Of a stretch of 64,000 nucleotides of DNA, positions 1-64,000 are shown piece after piece. Made by a program: the position numbers and the translations under genes. The DNA lies in assembly GCA_028875225.1 (NCBI GenBank), contig JAPPFB010000021.1:18168-82167 (forward strand), read 5' to 3'. Within the stretch, counting starts at the first letter, position 1. Each line of letters opens with the position of its first letter. Below the pieces are notes generated by a model. It made no database searches and had not been told where the DNA came from. It worked only from the letters and a program-made list of their open reading frames with translations. Origin of the DNA: Chloroflexota bacterium (GTDB lineage: Bacteria; Chloroflexota; Dehalococcoidia; Bin125).

Positions 1-144
1 CATAACCCCCCCTCCCCCGTCTCCGCCCGCCGGGGGGCCCCCCCGGGGGGGCCCCCAACAACCCCCCCCCCCCCCCCACCCAAACCCCCCCCCCCCCCCG
101 CTGCGGGGGGGGCGCCTCTCTGTCTCTCTCCAAGCGAGCGAACG
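1..144. other. C/G homopolymer tract at the window edge
   Basis: The first ~120 bases are almost entirely runs of C or G with short interruptions, followed by a CT-rich stretch. Nothing codes here. Runs of 17 to 18 C in a row next to a normal gene end are most simply read as a sequencing or assembly artefact at a contig end. The true sequence downstream of rpoC is therefore not shown. Confidence 0.7.
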
Positions 145-8602
<8,458 letters not shown>

Positions 8603-8862
8603 CAGCGAGCCTCCTCGATCCACGTATTCGATGCCCATCCGCCCGCTATTGGGGGCGGAACGTCAGAGCGGCACGGCCAACCGCTCGGGCGGGCGATTGT
8701 GACTGCCGGACAGCCGGGAAGTCTGGCAGCAGTCAACGAATCGCACCGGCCCGCATCGGGTGAGCGCACGGGAATCGGGGCCCGGAGCGGCCGTCAGGCG
8801 GTGCTCCGTAGCCAACCAGCGCGCAACTTGCGGGTGCAGTGACGATCTGGGGCATAGGTTGA
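8603..8862 (-). promoter_or_regulatory. Structured 5' leader of rpoB
   Basis: If the promoter at 8869-8897 is right, rpoB mRNA has a leader of about 260 nt. Two hairpins are visible in it: 8638-8644 with 8653-8659 (7 perfect pairs, 8-nt loop), and 8703-8711 with 8721-8729 (9-bp arms with one mismatch, 9-nt loop). No ORF of note lies in it. It could host attenuation or translational control; no known riboswitch or ribosomal-protein binding motif was recognised. Confidence 0.35.
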
Positions 8863-8868
8863 GATCCC

Positions 8869-8897
8869 ATCGTATTCCGACCTGGCGCCTGCGTCAA
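8869..8897 (-). promoter_or_regulatory. Probable sigma-70 promoter of rpoBC
   Basis: On the minus strand TTGACG (8897-8892), a 17-base spacer and TACGAT (8874-8869) match the -35/-10 consensus at 5/6 and 4/6. Expected start of transcription is near 8862. It is the best-looking promoter in the 415-base gap between rpoB and the divergent regulator gene. Confidence 0.5.
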
Positions 8898-8968
8898 TAC
8901 GTGGACCAGGCGGCCGCCCGGTATCGACATTCGCCCTCGGCGGGCCGGGGCGCTGACAGTCGGATTGC

Positions 8969-8998
8969 TTGAGATGCTACACGGTACCGTGTAACATC
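8969..8998 (+). promoter_or_regulatory. Promoter with overlapping 26-bp palindromic operator
   Basis: TTGAGA (8969-8974), a 17-base spacer and TAACAT (8992-8997) form a plausible promoter for the regulator gene that starts at 9018. A near-perfect 26-bp palindrome (8973-8998, one mismatched pair, core TACACGGTACCGTGTA) spans the end of the -35, the spacer and the -10. That is the classic arrangement of an autorepressed gene: a dimeric HTH protein bound there would block polymerase. The expected transcript starts about 14 bases before the ATG. Confidence 0.6.
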
Positions 8999-9017
8999 TG
9001 GACGGGAGCTTTGTCGT

Positions 9018-9395
9018 ATGGGCATCAAGGAAGACCGGCGACAACGCGATCGCGACTGGGACGGGGACCAGATCCGTCGACTACGGCGGCATGCGGGCTT
9101 GAGCCAGCGCGAACTGGCGGATGAGCTGAACGCCCGCCAACAGACGATCTCTGAATGGGAACGCGGCGAGTACGCGCCGCGGGGAACGGCGGCGCGGCTG
9201 CTCACGCGGGTGGCCGAGGATGTCCGGTTCCCGTTCAAGCCGGATCCGTCACCGGGCTCCGAAGGGGATCCGGAATCGGGTAGGGAGCCTGACGCGACGA
9301 CAGATGCCGCAACCGACACAGCAACGGAAGCGGCAATGGAGGCAGCGATGGAAGCAGGTGGGGAGCCGGGAGACCCTTGTGACCGGGACGCCTGA
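9018..9395 (+). CDS. XRE/Cro-family HTH transcriptional regulator
   Basis: 125-residue DNA-binding protein. Residues ~17-65 form an XRE helix-turn-helix (QIRRLRRHAGLSQRELADEL, then NARQQTISEWERGEYAPR), very close to consensus. The C-terminal ~45 residues are low-complexity Ala/Thr/Glu/Asp with an AAMEAAMEAG repeat and no recognisable effector domain, so it may be a simple autorepressor of the palindrome just upstream. GGGAG lies 9 bases before the ATG. Its last 17 bases overlap the next gene, implying translational coupling. Its target beyond its own promoter is unknown; the divergent rpoB promoter is ~75 bases from the operator. Confidence 0.85.
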   Translation: MGIKEDRRQRDRDWDGDQIRRLRRHAGLSQRELADELNARQQTISEWERGEYAPRGTAARLLTRVAEDVRFPFKPDPSPGSEGDPESGREPDATTDAATDTATEAAMEAAMEAGGEPGDPCDRDA

Positions 9396-10557
9396 ACCTG
9401 CGGCCGGGGAGCTGGAGCTCCAGCGCCGCTGGGCGGAGTCACGCTGGCCGACTCCGTACCTGCACCCGAGCGGAGGCGGCACGGTCCGCGTGATTGCGCC
9501 GGGCCGCTGGAACCGGGGACCGGGGCCGGATTTTCGCGGGGCGCAGATTCTCGACTCGACGGGGCGCGCCCGGCGCGGGGACGTGGAGTTGCACCTCGAG
9601 GCCGGCGCCTGGATCCAGCACGGCCACGCCGATGACCCGGCCTACCAGAACATTCTGCTGCACCTGGTGGATGGGGGCGCCCGTGGGCGGCGCTCGGCCA
9701 GAACCACCGATGCGCGGATTCCAGCCGCCACTCCGCTGCCGGAGCCCTGGCGCAGCGTCGCGGCCGCTCCGCCCTGCGACGGCATCGTGGAGCGGACTGG
9801 CGCGGCGGCCGTGGAAACGCGGCTGCTGCAGATTGCCCAACGCCGCTTCCGGCGCAAGACCGCCGAACTGCGCCACCTGGAGGCTCCTCCGGGGCCGGGG
9901 TCGGCGGATGATCGCCGCTCGGTCCTCGCGGCCGGGCTGGCCCTGGCTCAGCCGCACAACACCGCCGTCGCCGGCAGGGCGGTTCGCCGGGCCTTACCGG
10001 AAGCGGACCGGTGGGCCGCAGTCGCGCCTCAGATCGACGGGACCGGCTGGCGCCGCGGCCGCGGCGCCCTGGGAGCGCCGGGGGGCTGGCAGGACATCCT
10101 GATGACATTGCTGCGGCGCTGGACGACGGGAGCATCCACGCCGTGGCGAGCGTTTCGCGAGTTGTCGTCGTTGCCCCTGCCGGCGGCCGCCGCCGAACTG
10201 CGAATTGCCGGCATGCTGGGCCAAGGTCGCGCCGTGCAGCTGCTGGCCGACGCCGTCTACCCGATGACCGGCGCGTGGCGCCCCTGGGCGCAGTTGCCCG
10301 GCGCGCGCTACCAGCGCACCGATGAGCTTCGCGGGCGGATCGACGGCGTCAGCCGGGCTGGCGACCCGGATGAGTCGGTCGAGCCGGGAGTGGGGAACGA
10401 GCGGGGAAACCGGAGCAAGCCGGAGGGCGACCGGTTGGTCTGGCGGCACCCGAATACGCAGGCCCTGCTGGAGCTGGAGCGCACCCGTTGCCGACACTGG
10501 GCCTGCCGGGTCTGCCCGCTGGCCGCCCTCGATCGCCGCTCGCCGGACGCCCACTAG
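9379..10557 (+). CDS. DUF2851 family protein
   Basis: About 392 residues, function unknown. The family signature is clear: GRWNRGPGPDFRGAQI, then GDVELHLEAGAWIQHGH and DPAYQNILLHLV. The C-terminus has a Cys cluster (C-x4-C-x2-C in CRHWACRVCPLA) that could bind a metal. The GTG start at 9379 (GGGAG 8 bases upstream) is preferred, because upstream in-frame codons merely read the regulator gene in another frame and give Arg-rich nonsense. It overlaps the regulator by 17 bases. Its TAG shares CTAG with the stop of convergent tsaD, so the two genes end on the same four bases. Confidence 0.8.
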   Translation: MTGTPEPAAGELELQRRWAESRWPTPYLHPSGGGTVRVIAPGRWNRGPGPDFRGAQILDSTGRARRGDVELHLEAGAWIQHGHADDPAYQNILLHLVDGGARGRRSARTTDARIPAATPLPEPWRSVAAAPPCDGIVERTGAAAVETRLLQIAQRRFRRKTAELRHLEAPPGPGSADDRRSVLAAGLALAQPHNTAVAGRAVRRALPEADRWAAVAPQIDGTGWRRGRGALGAPGGWQDILMTLLRRWTTGASTPWRAFRELSSLPLPAAAAELRIAGMLGQGRAVQLLADAVYPMTGAWRPWAQLPGARYQRTDELRGRIDGVSRAGDPDESVEPGVGNERGNRSKPEGDRLVWRHPNTQALLELERTRCRHWACRVCPLAALDRRSPDAH

Positions 10558-11603
10558 AGCCCGGGCGAGAAGACTTCAGGGCCCGATGTCGAGAAGACAT
10601 CGATATCCAGCCCCGCCTCGCTGCGCCGGTAGCACGCGGCGGCGCCGATCATGGCCGCGTTGTCCGTGCAGAGCCTCGGCGGCGGGACACGCAGAGGCAG
10701 GCCGATCTCGGCGCAGCGCTCGCGCAGGGCGTCCCGCAGGGCGGCGTTCGCGGCGACGCCGCCGGCCACGATGACGCAGGAGGCGCCCAGATCCTCGGCC
10801 GCGCGGACGGTTTTGCGGGACAGGACATCGGTGACCGACTCCTGGAAGCGGGCGGCCATGGCCGGCACGTTGAGCGGGTCGCCCGCCCGTTCGAGCTTGC
10901 GCACCCGGTTCAGCACGGCGGTCTTGAGCCCGGAGAAGGAGAAATCGTACGTACCCGGCAGCCAGGCGCGGGGCAGCGGATCGAGCGCTTCGATCTCCGG
11001 CCGCGAGGCCTGGTTCGCCGCGCGCTCAATCTCGGGACCGCCGGGGAAGGGAAGCCCTAACAGTCGTCCAACCTTGTCGAACGCTTCGCCGGCTGCATCG
11101 TCCAGGGTCTGGCCGACTCGTTCCACCCGATCGTGGTCCTGCATCCAGAAGAGTTCCGTGTGGCCGCCCGAGACCACCAGCGCGACCAGGGGGAATGGCG
11201 GCGGCGAGTCGTCCCAGTCGTCGCGCGCGGGACGCAGCCAGTTGGCGTAGAGGTGACCGGCGATGTGATGCACGGGGATCAGCGGCAATCCGCGCGCCCA
11301 GGCGGCGGTCTTGGCGGCATTGACGCCGACCAGCAGCGAACCGCCCAGGCCCGGTCCCTGGGTCACGGCGATCGCGTCGAGGTCGTCCCAGTCGAGCCCG
11401 GCCGATTCGAGCGTGGCCTGCATCACCGGCGCCAGGTTGCGCAGGTGTTCGCGACCGGCGATCTCGGGCACGACTCCGCCGTAGCGGGCATGAATCCCGG
11501 CCTGCGAGGCCACGACCGAGGCCAACACCTCGATCCCGTCTTCAATCACGGCGCCGGCGAACTCGTCGCAGGACGATTCGAGGGCCAGGACTCGAAACGG
11601 CAT
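10554..11603 (-). CDS. tsaD: tRNA N6-adenosine threonylcarbamoyltransferase
   Basis: Transfers the threonylcarbamoyl group to A37 of ANN-decoding tRNAs (t6A), acting with TsaB/TsaE/TsaC, none of which is adjacent here. About 349 residues, normal for the Kae1/TsaD family. Seen: N-terminal LALESSCDEFAGA, GVVPEIAGREH, the metal-binding HHIAGH pair, VVSGGHTELF and DNAAMIGAA near the end. The ATG at 11603 (GAGG six bases upstream) is preferred to the GTG one codon earlier. Likely monocistronic. A 9-bp tandem repeat array lies just upstream. Confidence 0.95.
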   Translation of the reverse strand: MPFRVLALESSCDEFAGAVIEDGIEVLASVVASQAGIHARYGGVVPEIAGREHLRNLAPVMQATLESAGLDWDDLDAIAVTQGPGLGGSLLVGVNAAKTAAWARGLPLIPVHHIAGHLYANWLRPARDDWDDSPPPFPLVALVVSGGHTELFWMQDHDRVERVGQTLDDAAGEAFDKVGRLLGLPFPGGPEIERAANQASRPEIEALDPLPRAWLPGTYDFSFSGLKTAVLNRVRKLERAGDPLNVPAMAARFQESVTDVLSRKTVRAAEDLGASCVIVAGGVAANAALRDALRERCAEIGLPLRVPPPRLCTDNAAMIGAAACYRRSEAGLDIDVFSTSGPEVFSPGL

Positions 11604-11630
11604 CACTCACCTCGCTCTTGCATTCCCGTG

Positions 11631-11666
11631 TTGCCTGTGTTGCCTGTGTTGCCCGTGTTGCGCGTG
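11631..11666. repeat. 9-bp tandem repeat upstream of tsaD
   Basis: Four head-to-tail copies of TTGCCTGTG-type units (third and fourth with one or two changes), 25 bases in front of the tsaD start; a partial copy follows. The rest of the 11604-11874 gap shows no gene or clear promoter apart from a second 9-bp array at its far end. Confidence 0.8.
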
Positions 11667-11842
11667 TTGCGCCCGGAACGCCGCTGACGCTCCGGCGGGC
11701 AGCAGATTGGTCGAGTTGAGTCGCCGCATCACGTTCGTCACAGCTGAGGAATCCGGTGGCAACCGGGACGCACTCGGCTGCGACGCGCGCGCAGCGCTCT
11801 GCGGCTCAGAATATTCCGACGCCGCGGCCAGACGCCAGCGTA

Positions 11843-11869
11843 GTCGGCGAGGTCAGCGAGGTCAGCAAG
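11843..11869. repeat. 9-bp tandem repeat after the propeller-protein gene
   Basis: Three adjacent units of GTCAGCGAG type, with one or two differences, directly after the stop of the leftward gene that ends at 11875. Same period as the array near tsaD but a different sequence. Confidence 0.7.
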
Positions 11870-11874
11870 GTCAG

Positions 11875-14247
11875 CTACTGCTGGCTCGCCGGCAGCCCGC
11901 CGACGAGGATCGAAGACGGCAGGGCGTAGATGATCCGGCCGCTCTGCTCATCAACCCAGGCGCCGCGCAAGTCGGCCAACTGGGCCGACTGAATCTGGTT
12001 CACCACACCGCCATCCGGCCCGACGCTGAGGATCCGGCCTTCGCCCCGGTCGACGATGTAGACCAGGCCCGACTGCCCGCCCATGGAGAGTGATGCCGGG
12101 CTCAATAGCGGTCGCTCGAGGTCCAGCGCCAGGGGCAACTCCTCATCGCCGGCGAAGCGGCGCAGACGGCCGTCGCTGGAGGCGACGAGGAATTCGACCG
12201 CGCCGGACGGGGTCACCGCGGCGACCAGTTCGGTCGCGTTGAGCAGGTCCGTACGGCCGACCGCCCGGACCGGTTGACCCAGTTCGGATCGCTCGACCGC
12301 GAATCGCCAGACGGCGCCGCCGGCCTGATCGAGCAGATAGACGCTGCCCGCGGTTGCGGCCACGGCGTCGACCGAACCGAGCCGGACCAGTTCGGGGATC
12401 GGTACGAGCAGGACGCCGGAGGTCGTCCAGCGATAGAGCCGCGCATGCGAGTCGAGGATCCAGAGCGCCGCTTCCGCCGCCGAGGTGGAGGCGCCGGCGG
12501 CCGAGCCACCGTTGGCCGCGTTCCCGTGCGTGCCGGCGGATTGCCAGGCCAGCGAGATCGGTTTGCCGGCGCGCAGTTGTCCGCCCAGGCCGAGCAGTTC
12601 ACCTTCGAGGAAAATCACGGCGACGGCGCCGTCGGCCGTCACGCTGAATACGCGCCCGCCGGCGTCGTCGAGCACGAAGGCGCGGCCCGCGCCGAAGCGC
12701 ACCGTGCCCAGGGCAATCGAGGGACCAAAGCGGGTCAGGTCGGCGAGCGGTGTCAGCGTTCCGGGCGACAGGACCGGATTCAGTTCGGCCAGCACCGCTT
12801 CGATCTCTTCGCGCAGCTGCAATGCATCCGGCGCGAGGGGGTTGAGCTCGAGCGCGGACTCCACGTCGCCGAGCGCCGCTTCGAGCGCCAGCAGCGCGGC
12901 GTCGGTGGTCACGGCGAGCTGCGAGGCCGCCAGTCCGTTGCGCGCCCGCTCGACCAACGAGGCGCGTTGATCCTCTTCCGAGCGGAGCAGTGACGGACCC
13001 AGCAGGACGGCCGCCACACCGACGAGGATCACCAGCATGCCGGCCAACACCAATCCCACCCGGCGCGCCGTGGCGGCACGCTGCTGCGGACTGCGGGGAT
13101 TGATCCGGGGCGGTTCGACGACCGGGTCGCGCCGCTGTTCGAGGAGTGACGGGAGCGCCCGACCCAACTCCATGATCGGCCGGGTCAGCGCCGGCCGGCG
13201 TTGCGCGTTCGGCGCGTTCACGGCCTGGACCTCGGCCACTTGCGTGACGGCGAACGGATTGACCGGCCAACCGACGGCTTCAAGTTCACCCGGCGCGGGC
13301 GGGTCGAAGGTGACCTGCCAGCTGCCGGCCCGGTCGCCGGGACCGCGTGATGGATCGCCGGGATCCTGTCCTGAGCCTCCTGTGCCTCCTGCGTCGTCGG
13401 GGGACTCCGGCATCAGCCGGTCGTCTGCGCCGTCCGCGTCGGGCGATTGACTGTCCTGCCCGTCCAAGTCCTCGCCGACTGCTGCTTCAACCTCTTCGGA
13501 GTCCGACTCCGGCTCCTCGGTTTTCGCGCCGTCTCCCGGCGAAGGAGGCAGGGCCGAGTCGGAACCCAGGCCGACGACCAGCCCGACCGCGTCGCGCAGA
13601 TTGAGCATTGAGGGATAGAGATGCTGCAGCGTCTCGTGGACGGCCAACCGACTGAGCGCCACCCGGCCTTCGGCGTCGAGCAGCGGGACGGTGTTCGAGG
13701 TCAGCAACAGCGCCCAGCCATTCGACGACCGGGGCGCGGAGGCGAATTCCACGTTGAGCTGGTCTGCACTGCCGACCGCGTGGGAAACCGGATCGTCGGG
13801 CCGCCGGAGATGGGCGTAGAGAGCGGTCGAGCGCAGGCCGGCCAGACCGGCGTCGCCGGCCAACAGGGCAATCGAGGGTCCGGCCTGGCCCAGGACCGCC
13901 GGCTGGTCGTCGCGCTGGATCAAGAGCGAGACGCCGTACATGGCGTGCTCGTCCGGGAGATGCTGACGATTCCAGTCGCGCAACTCCTCGTGCGTCGTCT
14001 CGACGGCAAGTTTGACGGCGCCGGTCAATGAGCGCGCGGCGGGGTCGAACAGCTCACCCAGTCGACGGACGAATTGGTCCATGAAGGCGTCGGCGCCGGC
14101 GGCGGCCGACTCGGCCAGGATCGACAGCCGCACCAGGCGTCCCAGCTGGTCGCGTTTCTCGACAAAACCGACCTGGGCCGCTTCCTCCACCACCCGTCCG
14201 GCCAGGATCCTCAGTTGCGAACTCCAGATCTCGGTTGGTTGCGTCAT
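11875..14247 (-). CDS. Membrane protein with phosphatase-like N-domain and propeller-like C-domain
   Basis: 790 residues, not assigned to a named family. Residues 1-215 read like a PP2C-type fold (YGVSLLIQRDDQPAVLGQAG, later WALLLTSNTV), but the acidic metal ligands of active PP2C phosphatases are not evident. Residues ~225-310 are an acidic Gly/Ser/Asp-rich linker. A single membrane helix at ~398-420 is followed by a short helical segment. Residues ~480-790 hold repeating short beta units (VYLLDQAGGAVWRF, VYIVDRGEGRILSVGPDG) like an NHL/beta-propeller. Predicted topology is an N-domain in the cytoplasm and the propeller outside. This suggests a sensor or scaffold at the membrane; function is not known. 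Confidence 0.7.
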   Translation of the reverse strand: MTQPTEIWSSQLRILAGRVVEEAAQVGFVEKRDQLGRLVRLSILAESAAAGADAFMDQFVRRLGELFDPAARSLTGAVKLAVETTHEELRDWNRQHLPDEHAMYGVSLLIQRDDQPAVLGQAGPSIALLAGDAGLAGLRSTALYAHLRRPDDPVSHAVGSADQLNVEFASAPRSSNGWALLLTSNTVPLLDAEGRVALSRLAVHETLQHLYPSMLNLRDAVGLVVGLGSDSALPPSPGDGAKTEEPESDSEEVEAAVGEDLDGQDSQSPDADGADDRLMPESPDDAGGTGGSGQDPGDPSRGPGDRAGSWQVTFDPPAPGELEAVGWPVNPFAVTQVAEVQAVNAPNAQRRPALTRPIMELGRALPSLLEQRRDPVVEPPRINPRSPQQRAATARRVGLVLAGMLVILVGVAAVLLGPSLLRSEEDQRASLVERARNGLAASQLAVTTDAALLALEAALGDVESALELNPLAPDALQLREEIEAVLAELNPVLSPGTLTPLADLTRFGPSIALGTVRFGAGRAFVLDDAGGRVFSVTADGAVAVIFLEGELLGLGGQLRAGKPISLAWQSAGTHGNAANGGSAAGASTSAAEAALWILDSHARLYRWTTSGVLLVPIPELVRLGSVDAVAATAGSVYLLDQAGGAVWRFAVERSELGQPVRAVGRTDLLNATELVAAVTPSGAVEFLVASSDGRLRRFAGDEELPLALDLERPLLSPASLSMGGQSGLVYIVDRGEGRILSVGPDGGVVNQIQSAQLADLRGAWVDEQSGRIIYALPSSILVGGLPASQQ

Positions 14248-14378
14248 CCACCCGTCCTGCTGATCGATCTGTCAGAGCCACACGCGCCGCCACCATCGTA
14301 CCCACTCCGGGGGCCCCGCTGATCGCGCGGCGCAGGCCGGATGTTACGTCGTCGGCGGTGAATTTTCCGGGGTCTGCG

Positions 14379-14384
14379 TATACT
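14379..14384 (+). promoter_or_regulatory. -10 element of a probable short-leader promoter
   Basis: TATACT matches the -10 consensus at 5/6. No convincing -35 is present. Transcription from it would start about 8 bases before the ATG at 14399, so the message would be nearly leaderless, which agrees with the absence of a Shine-Dalgarno sequence there. Confidence 0.4.
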
Positions 14385-14398
14385 CAAATCTCATCCAC

Positions 14399-14902
14399 AT
14401 GACGTTCCGGTTCGTTCCGGAACCGATCAACAGCTCACGATCGAAACCGATGCCCGATTCCGAAGCCGCTCCCGCCGCGCAGCCCGGGCGGCAGACGACC
14501 CAGCGAGCCGTGCGCAACGAGCTGCGCCGCCGCCTGGCCGATGAAGCACTCTCGGCCGCGGCCGAGCAGGTCGAGGCCTTGCTGCGAGAAGCCGCACTCG
14601 AGCTTCGCCCCTTCCCACCGTTTCCCGGCGCCTTTTTCACCATGGGCGTCGAGGTCGAGCCGGACGGGGTGCGAGATCGGGACATCGGCTGCGTGATCGT
14701 GACGGAAGAAGGCGCCCTGCGCGAGCTGCAACTGTCGTTCGACGACGAGGGACCAGCGGCCTTCCTCGGCGCCAACGATCCGGTCTCGATGCGGGACGAA
14801 ACGCTGGCCGAGCTTGAGGGCGTCTCGCCGCAGGACCGGCTGACCCTGGCCGTCAACGGGCTCGACGCGGTCAGCGAGTTACTTGAGCAACAACGCGACT
14901 AA
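14399..14902 (+). CDS. Hypothetical protein
   Basis: 167 residues, no family recognised. The first ~30 residues are polar and Ala/Pro-rich; residues ~35-70 form a charged amphipathic helix (NELRRRLADEALSAAAEQVE). The middle part has beta strands (FFTMGVEVEP, DIGCVIVTEEG) and the end is acidic and helical. No signal peptide or membrane helix, so probably cytoplasmic. The first ATG is kept because of the -10 element in front. A second ATG at 14450 (MPDSEAAPAA) is a possible start; neither has a ribosome site. It lies 48 bases before the TPR gene on the same strand and may be co-transcribed with it. Confidence 0.55.
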   Translation: MTFRFVPEPINSSRSKPMPDSEAAPAAQPGRQTTQRAVRNELRRRLADEALSAAAEQVEALLREAALELRPFPPFPGAFFTMGVEVEPDGVRDRDIGCVIVTEEGALRELQLSFDDEGPAAFLGANDPVSMRDETLAELEGVSPQDRLTLAVNGLDAVSELLEQQRD

Positions 14903-14950
14903 CAGCTCGACTGAGGAACGGCCGAGGAACGCCCAGCAGAGGAGCACCCC

Positions 14951-16087
14951 TTGAATATCATCGCCATCGTCTTGCGCGTCCTCCTGCCCTGGGCGGCGAT
15001 CCTCTGGATCTACCGGGCGCTGCAGTCCCAACAGCGACTCGAACGTGAGTTGACTGAGGAGCGGATCGATCACCTCGAACTGCAGCTCAGCAACGAACGT
15101 TCCCGACGCGAGCAGGCTGAGCTCATGGCGCGACAGATCGCCCAGGCCACGGGCGCCTCGACCATCGAACCGGCGCTGCCGCTCGCCGTTCCAGCAGCGG
15201 CGCCTCCAGCGGCGATGCCGACCCCCTCAATCCCGCCGGCGCCTCCTACTCCGGCTGCGCCGCCCGCGCCGGTTGCGGCTCCTCCTGCACCACCACCCCC
15301 GCCGCCGGCGCCGCTCGCGCCTCCACCCGAGGCTGCGCCACCAGCTCCGGCTCCGCCAGCCGCCCGACCCGAACCTCCTGCTCCGCCCGCGCCTCCTGCT
15401 CCGGCTGCACCCGAACCCGCGCCCGAGCCCGTTGCGCCCGCAGCTCCGCCGCCGGAGATGGAGCCGGCTCCGACCATCCCGGCCGAGCGCAGCGCCGCCT
15501 CGCACCTGGACGAGGGCAACGCGTACTTTGGCGCGGGCAACTACGACGCCGCCGTCAACCAGTACGCGCGCGCCATCGATCTCGACGCCAACTCGGCCGC
15601 GGCCTACTACAACCGGGCCAATGCGCTGGTCCGGCTCGATCGGACCGAGGAGGCGGCCAACGACTATGAGCGTGCGATCGAACTCGCGCCGGACGACCCA
15701 GACATCTACGTCAACCGCGGTCTGCTGCGCCTGTTCGGCCGCGATTTCGATACGGCCGAGGGCGACTTCCGTCATGCGCTTCGCCTGCGTCCCGACGACG
15801 GCGCGGCGCACACCAACCTTGGGCTGACCCTGCTCTACGAAGACCGCGCCCAGGAGGCGCTGGAGTCGTTCCAGGAGGCTGTGCGGCTCGAGCCGGAGCA
15901 GCCCGGCGCGCACTACGGTCTCGCCTCGGCGGCGGCCAAGCTGGGCCAGTCCGACAGTGCAGTGGCGGCGTTGCGTCAGGCGACTTCGCTCAACCCGCGC
16001 TACGCCGAAGCGGCGCGGACCGACGATCACTTCGACAGCCTGCGTGGCAACCAGGCCTTCGAAGCGCTGGTCAACCCGGGCGGCTAA
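14951..16087 (+). CDS. Membrane-anchored TPR protein with Pro/Ala-rich linker
   Basis: 378 residues. The TTG start has AGAGGAG about 6 bases in front. An N-terminal membrane helix (residues 2-22) is followed by a coiled-coil-like charged stretch to ~65. Then come about 105 residues of almost pure Pro/Ala (75-180), a stiff spacer. From ~185 to 350 lie about five tetratricopeptide repeats (DEGNAYFGAGNYDAAVNQYA, YYNRANALVRLDRTEEAAND and so on). TPRs bind partner proteins, so this probably holds a protein complex away from the membrane. Partner unknown. Confidence 0.8.
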   Translation: MNIIAIVLRVLLPWAAILWIYRALQSQQRLERELTEERIDHLELQLSNERSRREQAELMARQIAQATGASTIEPALPLAVPAAAPPAAMPTPSIPPAPPTPAAPPAPVAAPPAPPPPPPAPLAPPPEAAPPAPAPPAARPEPPAPPAPPAPAAPEPAPEPVAPAAPPPEMEPAPTIPAERSAASHLDEGNAYFGAGNYDAAVNQYARAIDLDANSAAAYYNRANALVRLDRTEEAANDYERAIELAPDDPDIYVNRGLLRLFGRDFDTAEGDFRHALRLRPDDGAAHTNLGLTLLYEDRAQEALESFQEAVRLEPEQPGAHYGLASAAAKLGQSDSAVAALRQATSLNPRYAEAARTDDHFDSLRGNQAFEALVNPGG

Positions 16088-16109
16088 GCACGCCGCGGGC
16101 GCGTCCGCC

Positions 16110-16147
16110 GCGCGAGATTGTCGCGTCGTGTGAGACGCGAGTCGCGC
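16110..16147. terminator. Hairpin between convergent genes
   Basis: TCGCGTC (16121-16127) and GACGCGA (16134-16140) form 7 perfect pairs around a 6-base loop, and outer GCGCGA/TCGCGC arms can extend the stem. It sits between the convergent TPR and moaC genes, so it can act on both strands. There is no T tract. Confidence 0.45.
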
Positions 16148-16650
16148 TACTCCAGCCGCACTGAGCCGGAGCGGCCGCCGTCCTTCTCGCGCAACCTGAC
16201 CGCGTCGATTCGCATACCACGATCGACAGCCTTGGCCATGTCGTAGACGGTCAGGCCGGCGACGGACACGGCCGTCAGGGCCTCCATTTCGACCCCGGTC
16301 TTGCCCGTGCAGCGCACTTCGGCCCGGATTGCGACTGACGGCGGCTCGTCAACGAGGCTCAGTTCGACCAGGACCTTGTTCAGCATCAGCGGGTGACAGA
16401 GCGGGATCAGTTCGTGCGTGCGTTTGGCCGCCATGACGCCGGCGATCTCTGCGGTCGCGAGCACGTCGCCTTTCTTCAAGGCCGAATCGCGGATCAGTTC
16501 CAGCGTGTCGGCCTGCATCAGGACGCGGCCTTCGGCGACGGCTCGGCGCTCGGTGACCTCCTTGTCGCCGACGTCGACCATCCGCGCGCGGCCCTGGTCG
16601 TCGATGTGGCTCAGTGCTCCTGGCGTCTCCGGTGTCAGTTCAGCCGCCAA
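16147..16650 (-). CDS. moaC: Cyclic pyranopterin monophosphate synthase
   Basis: Second step of molybdenum cofactor synthesis: rearranges the MoaA product (3',8-cyclo-GTP) to cyclic pyranopterin monophosphate in the cytoplasm. 167 residues, normal size. Seen: [15 protein letters not shown] at the start, [14 protein letters not shown], and [20 protein letters not shown] with the conserved Lys and Asp. The start overlaps the end of moaA by 11 bases, so the pair is coupled. moaD, moaE and moeA are not in this window. Confidence 0.95.
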
Positions 16651-17671
16651 TGTGGGACATCTCCACTCGATCGAGCACCGGCAGATCGTCGGTCATTGCT
16701 GCCCGCATTTCCGAATAGCGGTCCTCGCGTACGGTCCAGATGCCGGCGATCCGCTGGTACAACTCGTCGTCCGAGGCTCCCGAGCGGAGCTGCGCGCGCA
16801 GGTCGTGTCCGACCGAGGCGAACAGGCAGGTGTAGAGCGAACCTTCCGCCGAGAGCCGGGCGCGGGTGCAGTCGCCGCAGAACGGCTCAGTCACCGACGT
16901 GATCACGCCAATCTCGCCGCTGCCGTCCGACCAGCGCCAGCGCTTGGCCACCTCGCCCTCGTACGCGGCGGCCACCGGCTCCAGGCCTTCGACCTGCGCC
17001 AGCCGCTCGATGATCTCGCGCGCGGGCACGACCTCGTCCAACTTCCAACCGTTCGTGGCGCCCACATCCATGTACTCGATGAAGCGGACGATGTGTCCCG
17101 TGCCGCGGAAGAAGCGGGCCATGTCGACGAGGCCCTCATCATTGACTCCCCGCTTGACCACCGCGTTGATCTTGATCGGTCCGAGTCCGACACCAGCAGC
17201 CGCTTCGATGCCCTCCAGCACCCGCTCGTGGGGGAAATCGACGCCATTCATCTCGCGGCAGATCTCGGGATCGATTGAGTCCAGGCTGACGGTGACGCGG
17301 TCCAATCCGGCGTCCTTGAGTTCGCCGGCCAGCGAGCTCAGCCGCGAACCATTGGTGGTCAACGCCATGTCGACGTCCGGCAGCGCCTCGCGCAACATGC
17401 TGACCAGGGTGGGCAACTCGGCCCGCACAGTGGGTTCGCCGCCGGTCAGGCGCAGCTTGCGCAGGCCCATCCGACCGAAGATCGTCGCCAGCCGGACGAT
17501 CTCTTCGAAGCTCAGAATCGCCGAGCGCGGGAGGAACTCGTAGCCCGGACCAAAGATCTCCTTTGGCATGCAGTACGGACAGCGAAAGTTGCACCGGTCG
17601 GTGACCGAGATGCGCAGGTCGGCGAAACGCCTGCCCAGGCGATCAACTGGCGCGTCGGCTGTTGGGCTCAT
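16640..17671 (-). CDS. moaA: GTP 3',8-cyclase (radical SAM)
   Basis: First step of molybdenum cofactor synthesis: a radical SAM enzyme that cyclises GTP. About 343 residues. The N-terminal CNFRCPYC motif binds the SAM [4Fe-4S] cluster; the C-terminal [10 protein letters not shown]...C set binds the second cluster. The protein ends in the conserved Gly-Gly tail (HIGG). The ATG at 17671 is chosen because it overlaps the rdgB stop as ATGA; an upstream in-frame start would extend into rdgB. Confidence 0.95.
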
Positions 17672-18297
17672 GACGATGTATCCAGCGTCCTGGACATGGC
17701 GTCGAGCGCCCACGCCGCGTTGGCCAGGGCCCGAGCGCGATGCGAGATTCGGTTCTTTTCCGCTACGTCCAGTTCCGCCATGCGACGGCCGTCGGGCAGC
17801 GCGAAGATGGGGTCGTAGCCGAAGCCCAGGTCGCCGCGCTCGTCCATCGCGATTGATCCTTCCACCAGACCTTCACCCAGTCTCACGTTTGTCGTGTAGG
17901 GGAACGCGAGGGCGATGACACAGCGGAATCGGGCCGCTCGCCGCTCGGTTGGGACGCCGGTCAATGCCTGCAGCAGCTTGCTGCGATTGGCGGCGTCATC
18001 CGCTGCTTCTCCAGCATATCGAGCGCTATAGAGGCCGGGCGCGCCATTGAGGGCGTCGACCTCCAGGCCCGAGTCGTCGGCCAGTGCCGGCAGTCCACAG
18101 GCATTGGAGTAGGAGCGCGCTTTGCGTCCGGCGTTCTCCGCGTAGGTTGCTCCGTCCTCGACCACGGTGAAATCCTTGAGGCCCACCTCCGCTGGCGCAA
18201 CCAGTTCCCATTCCGACGCTACGTGCGCGTCGAACAACTCGCGAAACTCGCGCAGCTTGCCCTGGTTTCCGGTGGCGATCAGGAGTCGGTGAGGCAT
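17668..18297 (-). CDS. rdgB: XTP/dITP diphosphatase (RdgB/HAM1 family)
   Basis: Removes non-canonical purine triphosphates (ITP, dITP, XTP) from the nucleotide pool by releasing pyrophosphate. About 209 residues. Seen: LLIATGNQGKLREF at the start, DDSGLEVDALNGAPGLYSAR, FRCVIALAFP and GFGYDPIFALPDG, all family hallmarks. The start at 18297 gives the standard N-terminus; an earlier ATG at 18336 adds 13 residues with no homology. Overlaps moaA by four bases and probably heads the rdgB-moaA-moaC unit. Confidence 0.93.
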   Translation of the reverse strand: MPHRLLIATGNQGKLREFRELFDAHVASEWELVAPAEVGLKDFTVVEDGATYAENAGRKARSYSNACGLPALADDSGLEVDALNGAPGLYSARYAGEAADDAANRSKLLQALTGVPTERRAARFRCVIALAFPYTTNVRLGEGLVEGSIAMDERGDLGFGYDPIFALPDGRRMAELDVAEKNRISHRARALANAAWALDAMSRTLDTSS

Positions 18298-18310
18298 AGC
18301 TTGGTTCCAG

Positions 18311-18411
18311 ACCTCCCCCGCTAGAGGAGGTGTCACGAGGTGACGGTGGGGTCGCCATATGCTCCGGCGGCCCCCTCAGGCGCTTCGCGCCAGCCCCCCC
18401 CGGAGGGGGAG
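18311..18411. repeat. REP-like palindromic intergenic element
   Basis: A run of short palindromes between rdgB and the aldolase gene. GTCAC-GAG-GTGAC (18332-18344) and GGCGC-TTC-GCGCC (18379-18391) are flanked by C- and G-rich arms (ACCTCCCCC... and CCCCCCCCGGAGGGGG). The GTGTCACGAGGTGACGG block resembles repeat families found scattered between genes in many bacteria. It may also end aldolase transcription. Confidence 0.6.
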
Positions 18412-18421
18412 CTCTTGTCTT

Positions 18422-19432
18422 CTATCCCGTGTACTCGCCCTTGCGCGCTGCGGAGGTGAGACGGGCGCGCTCCTGGAAGGCGGCCTGCGCGGCGTCGACG
18501 TTCTCGGGCTTGCCGGCCCAGACGGAGAGCGGCGTTGCCTGCAGACCGCGGCCGTAGGAGAAACTCAGTTCCCAGGGCGCGGAAGACGAGCCGGCTGCGG
18601 CCACGTTGATGGCGTTGAGATTGACCGTCGCCTCCTCGTCCGACTGTCCCCCGGAGAGGAAGACGCAGCCTGGCACGGCCGACGGCACGGAGTTGGCGAA
18701 GACCCGCAGCGTCTCAGAGGCGACGATTTCCGCCGGCGCGCGATCCGCCGCGCTCTTGCCCGAGAGCACCATGTTCGGTTTGAGCAGCGTGCCGGGCAGG
18801 TCGACATTCTGGGTGGCCAGCGCGGCATAGGTGGCGAGCAAGGCGGCCTCGGTCGCCTCGGCGCAGGCGGCGATGTCGTGATCGCCGTCCATCAGCACTT
18901 CGGGCTCGACGATCGGCACCAGGCCCGCCTCCTGCGAGAGGGCGGCGAAGCGGGCCAGCGCATGCGCATTGACGTCCAGACAGTAGGCCGTCGGACGGTC
19001 CTCGGCGATGTCAATCACGGCGCGCCACTTGGTGAAGCGCGCGCCCTGTTCGCGGTATATCTCAAGCCGCTCACGCATCCCATCGAGACCTTCGGTCACC
19101 TTTTCGTTCGGTGAACCGGCCAGATCCTTGGCGCCCTTGTCGACCTTGACGCCGGGGATCACGCCGTTCGAGGTCAGCACTTCGACCAGCGGTACGCCGT
19201 CGGACGAATCCTGGGCCAGCGTCTCCTCGAACAGGATCACGCCGGAAATCCAGTCGCCAATGCCCTCGGATGTGAACAGCAACTGACGCCAGTCGCGACG
19301 GTTGTTCTCGGTCGAATCCAGACCGATCGTGTCGAAGCGGCGCTTGATCGTCGGCGCGGATTCGTCGGCGGCGAGAATTCCGCGACCTGGCGCGACCAGG
19401 GCCCGCGCCGTCTCGTGTAGTTGGTTGCTCAT
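18422..19432 (-). CDS. Fructose-bisphosphate aldolase class I
   Basis: Cleaves or forms fructose 1,6-bisphosphate through a Schiff base, with no metal. 336 residues of the animal/plant-type (glycolytic) class I family, which is less common in bacteria than class II. The Schiff-base Lys is K218 in LLKPNMV; K135 (FTKWRAV) and E176/E178 (VEPEVL) match the other catalytic residues, and FLSGGQSDEEAT is the phosphate-binding segment. The family's usual C-terminal Tyr is absent: the protein ends KGEYTG. Lies 49 bases downstream of fbp in the same direction, so the pair may be one gluconeogenic or pentose-recycling unit. Confidence 0.92.
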   Translation of the reverse strand: MSNQLHETARALVAPGRGILAADESAPTIKRRFDTIGLDSTENNRRDWRQLLFTSEGIGDWISGVILFEETLAQDSSDGVPLVEVLTSNGVIPGVKVDKGAKDLAGSPNEKVTEGLDGMRERLEIYREQGARFTKWRAVIDIAEDRPTAYCLDVNAHALARFAALSQEAGLVPIVEPEVLMDGDHDIAACAEATEAALLATYAALATQNVDLPGTLLKPNMVLSGKSAADRAPAEIVASETLRVFANSVPSAVPGCVFLSGGQSDEEATVNLNAINVAAAGSSSAPWELSFSYGRGLQATPLSVWAGKPENVDAAQAAFQERARLTSAARKGEYTG

Positions 19433-19481
19433 TGGATGTTACCTCTCGGGAATTCGGTCTGCGTGCAGGAGGATTTCCGGG

Positions 19482-20459
19482 TTACTCGGCCAGTCTGGCC
19501 ACGACGCGTTCGACCACGTCGGCGTTGCCAACGATCAGTGGCGTGCGTTGGTGCAACAGTTCGGGCTGGACATCGAGGATGCGTTCGGTCCCGGTCGAGC
19601 CGGCCCCGCCGGCCTGTTCTGCGATGTAGCAGAGTGGATTCGCCTCGTAGCCCAGCCTGAGCTTGCCGCTCGGCGACTTGACATCGCCCGGATAGAGAAA
19701 GATGCCGCCCTTGAGCAGGTCGCGGTGGAAGTCCGCGACCAGCGACCCGACATAGCGGAGCCCGTAGTCGCTCCGCAGCTCGGCCACCGCGTTCTGCATC
19801 TCCGGATGCCAGTTGCCCTGGTTGCCTTCATTGACCGAGTAAGCCGCGCATTTGTCCGGGATCCGTATCTGTACGTGGGAATGCAAGAACTCTCCCGAGG
19901 CGGGATCCAGGGTGAATCCGTCCACTCGCCCTTCCGTTGCGACGACCAGTACGGTCGACGAACCGTAGACGACATACACGGCTCCGCATTGCTCGCGTCC
20001 CGGCCGAAGCAGAGTCGCGTCCGTAACCGGCGAGTCGTCGCTGCGCCGATAGATGGCGAAGATCGAGCCGATCGTCACGGCGACATCGATGTTGGACGAT
20101 CCGTCAACCGGATCGAACAGCACGAGGTAGGGATGGTCAGAGCGATCCGAGACAAACACGGCCTCTTCCAACTCTTCGCAGGCCAACGCCGCGACCGCGC
20201 CGCAGTCGCTCAGCGAAGAGACGAAGGCGTCGGTGCCGGCCGCGTCGAGCACCTGCACGATCTCGCCCTGCACGTTCATTTCGCCGGTGTCGCCCAACAT
20301 GCCGGCCAGGGCCGCGCGCCGAGTCAGCGCGTCGACTCGTTTGGCCCCTTCGGCGATCGCGCCGACCACCGTAAGGAAGCCATCGGCGACCAGTGCCGCT
20401 GGCGCCGTTGCGGCGACCGCATCGTGTAGCGTCTGCGGGGATCCGTCGGTATCAGACAT
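19482..20459 (-). CDS. fbp: Fructose-1,6-bisphosphatase class I
   Basis: Hydrolyses fructose 1,6-bisphosphate to fructose 6-phosphate. About 325 residues. The metal and substrate motif LFDPVDGSSNID is intact, and GSLVADFHRDLLKGGIFLYP with KLRLGYEANPL forms the C-terminal substrate site. The ATG at 20459 gives a normal N-terminus (MSDTDGSPQTLHDAV); upstream in-frame sequence shows no family similarity. With aldolase next door and transketolase 4 kb away, the set could serve gluconeogenesis, ribose supply or a Calvin-type cycle, but no RuBisCO or phosphoribulokinase is seen here. Confidence 0.93.
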   Translation of the reverse strand: MSDTDGSPQTLHDAVAATAPAALVADGFLTVVGAIAEGAKRVDALTRRAALAGMLGDTGEMNVQGEIVQVLDAAGTDAFVSSLSDCGAVAALACEELEEAVFVSDRSDHPYLVLFDPVDGSSNIDVAVTIGSIFAIYRRSDDSPVTDATLLRPGREQCGAVYVVYGSSTVLVVATEGRVDGFTLDPASGEFLHSHVQIRIPDKCAAYSVNEGNQGNWHPEMQNAVAELRSDYGLRYVGSLVADFHRDLLKGGIFLYPGDVKSPSGKLRLGYEANPLCYIAEQAGGAGSTGTERILDVQPELLHQRTPLIVGNADVVERVVARLAE

Positions 20460-20693
20460 AAGTGTCCCGTCCGCATGGTAGTTCGCGCCTTGCGCGACAT
20501 TGCGCCGACACTGCACAGATGCTCTTGCGCTCTTGCGCGGATCGTCGCAGCATGACTTCGACTGATCAAGTGGGGCCCAATCAAGTGACGTACGATGAAC
20601 GCAGCAGGAAGTCGCGCGGACTTCCACATCGGTTGGCGGATACTGCGGCAGGGAATCCGCAGCGGCGACGGGAAGAAGAGCGGGGAGCAGTTG

Positions 20694-22154
20694 ATGTCTG
20701 ACGCAGACGTTTCCAGTGAGGCGATTGGTGACTACTCGGGTGCGGTTGATTGGTTGATGTCCTTCGCCGACTTCGAACGCGGGTCGGGGCCTCGTCGCGA
20801 GAAGGGCGATTTCGCGCTCGACCGGATTCGTTCGATTCTGCGCCGCCTGGGTGATCCGCAGCAGGGACGGATCACGATTCACATCGCGGGCAGCAAGGGC
20901 AAAGGTTCGACCGCAGCCATCCTCGAGTCGGTTCTACGCGCCGCCGGGTTCCGCACCGGCCTCTTCACCAGTCCGCATCTGCACGAATTCAGCGAGCGGA
21001 TCCGCATCCTCGGCGCGCCCCTTCCCGACGAAGAGTTCGCTCGAGTCTGCGAACAGGTTCGGCACGTGATTGAAGCCGAACAGGCTGACGAGCCGGGTCA
21101 CATCAGTACCTTCGAGATCCTGACGGCGCTGAGCTTTCACGCCTTCCACGCCCACGATGTCGATGTGCAGATCGTCGAGGTCGGGCTCGGCGGTCGCCTC
21201 GATTGCACCAACGTCTTCTCGCGCACCGACGCGGCGGTGATCACCTCGCTGTCGCACGAGCACACCGACATCCTGGGCGACAAGATCACCCAGATCGCGT
21301 CGGAGAAAGCCGGCATCATCAGCGCCGCCTGCCGCAATGTCGTGCTCGCTCCGCAGCGCTACGAAGAGGCCGCCGACGTCGTCCGCAACGCCGCCGATGA
21401 TGTCCCGGTCCCCCTGGTTGATGTCGGCGCCGACTATTCAGCCGAGCCCGCCGGCGTCGAGCCGTGGGGGCAATGGTTCCGGGTCGAGCGACGCCATCCG
21501 CGACCCGGCGAACAGCCGCGCTCACTTCACCTGTTGCCGCTGCTCGGGCGTCACCAGATCGACAACGCGCTGACCGCGATTGCCACGATCGACGCGCTGG
21601 TCGCCGCCGGAACGGTTGCCGTTCCGTCCGATGCGCTGCACCGGGGAATCGCCACCGTGCGCTGGCCGGGGCGGTTGGAGTCTTTCGATCTGCCCGATTC
21701 ATTTGCCGCCAGCGAGCCCGGCGGCCTACCGACGGTGGTGATCGACGGCGCGCACAACGCCGAATCGGTGCAGCGCGCCCTGGACGCCTGTCGGGAATAC
21801 TTCCCGCATGAGGAGCTGCATGTGATCTTCGGGGCGCTCGGCGACAAGGCCCTGCAGGACATGGCCAACATCATCCAGACCCGAACCGCGCACGTGTATG
21901 CGACCACCTCCGACCATCCGCGCGCGCGTCCGCCGCAGCAGGTCGCCGATGCGTTCGCCGATCCGGCCTGGAGCGGCGAACTCCAGGTTCACCTCGATCC
22001 ACGGGCTGCGCTCAGCGCCGCCGGCCAACGAGCTCACAGCGGCGACCTGATCCTCGTCCTCGGTTCTCTCTCCCTCGCCGCCGACGCGCGGCGCTACCTC
22101 AACGCACCGCCGGAGACACCGATTGTCCGTCGAGCGGAGGATCCAACCGTATGA
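20694..22154 (+). CDS. folC: Bifunctional folylpolyglutamate/dihydrofolate synthase
   Basis: ATP-dependent ligase that adds Glu to (dihydro)pteroate or to folates. About 486 residues. The P-loop HIAGSKGKGSTAA, then TSPHLHEFSERIRI, EVGLGGRLDCTN and VIDGAHNAESV identify the family. The ATG at 20694 has GGGGAG 7 bases upstream; an earlier start at 20595 lacks support. Ends in an ATGA overlap with fabF. Divergent from fbp across a ~230-base gap in which no confident promoter was found. Confidence 0.93.
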   Translation: MSDADVSSEAIGDYSGAVDWLMSFADFERGSGPRREKGDFALDRIRSILRRLGDPQQGRITIHIAGSKGKGSTAAILESVLRAAGFRTGLFTSPHLHEFSERIRILGAPLPDEEFARVCEQVRHVIEAEQADEPGHISTFEILTALSFHAFHAHDVDVQIVEVGLGGRLDCTNVFSRTDAAVITSLSHEHTDILGDKITQIASEKAGIISAACRNVVLAPQRYEEAADVVRNAADDVPVPLVDVGADYSAEPAGVEPWGQWFRVERRHPRPGEQPRSLHLLPLLGRHQIDNALTAIATIDALVAAGTVAVPSDALHRGIATVRWPGRLESFDLPDSFAASEPGGLPTVVIDGAHNAESVQRALDACREYFPHEELHVIFGALGDKALQDMANIIQTRTAHVYATTSDHPRARPPQQVADAFADPAWSGELQVHLDPRAALSAAGQRAHSGDLILVLGSLSLAADARRYLNAPPETPIVRRAEDPTV

Positions 22155-23428
22155 CCCAGCGGGAGTCCTCGCCCGACCGAGCCGACCGCACCCGAGTGGT
22201 GGTGACGGGCATGGGGGCCGTGTCGCCGTACGGGCCGGGCGTCGACTTCATGTGGAACCAATTGCTCGCGGGCCAGAGCGCCATCAAGCCGATCGAGAAC
22301 TTCGATATCTCGGGCTTCAGCTGCACAATTGGCGGAGAAATCCGCGACTTCGACGCGCGAGACTTCATCGACCGCAAATCGGCCCGGCGGATGGCGCGGT
22401 TCACGCAATTCGCGGTCGCCGCGGCGCGCGAGGCGATCGAAGACGCTCAGCTCGACCTCGATGCGCTCGACCGCAGCCGCATCGGCGTAGTGCTGGGCAA
22501 TGGCGCAGGCGGCTACCCCGAGATCCAGGCCACCGCCAGCACGCTCTTCGAACGCGGCGGGATGCGTCTCGATCCACTCTTCCTGCCCAAGGTGCTGCCC
22601 AACATGGCCGCCGCCAACATCGCCATGCAGTTCGGACTGCTGGGCTACAACACCACGGTCGTGACCGCCTGCGCCGCCGGCACCCAGGCGCTGGGCGACG
22701 CCGCCAACGTGATCCGCAACGGACAAGCCGACATCGTCATTTCCGGCGGCACCGAGGCGGGATTCTGCCAGCTCGGACTCGGGGGCTTCGCGGTCATGCG
22801 CGCGCTGTCGACCCAGAACGAGAACCCGACTGCCGCATCGCGGCCGTTCGACGCCGACCGCGACGGCTTCGTGCCCGGCGAGGGCGCGGGAGTGATCGTG
22901 CTCGAGTCCGAGGAATCGGCACGTCGGCGCGGGGTCGATTACCAGGTTGAACTGGCTGGCTTCGGCTCCTCGGCCGACGCCCACCACCTGGTCATGCCCG
23001 ACGCCGACGGAGCGGGTCCAATCCGGGCGATCAACTGGGCCATCGAGGACGCCGAGATCCAGCCTGAGGAGATCGACTACGTCAACGCGCACGGCACGTC
23101 CACGCCGCTCAACGACGCTTCAGAAACCCGCGCCATCAAGGTCGCCCTGGGCGAGGCGGCGCGCAACGTCCCGATTTCGTCGACGAAATCCATGATCGGT
23201 CACATTTTCGGCGGGGCAGGCGGGCTGGAGTCGATTGCGGCGATCAAGGCCATCACCGACGGCAAGATCCACCCGACGATCAACTACACCACGCCCGATC
23301 CCGAGTGCGACCTCGACTACGTCCCCAACGAGGCGCGCGAGGCGGAAGTCAACGCGGTACTCAAGAATTCGTTCGGTTTCGGCGGGCAGAATGCCTGCCT
23401 CGTCTTCCGCCGAGTCAACGTCGGCTAA
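22151..23428 (+). CDS. fabF: Beta-ketoacyl-ACP synthase II
   Basis: Condenses acyl-ACP with malonyl-ACP in fatty acid elongation. 425 residues. The triad is complete: C174 in TVVTACAAGTQAL, H314 in NAHGTSTPLND and H351 in KSMIGHIFGGAGG. Coupled to folC by a four-base overlap. A second, catalytically empty homologue lies at 61486-62733; this copy is the active one. The rest of the fab cluster (fabD, fabG, acpP) is not nearby. Confidence 0.95.
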   Translation: MTQRESSPDRADRTRVVVTGMGAVSPYGPGVDFMWNQLLAGQSAIKPIENFDISGFSCTIGGEIRDFDARDFIDRKSARRMARFTQFAVAAAREAIEDAQLDLDALDRSRIGVVLGNGAGGYPEIQATASTLFERGGMRLDPLFLPKVLPNMAAANIAMQFGLLGYNTTVVTACAAGTQALGDAANVIRNGQADIVISGGTEAGFCQLGLGGFAVMRALSTQNENPTAASRPFDADRDGFVPGEGAGVIVLESEESARRRGVDYQVELAGFGSSADAHHLVMPDADGAGPIRAINWAIEDAEIQPEEIDYVNAHGTSTPLNDASETRAIKVALGEAARNVPISSTKSMIGHIFGGAGGLESIAAIKAITDGKIHPTINYTTPDPECDLDYVPNEAREAEVNAVLKNSFGFGGQNACLVFRRVNVG

Positions 23429-23464
23429 GGGCCGACGATCACACCCGCACCGTTCGCGGTGTGA
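23419..23464. terminator. Two tandem hairpins between convergent genes
   Basis: CGTCGGC (23419-23425) pairs with GCCGACG (23431-23437) around a loop holding the fabF stop codon. TCACACC (23439-23445) pairs with GGTGTGA (23458-23464) around 12 bases. Both stems have 7 perfect pairs and neither is followed by a T tract. Their position between fabF and the convergent SWIM gene suggests a two-way transcription stop. Confidence 0.5.
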
Positions 23465-23478
23465 CGAATGCAGGTCTA

Positions 23479-23739
23479 CTACTTCCCGCTGGGAAACGCC
23501 GGCCGATACCGCTCCGGCAGCATCCGATCGAGCACGCGCTCGAGCGCCATGGTGTGCGAGCAGGTCTTCGCGTCCTGGAAGAAATGACAGTCGCAGTCCC
23601 AGCCGTCCGGGCCGAGTTCGGCCGTGTGCGTCGTCGAATCGCCGCGTACATCACAACGTAACGACAGCACCTGGAAGCGCTCCAGTTCCTCCGCGTAGAT
23701 TCGCGCCTTCTCGATCTTCGAGATGAGGCTGCTCTGCAT
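23479..23739 (-). CDS. Small SWIM zinc-finger protein
   Basis: About 86 residues. The C-terminal half carries C-x-C-x8-C-x-H (CDCHFFQDAKTCSH), the SWIM zinc-finger pattern, which binds DNA or protein in larger helicase- and recombination-linked proteins. The N-terminus is a short amphipathic helix (KIEKARIYAEELERFQ). GGGAG stands 9 bases before the ATG at 23739. It stands alone rather than fused to a larger partner. Function unknown. Confidence 0.7.
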   Translation of the reverse strand: MQSSLISKIEKARIYAEELERFQVLSLRCDVRGDSTTHTAELGPDGWDCDCHFFQDAKTCSHTMALERVLDRMLPERYRPAFPSGK

Positions 23740-23793
23740 CGCACAACTCCCTCGAAACTGCTCCGCCGGGGCGGGCAATGGTACACCCGAATG

Positions 23794-24366
23794 TTACAAC
23801 TCGACCACGGCCACTCGGCGGTAGCGGGGTCCACTGGTCAACAGTGTCGACTCCACCAGGGCCAGTCGATCCACAGATGAGGTGATCTGCAGCGCCGGAG
23901 CGGCATCGACCGCCTCGCGAATCGCTGCCAGGTCCTCTCGCGTCGCCTGACGACGCACCCGACCCAGTGTCAGGTGCGGACGATACGGTCCCCGTTCGGT
24001 CTCGAACCCAACCTCGGACAACGCGCCGTCCAATTGGCGGCGCAGTCGCAGCAGCCGCTCAAACCCACCATCCTCGGCGAATCCAACCTTAACGACCCGC
24101 GGTCTCCGGCCGCCGAAGGTCCCCAGAGCAGACAGCGTCAGCTCGAAACGTCCGCTATCTGCCAACTCGTCGAGCGCAGCGGTCACGTCCGGCAGCAGTT
24201 CCAGTTCCACTTCCCCGATAAAACGCAGCGTCAAGTGCAGCGCTTCGCGTTTGACCCAGCGCAGCGACCGCTCGGGAAACTCGGAGTCCGCCGCCAATCT
24301 TCGACCCACGGACCAGACCTCGTCCAGCACGGACTGTTCAAGCGACGCCTCGACGAACATTCTCAT
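23794..24366 (-). CDS. thpR: RNA 2',3'-cyclic phosphodiesterase / 2'-5' RNA ligase
   Basis: 2H phosphoesterase family, opening 2',3'-cyclic phosphates on RNA and able to act as a 2'-5' ligase in vitro. About 190 residues. Both catalytic HxTx motifs are present: HLTLRFIG near residue 42 and HLTLGRVR near 130. The ATG at 24366 has GGAAGGGG about 7 bases upstream and gives the standard MRMFVEASLE N-terminus. Stands alone, divergent from the transketolase genes. Confidence 0.88.
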   Translation of the reverse strand: MRMFVEASLEQSVLDEVWSVGRRLAADSEFPERSLRWVKREALHLTLRFIGEVELELLPDVTAALDELADSGRFELTLSALGTFGGRRPRVVKVGFAEDGGFERLLRLRRQLDGALSEVGFETERGPYRPHLTLGRVRRQATREDLAAIREAVDAAPALQITSSVDRLALVESTLLTSGPRYRRVAVVEL

Positions 24367-24482
24367 CGGCGCCCCTTCCTTGATCCCTGTGTTGTTCAAC
24401 GTTTCTATCTGCAAACCGGCTGCGCCACTAGCATGATTGCGCGACACCACAGTGCTCTGTCGCCGGAAACATCCAGAGCCTT

Positions 24483-25343
24483 ATGACCACAACGCACGCG
24501 TCAACCGTAGACATCGATGCCCTACTCGAGGTCTGCAAACGGATCAGACGACACATCGTGGAAATGACCCACGCCGCCCAGTCCGGACACCCGGGCGGGT
24601 CGTTGTCGGCGACCGAGATCTTCGCTGCGCTCTATTTCGGCGGGGTGGTCCGGCATGACCCGTCGAATCCGCTGTGGGAGCGTCGCGACCGGGTGATCCT
24701 GAGCAAGGGTCACGCAACCCCTGTGGTCTATGCAACTCTGGCCGAGGCCGGCTACTTCGATGCCGAGCTGATCCCGTCGTTCCGTTCATTGGGTACCGAA
24801 CTGCAGGGACATGTGGTGCGCAACCGGCCGGCCGGCGTCGAAATGTCGGGCGGCGCACTGGGCATGGGACTCTCATTCGCGGTTGGCGTGGCCCTGGGCC
24901 ACGACCTCGACGACGTGCCCGAAGATGAGGGTCAGATCTTCGTCGTGGTCGGCGACGGTGAACTGAACGAAGGCCAGAACTGGGAGGCGATCATGTCCGC
25001 CTCGCACTTCGGACTGCCTCGGATTACCGCCATCGTCGACCGCAATCACTTCCAGAACGACGGACCGGGCGACGAGATCATGCGGATCGATCCGGTCGGC
25101 GACAAGTGGGCCGCGTTCGGCTGGAGCGTGCAACACGTAGACGGCCACGACGTGGAGGCCGTCCGGGACGCACTGCTGACGGCTCGCGCCTGCACTGATG
25201 CGCCGCAGGTGGTGATTTGCGAAACGGTCAAGGGACGCGGCGTCTCGTTTATGGCCGAGAATCCCGCCGGCTGGCACGGCAAGGGGCCGTCGGACGAACA
25301 GCTCGCCCAGGCGCTACGGGAGATCGACGGAGGGCTGACATGA
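24483..25343 (+). CDS. Transketolase, N-terminal (TPP-binding) subunit
   Basis: 286 residues matching the N-terminal half of transketolase. The thiamine diphosphate/Mg motif is VGDGELNEGQNWEA with the later N in DRNHFQND; SGHPGGSLSATEI and LSKGHATPVVY form the substrate/TPP site. The enzyme moves two-carbon units between sugar phosphates in the non-oxidative pentose phosphate pathway. It is made as two polypeptides, the second following with an ATGA overlap, so a 1:1 complex is expected. Split transketolases are common in archaea and several bacterial phyla. Confidence 0.93.
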   Translation: MTTTHASTVDIDALLEVCKRIRRHIVEMTHAAQSGHPGGSLSATEIFAALYFGGVVRHDPSNPLWERRDRVILSKGHATPVVYATLAEAGYFDAELIPSFRSLGTELQGHVVRNRPAGVEMSGGALGMGLSFAVGVALGHDLDDVPEDEGQIFVVVGDGELNEGQNWEAIMSASHFGLPRITAIVDRNHFQNDGPGDEIMRIDPVGDKWAAFGWSVQHVDGHDVEAVRDALLTARACTDAPQVVICETVKGRGVSFMAENPAGWHGKGPSDEQLAQALREIDGGLT

Positions 25344-26314
25344 GCTCGAACGGGTGGGCCGCCATCCCTGAGCCGCCGCCGGCCGCAACCCGCGAAGCCT
25401 ACGGCCCGGCGTTGGTCAAGTTGGCAGAGGCGGGACACGACATCGTTGCGCTCGACGCCGATTTGTCCGCCTCGACCGGAGGCAACAAGCTCGCCGCCAG
25501 CTTCCCCGAGCGCTGGTTCACCGTCGGCGCCGCGGAACAGAACATGATCAGCATCGCGGCGGGCCTCGCCTCAACCGGCAAGACGGTCTACGCCGCCTCG
25601 TTCGCCGTCTTCATGCCCGGCCACTGCTTCGACCAGATCCGCGTCCAGATCGCGCAGCAACGCATGAACGTCAAGCTGATCGCCTCGCATGGAGGTATCT
25701 CCGTTGGCGAGGACGGCGCCTCGGCCCAGGCGATCGAAGACCTCGCGTTGATGACCTCACTGCCCGGCATGAACGTGGTCGTGCCCAGCGATGCGGTCGA
25801 GGCAGATTGGGCAATCCGCCGCGCAGCCGAGGACGACGAACCCTGGTACATCCGCCTCGGCCGACCCAAACTGCCGATCATCCATCTCGGCGTCGACGAG
25901 CCGCGATTCGAGCTTGGGCGGGCCGAAGTCATCTACCTAGAAGACGACGTCACCCTGATCGCCTGTGGGCTGATGGTGGAGCCCACAATGCGCGCTGCCG
26001 AATCGCTCGCGCAGGAAGGCATCGGCGCCCGAGTCCTCAACATGGCGACGATCAAGCCGCTCGATGAAGCGGAGGTGATTCGGGCCGCCGAGGAGACCGG
26101 CGCAATCGTCTGCGCCGAGGAGCACAACGTGATTGGCGGACTCGGTTCGGCCGTCGCGCGCACCCTCGCCCGGCACTGTCCGGTGCCAATGGAGCAGGTC
26201 GGGATCGAGGACCGATTCGGACAGTCTGGCCCCTGGCAGGCGCTGCTTAGCGAGTATGGTCTGACGGCGGAATCAGTGGTCGAAGCGGCGAAGCGAGCCA
26301 TCGCGCGGAAGTGA
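25340..26314 (+). CDS. Transketolase, C-terminal subunit
   Basis: About 324 residues holding the pyrimidine-binding and C-terminal domains. VGAAEQNMISIAAGLA carries the Glu that activates TPP. ASHGGISVGEDGASAQAIED and the C-terminal EEHNVIGGLGSAVA are typical. The start at 25340 is fixed by the overlap with the N-subunit stop. Its own stop is 13 bases from the convergent antitoxin-like gene. Confidence 0.93.
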   Translation: MSSNGWAAIPEPPPAATREAYGPALVKLAEAGHDIVALDADLSASTGGNKLAASFPERWFTVGAAEQNMISIAAGLASTGKTVYAASFAVFMPGHCFDQIRVQIAQQRMNVKLIASHGGISVGEDGASAQAIEDLALMTSLPGMNVVVPSDAVEADWAIRRAAEDDEPWYIRLGRPKLPIIHLGVDEPRFELGRAEVIYLEDDVTLIACGLMVEPTMRAAESLAQEGIGARVLNMATIKPLDEAEVIRAAEETGAIVCAEEHNVIGGLGSAVARTLARHCPVPMEQVGIEDRFGQSGPWQALLSEYGLTAESVVEAAKRAIARK

Positions 26315-26327
26315 GCAAGGCGCCCCG

Positions 26328-26651
26328 CTAGTCGGCCGCCGCGATCGAGTCAGATTCCCCCCGTTCCTCCAACACCGCCCGCGCCTGCGCCATCACCGAG
26401 TCATGCATGATCTCAAACGCTTGCACGGACGCGCCGAAGGCCTTGGACAACACCTCGATCTCATCGCTGGAGAAATGCACCGTCAAGCCCATCCGCCCGG
26501 AAGGCTCCCAGTCATCATCTGGTTCGACCTCTTCGAACTCCCATACCCCGTTCGGCTTGTAGTAAGAGATTTCTGCCTCGACCTCTGCCCGAGTACTTGG
26601 GTCGAGCCCTTCTCGCCACTCCTGATGTCTGGACGTTGTCTCTGCGCTCAT
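26328..26651 (-). CDS. Putative antitoxin partner of a BrnT-like toxin
   Basis: 107 residues when started at the ATG that overlaps the upstream stop as ATGA (26651); an in-frame start at 26684 would add 11 residues. The C-terminal half (GLTVHFSSDEIEVLSKAFGA, then a second helix FEIMHDSVMAQARAVLEE) reads as strand-helix-helix, the pattern of ribbon-helix-helix antitoxins. The N-terminal half is acidic and Trp/Glu-rich. Small size, tight coupling and pairing with a BrnT-like protein support an antitoxin role, but sequence alone does not prove it. Confidence 0.45.
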   Translation of the reverse strand: MSAETTSRHQEWREGLDPSTRAEVEAEISYYKPNGVWEFEEVEPDDDWEPSGRMGLTVHFSSDEIEVLSKAFGASVQAFEIMHDSVMAQARAVLEERGESDSIAAAD

Positions 26652-26968
26652 GATCCCCGATTGTACAGTTCTATCTCGGACCATGATGCCGGCCAGCCGG
26701 TCACTACCTCTGACACACCCTCGACATCCGGCGCTTCAAGTACAAAGGTGACAACGTCCTCCTTTAGTCCCCTGCCGATCATTACCCAGCGCCCCGGTCG
26801 CATTCCTGGTCCTTCCTCAAAGGGCCGCTCTTGGGGTGGCTGCCAGTTCAATGCAGGTCGATGATCGATGGCGTACTGGGCGTCCGCAAACTCAATGCCT
26901 CGCTCTGCCAGCTTCGCCTCGGAGTCGTCGCTGATCCTGAGAGTTCGCGGTCTCGGTCGTCTGCGCAT
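26648..26968 (-). CDS. BrnT-like putative toxin
   Basis: 106 residues. The layout matches the BrnT/RelE-like ribonuclease toxin family: a basic start, AERGIEFADAQYAIDHRP (compare the KHGISFEEA... segment of BrnT), a central RWVMIGRGLKEDVVTFVL strand pair and EVVTGWPASWSEIELYNRG at the end. Similarity is distant and family membership is an inference. It begins 3 bases after the HAD gene and is followed by the antitoxin-like gene with a four-base overlap. BrnT loci also have toxin before antitoxin. Confidence 0.45.
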   Translation of the reverse strand: MRRRPRPRTLRISDDSEAKLAERGIEFADAQYAIDHRPALNWQPPQERPFEEGPGMRPGRWVMIGRGLKEDVVTFVLEAPDVEGVSEVVTGWPASWSEIELYNRGS

Positions 26969-26971
26969 CGC

Positions 26972-27697
26972 CTAACCGCCCAGCCACCCCGCCACCCCCG
27001 ACAGATCCTCGCACCAGACCACGTCGCTGCTCAACCCCTCGGGACGCGGTCGATCGTCTTCCTCGACGAGTACGGCTTGCATACCAGCCGCCAGCGCCCC
27101 CTCGACATCCGACTGGATGTTGTTGCCGATATGCACACAGTTGCGCGGATCCACGCCCAGGTCGTTGGCGGCATGCTCGAAGATGCCCGGCTCCGGCTTC
27201 CAGACTCCGACCTCGCCTGAGATGTAGACCCCGTCGAACTGTCCTTCAAGGCCGGCGCCGCGAATCTTCTCCCGCTGCATCGGACCGTCGTTGAAGTTGG
27301 TGATTAACCCGATTGGACCGTGCGAGCGCGCGGCCGCCAATGCTTCCGGCCAACCCTGGATCGCTTCCGCCCGATCGCTCCGCTCGTCGCGGTAGACCTG
27401 GTTCAGCTCACGGAACTCGTCCTGGCTAACGCCGATCTCCTCGACCGCCAGGCTCCGCTTCATCCACTCCTCGGCGTGCAGCCAGAGCGGCCACTGCCAG
27501 TCGTTGTCCTCCATGATCCCGCCGATCACCATCTCGACGGTGTCGGCAAAGGCAGACGCCGGTTTGCGATAGAGGCCGAGTGCAATCAGCCGCGTTCCGA
27601 CCGCTGTGCGCGCCTCACGCACGCCGGTCCGTTCGCTGACCAGGGTTCCATCCAGATCGAAGAAGACGGCGGCAAAGCGCCTGATCTCCCTACTCAC
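26972..27697 (-). CDS. HAD-superfamily hydrolase
   Basis: 241 residues. All four HAD motifs are visible: FFDLDGTLVSE (nucleophile Asp), LITNFNDG, the Lys in GVWKPEPGIF and HIGNNIQSDVEGA. A helical cap lies between motifs I and II, as in subfamily I phosphatases such as phosphoglycolate- and nucleotidase-like members. Substrate unknown. Overlaps the previous gene by four bases and is followed after 3 bases by the BrnT-like gene. Confidence 0.85.
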   Translation of the reverse strand: MSREIRRFAAVFFDLDGTLVSERTGVREARTAVGTRLIALGLYRKPASAFADTVEMVIGGIMEDNDWQWPLWLHAEEWMKRSLAVEEIGVSQDEFRELNQVYRDERSDRAEAIQGWPEALAAARSHGPIGLITNFNDGPMQREKIRGAGLEGQFDGVYISGEVGVWKPEPGIFEHAANDLGVDPRNCVHIGNNIQSDVEGALAAGMQAVLVEEDDRPRPEGLSSDVVWCEDLSGVAGWLGG

Positions 27698-28119
27698 TCC
27701 TCATCCTCGGAGTCGTCCATCTCCTCCTCGAGCTCATCCTGGTAGATCTCCAGCGGCCAGATAGGCCAATCGAGGAACTGCTCCGGCGGGTCCTCGGTCG
27801 CGCCTTCGGGATGCTCGACGTCCGGCTCATGGTCCGGCACGTAGGTCTGCATCGGGTTGGCCTTGAACTCGATCCCGTCCTCGTGCGTCACGATGTTGGC
27901 CAGCGAGTAGCCGATCCAGGCCAGGCAGCGGCACTCGAGCCGGAACGAGACTGCGAATCGACGGCGCATCAGCGCTTCCTCGCGGATGAAGTCGTGAAAC
28001 TCCTCGATCTCCTCGGGCGGCAGCATGACATCGACGTGCCCGTCAAACAGCATCTGCAACGCGTCGGCCGCTTCAGCCTCGCCCTGGGGATCGGTGGTCG
28101 TCACGTCCTCGCTAGTCAT
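27694..28119 (-). CDS. Hypothetical acidic protein
   Basis: 141 residues, no family recognised. The central part is hydrophobic and beta-rich (RRRFAVSFRLECRCLAWIGY, with two Cys). The C-terminus is strongly acidic (DELEEEMDDSEDEE). No membrane helix or signal peptide. Overlaps its upstream neighbour by 8 bases and the HAD gene by 4, so it is firmly part of the operon. The acidic tail suggests a protein-binding or regulatory role, but this is a guess. Confidence 0.6.
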   Translation of the reverse strand: MTSEDVTTTDPQGEAEAADALQMLFDGHVDVMLPPEEIEEFHDFIREEALMRRRFAVSFRLECRCLAWIGYSLANIVTHEDGIEFKANPMQTYVPDHEPDVEHPEGATEDPPEQFLDWPIWPLEIYQDELEEEMDDSEDEE

Positions 28120-28402
28120 CGGCCCCTCCGTCTTCCTGTGAGTAGACGCCGACCTCCTGGCCGCGCCAGACGGTCACGATCAGGTCCTCGCGCAGCGGAT
28201 CGGCGGTCAGCGCATAGCGATCGTCCACGTCGGCGATCACGTCCTGGACATCCTCTTCGGCCCACGACTCGGGCACGCAGAGCGTGGCATAGACCAGCGG
28301 CGAAGCGTAATGCAGATCGACGCGGGCCCGCGACCCTGATTCATTCTCGACGACGTAGCACTCGGAGTGCGCGGTGCGGCTCTCTCGTTCGTAGTGGAAC
28401 AT
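28112..28402 (-). CDS. Hypothetical protein
   Basis: 96 residues, no family recognised. Predicted alternating strands (HSECYVVENESGSRARVDLH, YATLCVPESW) followed by an acidic helix (EEDVQDVIADVDDRY) and a final strand (LIVTVWRGQEVGVYS). Soluble. Starts 24 bases after the DUF3500 gene and overlaps the next gene by 8 bases, so these genes are likely made together. Confidence 0.6.
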   Translation of the reverse strand: MFHYERESRTAHSECYVVENESGSRARVDLHYASPLVYATLCVPESWAEEDVQDVIADVDDRYALTADPLREDLIVTVWRGQEVGVYSQEDGGADD

Positions 28403-28426
28403 CGGCTCAGCGTCTCCGGCGCTCGC

Positions 28427-29416
28427 TTAGAGCACGTGATAGAGGATGAGATGGTCGCCCAGGACATCGTTGGCGAAGTCGTTCTCGACGTCGCGCCAGA
28501 CCGAATGGATGTGATTGGCGCCATTCTGGCGGTTGTCGAACTCGACCAGGAAGTTGCCGCCGTGGATCCGATAGTAGTGCGGCTCCCCGCTCTGCACCGG
28601 ACCGGCCCAGGCGAAATGCATCCCCTCGCGACCGGCCGCCGCGATCCGCCCGCGGCAATCCTCGGCCAGGTCCGACGGCGCCTGATCGACATACACATTG
28701 ATCAGCCGATCCAGCACCGCTCGCTGATCGTCATCCATCTCCGATGCGGCCAGGCCCTCGTAGGCCGGCATCACCGCGCGCGAGGCGTTGAACGTGAGGA
28801 TGTCCCACGGCGCTTCGGGATAGATCACCGTGCGCTCCGATTGCTCCGCGTCGAGCATGGCCATCAGATCGAAGGCGAGATCCTCGCGCTGATCGAGAAT
28901 CCGCAGTCCGGTCTGGGGACCGCTGCGTACTTCGGCTGGGTTGGTGCCGAAGAAAAACGGCGTCAGCGCCAGCAGGCCGTCGCCCCAGAGCGAGTAGTTG
29001 AGCGAGATGTGATGCCCCTCAACGCGCCAGCCCCAGGGAGTCTCGTCGTCCGCCGGATCGCCGAAGATCGTCCAGTAGTACAGTTCGGGGTCGCGCTTGA
29101 ACGTCTTCCGTCCGGCGCCGAGCTCAATCTCGCCCAGGATGATCTCCAGATCGATAATCCCCACCGCCTGCTCATACGCGCGCGCGCTCAGCCCGGCCTT
29201 CATCAAGTCCATCGCCAGACCGCGTTGCGCGTCCGTCATGTCGCGCAGCGGCAGCCCGTGACGATTGGTCGGCGGGTAGTACCAGAAGATGCGCTCGCCA
29301 TCCATGTAGTCGTAAATCGTCGTCGCGCGCTGCTCGACGTTCAGGCTGTTGGCGAACTCGGTCGCGGCGGCGCGCATTGCAGCCCCGGCTGCTGTGGCAG
29401 TTGGACGTTCAGGCAT
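28427..29416 (-). CDS. DUF3500 domain-containing protein
   Basis: About 329 residues. Family marks: WRVEGHHISLNYSLWGD, FFFGTNPAEVRSGPQTGLR, and near the end HGGNFLVEFDNRQNGANHIH followed by SVWRDVENDF. The conserved His residues look like metal ligands. DUF3500 is uncharacterised and often lies among catabolic genes. The ATG at 29416 has GAGAGA about 9 bases upstream. It lies 23 bases behind proA. No signal peptide was seen with this start. Confidence 0.82.
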   Translation of the reverse strand: MPERPTATAAGAAMRAAATEFANSLNVEQRATTIYDYMDGERIFWYYPPTNRHGLPLRDMTDAQRGLAMDLMKAGLSARAYEQAVGIIDLEIILGEIELGAGRKTFKRDPELYYWTIFGDPADDETPWGWRVEGHHISLNYSLWGDGLLALTPFFFGTNPAEVRSGPQTGLRILDQREDLAFDLMAMLDAEQSERTVIYPEAPWDILTFNASRAVMPAYEGLAASEMDDDQRAVLDRLINVYVDQAPSDLAEDCRGRIAAAGREGMHFAWAGPVQSGEPHYYRIHGGNFLVEFDNRQNGANHIHSVWRDVENDFANDVLGDHLILYHVL

Positions 29417-29439
29417 GATTCGTTCTCTCTCGGTCGCAC

Positions 29440-30747
29440 TCAAACGGGACGGATATGCCCGTCGCCGCGAATCACCCACTTGTACGAAGTCAGCTCGCGC
29501 AGACCCATCGGCCCGCGAGCATGCAGCTTGCCGGTCGAGATCCCCACTTCCGCGCCAAGACCGAACTGCCCGCCGTCCGTGAACTGGGTCGACGCGTTGA
29601 CGTAGACCGCTGCCGCATCCACCTCGCGCAGGAAGCGTTGTCCCAGCGCCTCGTCGGACGTGATCACCGCCTCGGAATGCCCGCTGCCATGCTCCGCAAT
29701 GTGCGCCAGCGCAGCATCCGCGTCATCGACCACGCCAACCGCAGCCGTCAACGACAGGAACTCGGTGTCGAAGTCGTCGGGACCGGCCGGATGCACGTTG
29801 GCCGAGGAGTCAGCCAGCAACGCTTGCGCCCGATCGTCGGCTCGCAACTCAACCGGCGTCGGACCATCACCGGCCCAGCGACGCCCCAGCTCCGAGAGAA
29901 ACTGCGGCGCGACCGCCTCGTGGACCAGCATCACGTCGAGCGCGTTGCAGATGCTCACCCGTCGCCGCTTGGCGTTGTCGACCACCGCCAGCGCCATCTC
30001 CAGGTCGGCCGCGGCGTCGATGTAGGTATGGCAGATCCCAACCCCGCCCGCGACGACCGCCATCGAAGCCTCGCGGCGCACTCGGTTGATCAGCGCCTGC
30101 CCGCCGCGCGGGACCATCAGGTCGATCAGGTCGTTCATCGCCAGCAGCTCGCCGACCAGCGCCCGGTCGATGCTGCGCACCAACTGGATCGCATCGGCCG
30201 GCAGATCGTTGGCTGCCAGCGCGTCGCGCAGCACCTCGGCCAGGATTCGATTCGATCGAATCGCCTCGCGACCCCCGCGCAGCACCGAGGCATTGCCCGA
30301 CTTCAGACAGATCGCCCCGATATCAATCGTCACGTTGGGCCGCGACTCATACACCGACGCAATCACGCCCAGCGGCACCCGCACCCGCTCGATTTCGAGG
30401 CCCGATTCGGTCGTGGTGCAGTCAATCGTTTCGCCGACCGGATCCTCCAGCAGGGCCAGATCCTCCAGCGACGCCGCCAGCGCCTCGACGCGATCGGGCG
30501 TCAGTGCGAGCCGGTCGATCATCGCATCGCTCAGGTGCCCGCTGGCCTCGGCGACATCCTCCGCGTTGGCGGAGACGATTGTCCCGCTGCGTTCGCGCAA
30601 CAGCGCCGCGCCCGTGTGCATCACCGCATTCTTCTGCTCGGTGGTCGCCCAGCCCAGCGCCGGCGACGCCGCCCGGGCCGCCTCGACCTGCTCCCGCAAC
30701 TCCGCCGACGCGTCCACTTGCTGTTCCATCAGCGACTCTGTGGTCAT
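29440..30747 (-). CDS. proA: Glutamate-5-semialdehyde dehydrogenase (gamma-glutamyl phosphate reductase)
   Basis: Second step of proline synthesis: NADPH reduction of gamma-glutamyl phosphate. 435 residues, ALDH-like fold. The catalytic Cys is in RRRVSICNALDVMLVHE; GVIASVYESRPNVTID and VHPAGPDDFDTEFLSL are typical, as is the C-terminal GPMGLRELTSYKWV. proB and proC are not adjacent. Part of the long leftward run, 54 bases behind a small unknown gene. Confidence 0.95.
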   Translation of the reverse strand: MTTESLMEQQVDASAELREQVEAARAASPALGWATTEQKNAVMHTGAALLRERSGTIVSANAEDVAEASGHLSDAMIDRLALTPDRVEALAASLEDLALLEDPVGETIDCTTTESGLEIERVRVPLGVIASVYESRPNVTIDIGAICLKSGNASVLRGGREAIRSNRILAEVLRDALAANDLPADAIQLVRSIDRALVGELLAMNDLIDLMVPRGGQALINRVRREASMAVVAGGVGICHTYIDAAADLEMALAVVDNAKRRRVSICNALDVMLVHEAVAPQFLSELGRRWAGDGPTPVELRADDRAQALLADSSANVHPAGPDDFDTEFLSLTAAVGVVDDADAALAHIAEHGSGHSEAVITSDEALGQRFLREVDAAAVYVNASTQFTDGGQFGLGAEVGISTGKLHARGPMGLRELTSYKWVIRGDGHIRPV

Positions 30748-30801
30748 GGCATATTCCTGGTTGCTCGCCTGCTTCTCATCGATCGTAGTCAGAGTCTCGC
30801 C

Positions 30802-31140
30802 TCAGCGCCGTCTCCGCCGACGCTCGGGACCCTTCGGCGGATCGCCGCTGCCGACGAAGCTGTACTCGTCCGACGTCACGCCCAGCCGCTCCTCGAAGCC
30901 GTCAATGACCTCGATCCTCGCCCCGTCCCCCTCCTCGCCGCGAGCGCGCAGCCGATAGGCGCCGCCCAGCGAGTGCTCGGGATTGGAGAGCGAAGAGATC
31001 TTCCCCCGCCAGGAACGCTCGCGCACATCGCCGACCCGAGTCGTCTCGATGTCGATGATCACGAAGCACTCGGTCAGCATCGACCCGCGGGTCGTCAACA
31101 CCTCGGCCTTGAACTGCTGCCGTCGCCGCATCGTGGTCAT
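30802..31140 (-). CDS. Hypothetical protein with Arg-rich tail
   Basis: 112 residues, no family recognised. The body is beta-rich (FKAEVLTTRGSMLTECFVII, ARIEVIDGFEERLGV) and the last eight residues are almost all Arg (ERRRRRR). GGGAG stands about 7 bases before the ATG. It lies 39 bases behind the MFS gene. A nucleic-acid contact is possible but unsupported. Confidence 0.55.
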   Translation of the reverse strand: MTTMRRRQQFKAEVLTTRGSMLTECFVIIDIETTRVGDVRERSWRGKISSLSNPEHSLGGAYRLRARGEEGDGARIEVIDGFEERLGVTSDEYSFVGSGDPPKGPERRRRRR

Positions 31141-31179
31141 CGAACCGCTCCCGTTGCTCCCAGCCTAGTCAACGAGCGC

Positions 31180-32493
31180 TCATTCTGACCGCTGCGGCGC
31201 GAACGTCGCCGCCACCTTCGGATCGGAACCCTGCAACCGCCTGATCACGACCGGCCAGAACAGGATCACCAGCAACATGAACGCGATCGCCTCGATCACC
31301 ACCGAGATCACGCCGCCCTGGATCCCGAACCACTCGAACATCAGGAACACCTGCAGCCCGGTCACCGGACCCATCCCGATCACCATCGACAGCACCCCCA
31401 TCACCCGACCGCGCATCTCCGCCGGTGTGCGCGTGACCAGCAACGCCGTCTGCATGATCGCAAACGCCGAGAAGCCAAACCCCATGCAGAACGAGATCAA
31501 CATCGACAGCGGATACCACGGCGACAGCACCATCCCCATCACGCAGAGAATGAACCAGGCCGTCCCCGCGTAGTAGATCCGCCCCGACTGCCCCCAGCTG
31601 CTCCAACCGGCAATCACCAGCGCGCTGAAGAACGAGCCCGCGCCCACTAGCGCCTCCAGCACACCGATCCGCAGCTTGTCCACGCCCAGCAGCTCCTGCC
31701 CAATGTCCGGCAGAGCGGCGGCGTAGGCGGGATAGAGCAGGTTGAACGCCAGGGTCACGCCCAGCGTCCCCAGCAACAGCTCGTTCCCCCGGATGAAGCG
31801 AAACCCGTCGCGGATGTCGCGCCAGGTCTCCCGCGCCACTTCGCCGAAACCGCTGGCCGACCCGCCGCGCAGCGGCGGACGATAGCTCAGCGTCGACGCA
31901 ATCATCGCCGAGATGATGAATGCGCAGGCCGTGAACAGGTACGCCCACTCGGCCCCTAGCTCCTGCAGCAGTCCCGCGCCGATCAGCGGTCCGGGAATCC
32001 GCACGATCGAGTCGGTCGACCAGTCCAGCCCCACCGCCCGTCCCACCTGGTGCGGCGGGACCACATCGGCAATCATCGCCCGGCGGGTGGGGAACTCAAC
32101 CGACCAGACGATTCCGGCGACAAAGATGAAGACCAGCAGCTGCCAGAACTCAATCCCGACCAGCATGACAAACACGGTGAGCGCGAAGTACATCACCGAG
32201 AGAATCAACAGCGACGTGATCCAGATCTTCTTGCGGTTGAAACGGTCGGCCAGCGCGCCCACGAACATCCCAAACAGCAGCCTCGGCGCCATCCGCACCA
32301 GAAACGCCAGCGCCACGTATCCCGCCGCCTCCGTCAGGTCCCGCGCGTACAGCGTGAGCACCAGCATGTCCAGCCAGCGCACCATGCCGGTCACGGCGCC
32401 CGCCGCCCAGACCCGGCGAAAGTCGGGATTCGCGACGAGTGCGCCGACGCCCTGTCCGCGTTGTCCCCTGGCTTGCCCGACCCGGAGGCTCAC
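31180..32493 (-). CDS. MFS transporter, exporter-like
   Basis: 437 residues with about 12 predicted membrane helices. The loop LADRFNRKKIW after helix 2 is the MFS signature, and the arrangement resembles the MFS_3 group that includes enterobactin exporter EntS and drug exporters. Substrate cannot be read from sequence. Its ATG overlaps the stop of the preceding PPOX gene by four bases, which ties the transporter to a flavin/F420 protein. Confidence 0.85.
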   Translation of the reverse strand: MSLRVGQARGQRGQGVGALVANPDFRRVWAAGAVTGMVRWLDMLVLTLYARDLTEAAGYVALAFLVRMAPRLLFGMFVGALADRFNRKKIWITSLLILSVMYFALTVFVMLVGIEFWQLLVFIFVAGIVWSVEFPTRRAMIADVVPPHQVGRAVGLDWSTDSIVRIPGPLIGAGLLQELGAEWAYLFTACAFIISAMIASTLSYRPPLRGGSASGFGEVARETWRDIRDGFRFIRGNELLLGTLGVTLAFNLLYPAYAAALPDIGQELLGVDKLRIGVLEALVGAGSFFSALVIAGWSSWGQSGRIYYAGTAWFILCVMGMVLSPWYPLSMLISFCMGFGFSAFAIMQTALLVTRTPAEMRGRVMGVLSMVIGMGPVTGLQVFLMFEWFGIQGGVISVVIEAIAFMLLVILFWPVVIRRLQGSDPKVAATFAPQRSE

Positions 32494-33044
32494 CTCACCG
32501 CCTGGGCCTCCTGCGCATCCTGATGAGCCGCCTGATGCTCCCGATCACTGCGCTTGCCCCGGTAGACGCTCAGGTCAATTGCCCGCCAGACTTCCGGCGT
32601 CACCCTGAACAGCATCCGCGGCTCGGTCTGCATGTTGGCGAAGAACGCGTCAACCGCGTCGTCGTTGGCCGGATCGCCCTGACCCACATACTTCTCCGCC
32701 AGCCGCCGCGACACCGGCCAGATATCGAAATCCGGCAGCGTCAACGCTTCGGCCGTACCGTCGATCTCCACGTGCTGCGACGGCGGACCCGACGTCTCAA
32801 TGCAGAACGACATCCGAGGATCGTTCATCAGCTGTTTGCACCAGACCCGACCAAGTGTGCCGGTCAGCCACATGTGGCCCGTCGGTGGGTTGCGCGACGG
32901 ATGAGCATCGTCGGCAATCTCACCCTCCCAGAGGAACCACAGCGGCACCGTGTACGGGCGGCCGTCCTGCCGCAGCGAAGCCAAGACGCCCATGTGCGGC
33001 TGCTCCATGAACTCACGCCACGCCTCCGCTCGCATTCGGGCCAT
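32490..33044 (-). CDS. PPOX-type flavin/F420-binding protein, copy 1
   Basis: 184 residues of the pyridoxamine 5'-phosphate oxidase-like split-barrel family: GVLASLRQDGRPYTVPLWFL, HMWLTGTLGRVWCKQL, then PRMSFCIETSGPPSQHVEID. Members bind FMN, haem or F420 and act as reductases or heme-handling proteins. GAAGGAG lies 6 bases before the ATG. The C-terminus is longer than in copies 2 and 3, with a His/Gln/Ala-rich end. Closest neighbours are the MFS gene (overlapping) and the two paralogues upstream. Confidence 0.85.
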   Translation of the reverse strand: MARMRAEAWREFMEQPHMGVLASLRQDGRPYTVPLWFLWEGEIADDAHPSRNPPTGHMWLTGTLGRVWCKQLMNDPRMSFCIETSGPPSQHVEIDGTAEALTLPDFDIWPVSRRLAEKYVGQGDPANDDAVDAFFANMQTEPRMLFRVTPEVWRAIDLSVYRGKRSDREHQAAHQDAQEAQAVR

Positions 33045-33144
33045 GTCACACTCCTTCGCTCGTCAGTCTGTCACCACGTCAAGACTCCGTCGAGGGTAAA
33101 GCCAACCCCTCTGCTCCACCGTCAAACCCGCACCCAATCGTCCC

Positions 33145-33319
33145 GTCATACCCGCGCCCATTAGTCCTGTCATACCCGCGCTTGCCGCGGAGCCTGCCCC
33201 CGGCTCGAACGGGGGTATCTCGCAGCAAGCAGCACCGCCCTCAATCCTCACTCGCCCTATCACCTCGCCGCCCCTTCCGTCATTCCCGCGCCCCTCCGTC
33301 ATTCCCGCGAAGGCGGGAA
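33145..33319. repeat. Dispersed GTCAT(A/T)CCCGCG repeats with a REP hairpin
   Basis: The 389-base gap between PPOX copies 1 and 2 holds no gene. It has four exact 12-mers, two GTCATACCCGCG (33145-33156, 33169-33180) and two GTCATTCCCGCG (33279-33290, 33298-33309). The last runs into TTCCCGC-GAAG-GCGGGAA (33302-33319), a 7-bp perfect hairpin of the kind found in REP elements of many bacteria. The stretch from 33320 to 33433 shows only a degenerate copy. Confidence 0.8.
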
Positions 33320-33433
33320 TCCATACAGCAAGGCGCCAGCCACGACCTCAGGTCCAGAAGTCGCCTCGCGCATGACTCAGAGGCACAGGCCACACAGACG
33401 CGTTCCCGAACAAGATTCCCGCCCGCGCGGAAA

Positions 33434-33937
33434 TCAGCCGTCCCGACCCGACCCCAACTCCGACAGATCCACCGCCCGCCACCGAGTCGGCCTCACCTTG
33501 AACAGCATCCGCACCTCCGACTGCATCATCGTCAGATAGCCCTCGACCGCTTCGTCGTTCGCCGGATCACCCCGTCCGACGTACTTCTCGACGATTCGCC
33601 TCATGATCGGCCAGATGTCCATCTCGTCGGGCATGTGCGGTTCGACCGTCCCGTCGACGCCAACATGCTGCGATGGCGGACCGGCCGTGTCGATACAGAA
33701 CGACATCGAGTCGTTGTTGAGCAGGTGCCGGCACCAGATCCGCGTCGGCGATCCGGTCAGCCAGATCTGGCCCTGCGGAGGATTGCGCGACGGATGCATG
33801 TCGTCGGGCACCGTTCCCTCCCACAGGTACCAGAGCGGGATCGTGTACGGAGTGCCGTCTCGACGTAGCGTCGCCAGCACGCCCGAATACGGTTGCTCAA
33901 GGAACTCCCGCATGACCTCCGGCCGCATCTCAAACAT
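33434..33937 (-). CDS. PPOX-type flavin/F420-binding protein, copy 2
   Basis: 167 residues, strongly similar along its length to copy 1 and copy 3: GVLATLRRDGTPYTIPLWYL, MSFCIDTAGPPSQHVGVDGT, VEKYVGRGDPANDEAVEGYL and TRWRAVDLSE. GAGGAG 6 bases before the ATG. Starts 21 bases behind copy 3. Same fold and probable cofactor as copy 1; whether the three share a substrate is unknown. Confidence 0.85.
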   Translation of the reverse strand: MFEMRPEVMREFLEQPYSGVLATLRRDGTPYTIPLWYLWEGTVPDDMHPSRNPPQGQIWLTGSPTRIWCRHLLNNDSMSFCIDTAGPPSQHVGVDGTVEPHMPDEMDIWPIMRRIVEKYVGRGDPANDEAVEGYLTMMQSEVRMLFKVRPTRWRAVDLSELGSGRDG

Positions 33938-33958
33938 CAGCCGCTCCTCGCCAATCCC

Positions 33959-34462
33959 TCAGGCGTCCTGCCCCGCCTCAAACTCCGACAGATCAATCGC
34001 CCGCCAGCGGGTCGGCGTCACCTTGAACAGCACCGGCGTCATCGACCGCGACGACTCCATGTACTGCTCCATTGCCTCATCGTTCGCCGGGTCTCCGCGT
34101 CCCACGTACTTCTCCACCAGCCGGCGCATGATCGGCCAGGGGTCGGCCGCCGCGGCCGACAGCACCTCAACCGTCCCGTCGATCCCCACGTGCAAGGCCG
34201 GCGGACCCTCCACATCGATACAGAGCGACATCCGCGGATCGTGCTGCAGGTGCCGCACCCAGGTACTGGTCTCGCCGCCCAGGAACCAGGCATGACCCGT
34301 CGGCGGACGCTGAATCGGATGCAGGTCGTCCGGCACTTCGCCCTCCCACAGGTACCAGAGCGGGATCGTGTACGGACTCCCGTCCCGACGCAATGTCGCC
34401 AGGATCGCCGGCAACGGCCGATCAAGAAACTCCCGCAAGACCTCAGCTCGCATCTCAAACAT
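33959..34462 (-). CDS. PPOX-type flavin/F420-binding protein, copy 3
   Basis: 167 residues. The start at 34462 (MFEMRAEVLREF, with GGAGGGG 8 bases in front) aligns with copy 2; the longer reading to 34708 runs into the BKACE gene in another frame. Shared blocks: AILATLRRDGSPYTIPLWYL, MSLCIDVEGPPALHVGIDGT and VEKYVGRGDPANDEAMEQYM. It differs from the others mainly around residues 60-70 and 105-110. Lies 14 bases behind the BKACE gene. Confidence 0.85.
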   Translation of the reverse strand: MFEMRAEVLREFLDRPLPAILATLRRDGSPYTIPLWYLWEGEVPDDLHPIQRPPTGHAWFLGGETSTWVRHLQHDPRMSLCIDVEGPPALHVGIDGTVEVLSAAAADPWPIMRRLVEKYVGRGDPANDEAMEQYMESSRSMTPVLFKVTPTRWRAIDLSEFEAGQDA

Positions 34463-34476
34463 CGCGCAGTCCCCTC

Positions 34477-35391
34477 CTACGGCGTCGGCGGCAGACTGAG
34501 CAGCCCCCGCGCCTCCGCCGGCGACGCCACCGGACGTCCGACCTCGTCGCAGAGGCTGACGGCTTCTTCCAATAGCTCCGTGTTGGTTGGCGTCCTCGAT
34601 CCCTGGTAGAAATCCTCGAGGCCGACGCGCAGGTGCCCGCCCTTTTCCAGCGCGAGCCGAGCGAAGCCCGAGCCAATGCAGTCGCCGCCGAGGATCGCAA
34701 CCGACCACTCCAGGCCCGTCCCCTCAAGCATCGACAGGTACGCGTTAAGGCACGGCTCGGTCGGGAACATGCCAAAGCCCAGCGGACCCCGCTCCATCCC
34801 GCCGAAGTAGAGCTTGACCAGCGAACCCTGCGGCACCAGCCCCTGCGCGTGATAGGCCAGCACCACTCGCAGGAACCCGGGCTCGAAGATCGAGATCGAA
34901 GCGCCCCGGCCCATCCGCTGGCAAGTCTCGAACATGTAGCGCGCGTCCCGATACGTGTTGATGTAGACGTTGTCGGTCGGCGCCGGCAGGCCGTGCTCGT
35001 CGGCGGGACCGAGTCCCACGCAGCCCGGATCGATCAGGCCCTGACCCAACACGCCCGCCTCGTTCAGCGCCGGCAGGTGCGAGTAACGCACGGCAATCTC
35101 CGAGTCGGGACCGCCCGAACCCATCGTCGGGTAGAGGATCGCGTCCGGCCGCTGAGCCAGCACCTCGCGCCAGGCGTCGATATAGGGCTGTGGATCGTGC
35201 CAGCCGGCCGTGGTCCGGCCGCCCGGCACGATGACCTGGTCGTCGTTGTGGTTGTGCACGATCGCGGCCCCGGCGTCAACGGCCCGCACCGCGTCGGCCG
35301 CGATCTCCTCCACCGAACGAGGCGAGTTCGGATTCCGACTCTTCGGAGTCCCCCCATTGATCGCGGCCTCGATCACCACCGGTTTAGACAT
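34477..35391 (-). CDS. BKACE (beta-keto acid cleavage enzyme, DUF849) family protein
   Basis: About 304 residues of the TIM-barrel family that cleaves beta-keto acids with acetyl-CoA, with 3-keto-5-aminohexanoate cleavage enzyme as type member. Seen: VIEAAINGGTPKSRNPNSPR at the start, AGAAIVHNHNDDQ carrying the Zn-binding His pair, LYFGGMERGPLGFGM and SVAILGGDCIGSG. The ATG at 35391 has GGAGGGG 6 bases in front. Substrates vary widely in this family and cannot be deduced. It heads the BKACE-PPOX3-PPOX2 run. Confidence 0.82.
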   Translation of the reverse strand: MSKPVVIEAAINGGTPKSRNPNSPRSVEEIAADAVRAVDAGAAIVHNHNDDQVIVPGGRTTAGWHDPQPYIDAWREVLAQRPDAILYPTMGSGGPDSEIAVRYSHLPALNEAGVLGQGLIDPGCVGLGPADEHGLPAPTDNVYINTYRDARYMFETCQRMGRGASISIFEPGFLRVVLAYHAQGLVPQGSLVKLYFGGMERGPLGFGMFPTEPCLNAYLSMLEGTGLEWSVAILGGDCIGSGFARLALEKGGHLRVGLEDFYQGSRTPTNTELLEEAVSLCDEVGRPVASPAEARGLLSLPPTP

Positions 35392-35480
35392 GATGCCCCT
35401 CCAACTCGCCCCGCAGTCTACGCGTCCGCTCTCCCCTCCGATGCCCGTCCGTCTACTCCGATCCCCCCACTCCCCATCCG

Positions 35481-35605
35481 CTGCCCCATGCCCTATCCAA
35501 TGCCCCGTGCCCCTTTCGATGCCCCATGCCCCATCCAATGCCCCGTACCCCTTCCGATGCCCCGTGCCCCTTCCGATGCCCCGTGCCCCTTCCGATGCCC
35601 CGTGC
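35481..35605. repeat. 19-bp tandem repeat array (VNTR)
   Basis: Six and a half head-to-tail copies of a 19-base unit (consensus ATGCCCCGTGCCCCTTCCG). The first copies have diverged and copies 5 and 6 are identical. It lies in the 560-base gap between the BKACE gene and the small gene at 35952. Long readings across it exist only because the unit lacks stop codons. Confidence 0.85.
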
Positions 35606-35616
35606 TTGACACGGGG
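35598..35616. repeat. Hairpin ending the VNTR
   Basis: CCCCGTG (35598-35604), loop CTTGA, CACGGGG (35610-35616): 7 perfect pairs. The left arm is the last repeat unit, so the VNTR seems to grow out of this palindrome. Confidence 0.7.
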
Positions 35617-35736
35617 CCCAGACCTCGATCCTCGCTTGCCTCACGCCGTCCCTCTGACCTCAGCCTCAGCCTTCGACGCCCTGCGCCCCGCATCCGCTGC
35701 GCTCACCAGACCCACGCGCAAAACCGCAAGCAAGTC

Positions 35737-35756
35737 GCCCCCGCGAAGGCGGGGGC
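35737..35756. repeat. REP hairpin with GAAG loop
   Basis: GCCCCCGC and GCGGGGGC form 8 perfect pairs around loop GAAG. The core CCCGC-GAAG-GCGGG is the same as at 33302-33319, so this is a second copy of one repeat family. The rest of the 35617-35951 gap shows no gene. Confidence 0.7.
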
Positions 35757-35951
35757 AGCCCAGCCAGAGAACCGCCCTCGGACCCAGTCTTCGCCCGGTC
35801 GCCTCCTGTTGGTCCACCCCCAGCTCTCCGTCAGAGACCGGATCAGCCCGCCAACGCAACCAACGCAACACTGCCCCGCCAACTCCACCCCACCCCTGCC
35901 AGATCCTGACACAATCAGAACATCAGTACAACAGAGACAGAAAGCATCGCC

Positions 35952-36323
35952 ATGCCCAACCCCTACCACCTCCGAGCCAAAATCGACCGCCTCTGGCGGC
36001 ACGCCAACTCCGACGCCCCCGCCTACCGACGCCTCAAGTCCCTCGACGCCGTCGTCCGAGAACTCTTCGCCCCCAACGACCGAGCTCGCCAGAACCACCA
36101 GCTCTACCTCGCCACCGACCCCTACGACGTCGCCCGCCACCACCTCCGAGACCTCTACGACCACACCGGCCCATCGGCTCCTGCCCACGAAGCCACCCTT
36201 TCCCTCCCTCTCCCTCTCCCTCTCCCTCTCCCTCTCCCTCTCCCTCTGGGAGAGGGCTGGGGTGAGGGTCCCCCTGCCCTCGATGACGAAGAGACCAACG
36301 AAGAAGACGACGACCCGTGGTAA
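35952..36323 (+). CDS. Small hypothetical protein carrying a repeat insertion
   Basis: 123 residues. Residues 1-75 have the codon usage of a real gene (C in most third positions) and a helical, basic character (YHLRAKIDRLWRH, LYLATDPYDVARHHLRDLYD). Residues ~82-107 are translated repeat DNA: an (LP)n tract then GEGWGEGP, made by a CCCTCT microsatellite and its palindromic arm read in frame. The last 15 residues are acidic (DDEETNEEDDDPW). The stop codon lies inside a strong rho-independent terminator, which supports a real transcript. Function unknown. Confidence 0.55.
   Translation: MPNPYHLRAKIDRLWRHANSDAPAYRRLKSLDAVVRELFAPNDRARQNHQLYLATDPYDVARHHLRDLYDHTGPSAPAHEATLSLPLPLPLPLPLPLPLGEGWGEGPPALDDEETNEEDDDPW
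36201..36256. repeat. TCCCTC microsatellite with 9-bp palindromic arm
   Basis: Six exact TCCCTC units (36211-36246) with imperfect units before them. CCCTCTCCC (36236-36244) pairs perfectly with GGGAGAGGG (36248-36256), followed by CTGGGGTGAGGG. This looks like a palindromic repeat, of a type scattered through many genomes, whose left arm has expanded. It lies inside the small gene and keeps its frame. Confidence 0.75.
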
Positions 36324-36359
36324 TCGCCCACCCATCGGTTACCCCACGCGTTTTTTTTC
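36317..36359 (+). terminator. Rho-independent terminator with T8 tract
   Basis: Left arm CGTGGTAATCG (36317-36327) and right arm CGGTTACCCCACG (36337-36349) pair over 11 positions with a two-base bulge and one G-T pair. TTTTTTTT follows at 36352-36359. The stop codon of the preceding small gene (36321-36323) is within the left arm. It is the only T-tract terminator I found in the window. Confidence 0.8.
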
Positions 36360-36522
36360 TCCCAGCGGATCACCCGCCCCCGGCCCCGCCGTGCCGATCT
36401 CTACTGCCCCCCAATCCGACTCATCTCTGGCTGCCGGCAACATTCATCGATGTCAACGGCCGCAACGCCACCTGGATTCGTCTGCACTCACCCGGATCAT
36501 TCCAGAACAACCCTCACGATTT

Positions 36523-36572
36523 CCGGACGAGTCTGGACCAATCCGGACAAATCTGGACAGATCTGGACAGAT
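36523..36572. repeat. Five 10-bp direct repeats upstream of the LLM gene
   Basis: CCGGACGAGT, CTGGACCAAT, CCGGACAAAT, CTGGACAGAT and CTGGACAGAT follow each other without gaps; the invariant core is (C/T)GGAC. They lie 133 to 182 bases before the start of the LLM gene at 36705, in a 345-base gap without other clear features. A period close to one DNA turn would put five sites on the same helix face. Confidence 0.65.
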
Positions 36573-36704
36573 CGGCACACCAAAACGCACAATTCATCAC
36601 GCAGAACGGCACTTCCTGTCCACCCGAACCGAAACTCCCCCAGTTCAGCCGCTGGCAATCCCGTGCTCGATTTCCGATACTGCCGGAAAGCAAAGGACTG
36701 CACC

Positions 36705-38006
36705 ATGCTCATCGGCTACTTCACCGAACGCCCCTACCAGGACCCACAGACCGGATTCTTCGGCGCCACCGGACTCGACCTGACCGACCTCGACGCCTCC
36801 AACTCCGCCTACGACCCGCGCGTCGGCTCCGAGCTCTATCACCGCTACCTCGACGAGAAAATCTACGCCGAGGAGATGGGCTTCGACGCATTGATGCTCA
36901 ACGAGCATCACTCCACGCCCTTCTGCATGGGCTCGGTGATGAACGTCGAAGCCGCCATCCTCGCCCGGATCACCAAACAAGCGAAAATCGTCCTGCTCGG
37001 CAACATCCTGCCGATCTGGGAGGATCCGCTCTGGTTGGCAGAGACGCTCGCCCAGATCGACATGATCTCGGAAGGTCGACTGGTCACCGGCTGGGTCCGC
37101 GGCGGCGGACGCGAATCGGTCTCGCACAACGCCCAGGCCCCCTTCAACTGGGAGCGCTTCCAGGAGGCGCACGACTTCGTCGTCAAGGCCTGGTCGACGC
37201 CGGGCCCCTTCCGCTGGGAGGGCGAGCACTACAACTTCCGCTACGTCAACCCCTGGTCGCGACCGATCCAGGATCCGCACCCGCAGATCTGGATCCCCGG
37301 GATCATGAGCCGCAACACCGTCAAGTGGACGGCCGAGCATCGCTACCCCTACATCATGCTCGCCACCGACCTCGAACCGACCAAACAGTCGTTCGCCTAC
37401 TACGACGAGGTCGCCCGCGAGAACGGCTACGAGGCCGGCCCGGAGCACCACGGCTACCTGTTCAAGGTTCACGTCGACGAAACCGAGGAGCTGGCCGAGG
37501 AGGCCGGCCGCCGCTACCTGCAGGGTCCCTCGAACCCCTTCCTGGAGGGCAACCAGGGCGTGGTCAAGGCCAACCTGCAGAATCTTCCCGGCCTGACCTC
37601 GCGGACCAACGTGCTGCCCACGATCCAGAACTTCGCCGCCGCCGCCTCGCGTGGCCGCACCGCCGCCGCCGAGGCCGCACTCGCCGCCCGCGAGCAGCAG
37701 CAGCCCGAAGCCTCGGACATCTTCGGCTCCTACGAGGACCAGAAGGCGCGCATGACGATCATCACCGGCACGCCCAAGACGGTGATTCCCAAGATCCGCC
37801 ACGTGCTCGAGTACCTCCGCCCCGGTCAGATCTTCTTCTGGGACGGCGACGGCGCCATGACCCACCAGGACTCAATGCGGTCCCTCCGCCTCTTCGGCGA
37901 AGAAGTCATCCCTGCCACCCGCGAGATCGCGAAGGAGCTCGACCTCAAGTCCGCCTTCGAAGTCGACACCAAGACCGGCGCAGACCTCACCGTCGCCGCC
38001 GACTGA
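36705..38006 (+). CDS. LLM-class flavin-dependent oxidoreductase 1
   Basis: 433 residues, luciferase-like monooxygenase fold using FMN or F420. Seen: DLDASNSAYDPRVGSELYHR, LNEHHSTPFCMG, the barrel strand block IVLLGNILPIWEDPLWLAE, then GRLVTGWVRGGGRES and PQIWIPGIMSRNTVKW. The ATG at 36705 has AAAGGA 8 bases upstream; longer readings run into the 10-bp repeats. It resembles the long, bacterial-luciferase-type members rather than the ~325-residue pair downstream. Followed after 6 bases by a Gfo/Idh/MocA enzyme, so both likely act on one catabolic substrate. Confidence 0.88.
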   Translation: MLIGYFTERPYQDPQTGFFGATGLDLTDLDASNSAYDPRVGSELYHRYLDEKIYAEEMGFDALMLNEHHSTPFCMGSVMNVEAAILARITKQAKIVLLGNILPIWEDPLWLAETLAQIDMISEGRLVTGWVRGGGRESVSHNAQAPFNWERFQEAHDFVVKAWSTPGPFRWEGEHYNFRYVNPWSRPIQDPHPQIWIPGIMSRNTVKWTAEHRYPYIMLATDLEPTKQSFAYYDEVARENGYEAGPEHHGYLFKVHVDETEELAEEAGRRYLQGPSNPFLEGNQGVVKANLQNLPGLTSRTNVLPTIQNFAAAASRGRTAAAEAALAAREQQQPEASDIFGSYEDQKARMTIITGTPKTVIPKIRHVLEYLRPGQIFFWDGDGAMTHQDSMRSLRLFGEEVIPATREIAKELDLKSAFEVDTKTGADLTVAAD

Positions 38007-38012
38007 ACCGCG

Positions 38013-39074
38013 ATGACCGGGAGCGAACCGAAGCGGGTCGGCGTCTTCGGCACCGGCTGGGGCGCCCGAGTCTCCGTCCCGGCCTTCCGCGCCGCCGGCT
38101 GGGAGGTCGCCGCCCTCTGGAGCCGCAAGCCCGAGCGCGCCGCGATGATGTCGCAGCGACTCGAGATCCCGTTCGCCACGCACGAAGCCGCCGCTCTGCT
38201 GGACCGTCCCGAGATCGACGCCGTCGCGATCCACACTCCGCCGCACATGCACCTCGACCTCTGCCGCGCCGCCTTCGCCGCCGGCAAACACGTGCTGGTC
38301 GACAAGCCATTCGCGACCAACGTCGAGGATGCGCGCCAGCTCGCTGCCTCCGCCGAGGACTCCGATCTGACCACGATGGTCAACTATGAGTTCCGCTTCG
38401 CCCCGCTCCGCGCCCAGGTCGAACGGCTGGTGAAGGACGGCGCCATCGGAGCAGTGCGCCACGCCTCCATCGACCTGCAGACCACCAACCCGCTGGTGCA
38501 GATGGATCGTCCCTGGCGGCTCGACCCCGCGCATGGCGGAGGACTATTGAACGAACTCGGTTCCCACGCCATCGACCGCTTCCGACAATGGTTCGGAGAC
38601 ATCGCCTCCGTCTCAGCCCGCTTCGCGGCATTCCCGCCCGAGGGATTGGACCCCTCCTTCACCAGCGAAGACCAGATCAGCGCCAGCTTCACGTTCGAGT
38701 CGGGCGCCACAGCCACGCTCTCGATGAACTGGGTCTCCAATCCACCACTCGGTCTCCGTGTCGTCATCACTGGCTCCGACGGCGTCATCCTCGCCACCTC
38801 CCCCGGCAGCATGCTCTCCGAGGGCGAGGTGAGAATCGGCAGAGCCGGCGATGACCAGTTCAAGGCCGTCCCTGTGCCGGACGATGACTCGCAAGAGTTG
38901 CCTGCAGACGCGGTGGGCATCTCCGCACGCTTGATTCAGGCCTTCGCAGCAGGCATCGATGCAGGCAACTCACCCGCGCCAAACTTCACAGACGGCCTGT
39001 ATTCACAGATCGCGATCGACGCCATGCGCGAATCGGCGGCTATGGGCTACGTGGTGTCGATTACTCAGCGCTAG
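38013..39074 (+). CDS. Gfo/Idh/MocA family oxidoreductase
   Basis: 353 residues. N-terminal Rossmann fold (VGVFGTGWGARVSVPAFRA), DKPFATNVEDA holding the Lys of the family's E-K-P motif (D instead of E), and GGGLLNELGSHAIDRFRQWF with the catalytic Asp/His region. NAD(P)-dependent oxidation or reduction of sugars, inositols or related alcohols; the substrate is not readable. Joined to the LLM gene by a 6-base gap. Confidence 0.88.
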   Translation: MTGSEPKRVGVFGTGWGARVSVPAFRAAGWEVAALWSRKPERAAMMSQRLEIPFATHEAAALLDRPEIDAVAIHTPPHMHLDLCRAAFAAGKHVLVDKPFATNVEDARQLAASAEDSDLTTMVNYEFRFAPLRAQVERLVKDGAIGAVRHASIDLQTTNPLVQMDRPWRLDPAHGGGLLNELGSHAIDRFRQWFGDIASVSARFAAFPPEGLDPSFTSEDQISASFTFESGATATLSMNWVSNPPLGLRVVITGSDGVILATSPGSMLSEGEVRIGRAGDDQFKAVPVPDDDSQELPADAVGISARLIQAFAAGIDAGNSPAPNFTDGLYSQIAIDAMRESAAMGYVVSITQR

Positions 39075-39144
39075 GTAACAGGGCATCTCAGGAAAGATAT
39101 CCACGAATCGATAGAAGTATGTCGAGTTGGGCTAGTATGACTAC

Positions 39145-39423
39145 GTGGCGTCCTTCAACCGCATCAACAGGCTGCGCTTCTTCCAGATTCTGCGTCCGCA
39201 TGTCGGTGAGGACGCCGCGGAACAGTTCGGCGATGCACTTGAAGCGGAGTTCTCGCCACTCAGTACCAAAGCGGACCTGAACGCGACCAAGGCGGCACTG
39301 AGCGCCGAGATCGACTCGTTGAGGGAATCCATCAAGCACGATCAGCAAGCGATGCTGCTGAAGGCCACCGCCATCTGGGCGGCGCTGCTTGCCGCCGCGG
39401 TGGCAATCTCCCGGCTCTTCTGA
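39145..39423 (+). CDS. Small coiled-coil protein with C-terminal membrane anchor
   Basis: 92 residues. Residues 1-30 are helical, 38-70 form a coiled coil (STKADLNATKAALSAEIDSL), and 72-90 are a membrane helix (ATAIWAALLAAAVAISRLF). The layout recalls the CCDC90/DUF1640 type. GTG start with no clear ribosome site; the stop is 3 bases from a convergent gene. Probably an oligomeric tail-anchored membrane protein of unknown role. Confidence 0.6.
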   Translation: MASFNRINRLRFFQILRPHVGEDAAEQFGDALEAEFSPLSTKADLNATKAALSAEIDSLRESIKHDQQAMLLKATAIWAALLAAAVAISRLF

Positions 39424-39426
39424 CCG

Positions 39427-40404
39427 TTAGCGCAACTCCTCCACGATCTCCGCCAGCTCGGCCATGGCCTGCATCTGTTGGTCCGGTGGGACGTCCCAGT
39501 TCGGCGTGCGATAGGCGGGGATGCTCAGCGCGTGCTCGAGACCGGCCTCCTCGTACCGGCCCAGGGTGTCGACGATCTCGTCGCGGGAGCCGCCGACCAC
39601 GGCCGGGAAGCCGCGCACCGAATCGGCCTCGCCATCGAGCAGCACCATCGGCCCAAGCATCGAGATCTCCAGCTCCGACATGTCGCGGCCGGCGCGTTCC
39701 ATCTCTTCCTCGACGATGGACAGCTCCTCGCGGATCTGGTCGGGCTCCGAAGTAATCGTGTGATAGCCGGTGCCGTATCGCGCGACTCGCCGGGCGGCGA
39801 TTCGGCCCTTGCCGCCGATCCAGATCGGCACATACGGCTGCTGGTAACAGCCTGAGAGTCCGCCCAGGTTCTCAAACTGGCGGAAATGGCCCTCGTGGGA
39901 GATCGGTTCGCGGTTGACGCCGTTGGTCCAGGCGCTGATCGCGATTGTCATCCACTCGTCGGTCAGCGCGCCGCGCCGATCGAACGGCTCGCCGCCCAGA
40001 CCCAGCGCCTCGAACTCCTCTTCCATCCAACCGACGCCGATCCCCAGCAGCACCCGGCCCTCGGACAGCTGATCGATCGTGGCGATCGCCTGCGCCTGGT
40101 AGAGCGGGTCGCGGTAGGGGATGATCAGGACCGAGGTGCCGATCTGAATCTCCGAGGTCCTGACCGCGACCGCCGACATCACAGCCAATGGGTCCATGAT
40201 GTCCTGGTGATAGGCGAAGCCGGCCACGCCCGAGTCGTTGTAGGGATACCTCGACTTGATGGCTGCCGGCATGAAGATGTGATCATGCACCCAGACCGAG
40301 TCGAAGCCGAGCAGTTCGGCGCGCTCGGCGATGTCGACCACGTCGTTGATGTCGCCAAACTTGCCGGCGGTGCCGAAGTTGCCGATCGGGATTCCAAACT
40401 TCAT
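39427..40404 (-). CDS. LLM-class (probably F420-dependent) oxidoreductase 2
   Basis: 325 residues. MKFGIPIGNFGTAG at the start, GFDSVWVHDHIFMP, then IGTSVLIIPYRDP, GRVLLGIGVGWMEEEFEALG and PYVPIWIGGKGRIAARRVAR form the standard F420-type LLM pattern. GAGGAG about 7 bases before the ATG. It follows the related gene at 40420 by 15 bases and shares its layout throughout, so the two are probably an old tandem duplication. Likely reduces or oxidises small organic compounds; substrate unknown. Confidence 0.88.
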   Translation of the reverse strand: MKFGIPIGNFGTAGKFGDINDVVDIAERAELLGFDSVWVHDHIFMPAAIKSRYPYNDSGVAGFAYHQDIMDPLAVMSAVAVRTSEIQIGTSVLIIPYRDPLYQAQAIATIDQLSEGRVLLGIGVGWMEEEFEALGLGGEPFDRRGALTDEWMTIAISAWTNGVNREPISHEGHFRQFENLGGLSGCYQQPYVPIWIGGKGRIAARRVARYGTGYHTITSEPDQIREELSIVEEEMERAGRDMSELEISMLGPMVLLDGEADSVRGFPAVVGGSRDEIVDTLGRYEEAGLEHALSIPAYRTPNWDVPPDQQMQAMAELAEIVEELR

Positions 40405-40419
40405 TGTCTTGCTCCTCGA

Positions 40420-41394
40420 CTAGGCGAATGCCGGCAAAATCTCATCGGAGACGAACTGCATGCTGTTCAGCACGCGCTCGACTGTCGTGTCGCCCTCCGG
40501 GCTGATCATCATGGGCGTCGCGATCAGGTGCTCGACGCCGACGCGGCCGAATGCGAGCAAGTCGGACGCGATCTGGTCGGGCGAGCCGTGCAGGAGCGCC
40601 CGATCTTCCTCGTCGAGCGCCGTCGTGGACGGGCGCAGATTCTGCAACAGCTGAATCTCCAGCTCGTCCGGATCCCGTCGGTCGCGCTCGCAGGCGTTGC
40701 GTACCCCTTCGACCTCGACCGCCATGTGCTCGACCGTCTGGAAGGCGGCGTGGTAGCCGTCGCCGTAGCGTGAGGCTCTGCGCCAGGAGTTGATCCCGTT
40801 GCCGCCGATCACGATCGGAATCGTGCCGCCGTCTTCGCGACGGACCGGCTTGGGATAGGCGCCGACGTTGTGGAATTCGACGAACTGTCCGTGGAAGGAG
40901 GAGGGTCCGGGATTGGTCCACATCTCGCGCATGGCGCGCAGGTACTCGTTGGTCACCGCGCCGCGCCGGCGATAGTGGACCTCGGTCAGGCCGAGCGCCT
41001 CGAACTCCTCGCGCATCCAGCCGACGCCCGCGCCAAGCACGATCCGGCCGCCCGAGATCTGGTCGGCGGCGGCCAGCATCTTGGCCACGACGGCGGGGTG
41101 GCGGTAGGGAATGACGAGCACGGAGCAACCGATCTCGACCGACTGCGTCGCCTCGGCCAGCGCGCACATGACGACCAGCGGGTCAAAACACTGAATCGTC
41201 GACGGCGCGGGAAACTCGCCCAAGTCGTTGTAGGGGTAGCGAGACTCGATCTGGGTCGGCACGACGATGTGGTCGTTCGTCCAGACCGAGTCGAAGCCCA
41301 GGTCCTCGGCCGCCTGCGCGACATCGATGCAGGCATTTGGACCCGACTCGTCATTGAAGCCATTCATGTTGCCGACGCCGACGCCAAATCGCAT
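40420..41394 (-). CDS. LLM-class (probably F420-dependent) oxidoreductase 3
   Basis: About 324 residues, paralogous to the next gene: MRFGVGVGNMNGFN, DLGFDSVWTNDHIVVPTQIE, IGCSVLVIPYRHP, GRIVLGAGVGWMREEFEALG and IVIGGNGINSWRRASRYGDG. The start at 41394 has AGGTGA six bases in front; an ATG two codons earlier is possible. First gene of the leftward LLM pair, divergent from the moxR cluster across ~110 bases. Confidence 0.88.
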   Translation of the reverse strand: MRFGVGVGNMNGFNDESGPNACIDVAQAAEDLGFDSVWTNDHIVVPTQIESRYPYNDLGEFPAPSTIQCFDPLVVMCALAEATQSVEIGCSVLVIPYRHPAVVAKMLAAADQISGGRIVLGAGVGWMREEFEALGLTEVHYRRRGAVTNEYLRAMREMWTNPGPSSFHGQFVEFHNVGAYPKPVRREDGGTIPIVIGGNGINSWRRASRYGDGYHAAFQTVEHMAVEVEGVRNACERDRRDPDELEIQLLQNLRPSTTALDEEDRALLHGSPDQIASDLLAFGRVGVEHLIATPMMISPEGDTTVERVLNSMQFVSDEILPAFA

Positions 41395-41505
41395 GATCAT
41401 CACCTGCGCTCTCGAATCAGGTCCAGGTTGTGGGTGAATGGTACGGCCTCGTGGATACACTGAGCGGGCGGGTCCAGAGGACCGGGCGGAAAGGTCGAGC
41501 GCATC

Positions 41506-42558
41506 GTGTCTGAGTGGTCCAGGGGCGATCGACCGACCGCGACGGAGCCGCCGCCGGCGTCTCCCCGAGTGCCGCCCGTCGATCCGGCGTCCTTGCCGAC
41601 GCCCGACGTGGCGGACGAGTCTCCGCTCTCCACCCTGCGCAAGGAGATTGGCCGGGTCATCGTCGGTCAGGAGGGACTGGTCACCCGGCTGCTGGTCGCG
41701 CTGCTCTGCGATGGACATTGCCTCGTGGAGGGGGTACCCGGACTGGCCAAGTCACTCACGGTCTCAACGCTCGCCGACTGTCTCGACGCCGGCTACGCCC
41801 GCCTCCAGTTCACGCCCGATCTGTTGCCCGCCGATCTCACCGGTTCGGAGATCTACAACGCCGCCGAATCGAGATTTGAGGTACGCCAGGGTCCCATCTT
41901 TACCAACATTCTGCTCGCCGATGAGATCAATCGCGCGCCGGCCAAGGTCCAATCGGCGCTGCTCGAAGCGATGCAGGAACGCCAGGTGTCAATCGGCGGC
42001 CAGACGTTTCCGCTGCCCTCGCCGTTCCTGGTGCTGGCCACACAGAATCCAATTGAGCAGGAGGGCACTTATCCCCTCCCAGAAGCCCAGCTCGACCGAT
42101 TTCTGCTTAATGTGCGAGTCGACTATCCCGGAGAGCTTGACGAGCGCGAAGTCCTAGATCGCACCCTCACCGGCGAGGTCGTCACCGTTGGTTCGGTGCT
42201 CGCACTCGCCGACGTGCTCCAGGCGCGAGCGTCCGTGGCTGAGGTTCGCATGGAACCACGGCTGCGCGACTACATCGTGCAGTTGGTTCGCTCGACCCGA
42301 TCACCGGGTCGACAGGTGCGCGAACTGTCGGCCTATGTCGATTTCGGCGCATCGCCACGCGCGACGACCGCACTGGCGATGAGCGCCCGGGCGCTGGCCT
42401 GGTTGTCGGGCCGCGATTACGCGACACCGGACGACGTCAAAGCGATGGCGCTGGACGCGCTCCGCCACCGGATCGTCCTGAGCTACGAGGCCGAGGCGGA
42501 TCAGGTGACGGCGGACGACGTGATCGCGCGATTGCTCACGGCCCTGCCGGTGCCCTAG
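41506..42558 (+). CDS. MoxR-family AAA+ ATPase 1
   Basis: 350 residues. Walker A is GVPGLAKS (76-83), Walker B LLADE (136-140), sensor 1 LVLATQNPIEQEGTYPLPEA. The first ~40 residues are a Pro-rich extension not usual in MoxR. MoxR ATPases act as chaperones for VWA-domain proteins made by the same operon; here a DUF58 protein and two BatA/BatB-like VWA proteins follow. GTG start with a weak ribosome site. Confidence 0.9.
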   Translation: MSEWSRGDRPTATEPPPASPRVPPVDPASLPTPDVADESPLSTLRKEIGRVIVGQEGLVTRLLVALLCDGHCLVEGVPGLAKSLTVSTLADCLDAGYARLQFTPDLLPADLTGSEIYNAAESRFEVRQGPIFTNILLADEINRAPAKVQSALLEAMQERQVSIGGQTFPLPSPFLVLATQNPIEQEGTYPLPEAQLDRFLLNVRVDYPGELDEREVLDRTLTGEVVTVGSVLALADVLQARASVAEVRMEPRLRDYIVQLVRSTRSPGRQVRELSAYVDFGASPRATTALAMSARALAWLSGRDYATPDDVKAMALDALRHRIVLSYEAEADQVTADDVIARLLTALPVP

Positions 42559-42565
42559 GTCTGAC

Positions 42566-43516
42566 ATGTCCCGCCTGCAACGGATTCGCAAGTGGATCGC
42601 GCCTCCTCTGCCGGAGGCCAGATCGACAGCGCCAACCCTGGACGAAGTTCGCCATCAGGTGCGGCAGATCGAGGTACGGGCTCGCCGCGCCCTGCGCGAC
42701 GAACTGGCCGGCGAGTATCGAACCGCTTTTCGCGGACGGGGTCTCGAGTTCGCCGAGTTGCAGCCGTACAACCCCGGCGACGATGTTCGCTCGATCGACT
42801 GGAAGGCCACAGCCAGACTGCGGACTCCTGTGGTCCGCCGCTACGTCGAAGAACGCGAGCAGACAGTGCTGATTCTGGTGGATGTCTCGGGATCGATGGG
42901 ATACGCCGCCTCAGGACCATCGGTACGGGACCGTGCGGTCGAGATCGCCGGCGTCCTGGGACTGGCAGCCGCGGCCGCGAACGACGTCGTGGGCGTCGCC
43001 GCATTCTCGACCGACGTCGTGCTGGCCGTGCCGCCGGCCAAGGGATCGAGTCATGTGCTGCGGATTCTGCGCGACCTGCTCACGCTGCAGGCCGAGGGGC
43101 GGACCGAACTCGCCCGCGCGCTGCGCTATGCCGGACGCGTCATGCGCAAGCGCGGCGTGGCGATCGTGATCTCCGACTTTGTCGCCACGCATCCGGACCA
43201 CGTCTGGGAACCGGCGCTGGCGCAGCTGAGCCGGAGGCATGACGTGGTCGCGGTGTGCCTGCGCGACGCGCGAGAAACCGCGCTGGCGGCAGCCGCTCGC
43301 GGCTCGATCGTGCACTGGGGCGGAGCCGAACGAGGAGACATGATCCTGGCCGACGACCGCATCTCCCGGACGCAGGAGCAGGAACTGGCGAACGAGCGGC
43401 GCCAGATGCTCGCTCGATTGCGCCAGTGCGGCTGCGACGCCGTGATGATTGATACAGACGAGGATTGGGTACCGGTGCTCATTGGACTCTTCCGTCAACG
43501 TCGGAGCCGGCAGTGA
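42566..43516 (+). CDS. DUF58 domain-containing VWA-like protein 1
   Basis: 316 residues, soluble. The DUF58 core is YNPGDDVRSIDWKATARLRT. It is followed by a VWA-like metal site, LVDVSGSM (DxSxS), and DFVATHPD near residue 206. Such proteins are typical MoxR partners and may present a target protein to the ATPase. Starts 7 bases after moxR and ends in a GTGA overlap with the next gene. Confidence 0.88.
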   Translation: MSRLQRIRKWIAPPLPEARSTAPTLDEVRHQVRQIEVRARRALRDELAGEYRTAFRGRGLEFAELQPYNPGDDVRSIDWKATARLRTPVVRRYVEEREQTVLILVDVSGSMGYAASGPSVRDRAVEIAGVLGLAAAAANDVVGVAAFSTDVVLAVPPAKGSSHVLRILRDLLTLQAEGRTELARALRYAGRVMRKRGVAIVISDFVATHPDHVWEPALAQLSRRHDVVAVCLRDARETALAAAARGSIVHWGGAERGDMILADDRISRTQEQELANERRQMLARLRQCGCDAVMIDTDEDWVPVLIGLFRQRRSRQ

Positions 43517-44397
43517 AGCGTCTGCTGCTCGGCCCGCTGTTGTGCTTCACGGCCGTGCTGCTGGCAGCGGGCGCCTCGGCTGAAGCACCAAGCGCCAGCG
43601 TGTCCGTTGTCCCCGAGGGCGAGCTGACGGTCGGCGATCCCGTCGAGATCCGGGTCAGCGTGATCCACGAAGCGGGCGCCCGCGTGCTGATGGACGGTTC
43701 GGTCGTGCAGATGGGGGGGATGGAGCCCTCGGCGCCGGTGATCACCGAAGTCAGCGAGACCGAGACGCTGGTTGTGTTCCAGACCCGAGCATTCGCCTCG
43801 GGCAGGTTCGACGTCGAGCTGCCGGCCATTCCCATCCAGCGCGCCGACCGGTCACTCAGCGAACTTCGCTTGCGGCAGGCGGCGATCACGATCACTTCGG
43901 TGCTGGACGGCCAGTCCGAGCCGAGGCCTATCACCGGTCCCGATCTGCTTCAGGGTGACGACCGCACACTGACTCCATGGATCGTGGGAATCATCGGCAT
44001 CGGCCTGGGATTCGTCCTGGCGCGCCTGCTGCGTCGACGCTATCGGCGGCCGGCGGTTGTTGCCGGAATCGCGGACGGCGAGATCGCGATGTCCGAATCG
44101 GTGACGTTTGAACTGGATGCGGCTCTCGAGCCGGCGGAACAATGCCGACGCCTGTCCACAGCCGTCCGATCACGTCTCGGCGAGGACTGGTCGCTGCCGG
44201 CGTCGGCGCTGACGTCGTCGGAGATCGGGCCGGCGCTAGCGGCTGCCGGGGCGCCCGGCGCGGTCGTCCTTCGTGTGACCCGTCTGCTGGAAGCCTGCGA
44301 CCGTGCTCAGTTCGGCGGCGAACTGCCGACCACCGACCGTCTGAGCGGCTACGTGCAACTCGCCGAAGCAATCTGGGCGGATGGAGATTCGTCGTGA
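43513..44397 (+). CDS. BatD-like exported membrane protein
   Basis: About 294 residues. The GTG at 43513 overlaps the previous stop and has CGGAG 7 bases upstream; it opens with a signal peptide (KRLLLGPLLCFTAVLLAAGA). Residues ~28-140 are beta-rich and extracytoplasmic (GELTVGDPVEIRVSV), like the Ig-type front of BatD. A membrane helix at ~157-175 (WIVGIIGIGLGFVLARLL) is followed by a cytoplasmic helical domain. Much shorter than classical BatD. Assignment rests on layout and position between DUF58 and batA. Confidence 0.65.
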   Translation: MKRLLLGPLLCFTAVLLAAGASAEAPSASVSVVPEGELTVGDPVEIRVSVIHEAGARVLMDGSVVQMGGMEPSAPVITEVSETETLVVFQTRAFASGRFDVELPAIPIQRADRSLSELRLRQAAITITSVLDGQSEPRPITGPDLLQGDDRTLTPWIVGIIGIGLGFVLARLLRRRYRRPAVVAGIADGEIAMSESVTFELDAALEPAEQCRRLSTAVRSRLGEDWSLPASALTSSEIGPALAAAGAPGAVVLRVTRLLEACDRAQFGGELPTTDRLSGYVQLAEAIWADGDSS

Positions 44398-45359
44398 GAT
44401 TCGACGATCCGGCCCTGCTCGGGTTGTTGGCGTTGCTGGCGCCGTACCTCTGGCTGCTCCGGCGAGAGTCGCGACTGGTCCGGCCTCGATATCTCTTGCC
44501 GCAGCTCTATGGCGCGCCGCCGTTGGCCGCTCGCGCGGGCCGGCGGATGCGCGCCATGCCCTGGCTGGCCACGCTGCGCGTCGTGGCGCTCGTCCTGATC
44601 ATCGTCGCCGCGACCAGACCCCAGGCGACGACCGTCGAGGCCGTCAAGCCGGCCGAAGGCATCGACATCGTCCTGGTGATCGATACATCGTCATCCATGA
44701 CCACCGCGCGCCTGGCCGACGACGAGACCCGGATGGAAGCGGCCCGCCGGGTGGCGCGGGATTTCATCGCCGATCGCCAGGCCAACGGCACCGACCGAAT
44801 CGGTCTGGTCATGTTCCAGCGGCGGGCGCTGGTGATGAGTCCGCTCACCCTTGATCTGGACTCGATTGATGAGATGGTCGAGGTCTCGGTGCGCAGCGGC
44901 CTGATTCCCGACGGCACGGCGCTCGGCGTCGCCACGATGGAAGCGATCGACCTCCTGCGCGGATCGGAAGCGGTGTCGCGAATCGTGGTCGTTCTGACCG
45001 ACGGCGAAAACAATGTGCCCGACATCACGCCCAACCAGGCGGCAGCCGTGGCTCGTGCAACCGGGGTCAAGCTCTACACGATTGGTCTGCCCGCCAACGC
45101 GCGTGCGGTCGGCGTTGGCTTCAGCGAGCTGACCCTGGTCTACATGGCCGATGAGACTGGCGGTGTTTATTTTCGCGCCACCGATTCACAGGAGTTGTCC
45201 GAGGCCTACCAATCGATTTCGGAGTTGGAACGTAAGCGGGTTGGCGACGAGCTGTTTCTGACGACCGAGGAACTCGCGCCCTGGTTCCTGCTCGCGGCCG
45301 GCGTGTTGCTCGTGCTGGAGATCGCCCTGCGCTCGAGCTGGTGGCGGAGGCTGCCGTGA
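44394..45359 (+). CDS. BatA-like VWA membrane protein
   Basis: About 321 residues. Two N-terminal membrane helices (LLGLLALLAPYLWLL and LRVVALVLIIVAATRP) precede a VWA domain with a full metal site: DTSSSM (DxSxS), the Thr in PDGTALG and the Asp in LTDGENN. A last helix (WFLLAAGVLLVLEIAL) closes the protein. GTG start with GGAG 8 bases ahead, overlapping the previous gene by four bases. The VWA domain faces the periplasm or outside. The Bat system supports envelope integrity or stress tolerance in bacteria where it was studied. Confidence 0.88.
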   Translation: MRFDDPALLGLLALLAPYLWLLRRESRLVRPRYLLPQLYGAPPLAARAGRRMRAMPWLATLRVVALVLIIVAATRPQATTVEAVKPAEGIDIVLVIDTSSSMTTARLADDETRMEAARRVARDFIADRQANGTDRIGLVMFQRRALVMSPLTLDLDSIDEMVEVSVRSGLIPDGTALGVATMEAIDLLRGSEAVSRIVVVLTDGENNVPDITPNQAAAVARATGVKLYTIGLPANARAVGVGFSELTLVYMADETGGVYFRATDSQELSEAYQSISELERKRVGDELFLTTEELAPWFLLAAGVLLVLEIALRSSWWRRLP

Positions 45360-47224
45360 TCGATCTCGGTTCGCCCGGCATGCTCGCGCTGTTGGCGTTG
45401 ATTCCTGCGGCCGGGATCGGATGGTGGTGGCTGTGGCGCGCGCGCCGGTTGCATCGGATGGCCGTTGGAGCCCGGGTCGCAGGTGTTCGCCGGGGCACGA
45501 GGATGTCGCGCGCCCTGCTGCTGCTGGCGCTGGCGCTGCTCGCGGTGGCGTCGTCTCGGCCGATGTGGAACGCGGGTCAACAGACGCTGGGACGGTCGGA
45601 TGTCTCTCTCGTCGTCGCACTGGACGTCTCGCTGAGCATGGCCGCAGAAGACATCGGCGGCGGCGGCGAGCGGGTCAGCCGGTTTACCGCCGCCAAGTCC
45701 GAGATCCAGCGCCTGATCGACGGTCGCCGGGGAGATCGGGTCGGGCTCGTGATCTTTGCCGGCGATGCGTTTCTCCGATTCCCGCTGACCCGCGATCACG
45801 AAGCGGCGTTGCAAGTCCTTGAGGCGCTGGAACCGGGTGAAGCGCTGGTCGTTCCCGGCTCGAACATCGCCAGTGGCATCGAACTGGCAGCCGCCACCAT
45901 CGTCCGGGCGTCGGAGGAGGACGGCGCGAGCGATCTGAGCGGCGCGATCGCCGTTGTCAGCGATGGCGAGGTACACGTGGGAGACGCCGAGGCGGCGGCT
46001 TCTGTGGCGCGAGCGCAGGGACTGCAGGTGTTCGCGGTCGGCGTTGGCTCCGAGCGTGGCGCGACGATCCCGATCGAGGCCTCGGGCGAGCCGAAGCTCG
46101 ATCCGGAGACCGACGCGCCGATCGTGACACGGCTCGATGCTGCGCATCTGGAGCGCATCGCGGCCGCCGGGGGAGGCCGGTATCTCCGGCTGGATCGGCC
46201 CGGCGCCATGGCCGCGATGAACGCCGATTTCGCCGCGCTCGATCTGGTCCGCGACCTGGTCGTCGAAGAGACGGCGCTGGCGGAACAGTTTCAGTGGTTT
46301 GCCGGCGCGGCGGCAGTGGCCTTGCTTGGCGCGCTCGCCGCGCGCGTGTTTGGATGGTCGCTGGGCGGTCGCTTCGGTCTTGCCTCACTGGGCGCGCTGG
46401 CCGCCGCCATGCTGGTCGCGAGCGGCTGCGGGGGTCCGAGCGTGGAGCAACTCAATCGCGACGGCGTCAGTCATTACGAGGCGAGCCGGTACGCCGAAGC
46501 GCTCGAGTCGTGGCGCGAGGCCCAGGAGTTCGCTCGCGTCACCGACGTCGGGATCGATCCCCGGCTGCATCTCAACGCCGGTCGCGCACTGCATCAGCTG
46601 GGCGAACTCGACCGCGCAGAGACTGAGACGCTGAGCGCTTTGCGATCCGAGGATGCGGCCGTTCGCGCGATGGCCTGGTTTCACGCAGGCAACCATCGTT
46701 GGGCCGGCGACGATCTGCTGGGCGCGCGCCTGGCCTTCATCGAGGCGCTGCGCGAGTCGCCGACGCTGCTTGACGCCAAGATCAACCTCGAAATCATCAA
46801 TGGATTACTCGTTTCGCTCCTGGAAGAGGATGACGGGCAGTCTGGCGGCGAGCAAACGGGAGAGAGCGGGCAAGCTGGCCAGCCGTCGCCGTCCAACGAG
46901 TCGGCTGCCGGCCCCTCGGAGCAGGCAACGCCTGGTCAGGGAGAGCCCGGCCAGGCCGCCAGCGAAGGTCCGAGCCAGTCGGCGGCGGGAGGTCAAGAGG
47001 GCGTCGGTGCAGAACCGACGACGCCCACGTTCAGCGAAGAGGAATCGCTGCTGATGCGGCGACAGTCGGCGATGAGGGATCTACAGGCAGCACTGGCCGA
47101 GTTGCCGCTGGAAAACGCCAGCCTGGAACAGGCGCTGGCCGTGCTGGACGCGCTGCGTGCGGTGCCCGGCGACCGCCTGGCGGCCGGGCGACTCGGTTTC
47201 GGGAGCCGGCCGCTCGATTGGTGA
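45356..47224 (+). CDS. BatB-BatC-like fusion: VWA domain plus TPR domain
   Basis: About 622 residues. Two N-terminal helices, then a VWA domain (82-290) with LDVSLS metal site, Ser in VPGSNIASG and VVSDGE. Two helices at ~315-357 end in VASGCGG, a lipobox-like sequence with C358, just as a lipoprotein signal would. Residues ~362-475 hold TPR-like repeats (YEASRYAEALESWREAQEFA). Residues ~480-550 are Gln/Ser/Gly-rich and disordered. BatB (VWA) and BatC (TPR) are usually separate proteins. GTG start overlapping batA. The stop is 2 bases from the convergent transglutaminase-like gene. Confidence 0.82.
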   Translation: MIDLGSPGMLALLALIPAAGIGWWWLWRARRLHRMAVGARVAGVRRGTRMSRALLLLALALLAVASSRPMWNAGQQTLGRSDVSLVVALDVSLSMAAEDIGGGGERVSRFTAAKSEIQRLIDGRRGDRVGLVIFAGDAFLRFPLTRDHEAALQVLEALEPGEALVVPGSNIASGIELAAATIVRASEEDGASDLSGAIAVVSDGEVHVGDAEAAASVARAQGLQVFAVGVGSERGATIPIEASGEPKLDPETDAPIVTRLDAAHLERIAAAGGGRYLRLDRPGAMAAMNADFAALDLVRDLVVEETALAEQFQWFAGAAAVALLGALAARVFGWSLGGRFGLASLGALAAAMLVASGCGGPSVEQLNRDGVSHYEASRYAEALESWREAQEFARVTDVGIDPRLHLNAGRALHQLGELDRAETETLSALRSEDAAVRAMAWFHAGNHRWAGDDLLGARLAFIEALRESPTLLDAKINLEIINGLLVSLLEEDDGQSGGEQTGESGQAGQPSPSNESAAGPSEQATPGQGEPGQAASEGPSQSAAGGQEGVGAEPTTPTFSEEESLLMRRQSAMRDLQAALAELPLENASLEQALAVLDALRAVPGDRLAAGRLGFGSRPLDW

Positions 47225-47226
47225 GC

Positions 47227-50094
47227 CTAGTCGCCGGCCGGGGCGGGAGCCGTCGGCTCTGTCGGCTCAATCTCTTGCTCTGCGTCCACGGCGGGTTTCG
47301 CTGGAATGCGCAGGGCCTGGCGAACCAGGGCGGAGCGCAGCATCTTCCACAGCCGCGTGGTCGTCGCGCGCTCTTCCTCGCTCAGCGTCTTACGACCAAA
47401 TCGAGTCGCGGTGTAGTGATCCGCGAGGTCGATGGCCGGCGTCCCCAGCCCCAGGACCTGATCGATCCGTCTCGCGTGTTCCTGCGGGGTTGTCGAATCG
47501 TCCGCGCCGATCCCGGTCCAGCGGGCAAGCCGCGTGGCCGAGACCCAGTGCCGGGCGGTCGGTTCCAGCCCGCGCAGGGAGAGCCGCCAGATCAGCCAGA
47601 AGAGCACGATCAGCGCGACGGCGATGCTGGCGAAAATCGTTGGTCCCAGCCAGTACCACTTGCTCGGCCCCTGTTGCAATCGCAGGTTGTCGGCCGGCAC
47701 CGTTCCCGCGGCCAGGTACTGCAAGATGTCGTCGAGTACCACGTCGGCCAGACTCACGCCGCCTGATCCCGGTCGGAGGTCGAAGCGTGGAGTGGCCAGG
47801 CGCTGCGCGGCGATCCGCCGGCCGGCTCCGCCGCCACCGGCAATGGAGGCCAGGGCTTCATCCGCCGATGTCGTCGGCGTGGGGTCGAAGTCGACCCAGC
47901 CGAAGTCCGGGAAGTAGACCTCGACCCAGGCGTAGGCGTCGTGGCCGCGGACGATGTAGTTCTGGGTGCGATCGTCGAAGTTGTTGGCGCTGAGCACGAA
48001 ACCGGTCGCGATTCGCGCGGGCACGCCGGCCAGGCGCAGCAGAATCGCCATCGAAGACGCGTGGTAGTCGTAGTAGCCGCCGATCGGCCGGCCGTCGTCA
48101 TTGTTTTCGAACAGGAACCAGTAGACCGCGTCGGACTTGGCCGGCGGCAGCTCGATGTCGGTGGTCAACGGATACAGCGGGATCGCCTCGCCGTCGTCGC
48201 CGCGTACGACTCGGCCGTCTTCGTCGATCGCCGGGGCGGCGCGCAGATACGTCTCAATCGCCGATGCGATCGAGTACGGGTTGTAGCCATTGTCATCGCG
48301 CAAGGGGTCGGGCCCGAGATTGAAGCTCCTCGCGATCTGGTGCAACAGACCCGTCAGGTTGGCCAGTTCTTCTTCCTCATACTCAGGCAGTTGCAGGAAG
48401 GTCTCGCTCACCCACAGCGGATAGTCGTTCCCCGCTCCGGCCAGCGCGCCTTCGTTTGCGCCGGATACCGTACCGGTGATCTGATAGGTGAATCCCGCCC
48501 TGACCCGGCGCTGCGTCGGGCGCAGCGAGAGGACATCGGTCTCCTCGGGCACCGAGCGCAACAGCAGACCGACCGGCGCGCCGCTCTTCGAGTCCACAGC
48601 CACGTCAACCAGTGTGTACTGGGCCGGCACGTAGCTGGCCACCTCGTCGGCAGATGGCGGCTCAATCTCATCGTCCGCGTGCTCATTGCCTAGCGCGATT
48701 CGATCGCTGATTGCGGCCAGCGGCGACTCCAGGTCGGTACCGGCGAATCGGTCCGGTTGGGCGAAGTCGACGGTGAAGTCGACGGACGCCAGGGTGTCGA
48801 CCCTCAGATCCTTGTTGGCGATCACCGGCGCGCCGAACGAGAACATGACGGCCGGAGATTTCTCGACCGAGATCTGAGCGGCGACCGGACGGCGATCCAG
48901 GTATTCGCTGGTCATCACGGTGCCCTCGTTCTCCACCGATGTGTCGTCCGCCACCGAGGAACCGCTGATCGGTTCGAGTTCCCTGACGGTCCGCGCGACC
49001 GACGGAGATTGACGCCAGCCTCGGCCGGTGTACTCGTCATACGCCGCGCCGCGCAGCAGTCCCGGTTCGGTCGCGGCGGCGCGCATGATGATCGCGTCAC
49101 CGGGATCGACGTCGCCCTGCAGGACGAGGAAGTTGTCGAACGAGTGAACCGGCACGCCGCGGCGCGAGTCGATTCCGCTGAACAGTCGGCGGAAGTCGTC
49201 GTTCAGGCCGTCGAACGGCTCGGCGATTGCCGACCAGGCGTCTTCGAGCGCTTGCGACTCATCGGGCCGCGGAATCGCTCGCGAGAGGCTGAGCAACAGC
49301 ACGATGGCCAGCATCGTGGCGCCGAGGAACGAGAGCGAAATCCAGTCGGGATAGGCCGAGCCCTGCGCCCGCCAGCGATCCATCCGGCGCAGCAGCGATG
49401 CCCGCATCAGCAGCAGCATCGAACCGGTCAGGAAGAATCCGTAGGAGAGATTCCATTGCCGGTCGGACAGATAGGAGATGTTGACGGCCAGCAAGGCGCC
49501 GAGCAGGATCATGGCGACCCAGGCATTGCGCCAGCGAGCGACCGCGTACGCGCCCAGGAACGCTGCGATGAAGACAAAGACATCGGTGAAGAAGACGAAG
49601 GGCAGGTTGTCGGTCGTCAGGCCTGAACTGAAGGCCTGCTTGAACCAGTCCTGGAAGCGGAACCCGAAGTCCGTGAACCGGTCCCAGAACAGCGGCTGAC
49701 CGCCCAGCGTCTCCATCTGGGTGATCTGCGCCATGATGATCAGACCGCCCACGACGATTGCGATGAGCATCGCGAACGGCCAGCGCAGCCGGCGAATCTG
49801 TCCCAGGGCAATTGCCAGGATCACCGCAGCCGCGGCGGTGATCCGCAGGTCGGGCATGTCGGCGACCCAACCGGCGATGTAGATGCTGTTGGCCGTCGAG
49901 AGCGCGACCAACAGCAGGATGCCGAACGTGATCGTCGTCTCAAGCAAGCGCTGCGCGTTGGTCAGTGACTGCTGCTGGCCGGAGACGACCAGCGTCTCAG
50001 CGCTGGATCGTCGGGCGAAGAACCGCCGTTCCGCCTCCTGGACGTTGGAGGTCGCTTCGCGCTGTTCGTCCGGCTGCGGAGGCCTGGCGCTCAT
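47227..50094 (-). CDS. TgpA-like transglutaminase-fold membrane protein, catalytic residues replaced
   Basis: 955 residues. About six membrane helices occupy residues ~50-290, then a large outer region with the transglutaminase core (~640-745), one helix at ~812-834 (GPTIFASIAVALIVLFWLIW) and a cytoplasmic DUF4129-like tail (TPQEHARRIDQVLGLG). Family members read G-x-C-E-x-F-A where this has GYYDYHA, placing Y675 at the nucleophile Cys; they read DAHAW where this has DAYAW, placing Y721 at the catalytic His. The third residue, D737 in DFDPTP, is kept. The fold looks sound but the enzyme should be inactive. ATGA overlap with the DUF58 gene. Confidence 0.85.
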   Translation of the reverse strand: MSARPPQPDEQREATSNVQEAERRFFARRSSAETLVVSGQQQSLTNAQRLLETTITFGILLLVALSTANSIYIAGWVADMPDLRITAAAAVILAIALGQIRRLRWPFAMLIAIVVGGLIIMAQITQMETLGGQPLFWDRFTDFGFRFQDWFKQAFSSGLTTDNLPFVFFTDVFVFIAAFLGAYAVARWRNAWVAMILLGALLAVNISYLSDRQWNLSYGFFLTGSMLLLMRASLLRRMDRWRAQGSAYPDWISLSFLGATMLAIVLLLSLSRAIPRPDESQALEDAWSAIAEPFDGLNDDFRRLFSGIDSRRGVPVHSFDNFLVLQGDVDPGDAIIMRAAATEPGLLRGAAYDEYTGRGWRQSPSVARTVRELEPISGSSVADDTSVENEGTVMTSEYLDRRPVAAQISVEKSPAVMFSFGAPVIANKDLRVDTLASVDFTVDFAQPDRFAGTDLESPLAAISDRIALGNEHADDEIEPPSADEVASYVPAQYTLVDVAVDSKSGAPVGLLLRSVPEETDVLSLRPTQRRVRAGFTYQITGTVSGANEGALAGAGNDYPLWVSETFLQLPEYEEEELANLTGLLHQIARSFNLGPDPLRDDNGYNPYSIASAIETYLRAAPAIDEDGRVVRGDDGEAIPLYPLTTDIELPPAKSDAVYWFLFENNDDGRPIGGYYDYHASSMAILLRLAGVPARIATGFVLSANNFDDRTQNYIVRGHDAYAWVEVYFPDFGWVDFDPTPTTSADEALASIAGGGGAGRRIAAQRLATPRFDLRPGSGGVSLADVVLDDILQYLAAGTVPADNLRLQQGPSKWYWLGPTIFASIAVALIVLFWLIWRLSLRGLEPTARHWVSATRLARWTGIGADDSTTPQEHARRIDQVLGLGTPAIDLADHYTATRFGRKTLSEEERATTTRLWKMLRSALVRQALRIPAKPAVDAEQEIEPTEPTAPAPAGD

Positions 50095-51542
50095 TGGACA
50101 GCCGTCTCTTCACTTGATGACTGGACGGCGCTTTCGTCGTTGCTCCAGTCGCTCTCGGGCCGAACCTCTTCCATTTCCATGCTGGCCTGAACAGCGGGCG
50201 CGCCGCCCGCCCCGTTGCTTCCATTGGGCGGCGTCTCGGCGGACAACGCGACGCCGGACGCCCTGCCGCCGCCGGGGATCTGGCCCACCATGACGGCCGG
50301 AATGTGATCACCCTTGCGGATCAGGTTGACCTGAACGCCCAGCGCCCGCAGCTCGATCGCGGTCGCCGCCGCGCCCGCGCGTCCGCCCCACGATTCCAGG
50401 TCGATCATTGCCACTGCCGCCTTGACGCCGCGCTGGGTCAACGTGCGGATCGCGCCCTGCCAGCGCGGATCGGTGGAGCCGGTGACCACAATGACGGTCG
50501 TGTGCCGACCCCAGCGCCGCGACTGTTGGTAAAGAATCGAGGCGACCGGGACCGTGCCGACCGCCTGCGCCACGGCGAGCGATTCGAGCATGCGGCCGAA
50601 GTGCTGGGAGCCGCGGTCCGGCTCGATCACATCGAGTCGTTCGCCGAACATCATCAGGCCCACCGAGCGATTCTGATTGATGAACAGCCGCACGACCGAG
50701 GCAGCGACGGTCACGGCGGTCTCGATCGTTGCGTCGTCGCCTGTGCCGATATGGTCCTGACTCGAGAGGTCGAGGATCACCCAGAGATGAGATGCGGGGT
50801 CAAGCTCGAATGTCTTGACTTTCAGCGAACCGGTGCGCAGGCTGCTCTTCCAGTGAATCCGATTGACCGAGTCGCCCGGTTCGTAGTCGCGGATGCCGGA
50901 TGCGTTGGGTGTGACGTAATGGGTGCGGCGTCGAAATCGGCCTTCGCCGGGCAGGTTGGCGGGCGGCGCGGAGTAGCGCGGCAGTTCGAGCGCGCGCGGA
51001 TACACCACCAGCCCACGACGATGCCCGAACCGCATCTCTCGGCTGAAGATGTCGAACGGATCGGAGCTGCGCACCGTGATCGGTCCGAGGTTGTATAAGC
51101 CCCGCCGATGGCATGTCGTCTGCACGCGCCAGTTACGGTGACTGGTCCGGCCCAGCGAGGTCACAAACTGTGCCGTGTGCCCGGGCAGGTCGGACGCCTC
51201 CTCCACTTCCAGCCAGAGCTTGGGGATGGCCGAGTCGTTGATGACTTCGAACCGTTCGACGATCGATTCGCCGGCCTGGACCCGATCACGGGATCGCGAC
51301 ATGCGTACGCGGACTCCCTGACCCGAGGACCAGGTCCAGAATCCAGCCAGAATCAGCCCGAAGAGCAACGTGTAGCCGAGGCGTTGGGGCAGCCAGTAGT
51401 TCGACGCGAACCCGACGGCGAAGGCGACGATGGTCAGCGTGACGACGATGCTCAGCGAGCGGCGCGTGCCGAAGGTCGCGCGCCAGGCTCCGCCGAAGAT
51501 CAAGCGGAATGGATTGGCTATTGCTCCAGCGAGGCCGCGCAC
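50091..51542 (-). CDS. DUF58 domain-containing membrane protein 2
   Basis: 483 residues. Two N-terminal membrane helices (SIVVTLTIVAFAVGF and LGYTLLFGLILAGFWTW), a beta-rich segment (ESIVERFEVINDSAIPKLWL) and the DUF58 core YEPGDSVNRIHWKSSLRTGS. A VWA-like part follows in which LWVILDLSSQ replaces the full DxSxS metal site. The last ~75 residues are Gly/Ala/Glu-rich. Unlike the DUF58 protein of the other module it is membrane-bound. Follows moxR2 by 41 bases. Confidence 0.88.
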   Translation of the reverse strand: MRGLAGAIANPFRLIFGGAWRATFGTRRSLSIVVTLTIVAFAVGFASNYWLPQRLGYTLLFGLILAGFWTWSSGQGVRVRMSRSRDRVQAGESIVERFEVINDSAIPKLWLEVEEASDLPGHTAQFVTSLGRTSHRNWRVQTTCHRRGLYNLGPITVRSSDPFDIFSREMRFGHRRGLVVYPRALELPRYSAPPANLPGEGRFRRRTHYVTPNASGIRDYEPGDSVNRIHWKSSLRTGSLKVKTFELDPASHLWVILDLSSQDHIGTGDDATIETAVTVAASVVRLFINQNRSVGLMMFGERLDVIEPDRGSQHFGRMLESLAVAQAVGTVPVASILYQQSRRWGRHTTVIVVTGSTDPRWQGAIRTLTQRGVKAAVAMIDLESWGGRAGAAATAIELRALGVQVNLIRKGDHIPAVMVGQIPGGGRASGVALSAETPPNGSNGAGGAPAVQASMEMEEVRPESDWSNDESAVQSSSEETAVQ

Positions 51543-51583
51543 CGTCTAGTCCGTTTCGCGATCCGGGCCGGAGCTCCGGCAGG

Positions 51584-52534
51584 TCATGATGCGGCTCTGG
51601 CGCCCGGCACCGCGACCCGTTCGAGGACATCGTCGACCACCGTGCGGGCATCCTGATTTCGCACCTGGGCCGAGGGGCTGAGAATGATGCGGTGGCCCAG
51701 CGCCGCGTGGGCCAGCGCCTTGATGTCGTCGGGAATCACATAGTCGCGACCGGCCAACAGGGCCGACGCCTGCGCACAGCGGAAGAGCGCCAGCGACCCA
51801 CGCGGCGACGCGCCGAGGTAGACCGCTTCGTGCGAACGGGTCGCCGCAACCAGCTGGACGGCGTACTGCTTGAGCTGCGGATCGACCCAGATGTCGCGGG
51901 TCACCCGGTGAATCTCTCGGACCTCCTCGGGCGATGTCACCGGTGTCAGCGATTCGATCGGATGTTGCTGCTGTTGACCTTCGAGTACGGCGACCTCGTC
52001 ATTGGCGTCGGGATAGCCGAGATGAATGCGCAGCAGGAAGCGGTCGAGCTGCGCCTCAGGCAGGGGGAACGTGCCTTCGTACTCGACCGGGTTCTGAGTC
52101 GCCATGACCATGAATGGCGGCGGCAAGGGGCGGGTGACGCCGTCCGCGGTGATCTGCCGTTCCTCCATCGCCTCCAGCAGCGCCGACTGTGTTTTGGGGG
52201 TGGCCCGATTGATCTCGTCGGCCAGCACGATCTGCGAGTAGACGGGACCGTGCCGCCATTCAAAGTCTTGCGTTTTCTGGTTGTAGACCGACACGCCGGT
52301 GACATCGGACGGCAACAGGTCGGGAGTGAACTGAATCCGGTTGAATGTGCAACCGGTGGAGACCGCCAGCGCCCGAGCGAGCATCGTTTTGCCCGTTCCC
52401 GGGACATCCTCAATCAACAGGTGGCCGTCGGCGACCAGCGCGATGACTGCCTGCCGCACTTCTCTCGTCTTGCCCAGGATGACGCGCTCGACGTTGGCCA
52501 CCACACTGAGGAGCACGGTTCGGGGATCGTCCAT
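51584..52534 (-). CDS. MoxR-family AAA+ ATPase 2
   Basis: 316 residues without the N-terminal extension of copy 1. Walker A DVPGTGKT (43-50), Walker [11 protein letters not shown] with D106/E107, sensor 1 [20 protein letters not shown]. First gene of the moxR-DUF58-TgpA module, the common arrangement for this type. The differing P-loop of the other MoxR (GLAKS against GTGKT) shows that the two belong to different MoxR subfamilies rather than to a recent duplication. Confidence 0.93.
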
Positions 52535-52632
52535 CGGGGAGTTCTCCGCTTACAGGTCTGCCGCTGATGGCGCTCACGACGAGCCAGCCGTCACGAACCC
52601 AAGCGGCCTCCGACATCTGGTCTGAGGGACAC

Positions 52633-52661
52633 TTGATGAGAGCGTAGCCGATGTCTGTAAA
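52633..52661 (+). promoter_or_regulatory. Possible promoter of the M23 peptidase gene
   Basis: TTGATG (52633-52638), a 17-base spacer and TGTAAA (52656-52661), each 4/6 to consensus. Transcription would start about 8 bases before the ATG at 52676, giving an almost leaderless message; no Shine-Dalgarno sequence is present. Confidence 0.35.
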
Positions 52662-52675
52662 GTAGTTCTGTCGGT

Positions 52676-53830
52676 ATGTCCCATTCGGATGAACTCACGA
52701 AGGAACAACGGGGGTTGCCACTGCAATCGCCCTCCTATCCGCTCCGGCTGAGCCGACGGACCGTGTTGCGTGCGCTGGTCGGCGCCGGCGCCGGCGTGTT
52801 GCTGACCGCGTGTGGCGGCGACCGCCTCGACCCCTTCGCGAGCAACGGGCAGCCGACGCCTCCGCCGTCCAGATCGGCGGACGAGGCCGCAGGGGCGGCC
52901 CAACCACAGTCCCAGGTCGATCAGGCAACCTCTCAGTCAGGCGAGCAGGCCGATGGCGGCGTTGAACTGCCCGAGCCGCTGGTCTACATCATCCCCAGTC
53001 CAGCCTCGCAGGGACAGACGGTGCTCGTTCTGATCGAAGCGCCCGGCGCGCATGCGGCGTCGCTGTCGTGGCAGGGTCAGGCGTTCTCGCTGCTCAAGAG
53101 CGAGGAGCGCTTCCTGGGCTTCTTCGGCATCGACGCCAATGCACCGGTCGGCCCCCAGTCGCTCGGCGTCGCCGTCTGGGGTCCGCGGGGCGAGCAGCTG
53201 CTCTGGCAGGAGACGGTAATCGAGATCGAATCGGTGGAGTGGACGATCGACAACATCCAGATCGACGGTCCCAATGCGGCGCTGCTCGAGCCGGCTATTC
53301 GCCGGGCCGACGAGACGGCCAGGCTCCCGTTTCAGTCGAGCCTGACGCCGCAGCTGCACTGGTTGGGCGTGTTCGATCCGCCGTCCGACGGGCAGATCAC
53401 CGCCCTCTACGGTGAGCAGCGTTCGTTCAACGGCGGACCGATCGAGGAGTACCACACCGGCATTGACTTCGGCGGCGAGACCGGTTCGTCCGTGACCGCG
53501 GCGAACAGCGGCATCGTCAGTTGGGCAGGTCGCACGAGGCGCCGCGGCAACGGCATCATCGTCGACCATGGCGCAGGCGTTTTCACCGGCTACTACCACC
53601 TGTCCGAAGTGCTGCAGACGGCGGGCGAGGTGGTCGAGCAAGGCGATCTGATCGCGCGGATGGGCGCCACCGGACTGGCCACCGGTCCGCACTTGCACTG
53701 GGAGGTGGTCGTCCGCGGGATCACTGTCAATCCACTGCCCTGGCTGCAGCTCCTGGAATTTCCGGACCCGTTCCAGGAGTTGAACCCCACCAACGCGCTC
53801 ACATCGACGAACCTGGCCCAGGGTTCGTAA
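52676..53830 (+). CDS. M23-family peptidoglycan endopeptidase, Tat-exported lipoprotein
   Basis: 384 residues. The N-terminus has a twin-arginine motif (SRRTVLRAL, R27-R28), a hydrophobic core and the lipobox LTAC with C46, so it should leave folded through Tat and be lipid-anchored. Then come a Pro/Ser/Gln-rich spacer, a beta domain (~100-190) and the M23 domain. The Zn ligands H260 and D264 (HTGIDF), H308 (YYHLS) and H341 in PHLHWEV are all present, so it should be an active LytM-type enzyme cutting peptide cross-links. The neighbouring MoxR/TgpA module also concerns the envelope. Confidence 0.9.
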   Translation: MSHSDELTKEQRGLPLQSPSYPLRLSRRTVLRALVGAGAGVLLTACGGDRLDPFASNGQPTPPPSRSADEAAGAAQPQSQVDQATSQSGEQADGGVELPEPLVYIIPSPASQGQTVLVLIEAPGAHAASLSWQGQAFSLLKSEERFLGFFGIDANAPVGPQSLGVAVWGPRGEQLLWQETVIEIESVEWTIDNIQIDGPNAALLEPAIRRADETARLPFQSSLTPQLHWLGVFDPPSDGQITALYGEQRSFNGGPIEEYHTGIDFGGETGSSVTAANSGIVSWAGRTRRRGNGIIVDHGAGVFTGYYHLSEVLQTAGEVVEQGDLIARMGATGLATGPHLHWEVVVRGITVNPLPWLQLLEFPDPFQELNPTNALTSTNLAQGS

Positions 53831-53846
53831 GTCGAGGAACCTCGAC
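53831..53846. terminator. Perfect palindrome after the M23 gene
   Basis: GTCGAGG-AA-CCTCGAC begins on the base after the stop codon: 7 perfect pairs around 2 bases. It lies between convergent genes (M23 and rsmE) and has no T tract. Confidence 0.45.
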
Positions 53847-53875
53847 CCGCGGACCGGCGCGGCGCAACGGCCGCT

Positions 53876-54679
53876 TTACGATCGCGCCGCCTCCAGCGTC
53901 AATGCAATGGCGATAATCGCGGCTGTCTCCGCTCTCAGGGGGCGATTGCCGAGCGAGATCGGTTGCCAGCCGTGATTCCGGGCGAGCTCGGCCTCCTCCG
54001 GTGTGTAGCCACCCTCGGGTCCGATCAACAGATGCACGGGGTCTGGTTCCGGCAGGCCGTCGTCTCGCCGCTGCTGGAAGATCGGCGCGATGCGTTGATC
54101 CGGCTCGAGCGCTGACGCCAAGAGGCGCACCGTGTTCGGTCCTGCAGGTTCCTGGACCAAGTCGACCACTTCGACCGGCGCGTGGATTTCGGGTCGGTAC
54201 TCGCGACGGCACTGCTCGGCAGCCTCGGTCGCCAGCCGCCGCCATCGGTGCAGGCGCTGCGCCGCGTCGCCGCGGATGATCGCGCGCTGCGACCAGACCG
54301 GGCGAATCTCATCGACGCCGAGCTCGGTCGCCTTTTCGATCATGAAGTCATATCGCTGGGGACGAATCAGGGAAGCTGAGATGACGATCCGCGGCGGAGG
54401 CAACGGCTGCAGTGGTCGGCTTGCTTCAATCCGGCAAATGACGTCATCGCGGGTGACTCGCTCAACCGACGCGCGGTAGAGACGATCGGTGATGGGATGC
54501 ACCAGTTCCAGCGCGTCGTCGCGACGGATCCGCATGACCCGCTTGAGCCGATTCGCCTTGCCGCCGCTGATCGTGATCGCGTCGTCTTCCACGCGCGTGG
54601 ATTCGTCGAGGAAGTAGCGCGGTACCAGCCCGCTCGCTCGATCGTCATCGATCGCCGGATCGTCATAGTGACGAGTCAT
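53876..54679 (-). CDS. rsmE: 16S rRNA m3U1498 methyltransferase
   Basis: SPOUT-class enzyme that methylates U1498 of 16S rRNA using SAM. 267 residues, slightly long through a polar N-terminal extension. Seen: KATELGVDEIRPVWSQRAI, EAAEQCRREYRPEI, the SAM-knot LLIGPEGGYTPEEAELA and LGNRPLRAETAAI. In Bacillus and relatives rsmE follows dnaJ-prmA directly; here an SDR gene on the other strand separates it from prmA. Confidence 0.93.
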   Translation of the reverse strand: MTRHYDDPAIDDDRASGLVPRYFLDESTRVEDDAITISGGKANRLKRVMRIRRDDALELVHPITDRLYRASVERVTRDDVICRIEASRPLQPLPPPRIVISASLIRPQRYDFMIEKATELGVDEIRPVWSQRAIIRGDAAQRLHRWRRLATEAAEQCRREYRPEIHAPVEVVDLVQEPAGPNTVRLLASALEPDQRIAPIFQQRRDDGLPEPDPVHLLIGPEGGYTPEEAELARNHGWQPISLGNRPLRAETAAIIAIALTLEAARS

Positions 54680-54729
54680 GACGCCGAGACCTTCTCAGGC
54701 TCGATCCGGGGCAACACCGTGATCGAGCA

Positions 54730-54758
54730 TTAGACTCCGCTGGGACAGAAACTGTACT
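54730..54758 (+). promoter_or_regulatory. Possible promoter of the SDR gene
   Basis: TTAGAC (54730-54735), 17-base spacer and TGTACT (54753-54758), each 4/6 to consensus, in the 125-base divergent gap between rsmE and the SDR gene. Confidence 0.3.
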
Positions 54759-54804
54759 ACTTCCGCGCCGGCAAGCTCAGAGCACGCAAGGGATGGGGCA
54801 CGTC

Positions 54805-55584
54805 ATGGATCTCGGACTCAGAGGCAAAGTGGCGATTGTCACCGGCGGTTCGGAGGGCATCGGTCGGGCGACGGCGATCCTGTTCGCGCAGGAGGGGGCC
54901 AGCGTCGCGATCGGAGCGCGGCGTCAGGGACCGCTCGATGAGGCGCGGGAGGCTGTTGAAGCGGTCGGCGGGGACTGCCTGGCGATGTCGATGGACGTCA
55001 CCTCGGACGATGACTGCGAGCGCCTGGTGGCGGCCACGATCGAGCGCTTCGGCGGCGTCGACATCCTGATCAACAATGCCGGCCAGTCGTCATCCGGGAT
55101 GATCGAGTCGCATGACATCGAGACCTGGGCGGTCGACCTCGACCTCAAGCTCTACGGGGCGATCCGCCTGGCCAAGCTCTGCGCGCCGTCGATGCGCGAA
55201 CGCGGAGGCGGACGAATCGTCAACCTGCTCAACATCGGCTGCAAGACGCCCGGCGCCGGCTCGATGCCGACGGCCGCCTCGCGCGCCGCCGGGCTGGCCA
55301 TGACCAAGGCGCTGAGCAAAGAGGTGGCGGCCGACCAGATCCTGGTCAATGCGGCCTGCATCGGGTCGGTCGACTCGGCGCAGTGGCACGGCTTCCACGA
55401 GGCGCAGATGCCCGACGCCACCTACGAGGAGTTCCTCGACAGCGTCGGCGAGCGGATTCCGGTCAAGCGGATCGGCACTTCCGAGGAGGCGGCCAACATG
55501 ATCGTCTTCCTCGCCTCGGGCGCGGCCAGCTTCATCTCGGGCTGCGCGATCAATATCGACGGCGGCGCCTCGCCGGCCTGGTAG
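54805..55584 (+). CDS. SDR-family protein without the catalytic tetrad
   Basis: 259 residues, Rossmann fold. Cofactor motif TGGSEGIG (13-20) and NNAG are intact, and the C-terminal GCAINIDGGASP is typical. The catalytic Ser-Tyr-Lys positions are changed: VNLLNIG replaces VNISS, and PTAASRAAG replaces the P-x-YSASKAA block, so the Tyr is T156 and the Lys is R160. Such a protein can bind NAD(P) but should not do the usual reaction. The ATG at 54805 (MDLGLRGKVA) is preferred to one 12 bases earlier. It sits alone between prmA and rsmE on the opposite strand. Confidence 0.85.
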   Translation: MDLGLRGKVAIVTGGSEGIGRATAILFAQEGASVAIGARRQGPLDEAREAVEAVGGDCLAMSMDVTSDDDCERLVAATIERFGGVDILINNAGQSSSGMIESHDIETWAVDLDLKLYGAIRLAKLCAPSMRERGGGRIVNLLNIGCKTPGAGSMPTAASRAAGLAMTKALSKEVAADQILVNAACIGSVDSAQWHGFHEAQMPDATYEEFLDSVGERIPVKRIGTSEEAANMIVFLASGAASFISGCAINIDGGASPAW

Positions 55585-55598
55585 GCGGAGAGTTTGCT

Positions 55599-56468
55599 CT
55601 ACGAGGCGGCGCCGAAAAGCAGCGCGCGCCACTCATCCTCCGTGCGGACAGTCTGAAGCTGCAGACTTCTGTTGGTCAGTGCAGTCGCTACCTCGTCCTG
55701 ACGTGGCGCGATCAGTCCGCTCACGATCAGTCTGCCGCCCGGTATCAGTGCGGTCGCCAGATCTTCGGCCAGGTACTGCAACAGATCGGCCGTGAGGTTC
55801 GCGACCACGAGGTCGAACTGCTCGTCTGTCGGAATAGAGCCTTCCTGCACCCGAATGCGCTGGGCAAGCCGATTCTGACGCACGGTCTGACGCGCGGCGT
55901 CCACGGCGAGCGTGTCGATGTCAGTTGCGACGACCGACGCCGCTCCGAGCTGCGCTGCCGCGACCGCGAGAATCCCGCTGCCGGTTCCGACGTCCAGCAC
56001 TCGCTCACCGCCCTGGATTTGTTCCGCAAGTAGACCAAGACAGAGCCGCGTCGATTGGTGCTGTCCGGTGCCGAAGGCGAGTCCGGGCACGAGGTCAATG
56101 ACGATCTCGTCCGGCTTGCCGGTGTATGGGATATGCGGTGGTCGAACGACGATGGTTCGGAGGCCGGGGATCCGAACGATCTCGAAGTGGTCATGCCAGG
56201 CGGTGCGCCAGTCTCGATCCGGCAGTTGCGCAACCACGAGGGTCGGCTGTTCTCCCAGCAGTTGCGCCGCCGATTCGCGCAGCGACGGCTCGATCTCGTT
56301 CCACTGGTCGACGGTCAGATAGCCGACCACCTCGGCCCGCTCGGTGCGATTGTCGTGGCCGGGCCAGGGTTCTTCCGTCGGTTCGTCCAGCAGGTACTCG
56401 ACGCTGGAGTTGTGAACCCCGGCCAGCTCCCAGGCGGCGACGGCGAGTTCGACCTGCGCTGCTACCAC
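55599..56468 (-). CDS. prmA: Ribosomal protein L11 methyltransferase
   Basis: Methylates ribosomal protein L11 with SAM. About 289 residues. GTGQHQSTRLCL (substrate and SAM entry), VLDVGTGSGILAVAAAQLGA (motif I), DIDTLAVDAARQ and VVANLTADLL identify it. The start is uncertain: GTG at 56468 is the first usual codon after dnaJ ends, but the family's first strand (LLRVSINVV) begins about 7 codons earlier, where only CTG (56489) is available. Last gene of the heat-shock run, 34 bases or less after dnaJ. Confidence 0.88.
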   Translation of the reverse strand: MVAAQVELAVAAWELAGVHNSSVEYLLDEPTEEPWPGHDNRTERAEVVGYLTVDQWNEIEPSLRESAAQLLGEQPTLVVAQLPDRDWRTAWHDHFEIVRIPGLRTIVVRPPHIPYTGKPDEIVIDLVPGLAFGTGQHQSTRLCLGLLAEQIQGGERVLDVGTGSGILAVAAAQLGAASVVATDIDTLAVDAARQTVRQNRLAQRIRVQEGSIPTDEQFDLVVANLTADLLQYLAEDLATALIPGGRLIVSGLIAPRQDEVATALTNRSLQLQTVRTEDEWRALLFGAAS

Positions 56469-56502
56469 GTTGATTGAGACTCGAAGCAGAGCGGGCGGCC
56501 GA

Positions 56503-57627
56503 CTAATTGGAGAACGCTCCACGGATGCGGGAGAAGACGCCGTCTTCTTCGCCGCCGGCGCTGGTCGGCACGTCGAGTTCCTCGGCCAGCTGCTCAAACA
56601 GCTCGCGCTGACGGCTGGACAACTTCGTCGGCACTTCGACCACGACATGCACGCGCATGTCCCCGCGGCCGCGTCCGCGCAGGTGAGGAACGCCCTGTCC
56701 GCGCAGGCGGAACTCGTGGCCATGCTGCGTCCCGGCGGGCACGTTGAGCGGTTGCGCATGACCGTCGATTCCGGGGATGTTCACCTCATCGCCGAGGACG
56801 GCCTGTGCGACATTGAGATGCAACGGCAGGATGAGATCGTTGCCGTCGCGAATGAACGTCTCGTGAGGCTGCACGTTGATGTCGACGTAGAGATTGCCGG
56901 CCGGACCGCCGCGCAGACCGGCGTCGCCCTCGCCCGAGAGGCGCATCTGGGCGCCATCGGTCACGCCGGGCGGGATCTTCACCTTGAGCCGGCGGTTGCG
57001 CTGCTCGCGGCCGATGCCGCCGCAGGACTTGCAGGGATGCTCAATCACCGTGCCTTCGCCCTCACAGGGCTCACAGGGCGCGACGTTGACGAAGCGGCCG
57101 AAGACGTTGCTCTGCGTACGCCGCACTTCGCCCGAGCCGCCGCAGTACTCGCAGGCGACCCGTTGCGTCCCCGGTTCGCCTCCCGAGCCGCCGCAGACTG
57201 TGCAGTGTTCCAGCCGCGAAGCGCGAATCTCCTCTTCGCAACCAAAGACAGCCTCTTCGAAATCAAGCTCGATCTGGATGCGCAGATCGCCTCCGCGGAT
57301 CGGTCCCGCGGCGCGGCGGCCTCCGAAGAAGGCGTCGAAGATGTCGCCGAAGCCGCCGAAATCGAAGCCTTCGAAGCCCGTCCCCTGGGCAAACGCGCCG
57401 ACCGAGCCGTACTGGTCGTACTTGGCCTTCTTTTCGGGGTCGGAGAGCACCTCGTAGGCAGCCGCAATGCGCTTGAACTTGGCCTCCGAGGCCTCCTTCT
57501 GCGCCGGATCGGTCACCCGGTCGGGATGATGTTCCATCGCCAGCTTGCGAAACGCCCGCCGGATCTCATCCTGCGACGCCTCGCGAGAGAGGCCAAGAAT
57601 CTCATAGAAGTCGTCAGATTGAGCCAT
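56503..57627 (-). CDS. dnaJ: Chaperone DnaJ (Hsp40)
   Basis: Brings unfolded clients to DnaK and stimulates its ATPase. 374 residues, full type I architecture: J domain with HPD at 34-36, a short Gly/Phe region (EGFDFGGFGD), four zinc repeats (CTVCGGSGG, CEYCGGSGE, CEPCEGEG, CKSCGGIG) and the C-terminal client domain. One of the four zinc repeats has Glu where the first Gly normally stands. Follows dnaK by 85 bases. Confidence 0.96.
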   Translation of the reverse strand: MAQSDDFYEILGLSREASQDEIRRAFRKLAMEHHPDRVTDPAQKEASEAKFKRIAAAYEVLSDPEKKAKYDQYGSVGAFAQGTGFEGFDFGGFGDIFDAFFGGRRAAGPIRGGDLRIQIELDFEEAVFGCEEEIRASRLEHCTVCGGSGGEPGTQRVACEYCGGSGEVRRTQSNVFGRFVNVAPCEPCEGEGTVIEHPCKSCGGIGREQRNRRLKVKIPPGVTDGAQMRLSGEGDAGLRGGPAGNLYVDINVQPHETFIRDGNDLILPLHLNVAQAVLGDEVNIPGIDGHAQPLNVPAGTQHGHEFRLRGQGVPHLRGRGRGDMRVHVVVEVPTKLSSRQRELFEQLAEELDVPTSAGGEEDGVFSRIRGAFSN

Positions 57628-57712
57628 CAGGCCATTTCGTCGTTAGGCGCGGAAGTGCGATCAGGGTACTGCCAAGCGGTGTTGCCAGACGAAGTAGGGC
57701 CACTGTCTTGGG

Positions 57713-59605
57713 CTACACCTCGCGGAATTCGCCTTCGACGGTGTCATCGTCGGGCGGCGGGGCTGCTCCGGCGGCGTCGGCGGTGGCTCCGGCTGGTTCT
57801 TGCTGACCGTAGATTTTTTCTCCGACCTTCATCAGGGTCGAGTTGAGGTCGTCGAGGGCTGACTGGATCGGCGCCGCGTCCTCCGACTCGAGCGTGCCGC
57901 GGAGCGCCTCGATCTTGCCCTGCATCTCGGTCTTGAGTTCGTCGTCGATCTTGTCTTCCTGGTCGCTCAGCACCTTCTCCGCCTCGTAGGCGGTGGTCTC
58001 AGCGCGGTTGCGGACCTCGGCCAGCTCGCGTATGCGCTTGTCTTCTTCCGCGTGCTCCTCGGCGTCGCGCTGCATCTCTGCGATCTCGTCGTCCGAGAGT
58101 CCCGACGAGCCCTGGATTGTGATCCGCTGCTCCTTGCCGGTGCCCTTGTCCTGGGCGCCGACATTGAGGATGCCATTGGCGTCGATATCGAAGGTGACCT
58201 CGATCTGCGGCATGCCGCGCGGGGCGGGCAGGATGCCGTCGAGGATGAAGCGGCCCAGCGACTTGTTGCCGCCGGCGATCTCGCGCTCGCCCTGGAGTAC
58301 GTGGATTTCAACCTGCGACTGGTTGTCGGCGGCGGTCGAGAAGACCTGCGACTTCGAGGTCGGAATCGTCGTGTTCCTGGGAATCAGCGGGGTCGAAACG
58401 CCGCCCAGGGTCTCAATGCCCAGCGTCAGCGGCGTGACATCGAGCAACAGGACGTCCTTGACCTCACCGCGCAGCACACCGGCCTGGATCGCGGCGCCCA
58501 GCGCCACGACCTCGTCCGGGTTGACCCCTCGATGCGGCTCCTTGTTGAAGAACTGCTCCACCTTCTGCTGGACCAGCGGCATTCGCGTCTGCCCGCCGAC
58601 CAGCACGACTTCGTCGACCTGGTCGCGGCTGATGCCGGCGTCGTCGAGCGCGTTGCGGCAGGGCTCAAGCGTGCTCTCGACCAGGTCGAGGACAAGTTGT
58701 TCGAGTTGCGCGCGGGTCAGCGTGTGGGTGAAGTGCTTGGGACCTGACGCGTCGGCCGTGATGTAGGGCAGGTTGATTTCGGTTGACTGCGTGGTTGAGA
58801 GTTCGACCTTGGCCCGCTCGGCGGCCTCCTTGAGCCGCTGCAGCGCCATCCGGTCCTGCGACAGATCGATCGCCTGTTCCTTGCGGAATGCGTCGACCAG
58901 GTAGTCCATCAGGCGCTGATCGAAGTCGTCGCCGCCCAGGAACGTATTGCCGTTGGTCGAACGGACCTGGAACGTGCCTTCGCCCAGCTCGAGGATCGAG
59001 ATGTCGAACGTGCCGCCGCCGAGGTCGTAGACGGCGATGTAGTGATCTTCCGTTTTTTCGAGGCCATAGGCCAGCGAGGCGGCGGTCGGTTCGTTGATGA
59101 TTCGTAGCACGTTGAGTCCGGCAATCCGGCCGGCGTCCTTGGTGGCGTTGCGCTGCGAGTCGTCGAAATAGGCAGGGACGGTGATCACCGCCTCATTGAC
59201 GGTCTCGCCGAGGTAGGCTTCGGCGTCAGCCTTGAGCTTTTGCAGGACCATGGCCGCAATCTCGGGAGGCGAGTACGGGTTGCCGCCCATGTTCACGCGG
59301 GCGTCGCTGTTCTCGGCGGCGTCGACGACGTACGGCAATCTGCCGATCGCGCCCTGCACGTCGGGATCCTCAAAGCGCCGGCCCATCAGCCGCTTGACCG
59401 AGAACAGGGTGTCCTCGGGATTGGTGACCGCCTGACGCTTGGCGGCCGTGCCGACGATCCGCTCGCCGGTCTTGGTCAACGCCACGACCGACGGCGTGGT
59501 GCGATTGCCTTCAGCGTTCGGGATTACGGTCGGCTCGCCGCCTTCCATGACGGCGACGGCGGAGTTGGTGGTGCCGAGGTCGATGCCAATCACTCGTCCG
59601 GGCAT
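57713..59605 (-). CDS. dnaK: Chaperone DnaK (Hsp70)
   Basis: ATP-dependent folding chaperone, about 630 residues. [14 protein letters not shown] at the start, [26 protein letters not shown] and the substrate-binding part ([17 protein letters not shown]) are all standard; the lid is followed by a short acidic end ([12 protein letters not shown]). The ATG at 59605 has AGGAG 7 bases in front and lies 10 bases after the grpE stop. An in-frame start 93 bases earlier would read the grpE repeat tail out of frame (Gln/Thr-rich) and is rejected. Confidence 0.97.
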
Positions 59606-59615
59606 GTGAGCGCTC

Positions 59616-60215
59616 CTACTCGCTAGCTTCTGCTGCTGCTTCGTCTGCTGTGTCTGCGGTGTCTGTTGTGTCTGTTGATTCGATCGAGCCGTCGCCAACC
59701 ATCACCTGCGTCGCCCGCAGGATGCGACTCCCGACGGTGTAGCCGGTGCGCAGGACCGCCACGATCTCGTCGCGCTGTCCTGGCAGTTGTCCCACCGCCT
59801 CGTGGAATTCTGGATTAAACGACTGATCGACTGTCTCGATTCGCTTGACCTGCTGGCGCAACAGCAGGGCGTTGAGTTTCTGTGAGATCAGCTCGACGCC
59901 TTGCCGCCAGGGGTCGTCGGCGTGGGCGTCCTCCGCCGGCGCCTCGCGGTTGGCGCGTTCGAAGTCGTCGGCCAGGTCGAGCAGGTCGAGCAAAATCGCG
60001 CGCTGCGACTGCTGCACTCGGTCGCGCACGTCCTGCGCCGAGCGGCGTTTGAGATTCTCGTAGTCGGCCTGTGCCCGCTGCCAGCCGGCGTAGTTGCGCG
60101 CCGATTCCTCGCGCAGCGATTCCAGATCGTCTGCAGGGGGAGCGCCGCCGACCCCGTCGTCGGCCGACTCGAGGACTTCGTCGACCGGCTCGGCCGACTG
60201 GCTCTCGTCGCTCAT
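59616..60215 (-). CDS. grpE: Nucleotide exchange factor GrpE
   Basis: Releases ADP from DnaK. About 199 residues. Long helical dimer region ([20 protein letters not shown]), then the beta domain with [14 protein letters not shown] and [20 protein letters not shown]. The C-terminal tail is a low-complexity Thr/Asp/Ala stretch ([20 protein letters not shown]) encoded by a 9-bp repeat. The ATG at 60215 overlaps the hrcA stop by four bases, with GGAG about 7 bases upstream. Confidence 0.95.
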
Positions 60216-61297
60216 CGATTGACTCCGTAGACCGCGTCGATCATCTCCTGGAGCAACCGGGAGTAGAAGCGCGCAGCGGCAATGCTGCGCGGGTAATTCA
60301 TTCGCGTCGGACCGATGACGCCGACGTAGCCGGGGATCTCCGGCGAGCTGGGCGCATTGGTGGAAGAGTGGTATGGCGCCAGGACGAGGGAGCAATCCTG
60401 CAGCAGCTCGGTCGGATGGTCGTCGCCGATCAGGACATGCATGCCGCCGTCCACCGTGACCTCTTCAATCACCGAAGCGGGAATCAGATCTTCCGCGGCA
60501 TGTTGGTCGACCAGTTCGATCATCTCGAGCGAACGCTCAGGCTCTTGCTGGAACTCCGGCTGAGCCATCATCCCGCCCAGACCGGCGATCGACGGGACGC
60601 CCGCTCGTTGCGCATCGCGATCGAGCACCTGGGCGAGGGTCTCCAGGACGAAATGCTCGGCCGGATGCGTGTCGGGCGTCTCGATTGCCTGCCGCGCCGC
60701 TTCGCGCACATCGGGCGCCGACCGGCCGCGAAGCATCCACGAGAGCCTGGTCGCCAGGTCGTCCAGTTCGTCAACTTCGATCGGTTGCGGCAGCGGCATC
60801 AGTTGGCGGATCATTCGGGCTTCCTGGACCACCACGATCATCAGAACCAGCAGCTCATTGAGGGAGATGAGTTCCACCTGACGGACGCGAAGCCGCTCAG
60901 GATGCGGCGGGGCGACGATGACCAGCAGGCCGAGCGATCGGGCGAGCACGGTGGCCGCCAGCTCGACCCATTCCTCGACCGACGGCGCGGCCTGGAAAAA
61001 CTGGTGCCGGACCTGCGCCTGCTCGGCCAGTCCGAGCTCGGCGTGGCCCATCAACGACTGGACGAAGTGGCGGTAGCCGCGATTCGACGGCACTCGACCG
61101 GCCGATGTGTGCGGATGCGTCAGGTACCCGCCCTGCTCCAGGGCGTGCATCTCATGGCGTATCGTGGCTGGCGACGCCGGCAGCGCGTACTTCTCCACCA
61201 CGTGACGTGACGCGACCGGCGTCGCGGTCTCGATGTAGTCCTGGATGACGAGCTGCAGAATGCCCGCGCGTCGGTCTGACAACTGTTCGGAGGTCAT
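60212..61297 (-). CDS. hrcA: Heat-inducible transcription repressor HrcA
   Basis: Binds CIRCE operators and keeps the chaperone genes off until GroEL is engaged by unfolded protein. 361 residues. N-terminal winged helix ALPASPATIRHEMHALEQGG followed by YLTHPHTSAGRVPSNRGYRH are the family marks; the GAF-like middle and C-terminal parts follow. First gene of hrcA-grpE-dnaK-dnaJ-prmA and therefore autoregulated through the CIRCE 49 bases upstream. groESL is not in this window. Confidence 0.95.
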   Translation of the reverse strand: MTSEQLSDRRAGILQLVIQDYIETATPVASRHVVEKYALPASPATIRHEMHALEQGGYLTHPHTSAGRVPSNRGYRHFVQSLMGHAELGLAEQAQVRHQFFQAAPSVEEWVELAATVLARSLGLLVIVAPPHPERLRVRQVELISLNELLVLMIVVVQEARMIRQLMPLPQPIEVDELDDLATRLSWMLRGRSAPDVREAARQAIETPDTHPAEHFVLETLAQVLDRDAQRAGVPSIAGLGGMMAQPEFQQEPERSLEMIELVDQHAAEDLIPASVIEEVTVDGGMHVLIGDDHPTELLQDCSLVLAPYHSSTNAPSSPEIPGYVGVIGPTRMNYPRSIAAARFYSRLLQEMIDAVYGVNR

Positions 61298-61345
61298 GGC
61301 TCGTGTCGAGTCGTGTTCCGTCCCGAAGGCTCAGTTAGGCTGCGG

Positions 61346-61372
61346 TTAGCACTCTCATCAGGAGAGTGCTAA
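61346..61372 (-). promoter_or_regulatory. CIRCE operator
   Basis: TTAGCACTC, nine bases, GAGTGCTAA: a perfect match to the CIRCE consensus on both arms with the standard 9-base spacer. It lies at the predicted transcription start of the hrcA operon. It is also 114 bases before the divergent ketosynthase-like gene, which might share the control. Confidence 0.95.
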
Positions 61373-61379
61373 CGCGGTA

Positions 61380-61408
61380 AGCGTAGCAGCGTTTCCAGGA
61401 TTCGGCAA
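61380..61408 (-). promoter_or_regulatory. Likely promoter of the hrcA operon
   Basis: On the minus strand TTGCCG (61408-61403), 17-base spacer and TACGCT (61385-61380). The match is weak (4/6 and 3/6), but the position is right: transcription would start at about 61373, at the edge of CIRCE. Confidence 0.4.
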
Positions 61409-61485
61409 AGGAAATCGACGCTCGTGGGTGGTCGACAGAACATGTCGGGCGGAGCGTCAACGGGTGACGTTGAGAGGCTGGAATC

Positions 61486-62733
61486 ATGGTCAGCGGGGCG
61501 TCGCATCGCGGTCTGTTCGATGAAGCATTGGGCGAGCAGCGGCGTGTTGTGATCACCGGCCTCGGCGCCGTGTCGGCCGCTGGAGGCAGCGCGGCTGACT
61601 TCTGGTCGGCGCTGGGCGACGCGCGGGTCAGCACGGGGCGGTTGATCGCCTTCGACGCGCCGCGCGCGGCAGCGGCCGGGCAGGTCGACCCGGCCTGGCA
61701 AGGCCCGTCCGGGGTTCCGGACTGGCTGCTGGCGCGGATGGATCGCGCGTCGCAACTCGCGCTCGATGCTGCGATCCAGGCGCAGACCGACGCCCGGATC
61801 GAGTTCAACCAGCAAAACGCGTACGCGGTCGGCGCCGTCACCGGCACCGGCCACCCTGCCGCAGGCGGCGGCTGGGCCGCGCTGGGCTCGGGACTATCGG
61901 GCGCCTCCGTTGGACTGAACATCGCCGGACCGGTCTTCACGGTCTCAATGGGCGGCGCGTCGGGTCTGGCCTCGGTCGTGCTGGCGACGCAGCTGATCCG
62001 CTCCGGCGTCATGCGCGCTGCCCTGGCGATCGGCGCCGAAGCCCCGCTGCAGCCGGGAATCTGGGACGCCTACGAGTCAGCCGGCCTGCTCGATCCCAGT
62101 GACGACATCCGGGGTCAGCGGCCGTTCGACGCCCAACGTCAGGGCATGATCCTGGGCGAAGGCGCGGCCGCCCTGATGCTCGAGGACCGGCAACTGGCGA
62201 CGCAGCGCGGGGTCCACATCTACGCGGAGATCGGCGGCGAAGCGCTGACCTCGGGGCCGATGGGCGACGGCCAGGCGCCGACCGACGTCGAAGTCGCACG
62301 TCGGGCCACCGGCGACGCGCTGCTGGGCGGTGAAATCACTCCGGCTGATGTTGATGTCGTCGTCACGGCGGGACTGGGTTCTCGGCAAGGCGACGAGCGC
62401 GAGACCGACGTGATCGAACGGGCCTTCGGACGCCGCACGCTCGACATGTACGCCACAGCGGTGACGCCGAACATTGGCTACACCGTCGGCGCGTCGGGCG
62501 CATTCACGGCCGTCGCAGCCGCACAGATCGTCAACCAACGGAAGATTCCACCGCATGCCACCTTCGAAGAGGAAGATATCGCCTGCCGACTGGGGTTCGT
62601 GCGGAAACTCACGGCCGACCGAATCGTCGGCGTGGCCACGGCCGCCTATGGGTCCCACGGGCAGAACGCGGCACTGGTGCTCATGCCTCACCAGTCGGAG
62701 GCCGGCGACGAGTTGCCACTGCTGGCCACTTGA
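61486..62733 (+). CDS. Ketosynthase-like protein lacking the Cys-His-His triad
   Basis: 415 residues, thiolase fold of the FabF/KAS II type (VVITGLGAVSAAGGSAADFW at the start, PFDAQRQGMILGEGAAALML, HGQNAALVLM at the end). All three catalytic residues are missing on alignment with FabF: TVSMGGASG has G157 where the Cys should be, VVTAGLGSRQGDE lacks the first His, and TPNIGYTVGASG has Tyr in place of the second His and lacks the Lys. It may act as a chain-length-factor-like partner of an active ketosynthase such as the fabF at 22151, or as a binding protein. GAGAGG 8 bases before the ATG. Divergent from the heat-shock operon. Confidence 0.85.
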   Translation: MVSGASHRGLFDEALGEQRRVVITGLGAVSAAGGSAADFWSALGDARVSTGRLIAFDAPRAAAAGQVDPAWQGPSGVPDWLLARMDRASQLALDAAIQAQTDARIEFNQQNAYAVGAVTGTGHPAAGGGWAALGSGLSGASVGLNIAGPVFTVSMGGASGLASVVLATQLIRSGVMRAALAIGAEAPLQPGIWDAYESAGLLDPSDDIRGQRPFDAQRQGMILGEGAAALMLEDRQLATQRGVHIYAEIGGEALTSGPMGDGQAPTDVEVARRATGDALLGGEITPADVDVVVTAGLGSRQGDERETDVIERAFGRRTLDMYATAVTPNIGYTVGASGAFTAVAAAQIVNQRKIPPHATFEEEDIACRLGFVRKLTADRIVGVATAAYGSHGQNAALVLMPHQSEAGDELPLLAT

Positions 62734-62782
62734 TCGCGCACGCCTGTCTGCGCATATGTCACCTGCTCCGTAGGCTGTGCGT

Positions 62783-63436
62783 ATGGATATCGCCTGGTAC
62801 GGTCATGCGGCCTTCCGCCTGCGAGGGCGAGAAGCGGCCGTGGTGATGGACCCTTGCTCGCCCGAAACAGGATTTCGCCTGAACCGTCCCTCGGCGGACA
62901 TCGTCACGGTCTCGAGGGGCCCGGACAGGTCACATAACTTCATCGACGGCGTCGCGCTGGAGTCAGTGGACCCCCAGCGCACACTGGACGCTCCGGGCGA
63001 GTACGAGATCAAGCGGGTGCTGGCGACCGGCGTGCGGACGCCCGGACCTGACGGCGCACGCAACATCGCGTTCATTGTGACCATCGACGAGGTCATCGTG
63101 GCCCATCTCGGCGATCTCCAGGCAATGCCCGAGCGGGCAGCCATGGAAGAACTGCAGCGCGCCGACGTGGTGCTCCTGCCGTGCGGCGGAGGCGCTCATC
63201 TCTCGCCCGAGGCCGCCGCCGGCGTGGCGGGAGCGATCGCCGCTCCGCTGGTGATCCCGATGCTCTATCAGCCGGAGGGCGCCGAGGCGGTACATACCGG
63301 CCTCGAACCGCTCTCCGCGTTCATGCGCGAGATGGGCGTGACGGCCGAGGCTCCGTCCGACAATCACGTCAACGTGACCCGATCGACGATTCCCTCGGCG
63401 CCGACCGTGACGCCGCTGCTGGCCAGAGGAGCGTGA
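62783..63436 (+). CDS. Metallo-beta-lactamase-fold protein with degraded metal site
   Basis: About 217 residues, UlaG/Lactamase_B_3-type layout: MDIAWYGHAAFRLRG, MDPCSPETGF, ADIVTVS, LDAPGEYEIKRV, VIVAHLGDLQAMPE, VVLLPCGGGAHLSPEAA and PLVIPMLYQPEG. In relatives the segment after TVS reads HxHxxH; here it is RGPDRSH, with only the last His kept, and the His of IPMHY is Leu. Metal binding is therefore doubtful. The ATG at 62783 gives the usual start; a GTG two codons earlier is possible. It stands 49 bases after the ketosynthase-like gene and one base before the hydrolase gene. Confidence 0.78.
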   Translation: MDIAWYGHAAFRLRGREAAVVMDPCSPETGFRLNRPSADIVTVSRGPDRSHNFIDGVALESVDPQRTLDAPGEYEIKRVLATGVRTPGPDGARNIAFIVTIDEVIVAHLGDLQAMPERAAMEELQRADVVLLPCGGGAHLSPEAAAGVAGAIAAPLVIPMLYQPEGAEAVHTGLEPLSAFMREMGVTAEAPSDNHVNVTRSTIPSAPTVTPLLARGA

Positions 63437-63437
63437 G

Positions 63438-64000
63438 ATGAGCGAACAACATTCGCAACCCGAGTTTGAAGTCGTCATCCAACGCAATCGGCGAGTGCGC
63501 ATGCGGGACGGTGTGACGCTGGCGACCGACGTCTACCTGCCCGCCCAGGACGGCGTGGCGATCGACGGTCCGTGGCCGACGCTGCTCACACGGACCCCTT
63601 ACGACAAGCTCGGCTTCGCCGCCGACGGCGAATGGTGGGCGAGCCGCGGCTACGCGCGAGTCATGCAGGATGTGCGCGGCCGCTTCGCCTCGGAGGGCGA
63701 CTTCTACTTGCTCAAGAACGAGGCGGAAGACGGCTACGACACGATCGAGTGGTTGGCGGAACAGCCGTGGTCCACCGGAAAGGTCGGCACGGTCGGCACG
63801 TCCTACATGGGCTGGGTGCAGTCGGCCGCGGCGACGCAGAATCCGCCGCACCTCTCGGCGATGTGGGTCAACCAGGGTGCGTTCAACGGGCTCACGTCGT
63901 CACTGAGGCAGGGCGGCGCGCTGGAGCTGCGCTGGCTCGCCTGGGCCTTCTGGAATGCTCCTGTCAGTCCCGAGGCCGTCGCCGACCCGGCGCTCTATGT
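63438..64000 (+). CDS. CocE/NonD family hydrolase (truncated by the window end)
   Basis: 187 codons are visible, still open at the right edge. VRMRDGVTLATDVYLP, PWPTLLTRTPYDKLG, RGYARVMQDVRGRFASEGDF and WLAEQPWSTGKVGTVGTSYM are hallmarks of the S15/CocE alpha/beta-hydrolases; the nucleophile Ser is in GTSYMG. Members cleave esters or X-Pro peptides. AGAGGAG stands 7 bases before the ATG, overlapping the end of the previous gene, so the two are translated together. The catalytic Asp and His lie beyond the window. Confidence 0.88.
   Translation, partial: MSEQHSQPEFEVVIQRNRRVRMRDGVTLATDVYLPAQDGVAIDGPWPTLLTRTPYDKLGFAADGEWWASRGYARVMQDVRGRFASEGDFYLLKNEAEDGYDTIEWLAEQPWSTGKVGTVGTSYMGWVQSAAATQNPPHLSAMWVNQGAFNGLTSSLRQGGALELRWLAWAFWNAPVSPEAVADPALY

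Follow-up and report, generated by a model that had tools for sequence, protein, structure and literature searches.

The window (the whole stretch of DNA that was analysed, 64,000 nucleotides) belongs to a member of a deep Dehalococcoidia branch and contains, on the minus strand at positions 47227–50094, the coding sequence of a TgpA-like membrane protein of 955 residues that is predicted to be a pseudo-transglutaminase. The frame starts with ATG and was intact across all 955 codons, with zero internal stops, as had been stated in the first-pass annotation. Upstream of this transglutaminase (TG) gene and on the same strand are the genes for a DUF58 protein (PF01882, 50091–51542), which shares 4 bases with the start of the TG gene, and a MoxR AAA+ ATPase (AAA_3 and AAA_lid_2, 51584–52534), giving the order MoxR-DUF58-TG. 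Modules consisting of MoxR, DUF58 and a transglutaminase are common in bacteria. On the plus strand (41506–47224), another MoxR-DUF58 set was observed, with VWA and VWA-TPR proteins encoded after it in a Bat-like order. The two sets lie tail to tail, with their ORF ends (47224 and 47227) 2 bases apart, which places two MoxR-DUF58 modules within about 11 kb. On the other side, a plus-strand gene that runs divergently from MoxR (52676–53830) encodes a lipoprotein-like peptidase of the M23 type, in which HxxxD and HxH motifs are apparent and which might connect the module to the cell wall.

In the Pfam search, the 955-residue protein matched Transglut_core (PF01841; 56.5 bits, above the cut-off of 23) and DUF4129 (PF13559; 31.6 bits, above the cut-off of 24.8), the latter at residues 854–916 (47347–47535, minus strand). 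The match to TgpA_N (PF11992) was weak, covering residues 80–379 with 24.5 bits, below the cut-off of 30 (E 1.6e-5). In the hydropathy profile, 6–7 hydrophobic segments were found in the N-terminal membrane part (residues 50–270; 49285–49947, minus strand). One further hydrophobic segment was located near the C-terminus (residues 820–838; 47581–47637, minus strand), and a weak hydropathy peak at residues 683–701 falls within the folded TG domain. From the N-terminal segments and segment 820–838, the TG domain is predicted to be extracytoplasmic, as in TgpA.

A phmmer search against solved structures aligned Pseudomonas aeruginosa TgpA (6g49; GFC...DAHAW...VDPT) to the active site, with Tyr675 and Tyr721 in the catalytic Cys and His columns of TgpA and Asp737 in its catalytic Asp column. 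On the minus strand, Tyr675 is encoded by TAC at 48070–48072 (motif GGYYDYHA), Tyr721 by TAC at 47932–47934 (motif GHDAYAW), Asp737 by GAC at 47884–47886, and His678, at position +3 from the Cys site, by CAC at 48061–48063. Tyr at both the catalytic Cys and the catalytic His had been proposed from the sequence, and both the residues and their codons proved correct. A profile built from 115 relatives aligned the same columns to 6g49 (E 3.4e-30), and the His and Asp columns are 16 residues apart in TgpA as well as in the window's protein. The features of an active enzyme are absent, since Tyr675 replaces the Cys at the helix N-terminus and Tyr721 replaces the His on the following strand. It is general knowledge on transglutaminases that the catalytic Cys is needed for the activity of TgpA. 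That another pair of residues forms the catalytic dyad, the site having been misaligned or misread, has practically no chance of being correct and was rejected: an alternative Cys/His pair is excluded by a cysteine count of zero in the entire protein, the profile match and the 16-residue spacing agree with TgpA, and the presence of the same residues in many independent genomes excludes a sequence error at both codons. No support for such a reading was found.

Alignment with Chloroflexota homologues indicated that the double Tyr is fixed in the window's family, as Y/Y was present in 19 of the 19 family genomes with a readable site, which represent four genera (genome G250, with a partial gene lacking the TG region, was not counted). 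The closest relatives were metagenome genomes of Dehalococcoidia and Chloroflexota, and had Y/Y wherever the site was covered. The survey sample consisted of 120 regions from genomes of the class and the phylum, plus further loci obtained from searches. Among 223 distinct TG domains, the Cys/His columns were occupied by C/H (133), F/Y (24), Y/Y (18), S/H (17), F/W (13), F/F (10), A/H (5), and S/E, A/F and S/L (1 each). All 65 aromatic pairs came from the window's class (56 in class-placed genomes and 9 in named close relatives), and none was found among the 134 sequences from other Chloroflexota classes, which had C/H (126), S/H (5) and A/H (3). Two class genomes that were read later had S/W and A/L. 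Regarding other phyla, Cys and His were kept in seven plasmid-borne homologues from haloarchaea, Actinomycetota and Pseudomonadota, where no aromatic pair was seen, a sample too small to speak for these phyla; a Bacillota homologue, matched in two pieces, also had Cys and His.

The aromatic sequences differed from their Cys-His relatives at other positions of the site as well. The +3 residue was Phe or Tyr in 132 of the 133 Cys-His sequences and His or Gln in 51 of the 65 aromatic ones. The stretch before the His column comprised 21 residues in 109 of 133 Cys-His sequences versus 23 in 44 of 65 aromatic sequences. In the third catalytic column, Glu was nearly universal among the Cys-His sequences (132 of 133), Asn prevailed among the aromatic ones (42 of 65), and the window's family had Asp. 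As far as the alignment tells, the changes at the +3 position, at the third catalytic residue and, mostly, in the two-residue-longer loop before the His strand are coordinated. The third catalytic Asp, which the first-pass annotation had described as kept, is indeed shared with TgpA, but against the Chloroflexota relatives, with Glu in the Cys-His sequences and mostly Asn in the sister aromatic lineages, Asp737 is not a simple retention.

Phylogenetic trees were built without the three catalytic columns. FastTree placed all aromatic sequences, together with three odd rows, in one 68-row set with a support of 100 (220 full-length sequences), and IQ-TREE with a mixture model yielded the same split (31 of 58 rows, 100/100). 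The aromatic pair was carried by 65 of the 68 distinct sequences of this single Dehalococcoidia clade, which spans at least 9 families, and the rows with S/E, S/L and A/F were nested within it. The nested position of these rows suggests that the sites can drift after catalysis has been lost, with aromatic pairs preferred; judging from these rows and from the S/W and A/L forms in or by the clade, the aromatic pair is a preference and not an obligation. The direction of change is read as loss because Cys-His predominates in every other class and was also the usual pair in the phyla sampled outside Chloroflexota.

The transglutaminase-fold domain (residues 548–764; 47803–48453, minus strand) was modelled by AlphaFold2 with the 115 relatives (pLDDT 88.6, pTM 0.86), while an earlier AlphaFold model of residues 286–798, based on ten close relatives, was set aside (pLDDT 41.5). 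In the model, Tyr675 (model residue 128) begins helix 128–141, Tyr721 (model residue 174) is on strand 173–181, and Asp737 (model residue 190) is located just after strand 185–189, a predicted layout corresponding to that of the transglutaminase active site. Comparison with active transglutaminases, which had been suggested as a check, gave TgpA as the top match in Foldseek (6g4h and 6g49 at ranks 1–2, E about 3e-8), with both tyrosines at the predicted active site. VIA-align matched the model to 6g49 (Z 10.3, 154 residues, rmsd 3.5) and to 3isr (Z 11.8), and its matches included protein 4.2, which is related to transglutaminases and associated with a membrane but has no activity. Because Cys-His relatives were among the alignment rows, the model shows compatibility with the fold, not closure of the cleft.

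Selection was analysed within the genus using our own Nei-Gojobori script (14 sequences, 91 pairs, median dS 0.7–1.2). The dN/dS ratios were 0.058 in the TG core, 0.051 at residues 154–280, 0.125 in the extracytoplasmic part before the TG core and 0.198 in the C-terminal part; thus, the TG core together with the membrane segments was the most constrained. For comparison, the TG core of a Cys-His clade of another class had a dN/dS of 0.20 at a dS of 0.67. Tyr675, Tyr721, Asp737 and His678 were invariant in 18 distinct family sequences, and synonymous exchanges were observed at codons 721 (TAT/TAC) and 737 (GAC/GAT). The TG gene is under strong purifying selection, and it combines lost catalytic residues with a conserved gene, which is the mark of a pseudoenzyme. 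Decay of the gene since the loss of its catalytic site might be suspected from the absence of both catalytic residues and from one in-frame TGA within the matched region of a relative; however, it is scarcely credible and was rejected by the selection test, with dN/dS values of 0.05–0.20 in every region; wherever else in the family the gene was complete, its frame was intact, and the gene order of the module is conserved. In the relative with the TGA (L029 of genome G232, same family), the part of the frame that carries the TG motif is open.

The earlier suggestion of a conserved module of MoxR, DUF58 and a TgpA-type protein agreed with the gene order in the window, which was also kept in relatives. 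DUF58 was directly upstream in all 57 aromatic loci for which the available sequence was long enough (56 identified by script, plus L090, in which an extended ORF overlaps DUF58), and MoxR was present in all 43 aromatic loci having at least 3 kb upstream. No second TgpA-type transglutaminase was found in the window's genome, where the PF01841 profile matched this protein and, weakly, a 290-aa protein (profile positions 3–71). The same picture was obtained for 12 further genomes of the window's genus, with no compensating intact paralogue. As mraY was detected in 64 of the 66 aromatic genomes, nearly all of them probably produce lipid-linked peptidoglycan; loss of peptidoglycan was accordingly rejected as the cause of the lost catalysis in the aromatic clade.

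We consider it fairly likely that the protein is a membrane-anchored homologue of transglutaminases that has lost catalysis and whose TG domain is kept for its shape, for binding or for holding a partner. The substitutions, the module and the purifying selection all favour the membrane pseudo-transglutaminase of the first-pass annotation, and a binding or scaffolding role is plausible. We infer from the substituted residues that transglutaminase or protease activity has probably been lost in the aromatic proteins. The Cys-His dyad would have disappeared in the ancestor of one Dehalococcoidia clade and, in most descendants, would have been replaced by two large aromatics, namely Tyr/Tyr in the window's family and, in other lineages, Phe at the Cys site paired with Tyr, Trp or Phe at the His site. 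The aromatic side chains may fill the former catalytic cleft, and the domain may bind or hold a partner at the outer face of the membrane, for example, a cell-envelope polymer or a protein of the module, while MoxR and DUF58 would act inside.

The same annotation had also raised a Tyr-based chemistry, which did not hold up. The invariance of Tyr675, Tyr721, Asp737 and His678 in the 18 family sequences, despite synonymous changes at codons 721 and 737, would suit a new chemistry of the Tyr/Tyr/Asp set in the window's family, but the sister lineages use other residues: the Cys site is Phe, not Tyr, in 47 of the 65 aromatic relatives, and the His site is Trp or Phe, not Tyr, in 23 of them. This variety of Phe, Tyr and Trp is better explained by packing than by a chemistry of hydroxyl groups, and makes a Tyr-based reaction very unlikely. 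To our knowledge, no transglutaminase-fold enzyme uses a Tyr nucleophile. The main rival to a dead domain kept as a scaffold is a former cleft that serves as a ligand-binding site, in which the aromatics stack on a cell-wall sugar or peptide; the protein would then serve MoxR-DUF58 as a sensor or receptor and not as a passive scaffold. This is a possibility that we hold only tentatively: it fits the occurrence of mraY in the aromatic genomes, where lipid-linked peptidoglycan is probably made, the strong constraint on the TG core and the membrane segments, and the inactive papain-like fold DUF1175, a reported peptidoglycan binder (PMC10318531), but the variation among Phe, Tyr and Trp suits packing equally as stacking, and Cys-His genomes with mraY also exist. 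It seems rather doubtful, though conceivable, that an envelope transglutaminase was repurposed at the class level into a receptor with a rebuilt pocket that reports the cell-wall state to MoxR-DUF58; four rebuilt positions (Cys to Phe/Tyr, +3 Phe/Tyr to His/Gln, His to Tyr/Trp/Phe, and Glu to Asn/Asp), together with the longer loop, would then contribute to a specific binding pocket.

Returning to the probable dead homologue, its nearest characterized counterpart is TgpA of P. aeruginosa (PA2873; PDB 6g49 and 6g4h), for which transglutaminase activity, a conserved triad and essentiality have been demonstrated (PMC3507681); a Cys mutant of TgpA was not found in that paper. Both proteins have N-terminal membrane segments, an extracytoplasmic TG domain (predicted in the window's protein) and a C-terminal segment, and both are encoded by the third gene of the set, which is co-transcribed in the case of TgpA. 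In contrast, TgpA has Cys-His-Asp, measured activity and an essential role, whereas the window's protein has Tyr-Tyr-Asp and no Cys. The Cys-His-Glu DUF3488/TgpA-type proteins of other Chloroflexota share homology with the window's protein along most of its sequence, and many have DUF58 and MoxR upstream, but they differ in having the catalytic Cys and His, Glu as the third residue and Phe/Tyr at +3. Inactive transglutaminase homologues, including protein 4.2 and FBXO21 (PMC10318531), are already known, as are degenerate papain-fold proteins. Erythrocyte protein 4.2 (EPB42; PDB 7uzs, 8csw and 7tvz) is similar to what is predicted here, being an inactive, membrane-held transglutaminase fold with a structural role; however, it is eukaryotic, lies on the cytosolic side, has another domain set and lost its activity independently. 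DUF1175 is a precedent for a dead papain-fold protein with reported peptidoglycan binding, although from a different family.

Aromatic-substituted TgpA homologues were not found in the literature searched, in which the coverage of subscription papers was incomplete; neither was a class-level TgpA clade with coordinated aromatic replacement, the search having turned up one DUF3488 paper. The clade-wide coordinated aromatic replacement in TgpA homologues, as deduced from sequence comparison, thus appears to be what is new here. That a large clade keeps the module under strong selection without the catalytic residues implies that at least part of the module's job needs no transglutaminase catalysis, and the aromatic and Cys-His versions, as naturally occurring proteins without and with the catalytic residues, lend themselves to testing such a catalysis-free role.

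Other departures from the Cys-His site were also observed. Ser at the Cys site, with His and Glu kept, was present in TgpA-like proteins from 9 Dehalococcoidia families (class genomes L065, L069, L070, L086, L106, L127, L043 and L062). A full mraY was found in 0 of 13 Dehalococcoidia genomes with Ser-His-Glu, versus 64 of 66 aromatic genomes; in Dehalococcoidia, the exchange of Cys for Ser accompanies an apparent loss of peptidoglycan synthesis, part of which may be explained by shared ancestry. In other classes of the phylum, forms that retain His and Glu but have Ser or Ala in place of the catalytic Cys (L147, L166, L168, L171, L176, L178, L184 and L187) were scattered over several tree positions, and the nucleophile seems, from these sequences, to have been lost more than once in the TgpA-like family. 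In L254 and L272 (genome G006, family f7), an open frame of 2181 codons encodes a tandem pair of TG domains, both of which carry Cys-His-Glu (GTCGTFSS and GTCGQFSS).
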